Source of the DNA: Deltaproteobacteria bacterium
Lineage (GTDB): Bacteria; DRYD01
DNA length: 11,094 nt
NCBI GenBank assembly: GCA_028276365.1
Contig: JAPYWL010000042.1
Span: forward strand, 1 to 11,094
Reading direction: 5' to 3'
Each line of letters begins with the position of its first letter. Positions within the stretch are counted from its first letter, which is position 1. The position numbers and the translations under genes were made by a program. Below are positions 1-11,094 of the stretch, piece after piece. The notes under the pieces were generated by a model, which was given only the letters and a program-made list of their open reading frames with translations, searched no databases and was not told the DNA's origin.

Positions 1-112
1 AATTTGGTTTATAGGGTAAGGGGTATCCGTAAGGGTTTATTGATAATTCTTTTAGTTTTTTTCTATGAGTTAATCTTGAGTCTTTTTCATCGAGTTTTAC
101 TTCATTTATCAT
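1..112 (-). CDS. lysS: Probable lysyl-tRNA synthetase, N-terminal fragment (runs off left edge)
   Basis: Only the first 37 codons lie in the window. The ATG (complement of 110-112) has a perfect AAGGAGG six bases upstream (complement of 119-125), so the start is secure. The peptide begins MINEVKLDEKDSRLTHRKK and continues with a KLKELSINPYGYPLPY segment. Class II lysyl-tRNA synthetases open with a charged helix, R-x-K-L-x-x-L, then a G-(I/V)-x-PY motif; here the Gly is Ser but the spacing and the NPY are right. The enzyme would charge tRNA-Lys in the cytoplasm. No catalytic motif is in view, so another protein with a similar short N-terminal helix is possible. It lies 310 bases downstream of trmD on the same strand with its own ribosome binding site. 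Confidence 0.55.
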   Translation of the reverse strand, partial: MINEVKLDEKDSRLTHRKKLKELSINPYGYPLPYKPN

Positions 113-118
113 AATTAA

Positions 119-125
119 CCTCCTT
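119..125 (-). promoter_or_regulatory. Shine-Dalgarno of the lysS-like gene
   Basis: The complement reads AAGGAGG, six bases before the ATG. It is among the best ribosome binding sites in the window and fixes the start of the partial gene. Confidence 0.75.
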
Positions 126-142
126 ATCAATTAGTAGTTCTT

Positions 143-158
143 ATAAAGAATTCTTTAT
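143..158. promoter_or_regulatory. 16-bp perfect palindrome upstream of the lysS-like gene
   Basis: ATAAAGAATTCTTTAT is a perfect inverted repeat without a loop, followed on the plus strand by a T-run to about 168. It lies about 30 bases upstream of the lysS-like ATG, so it could be an operator or a leader hairpin. It is entirely A/T except for the central GAATTC, and in such an AT-rich spacer it may be chance. The rest of the 113-422 spacer is AT-rich with no convincing gene, RNA or rho-independent terminator. Confidence 0.3.
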
Positions 159-422
159 TTTTTTTTTATATTCCTTTTTATTACTTAGGGAATTTTTAAA
201 AGGGTAATTCCTTAATTTAATCCACTTAAACAATTATATAAGCTATCATCAATATTATCTCTAAAGTTATATCTAAATTAAAGCTATTTTAAATAGTAGA
301 TAAAATTAATATATACTTTCTATTTGCAAAATTTATATTTTTATCTATTCTCTTACTATCTCAACCTTAACCTTTAATATTTGGTTAAAATATTTTAAAT
401 AATTACCTTTGAAAGTTATCTT

Positions 423-1256
423 TTAACTAGGAATTACATTATTTAAGATAGCATTATACAAAATTTCATCTATTTCTTTATAATTAAGGGATTTAAGGAA
501 AGGAAAGGGATAGTAAATCTTTTTTAGCTTTTTTTTAATTTGAAAATATTTATAAAATTTTATATATAGTTCAGGTTTTTTATAGATTGTTTGGGTTAAT
601 GAATTTTCTAAATTTTTTTTTATTATTTCTTTATGATTCCCTTTTATTAAGTATTTAGGGACTTCTAAATTGAAATTATTATTTAATGGATTAACTAATT
701 TATTTGGCCTTGTATATTGAGGATTTTCTAATAAAAAAGGGATATTAAATAATGAAAAACTATCTTCTATATAACTGTTTTCATCTATTACTAATTTTCT
801 TATTATAGATTCAATAATAACAAATACTGCTAATTCTCCACTACTTATAACGTAATCACCTATTGATATTTCCTCATTTATGAATCTTATTATTCTTTCA
901 TCTATCCCTTCATAATTTGGGGCTATAAATATGATTTCATTTAGTTTAGATAAATCTTTTATTATATTACTATTTAGTATTTTACCTTTTGGAGAAGGTA
1001 AGATGACATAAGGTTTTTTACATTTTTTTTTAGAATATGTTAGTGCTTTGTATAGTGGTTCAAATTTAAATAGCATTCCTTTTTTTATACCATATATATA
1101 ATCATCTACTTTTTTATGTTTATCAGAACTGAAGTCTCTTATATTAATAATTTCAACTTCTAAAATCTTTTTATTAATTGCTCGTTTTAATATTGATAAA
1201 TTTAATAAATCTTTAGTTAATTTTGGGAAAATAGTTAAAATAAAAGTTTTAAGCAT
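423..1256 (-). CDS. trmD: tRNA (guanine-N1)-methyltransferase TrmD, divergent
   Basis: TrmD uses S-adenosylmethionine to methylate N1 of G37 in tRNAs with G36, which prevents +1 frameshifting. The 277-aa protein shows the family motifs in order: N-terminal ILTIFP (residues 6-11), INIRDFSSDKHKKVDD (37-52), YEGIDERI, EISIGDYVISSGE, QYTRP, then GNHKEI and KKPEL in the C-terminal domain. These define a SPOUT methyltransferase with a trefoil knot. Two positions are unusual. The glycine-rich PYGGGxGM stretch reads IYGIKKGM, and the usual GGE of the knot motif reads SGE. The length is a little above the usual 230-260 aa. It is not beside its common partners rpsP, rimM or rplS. The Shine-Dalgarno is weak (GAGAT about 13 bases upstream), but the start matches where TrmD proteins normally begin. 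Confidence 0.9.
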   Translation of the reverse strand: MLKTFILTIFPKLTKDLLNLSILKRAINKKILEVEIINIRDFSSDKHKKVDDYIYGIKKGMLFKFEPLYKALTYSKKKCKKPYVILPSPKGKILNSNIIKDLSKLNEIIFIAPNYEGIDERIIRFINEEISIGDYVISSGELAVFVIIESIIRKLVIDENSYIEDSFSLFNIPFLLENPQYTRPNKLVNPLNNNFNLEVPKYLIKGNHKEIIKKNLENSLTQTIYKKPELYIKFYKYFQIKKKLKKIYYPFPFLKSLNYKEIDEILYNAILNNVIPS

Positions 1257-1419
1257 TTTTTTGTTTTTATCTCTTTAATAAATCACAAGGATTGTGGGAT
1301 ATTGCGGATTAAGGTTAAAAAAAATAATAAATATAGTTATCTACTAAACTAACCTATTTTCTAGCAACTTGCGTAAGTATAATCTAATTAGTTTAATTAA
1401 GTTAAATTGTGTTTTTAGT

Positions 1420-2292
1420 TTAAATTTCTAAATTTCCAGGATTTTCTCCTTTAACGATTGGTACTTTTACTGAATTTCCCCATTCAGTCCAAGAACCGTC
1501 ATAATTTTTAACTTTAGGATAGTTTAGTAAGTATTTTAATACAAACCAGGTATGAGCTGATCTTTCTCCTATTCTACAATAAGTTATTATTTCTTTATCT
1601 TCTGTTATATTAAATTTCTCTTTATAAATTTTTCTTAATTCTTCTATAGATTTAAAAGTTCCGTCTTCATTAACAGCTGTAGCCCATGGGATATTTATAG
1701 CAGTTGGTATATGACCTCCTCTTAGTGTTCCTTCTTGAGGATAATCTGGCATATGAATTAACTCACCTGTGTATTCTTTAGGGCTTCTAACGTCTATTAA
1801 TATTCCACCTTTCTTTATATGTTGTATTATTTCATCTTTGAATGCTCTTATTAGATTATCGTTTCTTTTTTTAGCTTTATAGTTAGTTTTTGGGAATTGA
1901 GGAACTTCTTTAGTTAGTGGTTTTCCTTCTTGTATCCATTTATTTCTGCCTCCGTCCATTATTTTAACTAATTCATGACCAAATAAATTAAATACCCATA
2001 AAGCATAAGCAGCCCACCAATTATTTTTATCTCCATAAAAAACTACTGTGGTATCATTTGATATTCCTTTTTCACTACATAATTTTTCAAATTGTTCTTC
2101 ATTTATATAATCTCTTTTAGCGGGGTCATTTAGATCTGTATGCCAATCTATTTTAACAGCATTAGGTATATGGCCAGTATCATATAGTAAAACATCCTCA
2201 TCTACTTCTACTATTCTGATTTTAGGGTTATTAATATTTTCTAATAGCCAATCGGTGCTCACTAATACGGGGTTTTCTAATTTTGTTATCAT
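1420..2292 (-). CDS. Thiosulfate sulfurtransferase (tandem-domain rhodanese)
   Basis: The 290-aa protein transfers sulfane sulfur from a donor such as thiosulfate to an acceptor through a cysteine persulfide. It has two rhodanese domains. The N-terminal one (about residues 8-127) has GHIPNA at 40-45 and DGG at 113-115 but no catalytic cysteine, as is normal for the family. The C-terminal one (about 150-275) has IDVRSPKEY (166-174), RGGHIPTA (191-198) and the active-site loop CRIGER with Cys239. The CRxGxR loop is the thiosulfate-type loop; mercaptopyruvate enzymes carry CGSGVT. The [11 protein letters not shown] ending (263-273) is also typical. No signal peptide is visible, so it is probably cytoplasmic. 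The complement of 2301-2313 gives a purine-rich GGGAAGGA ribosome site at good distance. It is the first gene of the minus-strand set, diverging from nuoK, with no sulfur-metabolism neighbour in view. Confidence 0.93.
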
Positions 2293-2477
2293 TTTGTTTT
2301 TCCTTCCCTTTTATTTAATTTCTTAGTAATCTCTTTATCTCTTATTCTATTTTTTTTTATTAATACCTTTTTTATAAATCTTTATTTTAAAAGAATTTTA
2401 TAGCTTATTTTTAATGGAGTTGTTTTTTAGGAAGGTTTTTTTTTATTTTTTTTGAATAACTAAAATATGAATATATT

Positions 2478-2484
2478 AGAGGGG
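2478..2484 (+). promoter_or_regulatory. Shine-Dalgarno supporting a TTG start for nuoK
   Basis: AGAGGGG lies nine bases before an in-frame TTG at 2494. The upstream ATG at 2467 has no ribosome binding site at all, so this internal site argues for the shorter protein. Confidence 0.55.
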
Positions 2485-2493
2485 CAAAATTTT

Positions 2494-2823
2494 TTGATAA
2501 TATATACAGTTTTTATTAGTTTTTTAATGATTATAGCTGGATTGGTTGGTATAGTATATAGGAGAAATTTAGTAGCTATTTTAATATCTATTGAGGTTAT
2601 ATTGAATGCAATTAATTTAGATTTTGTGTTATTTTCAAGATTGAAAGATAATATTAATTCTGTCATTGACGGACAAGTATTTGCTTTATTTAATATATTA
2701 ATAGCAGCAGTGGAAATAACAGTAGGTTTAGCTATAATCTTTGCTATAAGAAACCAACTACAAACTTCAGATATAGATAAACTTAATAAAATAAGTCCTT
2801 TAAACAATAATAATAATGATTAA
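2494..2823 (+). CDS. nuoK: NADH-quinone oxidoreductase subunit K
   Basis: NuoK is a three-helix subunit of the proton-pumping membrane arm of complex I. The protein has three hydrophobic segments and the family signatures: RRN (residues 23-25), SIEVILNAINL with Glu34, and DGQVFALF followed by AAVEITVGLAI with Glu74. The two glutamates match E. coli Glu36 and Glu72, which are needed for proton translocation. I place the start at TTG 2494 because AGAGGGG precedes it and the 109-aa product then aligns with the usual NuoK N-terminus; an ATG at 2467 would add nine residues. The tail after the last helix is polar and ends in an Asn run. Unusually, nuoJ and nuoL are absent on both sides. Either complex I genes are scattered in this genome or this is an isolated copy. 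It is divergent from the rhodanese gene. Confidence 0.88.
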   Translation: MIIYTVFISFLMIIAGLVGIVYRRNLVAILISIEVILNAINLDFVLFSRLKDNINSVIDGQVFALFNILIAAVEITVGLAIIFAIRNQLQTSDIDKLNKISPLNNNNND

Positions 2824-2932
2824 TATAGTATAGTTTTTTTTATAGTTTTTTTGGAGGAGCTAAGAAAGAATTGAAGAAAAAAAATGTAGGTTTTTATTTA
2901 TTTAAATTTTTTAATTAATAGAGGGGGTAGTT

Positions 2933-3217
2933 ATGGCTTATAGACCTTGTAAATTTAGGCATTCTCAGTTGGGGATATTTCAATGTGAAAAACATATGTA
3001 TCAGCATACTGATCAGGATCAGTATGAGGAGTTATATCAATTTTGTTTACAGAATGTTCCGGATAAATTTTGTCCTTATATAGATTTTGGGTTTGATATG
3101 TCTCAGAATCCACCAAGAATTTTTATTAATTGTACTCATCCGTATTTTGGGGGGCCGTTGAAAGCTATTGGGGATTGTCCTAATTGTCCATTCCCTGAAG
3201 GTGATTCCTTAGCTTAG
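2933..3217 (+). CDS. Small cysteine-rich protein of unknown function
   Basis: This 94-aa protein is not one I recognise. It has seven cysteines (6, 18, 38, 47, 67, 82, 85) and several histidines close to them: CKFRH, CEKH, NCTH and a final DCPNCPFP. The CxxC plus the Cys/His pairs suggest a bound metal, such as zinc or an Fe-S cluster, but that is inference. It is rich in aromatic residues and Gln, lacks a signal peptide or membrane segment, and would be cytoplasmic. AGAGGGGG seven or so bases before the ATG is a strong ribosome binding site, and codon use is like the neighbours. It lies 109 bases after nuoK and 33 bases before the DUF167 gene, so it probably shares a transcript with the latter. 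Confidence 0.82.
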   Translation: MAYRPCKFRHSQLGIFQCEKHMYQHTDQDQYEELYQFCLQNVPDKFCPYIDFGFDMSQNPPRIFINCTHPYFGGPLKAIGDCPNCPFPEGDSLA

Positions 3218-3250
3218 TTATTTTTTATTCTTTTTATTTTAGAAGTTTTT

Positions 3251-3469
3251 ATGTTAATAAAGGTAAAAGTATTCCCTAATTCTAAGGTAGAAGAAATAAT
3301 AAAGAAATCAGATGATGAATACATAGTTAAGGTAAAAGATAAAGCAGAGCAGGGAAAAGCAAACAAAAGAGTTAAGGAACTTTTAGCTAATTTTTTCTCT
3401 AAAAATCAAGACCAAATTATATTAATTAAAGGATCAAATCAGCAAAATAAAATCTTTAAAATATATTAG
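3251..3469 (+). CDS. DUF167 / YggU-family protein
   Basis: The 72-aa protein matches the small DUF167 (YggU) fold: VKVFPNSKVEEI at residues 5-16, a VKVKDKAEQGKAN core (about 26-38), a following helix KRVKELLANFF, and ILIKGSNQQNKIFKI at the end. The A-x-x-GKAN segment and the G-S-x-x-x-K segment are the family signature. Its biochemical role is not established. It is at the short end of the family (about 75-100 aa) but appears complete. The ribosome site is weak (AGAAG just upstream), and it follows the cysteine-rich gene by 33 bases, so translation may depend partly on coupling. Confidence 0.85.
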   Translation: MLIKVKVFPNSKVEEIIKKSDDEYIVKVKDKAEQGKANKRVKELLANFFSKNQDQIILIKGSNQQNKIFKIY

Positions 3470-3667
3470 GTAGTTATTGGTTTTAGGTTTGTTTTTGATT
3501 ATTAAGTATTTTTCTTAGTTATTTTCTTTAAAAGCGATAATTTTTTTAATGATAATTTTTAGGGGTAATAATTTGTTAATAATTTTAACATAAAAGTAAT
3601 TTAGTTAAAAAAGGATTAAAAAATTGTAGGTAATAATATAAAAAGGGAAAAGTCTGCCTAATAGTGT

Positions 3668-3698
3668 GGTGAATTTTGGTTATAAGGGGTGAATTTTG
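3668..3698 (+). repeat. Direct repeat GGTGAATTTTG x2 overlapping the start of the split lysozyme gene
   Basis: The 11-mer GGTGAATTTTG occurs at 3668-3678 and again at 3688-3698, exactly 20 bp apart. The second copy directly abuts the ATG at 3699 and includes part of its AAGGGGTGA ribosome site. Two copies two helical turns apart could be an operator or a translational control site, or a small tandem duplication. Confidence 0.4.
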
Positions 3699-3890
3699 AT
3701 GATAAACGGTGTGGGGGATGGGTTAAGAGTAGGAAGTGGTTTTTGGGCTAGAGGGATTAATTTTGGAAGTATTGAAATATCTACAAGTGATATAGGTTTT
3801 GTAAGTGATAAAGTTAATTTTGGTACTTTGAATGTGAAAGGAGTGTTAGATAGTTTAATTGGAGATATTTTAGGAGAATTATTAACTTAG
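3699..3890 (+). CDS. 63-aa ORF, probable N-terminal part of a split lysozyme protein
   Basis: The ATG has a good ribosome binding site (AAGGGGTGA, 3685-3692). The product is glycine- and serine-rich, begins MINGVGDGLRVGSGF, has no signal peptide, and ends in an amphipathic stretch DSLIGDILGELL before TAG at 3888-3890. It resembles nothing I know. The next reading frame (GH24 lysozyme) is in the same frame with no other stop in between, so this is most simply the N-terminus of one interrupted gene. It could also be an independent small protein translated just before the lysozyme. Confidence 0.6.
   Translation: MINGVGDGLRVGSGFWARGINFGSIEISTSDIGFVSDKVNFGTLNVKGVLDSLIGDILGELLT
3888..3890 (+). other. 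In-frame amber codon splitting the lysozyme reading frame
   Basis: TAG is the only stop between the start at 3699 and the end at 4682. The 27 codons after it (3891-3971) have G or C at 8 first, 11 second and only 1 third positions, the pattern of coding DNA in this genome. This is a nonsense mutation, a sequencing error or a readthrough site; the sequence alone cannot decide. Confidence 0.6.
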
Positions 3891-3971
3891 GTTTTAAGCA
3901 ATCAAATAAGTCCTTTTTCTTTATCTTCTTTTTTTGGAAATTCTTCTTTTAATCATCTTCCTAATGCTTTT

Positions 3972-4682
3972 ATGTTTTTTAATAGTGTTAATAATCAATT
4001 AATAATGGTTTTATTTATAAATTTATTAATGATTTTATTACAACAAAGGAGTAAGCAGGCTAATGGATTTTTAACAGGCAATATTAGTGGTAGCGAGATT
4101 TTAGGGGGAGGCTCAATTAACAGTGATTTTTCAAATGGAATGTTAAGATCTTTTAATTTTGGAGAGATAATGCCAACTGTAGGTAGATCTTTTGGTATGC
4201 CTTATGTAGGGAGTTTAATTAGTAATAGTGTTGGGGTTAATGGAGTGGGAGGTTTTGGAAGTGGTGAGTATAGTGTAGATTTAATTAAGAAGTTTGAGGG
4301 CTTTAGTCCTAAGGCTTATTGGGATTATGATCATTATTCTATAGGATACGGAACTAGAGCTAATTCTCCTGATGAAGTTATAACCAAAGAGGAAGCTGAA
4401 ATAAGATTAAGAAAACATGTTGATCAGTATGTGATACCGGGGATAAAGAATATAATAGGGCAAGAAAGGTGGAATCAATTAAGTTATAATCAAAAATCGG
4501 CGTTAGTTAGCTTTGTTTATAACTTGGGGTTAGGACAGGCTGAACAGGTTTTAATTTTAGTTAAAAAGGGGAAGATTAAAGAAGCAGCTCAAGAAATGAA
4601 GAAGTATGTTTATGCTGGAGGAGAAGTATTAGAATCATTAGTATATAGGAGAAATGAAGAGGCTAAATTACTGCTTTCTTAG
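3972..4682 (+). CDS. Phage-type lysozyme (GH24 muramidase), C-terminal part of a split reading frame
   Basis: Counting from the first ATG after the amber codon, the 236-aa ORF has a hydrophobic segment (about residues 10-23), a Gly/Ser/Asn-rich linker (30-100), and a GH24 domain from about 102 to the end. The domain starts SVDLIKKFEGF with catalytic Glu109, has Asp118 nine residues on as in T4 lysozyme (E11/D20), then YSIGYGT. The position of T4 Thr26 is Ser123. Further family features are KEEAEIRLRKHV, LVSFVYNLG and the final RRNEEAKLL. It would cleave the MurNAc-GlcNAc bond of peptidoglycan. ATG 3972 has no Shine-Dalgarno and no other plausible start lies nearby, so translation from here alone is doubtful; the open frame continues upstream to the TAG at 3888. 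There is no holin or other phage gene nearby. Two tandem TAG codons end it. Confidence 0.8.
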   Translation: MFFNSVNNQLIMVLFINLLMILLQQRSKQANGFLTGNISGSEILGGGSINSDFSNGMLRSFNFGEIMPTVGRSFGMPYVGSLISNSVGVNGVGGFGSGEYSVDLIKKFEGFSPKAYWDYDHYSIGYGTRANSPDEVITKEEAEIRLRKHVDQYVIPGIKNIIGQERWNQLSYNQKSALVSFVYNLGLGQAEQVLILVKKGKIKEAAQEMKKYVYAGGEVLESLVYRRNEEAKLLLS

Positions 4683-4885
4683 TAGATATCTTGGGCTTTA
4701 TTTTTAACTTATTATTTTTAAATCAGTTGATAATCCAGAATTTGATATTTATTATTATGTGTTTTTTATTTTTTTGTTTTAAAAGAAAGTATGTAAAATT
4801 TTTGTTAATTTTTTTGATTTTTTGTTTATTTTTTTAAAATTTGGATATTATTATATTAAGTATATAGTAAGTATATATGTATAAT

Positions 4886-4893
4886 AGGAGGTG
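4886..4893 (+). promoter_or_regulatory. Shine-Dalgarno AGGAGGTG deciding a GTG start
   Basis: AGGAGGTG is a near-full complement to the 16S rRNA 3' end and lies at good spacing from GTG 4900. It overlaps an upstream in-frame GTG at 4891, which therefore cannot be the start. Confidence 0.75.
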
Positions 4894-4899
4894 AGAATA

Positions 4900-5796
4900 G
4901 TGAAAATAAATGGTAATAATTTTTATGCTAATAATTTTGCAAAAATAAATAATCCAAATTTTAAGACATTATCAGCTGTAAATGATGGAGCAACAATGCC
5001 TCATATTGTAGAACATAGAGAGTTTCCTAAAATGCCTGATTCAGAAAATCCGATTCCTGATTTTCCTAAATCTACAGAAAAGCAGGTAGAATTATTGACT
5101 AAATTAGCTAAGGCAATATATGATACTATTGAAACTGATAAAAAAGATGAAAAAACAGAAACTAATAATAATGAACCAAAAAATAATGGAAATGTTTTAA
5201 GAAATGTTAATTTTGCGGAAGAAGATGGTTTTTTAATAGCTCAGCCTGTTGGTTTAAATAAGCCCAAGGGTGATTTAGCTCAAGTTAATCAAAAGCTATC
5301 CTTAGAGCAAAGTGACATCCAAAATGAAAAACCTCAAAAAGTAATTACAGAAAAGCGAGAAAAAAGTGGATTTAAAGTTGGTTTAGAGGTAGAGGTAGGT
5401 CCTACAGGTATAGGTGGAGGCCTTAAAGTTGGAACATCTAAAGAAACTGAAGAAAGACAAATTAAAGGGGATCAAGAAAATCATACAAAGGAATCTCAAA
5501 ATACAACTGTAGGAATAAATTATAAATTCAAGGGTATTGGACATGAGGGAGGCCTTGTAATAGAAAACGATAAATCTAAATATGAAAGAGTAGCTCAAGG
5601 AGAAGAAGAAAAAGTTAATTATCAAAGAAATAATACAGGTATAGATTTAGGTGCAGATATAGGTACTCCTGGCGGTAATATAGAAGACTACTTGATGTCA
5701 GGAGGAAAAATCGGCGGTGTTAAAGTCAATGTTAAAAACGATAATGATAAATATGAACGAGAAGTAAAATTGGAAAACAATAATAATCAAGAATAA
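4900..5796 (+). CDS. Unknown glycine-rich protein with three C-terminal repeats
   Basis: I do not recognise this 298-aa protein. The start is GTG 4900 because the ribosome site covers the alternative GTG at 4891. It begins MKINGNNFYANNF, then has a Pro-rich stretch and a charged, Asn/Glu/Lys-rich region (about 60-115). From residue 157 there are three imperfect repeats starting near residues 157 (GFKVGLEVEVG), 201 (NTTVGINYKFKG) and 245 (NTGIDLGADIG). Each has alternating hydrophobic residues, a glycine cluster, a second strand (GLKV, GLVI, GVKV) and, in the last two, a KYER ending. This looks like tandem beta-hairpins. There is no cysteine, signal peptide or membrane segment. The gene follows the split lysozyme by 217 bases. 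A structural, surface or secreted role is possible but not shown. The next 300 bases hold no gene. Confidence 0.78.
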   Translation: MKINGNNFYANNFAKINNPNFKTLSAVNDGATMPHIVEHREFPKMPDSENPIPDFPKSTEKQVELLTKLAKAIYDTIETDKKDEKTETNNNEPKNNGNVLRNVNFAEEDGFLIAQPVGLNKPKGDLAQVNQKLSLEQSDIQNEKPQKVITEKREKSGFKVGLEVEVGPTGIGGGLKVGTSKETEERQIKGDQENHTKESQNTTVGINYKFKGIGHEGGLVIENDKSKYERVAQGEEEKVNYQRNNTGIDLGADIGTPGGNIEDYLMSGGKIGGVKVNVKNDNDKYEREVKLENNNNQE

Positions 5797-6174
5797 TAAA
5801 AATAATTATACTTATATAACATTTAACTTTTTTATATAAAATTTTACTTTTTGCTAAACATTAATTAAAAAATAGCAAGCAATTATTTAAGTTTTTTAGT
5901 GAGTATTTATTTATTTTTTACTAAATATTTATAAGGAAGAAAGGGAATTAAGCTAATCTTAAATAATTATTAAATGAATTGAAAGTAAATGGGCAAAAAA
6001 AAATAAAAAAATAAAGAAAAAAGAGGAAAAGAAAGGGGTTGAAAGAATAGAAAAGGAGATAAAGAGATGGGAAAGAGCGGGGACAATGATAAGTGTAGAG
6101 TTATTTTTGTTAGTATTTTTTAGTTGGATAATATTATTGATTATAATAGGTGGTATAAGGGTCAGGAGATGAAG
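5797..6174. other. Gene-poor spacer at the left edge of the accessory island
   Basis: No convincing gene is seen. TTGCTA at 5851 and TAGCAA at 5873 can pair around a 16-base loop, but no clean T-run follows, so it is a poor terminator. From about 5990 the composition switches to purine-rich on the plus strand, as in the leader and body of the nuclease gene further on. At 6085-6121 lies a relative of the sequence found downstream of the nuclease. Confidence 0.5.
6085..6121 (+). repeat. Diverged copy of the nuclease 3' flank (left copy)
   Basis: This 37-base stretch matches 8454-8490 at 32 of 37 positions without gaps. It begins AATGATAAG and ends TTAGTATTTTTT or its variant. The right copy sits between the nuclease stop and the right array, so the left copy may mark where an earlier cassette ended. 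Confidence 0.6.
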
Positions 6175-6324
6175 ATGTTAAGGACAAAGTATATATCGCC
6201 GACGTTTAGGAATATGAGATATAAAGTATGGATAATAAACGAAGTGATAAAGAGTAAGGTAGAGCTGATATGGGGGGATAAAAATTCAGCCCATTTTTTG
6301 AATTCCCTATATCATCAATGCTAG
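6175..6324 (+). CDS. Small hypothetical ORF, possibly a remnant
   Basis: The 49-aa frame begins MLRTKYISPTFRN. AGGAG at 6164-6168 gives a plausible ribosome site six bases before ATG 6175. The frame is open upstream to 6124, after a TAG at 6121. The first part is basic and aromatic and its purine-rich codons resemble the nuclease gene; after about 6275 the composition changes. It has no family I recognise. It lies between the diverged flank copy and the left array, where the right-hand flank has no counterpart, so it may be a fragment of an inserted or decayed gene. Confidence 0.25.
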   Translation: MLRTKYISPTFRNMRYKVWIINEVIKSKVELIWGDKNSAHFLNSLYHQC

Positions 6325-6360
6325 CTACTTTTGAACCTAATTTAAGCTAATTAAAATTTA

Positions 6361-6800
6361 AATCAATTGAAATTAATTGAAACTAATTGAACTCAAAAGA
6401 AATCAAAAGAACCCAAAAGAACCCAATGGAACCCAATAGAACCCAATTGAAACTAATTGAAACTAATTGAAACCAATTGAAATCAATTGAAATTAATTGA
6501 AATCAAATGAAACCAAATGAATTCAAATGAACCCAAATGAACCCAATTGAACTCAATTGAACCCAATAGAATCCAATAGAATCCAATAGAATCCAATTGA
6601 ATCCAATTGAACCCAATTGAAACTAATTGAAACTAATTGAAACCAATTGAAATCAATTGAAATTAATTGAAATTAATTGAAATCAAATGAAACCAAATGA
6701 AACCAATTAAAACCAATTGAATCTAATTGAAACTAATTGAAGCCAAGAAAAAACAAGAGAAAACAAAAGGAAACAAAAGGAAAGAAAAGGAAATAAAAGG
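6361..6800 (+). repeat. Left tandem array of a 10-bp AATT-centred unit
   Basis: About 44 consecutive 10-bp units with consensus AANCAATTGA run without a single indel. The last six drift into purine-rich forms such as AAACAAAAGG. Common variants are AACTAATTGA, ACCCAATAGA and AATCAAATGA. An internal higher-order copy is visible: 6441-6500 is repeated exactly at 6611-6670. The unit has no spacers, so this is not CRISPR. One AATT tract per helical turn predicts strong intrinsic DNA curvature. The array ends in the nuclease leader. Confidence 0.92.
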
Positions 6801-6827
6801 AAAAAGAGAAGAAAAAAGGGAATAAAA
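6785..6827 (+). repeat. Purine-rich nuclease leader, left copy of a ~43-bp direct repeat
   Basis: Positions 6785-6819 are identical to 8951-8985, and after a one-base indel the match continues for eight more bases. The repeat sits between the array and the start of the nuclease gene, about 30 bases before the ATG. Confidence 0.85.
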
Positions 6828-6859
6828 AAAGGGAAAGAAATAAAGAGGAGAAAAAGAGG

Positions 6860-8392
6860 ATGAAGAAGTTATTACCAATAGGAATAAGCGATTTTAAGAA
6901 ACTAAGAGAAGTAGGGTATGTATATGTAGATAAGACGGAGTATATATATAGGTTAGTAAAAGAGGGATCAGGATATTATTTTTTAAGTCGTCCAAGACGC
7001 TTTGGAAAATCATTATTACTATCAACAATAGAGTATTTATTTAAAGGAGAAAGGGAATTATATAAGGGATTATATATAGAAGATAAGTGGGAATGGGGAG
7101 AAAGTTATCCAGTAATAAGAATAGATTTTGCAAAAGATATAGTAAAAAAAGAGGACTATAAAAGAAGAGTAATACAAGAGTTGGAAAAGAACTATATAAA
7201 TAATGAAATAGAACAAAGAATAGAAAAAGAGGAAGATGAAGTGGGATTATTTGAAAAGCTAATAATATCTATTTACAAGAGATATTCAAAACAAGTAGTG
7301 ATATTAGTAGATGAATATGATAAACCGATATTAGATGTAATAGAGGATAAAAAGGAAGCAGAGGAAGTAAGAAAAGAGCTAAAAGCATTGTATTCAGTCT
7401 TAAAAGGATTAGATAGGTATATAAAGTTTGTGTTAATAACGGGAGTGAGCAAATTTTCAAAGGTATCATTATTTAGTGGATTAAATCAGTTAGAAGATAT
7501 ATCGTTAAGCAAAGAATACGGGAATATATGTGGATATACACAAGAGGAGTTAGAGAAAAATTTTAAGGAGTATTTAGAAGGAGTGGATTTAGAGGAGGTA
7601 AGGGAATGGTATAATGGATATAATTTTTTAGGAGAAAAGGTGTATAATCCGTTTGATATATTGTTATATTTAAGGAATAGGGAATTGGATAATTATTGGT
7701 ATGAAAGTGGAAAGACAGAATTTTTATTCAAGTTAATAAAGACAAGAGAATATAAATTAGGGTATTTAGAGAAGGAATATTATACAAAAGAGATATTAGA
7801 GAAGTTTGACATAGAGTATATAAGTATAGAAGCACTAATGTATCAAACGGGATATCTAACGATAAAAGAGACAAAGAGGATAGAGAATGAGAGAGTATAT
7901 GTGTTAGGATATCCGAATAGAGAGGTAAGACAATCATTTAATAGGGAGTTATTGTATTATATAACGGGGGAATATCAAAGTGATAGGACATCAAAATTGA
8001 AGATGGCATTAATAGAAGAGGATATGGAGGAAATAAGGAGGCAGATAGAGATATTTTTGGAAACAATAAGTTATGAGGTTATGAAAAATGAGAATGTGTA
8101 TCAAGCTGCGATATACGGGTTAATGTATGGGATGGGATATGAAGTGGAGATAGAAGATAGGACAATAAAGGGTAGGATAGATCTAACGTTGATGATAAAT
8201 AGGAAAAAGGTATATATAATAGAGCTAAAGTTGATAGAAAGGGAGGAGGAGAAAGGGAAAGCGATAAAGCAGATAGAAGAGAGGGAGTATTATAAGAAGT
8301 ATATGAATTATGATAAGATATATATAGTAGGGATAGAGATAGATAGGAATAAAAAGAGGATAGAGAATTATGAGTATAAGAGGGTAAAATAG
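6860..8392 (+). CDS. AAA-ATPase-like protein with C-terminal PD-(D/E)XK nuclease domain
   Basis: The 510-aa protein belongs to the AAA-ATPase-like (PF09820) plus PDDEXK_9 (PF08011) family, which often occurs in many copies per genome. The N-terminus LPIGISDFKKLRE and YVDKT (residues 22-26) are typical. The nucleotide-binding loop is RPRRFGKS (44-51) and the Walker B is VILVDEYDKPI (147-157). The FVLITGVSKFSKVSLFSGLN block, a CGYTQEEL and a WYNGYNF motif follow. The nuclease motif at the C-terminus is GRIDLTLM (438-445) with Asp441, then IIELKL with Glu455 and Lys457. All key residues are present and the length is normal, so it looks intact. GAGGAG nine bases before ATG 6860 supports the start. 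The coding strand is strongly purine-rich, unlike trmD or nuoK, and the gene is enclosed by tandem arrays. Its physiological role is unproven; defence or selfish behaviour is inference. Confidence 0.92.
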   Translation: MKKLLPIGISDFKKLREVGYVYVDKTEYIYRLVKEGSGYYFLSRPRRFGKSLLLSTIEYLFKGERELYKGLYIEDKWEWGESYPVIRIDFAKDIVKKEDYKRRVIQELEKNYINNEIEQRIEKEEDEVGLFEKLIISIYKRYSKQVVILVDEYDKPILDVIEDKKEAEEVRKELKALYSVLKGLDRYIKFVLITGVSKFSKVSLFSGLNQLEDISLSKEYGNICGYTQEELEKNFKEYLEGVDLEEVREWYNGYNFLGEKVYNPFDILLYLRNRELDNYWYESGKTEFLFKLIKTREYKLGYLEKEYYTKEILEKFDIEYISIEALMYQTGYLTIKETKRIENERVYVLGYPNREVRQSFNRELLYYITGEYQSDRTSKLKMALIEEDMEEIRRQIEIFLETISYEVMKNENVYQAAIYGLMYGMGYEVEIEDRTIKGRIDLTLMINRKKVYIIELKLIEREEEKGKAIKQIEEREYYKKYMNYDKIYIVGIEIDRNKKRIENYEYKRVK

Positions 8393-8401
8393 GTTTAATA
8401 G

Positions 8402-8436
8402 TTTTGAGAATGTTTTATTTTTTTTGAAAATGTTTT
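8402..8436 (+). repeat. Short direct repeat after the nuclease gene
   Basis: TTTTGAGAATGTTTT at 8402-8416 recurs as TTTTGAAAATGTTTT at 8422-8436, 14 of 15 identical and 20 bp apart. It starts ten bases after the nuclease stop codon. No hairpin terminator is visible; the T-runs here may still aid termination. Confidence 0.4.
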
Positions 8437-8453
8437 GGTTATTTTAAGGGAAT

Positions 8454-8490
8454 AATGATAAGGTTAGCGTAATTTTTGCTAGTATTTTTT
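8454..8490 (+). repeat. Nuclease 3' flank sequence, right copy
   Basis: It matches 6085-6121 at 32 of 37 positions. It links the end of the nuclease gene to the right array. No reading frame is shared between the two copies, so the conservation is at DNA level. Confidence 0.6.
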
Positions 8491-8500
8491 TTAAGAGAAA

Positions 8501-8970
8501 TAAAGGGAAGACAAAGGAAAGAATAAGAAAAAAAAGGAAAACAAAGGGAAAAAAATGAAATAAAATGAAACCAAAAGGAACCAAAGGAAACCAAAGGAAA
8601 CCAATTGAAACCAATAGAAGCCAATTGAAACCAGTTGAAGCCAAAAGAAACCAAAAGAAGCCAAATGAAATAAATTGAAACCAATTGAAATCAATTGAAA
8701 CCAATTGAAACTAAATGAAACTAAATGAAACTAATTGAAACTAATTGAAAGTAATTGAAACTAATTAAAATCAATTGAAATCAATTGACGTCAATTGAGG
8801 TCAATTGAAGTTAAATGAAGTCAATTGGAGTTAATTAAAGGCCTTTGAAATCAATTGAAGCCAATTGAAGCCAATTGAAGTCAATTGAAGTCAATTGAAG
8901 TCAAATGAAGCCAAAGGAAACCAAAGGAAACCAATAGGAAGTAAAAAAACAAAAGGAAATAAAAGGAAAA
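8501..8970 (+). repeat. Right tandem array of the same 10-bp AATT-centred unit
   Basis: About 45 units of 10 bp, consensus NCAATTGAAN, run in the same orientation as the left array. The first six or seven are purine-rich (for example ACAAAGGAAA), the middle is canonical, and the last return to AAAGGAAA-like forms. A cluster near 8787-8850 contains variants with GACGT, GAGG and GGAG not seen in the left array, so the two arrays are related but not recent copies. Long open frames on the minus strand here are by-products of the repeat. The array runs into the duplicated purine-rich leader. Confidence 0.92.
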
Positions 8971-8993
8971 AGAGAAGAAAAAAGGAATAAAAA
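8951..8993 (+). repeat. Purine-rich leader, right copy without a nuclease gene
   Basis: The stretch is the partner of 6785-6827. In the left copy it precedes a complete nuclease gene with its ribosome site; here it stops at about 8993 and runs into ATTGGTATATAT with no nuclease gene following. This looks like the front end of a second cassette whose gene was lost or never duplicated. Confidence 0.8.
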
Positions 8994-9165
8994 TTGGTAT
9001 ATATAATATTAATCTGTTTATTTTTAAAGATAAAACTTCTTTATTAACTTCTTTCAATTCCTCTATGGGTAAGCTAAACAGGAGGATGTATATTTACTCC
9101 AATACAATAATTAGGTAAAAAAATAAAAAATCCTTCATAATAAAAAAACTGTTAATGTGAAATAG

Positions 9166-9504
9166 GCTAATTTTTCTGGTATTATTTCATTAATTGTAGC
9201 TTTATATTTTGATAGAAACAAGCTTGTTATAATAGAGGAGATAGAAAGAAATATTCATCCTTCTCTTATTTCCTATATAATTAATATGATAAAAGGAGAT
9301 ATAAAAGATAAACAAGTTATTATAACTACTCATAGTCCAGAAGTTTTAAAATATAGTGAATTAGATAATATTTTCTTTGTATCAAGGGATAAGGAAGGTT
9401 TTTCTGATATTTATAAACCTGCAGATAAAGAAACACTTAAGATTTTTTTACAAAATAAAATCGGTATCGATGAACTCTATGTCCAAAATCTAATTTATTT
9501 CTGA
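9166..9504 (+). pseudogene. C-terminal remnant of an AAA_21-type ATPase
   Basis: The open stretch encodes about 112 residues that match the end of AAA_21-type (SMC/OLD-like) ATPases: FSGIISLIVALYF, the Walker B block VIIEEIERNIHP, then VIITTHSPEVL with the switch histidine, and a natural-looking C-terminus KIGIDELYVQNLIYF. The Walker A half, the larger N-terminal part of a protein normally about 350-450 aa, is absent. Upstream in this frame are TAG at 9163 and TAA at 9124. Frame 2 from about 8993 to 9116 holds an open KDKTSLLTSFNSSMGKL segment that could be more of the same decayed gene. The ATG at 9286 has no ribosome site, so expression is unlikely. The break lies close to the right edge of the nuclease cassette, suggesting that the cassette or a deletion truncated it. 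Confidence 0.75.
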
Positions 9505-9631
9505 TATATTTTTCTTCTAAATCCTAATTTAAAAGGAATAATTATTTTAGATTAAAATAATTAATATTGATATTAGTGTTTAAAAAATACTAATATTTTA
9601 TGGTAAAAAATAATTTTTAAAAATATATGTT

Positions 9632-9637
9632 AGAGGT
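9632..9637 (+). promoter_or_regulatory. Shine-Dalgarno supporting a TTG start for rmuC
   Basis: AGAGGT lies seven bases before the in-frame TTG at 9645. The ATG at 9627 has only A/T upstream. Confidence 0.5.
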
Positions 9638-9644
9638 AATTTTT

Positions 9645-11094
9645 TTGTTAATTGGTTTATTTATAGGTTTTTATTTAGGTTATTTAAAGGCATTTAGGGA
9701 TAATCAACTAAAGTTAAAAGAGAATAATTCTAATATTATTGATTTAAACTCTCAATTAGTTGAATTAAGGGCAAGGTATGAGCAAATGGAAAAAACAAAT
9801 CAGTTATTAGAAAAAGAAAGGGAGAAAATCCTACAAAAAAGGGAAGAAGAAATTAATCAGATTATAGATGGATTTAGAAAATATTTAAGTGATATTACTG
9901 AGAGAAATATTAAATTGGATGAGGAAAAAGAAAAGAGGATTTTAGAGAAAATAGAAAATTTCATTAGAATTTTTGAAGCACAGCAAGAGAGTAATAAAAA
10001 TTTTTTGTTAAAGCAGGAGGAATTAGATAGGAAAAGAGATGAACTACTAAAAGAAATAAAAGAATCAACAATAAAATCTGATGAAGAAAAAGAAAAAAGG
10101 ATACAGATGATATTGGAAAAAAGTGAAAAATTTTCTGAAGAACAAAGTAAGAACATAAGTGAATTTCTAAAAGAACAGGATAAATATAGGCAGGAAATAG
10201 AAAACAAAAGAGATGAGATATTAAACAAAATAATGGATGAAGTGAGAAAAAATGAAGAAATATTAACCAAAAAAATGAGAGAACAATTGGATTATTTTAT
10301 TGAATTACTTAAAAAACAAGATCAATCTACTCAAGATTTCTTGTTAAATCAAGGAAAATTATTGAGTGAAATTGAAAAAAGATGGTATGCTCAAATACAG
10401 GATATGAAGAAGTCTGTGGAAAAATTTACTGCTTCTTTTTTAGGTACTAAAACGAGGGGAGAAATGGGAGAGAAGCTTTTGGAAAATATCTTACTTAACA
10501 GTATTAAATCAGGAGTAGTAATAAAAAATTTAAAAACAAGTAATGGAGGAGTTATTGAGTTTGCTTGGGATTTAGGAGATGGAAAATATATACCTATTGA
10601 TTGTAAGTTTCCTAATATTTACGAATCTTTACTAAAATATAATGAAAGTAATGAAAACAAAAATGAAATAAAAAAAGAGATAGATAAACTAAAAGATAGA
10701 ATTAAGGAAGTCAAAAAATATCAAAATTTGGATAATACCATAGATTATTGTATTGTTGTCTTACCTGATACTATTATTGAATTATTTCCTGAGTTAATTC
10801 ATTTTGGAAAGGAAAATAATGTGTGGGTTTGTGGATATAGGGATGTTGTTTTTGTTGCTTCTTTTTTACATAAAAGATATGTAGATTTAAAAAAACAAGG
10901 TGAAATTGGAGATTACAAAATGATTATTGAAAAATTACTTAAAATAGTGGATAATATTCAAAAAGAAACTGATAGTATATCTAAAGCTATTAACTCTATT
11001 CAAAAATCTAATGAGAGTATTCGTAAGGAGATCCTTAAATCTAAAAACCTACAAAATTTTGATAATAATTCAAGTAATAATTTTAATGATAATC
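9645..11094 (+). CDS. rmuC: RmuC-family DNA recombination protein (runs off right edge)
   Basis: RmuC proteins are membrane-anchored coiled-coil proteins with a nuclease-like core that limit recombination at inverted repeats. Here 483 residues are visible and no stop is reached. The order is: membrane segment LIGLFIGFYLGYL at the N-terminus, a long charged coiled coil (about 20-260, rich in Lys/Glu), then the conserved core. The core has RGEMGEKLLENIL from Arg271, IPIDCKFPNIYESL with Asp319 and Lys321 (family IDsKfP), VVLPDTI and VFVASFL. A second coiled region and an Asn-rich tail end the visible part. I chose TTG 9645 because AGAGGT precedes it; ATG 9627 would add six residues (MLEVIF). The minus-strand open frame inside is a shadow. 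The gene follows the ATPase remnant by 140 bases and probably has its own promoter. Confidence 0.85.
   Translation, partial: MLIGLFIGFYLGYLKAFRDNQLKLKENNSNIIDLNSQLVELRARYEQMEKTNQLLEKEREKILQKREEEINQIIDGFRKYLSDITERNIKLDEEKEKRILEKIENFIRIFEAQQESNKNFLLKQEELDRKRDELLKEIKESTIKSDEEKEKRIQMILEKSEKFSEEQSKNISEFLKEQDKYRQEIENKRDEILNKIMDEVRKNEEILTKKMREQLDYFIELLKKQDQSTQDFLLNQGKLLSEIEKRWYAQIQDMKKSVEKFTASFLGTKTRGEMGEKLLENILLNSIKSGVVIKNLKTSNGGVIEFAWDLGDGKYIPIDCKFPNIYESLLKYNESNENKNEIKKEIDKLKDRIKEVKKYQNLDNTIDYCIVVLPDTIIELFPELIHFGKENNVWVCGYRDVVFVASFLHKRYVDLKKQGEIGDYKMIIEKLLKIVDNIQKETDSISKAINSIQKSNESIRKEILKSKNLQNFDNNSSNNFNDN

Follow-up and report, generated by a model that had tools for sequence, protein, structure and literature searches.

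Why should a predicted nuclease gene stand between two long tandem arrays whose units are nearly all exactly 10 bp long? The question is raised by an 11,094-bp stretch of deltaproteobacterial DNA (the window), in which a preliminary description had seen two helically phased arrays enclosing the gene and had taken their constant period as a sign of selection on DNA shape, acting through strong curvature, nucleoid-protein binding or a structured recombination substrate. The features on which our analysis bears are collected in Table 1.

Arrays and nuclease gene in the window

TRF reported a period of 10 at 6355-6741 (38.7 copies, 1% indels) and again at 8566-8935 (37 copies, 0% indels). Identity at a lag of 10 was 0.87 in array 1 and 0.82 in array 2; at lags that are not multiples of 10 its mean was 0.29 and its maximum 0.51 and 0.47, respectively. 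When the phase was tracked from unit to unit, 42 of the 43 steps of array 1 measured 10 bp and one measured 11, and 40 of the 41 steps of array 2 measured 10 bp and one measured 9. The near-absence of indels that had been reported is thus borne out, and so is a size above 40 units per array once the degenerate edges are counted (44 and 42 units, of which 39 and 37 are clean). An AATT core is present in 25 of 43 units and in 23 of 41, for which "most" is a fair word, not a strong one. As also described, the two arrays have the same orientation relative to the gene, both lying with it on the + strand. They consist of head-to-tail units of constant period, as minisatellites (VNTRs) do.

Table 1. 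Coordinates of the features surrounding the nuclease gene in the window.
Feature	Position	Strand	Remarks
Remnant of module ORF2 (putatively minor-pilin-like)	6005..6300	+	one stop codon, 3' end missing
Array 1	6355..6744	+	39 units, consensus YAAWDGAANY, period 10, internal duplication
Purine-rich leader	6745..6859	+	degenerate units (AAAAGGAAAN), then polypurine tract, then likely ribosome-binding site AGAGGAG
AAA-ATPase_like + PDDEXK_9 (DUF1703) gene	6860..8392	+	510 aa, intact
Short remnant of ORF2 5' end, after the nuclease gene	8454..8492	+	position expected for the end of a module
Purine-rich, degenerate left edge of array 2	8493..8569	+	
Array 2	8570..8939	+	37 units, period 10
Truncated copy of the nuclease leader	8940..8993	+	90% to 6768-6828; no family gene after it

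The product of the gene scored 210.7 bits with Pfam PF09820 (cut-off 26.1) and, at its C terminus, 57.7 bits with PDDEXK_9 (PF08011, cut-off 25.5). It holds a Walker A motif (RPRRFGKS), a Walker B motif (LVDEYDKP) and a nuclease motif (GRIDL...IELK) with the catalytic D, E and K. Judged by these domains and motifs, the gene is a member of the DUF1703 family of predicted nucleases (PF09820 + PF08011). A PDB sequence search returned no solved relative, and no known defence family or NCBI family was found for it.

On the 5' side of array 1, the ORF2 remnant matches the ORF2 of contig C52 at 63% of amino acids, and the same remnant in contig C16 at 84% at the DNA level. About 33 of the 39 bases of the short remnant that follows the nuclease gene match the C16 remnant in a by-eye comparison. 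Past array 2, the match to the nuclease leader breaks off at 8993. Because a leader copy follows the array and then stops, we regard array 2 as the leader of a next gene that is missing. To judge from this junction, the tandem module had a second copy that has decayed, and array 2 is what remains of its leader; as such it forms no border, and the idea that a pair of arrays encloses the gene does not hold. The window is best read as two decayed modules with one gene left between two arrays, and not as a functional border pair.

Directly past array 2, the − strand carries a solo CRISPR-type repeat (GTTTAGCTTACCCATAGAGGAATTGAAAG, 9051-9079) with a leader-like remnant. Contigs C59, C72 and C84 contain long arrays of this same repeat; C1, C66, C71 and C104 have a single copy or a few copies of it, at distances of 83-662 bp from family genes. 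The similarity between its 3' end (AATTGAAAG) and the unit of the 10-bp arrays may be fortuitous. CRISPR-type repeats (GTTTTCAGCTTACCTATGAGGAATGAAAAC) are likewise found no more than a few hundred bases from DUF1703 genes or fragments in G003 (loci L128 and L132) and G005 (locus L127), two other genomes of the same taxonomic family. Further on, positions 9211-9504 encode a C-terminal AAA ATPase fragment (AAA_21; AbiLi- and HEC-01A-like in PADLOC), apparently from a truncated defence gene.

Distribution of the arrays and of the gene family

A four-unit pattern was searched for, with up to two mismatches, in the whole assembly (G000; 1.59 Mb, 124 contigs, 87% complete), an AT-rich genome from an uncultured bacterium. 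It gave 361 matches, 273 forward and 88 reverse, and a recount on the contigs with family genes or arrays returned exactly 273 and 88. Within the assembly the motif occurs only in nine contigs: C1, which holds the two arrays of the window, C2, C16, C24, C52, C58, C62, C74 and C93. A degenerate version of the array precedes the gene cluster of C73. The arrays of C52 and C58 reach, or nearly reach, the ends of their contigs. Eight motif arrays have their 3' end inside a contig, and seven of them (array 1 of C1 and those of C2, C16, C24, C62, C74 and C93) lead through a purine-rich leader directly into a family gene on the same strand; array 2 of the window is the exception. Leaders like that at 6745..6859 precede the other array-linked genes. 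Since seven of these eight arrays directly precede a family gene, and the leader of array 2 is cut short, the arrays are to be seen as 5' leaders rather than as paired borders.

The preliminary description had tied the arrays to AAA-ATPase_like/PDDEXK_9 genes, and had named arrays widespread in the genome away from such genes as the observation that would speak against it. All 361 matches lay in arrays beside family genes or at contig ends, so the link to the genes survives.

With up to one mismatch, the motif had no match in 58 other genomes, five of them from the same genus or family and 53 others. The relatives G001, G002, G003 and G005 carry the nuclease gene family, and no period-10 signal was seen upstream of those of their + strand family genes that the comparison covered. 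Because the relatives have the genes without the motif, the array is probably young and not needed by the family; it appears to be lineage-specific and dispensable for these genes. A wider origin was considered and rejected, as the motif in 66 contigs of other genomes mostly represents AATTG pentamer runs or short arrays; no family gene was found beside it within the stretches fetched from these contigs. A viral origin was likewise rejected, no viral contig with the motif being found. Among the genomes searched, the arrays occur in this one only, in one orientation, directly 5' of family genes.

The nuclease family had been described as multi-copy, and this is amply the case here, with 29 full-length genes among 32 PF09820 matches in the assembly. 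Array-linked genes hold the Walker and nuclease motifs, the Walker B pattern being unmatched in that of C93. The genes are mosaic, the best-matching paralog switching along a gene at 84-99% identity. dN/dS was 0.11-0.21 in eight of the nine pairs tested and 0.31 in the ninth; the family genes are maintained under purifying selection. At loci L155-L161 of G001, at least six family copies of about 78-94% identity have an internal TAG and are possibly split or decaying genes.

A DUF1703 expansion with the same two domains (PF09820 + PF08011) and frequent recombination between paralogs has been reported in Cardinium cCpun (PMC6387759). Common to the two cases are this architecture, a small genome with some 25-30 paralogs that have diverged, and the frequent recombination. 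They differ in that the available text of that report describes no repeat arrays, whereas here a 10-bp array and a purine leader precede a subset of the genes (PMC6387759).

Modules, junctions and the purine-loaded strand

A module of about 4.9 kb is repeated in tandem in contig C24, which holds two copies in part; the module runs from the array through the nuclease gene and the minor-pilin-like ORF2 to a convergent lipoprotein-like gene on the other strand; further pieces of it lie in C52 and C62. In C52, ORF2 occupies the third place in a pilin-like operon, the first gene of which scores above the Pfam N_methyl cut-off. A Pfam search with ORF2 itself gave no significant match, and we infer its minor-pilin-like character from its place in the operon and its hydrophobic start.

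Rearrangement junctions were seen in several arrays. The C2 array has become fused with a nuclease gene at the 3' end of the latter, and contains an insert of about 235 bp that is absent from its close relative in C24. The arrays of C62 and C93 each enclose a C52 pilin gene fragment (91-100% identity). C1 and C16 carry two versions of one locus. TrmD, rhodanese, NuoK and their neighbours match there at 92-95% and the shared RmuC end at 99%, but identity between the nucleases is just 77-82%, and the two have different arrays. The arrays of both pairs, C1/C16 and C2/C24, differ in length and make-up, as either alleles or paralogs. Judging from the junctions in C2, C62 and C93 and from the different genes at C1/C16, a set that holds no direct before/after pair, some arrays look like recombination substrates. 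The earlier proposal of a structured recombination substrate is thereby upheld in spirit; the step from constant period to selection on shape is not.

Window positions 1-3468 and 10926-11094 are present twice in the bin, the second time in C16 (L107 3865-8404 and 11992-12160), at 92-99% identity; the shared genes include a DUF167-like one. C1 and C16 may represent two strains in one bin or a segmental duplication, that is, paralogous segments.

At fourfold-degenerate sites the array-linked nuclease genes are 90-95% purine, compared with values down to 28% in other paralogs of the same genome and a mean of 0.41 in 145 other ORFs. This loading is seen at window 6860-8392 and in C24, C52, C62, C73 and C93 (L109, L111, L113, L116 and L119). 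The convergent lipoprotein gene, on the opposite strand, is 86-90% pyrimidine at its fourfold sites. Seen along one DNA strand, this is the mirror image of the nuclease genes; the bias is accordingly a property of the strand, and a simple codon preference is ruled out. Of 16 purine-class genes, 8 have an array (the degenerate one of C73 included), as against none of 13 others (P=0.003). The array is not the cause of the bias: in the same-genus genome G001, purine-rich nuclease genes at which no arrays were found reach 0.94.

Origin of the 10-bp period and role of the arrays

The case for selection on shape had rested on the premise that slippage alone would accept any change of unit length. 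Neighbouring units are more alike than units in shuffled order (8.68 vs 7.71 of 10 positions in array 1, 8.22 vs 7.20 in array 2; P<=0.0002), which points to local duplication, and array 1 contains a duplication at a distance of 170 bp (6445-6524 matches 6615-6694 at 75 of 80 positions). Units are homogeneous in mid-array and degenerate toward the edges. Slippage or unequal exchange by whole units conserves unit length, and would therefore keep the period at 10 without selection. Since the unit is the same in all arrays, the period they have in common counts as a single inherited case, not as many independent ones. Off-phase units are tolerated, since in C24 units of 9 bp have been multiplied along with those of 10. 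We estimated at least 451 substitution events and 23 distinct odd-length units in the arrays, counts that are rough because events linked by duplication and exchange are not independent and because units of 10 bp are favoured by the segmentation. The noncoding flanks of C1 and C16 differ by 60 substitutions and 7 length changes, a ratio from which that of the arrays is not significantly different (P=0.08). The step from constant period to selection for shape is not supported.

The best explanation, which we hold to be somewhat better than an even bet, is that a minisatellite specific to this lineage makes up the arrays, serves a subset of DUF1703 genes as their 5' leader and provides shared homology for recombination between paralogs. 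Starting in the purine-rich leader, the array would have grown by whole 10-bp units, through slippage or unequal exchange, a process that would by itself hold the period at 10; it would travel with the nuclease gene as part of the duplicated module. The copies would then have hundreds of bases of homology in common, a putative landing tract for recombination 5' of the gene that may help the family to duplicate and to exchange segments; in the window, the decay of two modules would have left one gene between two arrays. Even if only in a passive way, the arrays probably supply homology that the copies have in common on the 5' side of the genes. They are not required, since many copies without arrays also recombine and cluster (in the interior of the C73 cluster, in C48 and C104 and in the relatives). 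As is generally known of bacterial minisatellites, the units are short and head-to-tail, with local homogenisation and degenerate edges; these arrays differ from them in occupying about ten places beside one gene family, with roughly 25-84 units, in one genome.

A serious rival, to which we give perhaps one chance in a handful or slightly better, is the neutral version of this account, by which the arrays have no role and simply result from replication slippage in the polypurine leader and from tandem module duplication. Their restriction to one lineage, their degenerate edges and local duplications and their flank-like balance of substitutions and length changes all agree with it; their persistence, in at least seven places, in front of genes that are intact and under selection does not. 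Nor does the uneven variation within units, where positions 2, 3 and 6-8 vary about 3.5-fold less than the rest (chi-square P about 1e-29). Plain slippage with uniform mutation would not produce this pattern, which counts against the minisatellite explanation as well, and strand-biased mutation or constraint must add to slippage in shaping the units. The five positions are the purine positions, so the unevenness may reflect the strand-wide purine bias rather than a binding motif.

Conserved YAA and GAA positions alongside variable positions 4-5 and 9-10, a step of exactly 10 bp in 519 of the 546 steps of all arrays in the genome (27 differ), and the placement directly 5' of genes could also reflect helically phased DNA under selection, either curved or presenting one face to a regulator or nucleoid protein with control over the nuclease gene downstream. 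We consider this quite unlikely. A period of exactly 10 bp rotates the bend slowly and is a poor one for net bending. Under a wedge model, and relative to dinucleotide shuffles, the predicted curvature of array 2 is modestly raised (z=4.1), whereas that of array 1 is not markedly so (z=1.3) and the centre of the C58 array, the most homogeneous one, is predicted to be low; the strong curvature that had been proposed thus finds little support in the calculation, with which a binding array on one face of the helix may still be compatible. A 10.5-bp version has an end-to-end ratio of 0.32, against 0.85 at 10 bp, and thus more predicted net bending, so that the argument for shape from modelled curvature is weak. 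Moreover, the relatives keep the genes without the motif, and half of the purine-class genes have no array. In prokaryotic DNA, phased A-tracts give a periodic signal at 10-11 bp (PMC3940949). The likeness lies in A/T runs spaced about one helical turn apart; that signal is genome-wide and statistical, whereas here we deal with a discrete satellite of exactly 10 bp and weak predicted curvature.

That array and nuclease together make a mobile element bounded by the arrays seems highly improbable. In its favour, fragments of the module turn up at several loci, the gene family has many copies, and an array stands at the edge of the segment that differs between C1 and C16. The arrays are nevertheless direct, one per module on the 5' side, and not inverted ends; the module genes tested by Pfam include no transposase or integrase, no viral contig has the motif, and C24 is explained by tandem duplication. 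We rejected the mobile element on the orientation of the arrays and the tandem-duplication reading of C24.

For the minisatellite leader that we prefer, the trypanosome VSG genes offer a parallel, 70-bp repeats lying upstream of them (PMC4858185). In both systems tandem repeats are placed 5' of members of a large recombining family, here of a subset of variable genes only. The unit here is 10 bp, the host is a bacterium, no expression-site switching is known, and the analogy is one of working and not of descent.

The preliminary description saw a real, gene-specific structure from which its argument about shape does not follow: an exact 10-bp period can come from unit-wise expansion, and alone is no proof of selection for shape. 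Of all the features, the strand-wide purine loading seems the most promising for further work. It is very doubtful that array, polypurine leader and purine loading form a single cis-acting mechanism of recombination or mutation in a self-diversifying bacterial gene family; if they did, a tract 5' of a cassette would direct strand-specific recombination or copying, and its trace would be the purine content of that strand's silent sites, which reaches 95%. Expansions of DUF1703 genes occur in several small genomes. A repeat devoted to a subset of these genes and placed in front of them, together with mosaic paralogs and dispersed modules, may offer a handle on how the family duplicates and recombines.
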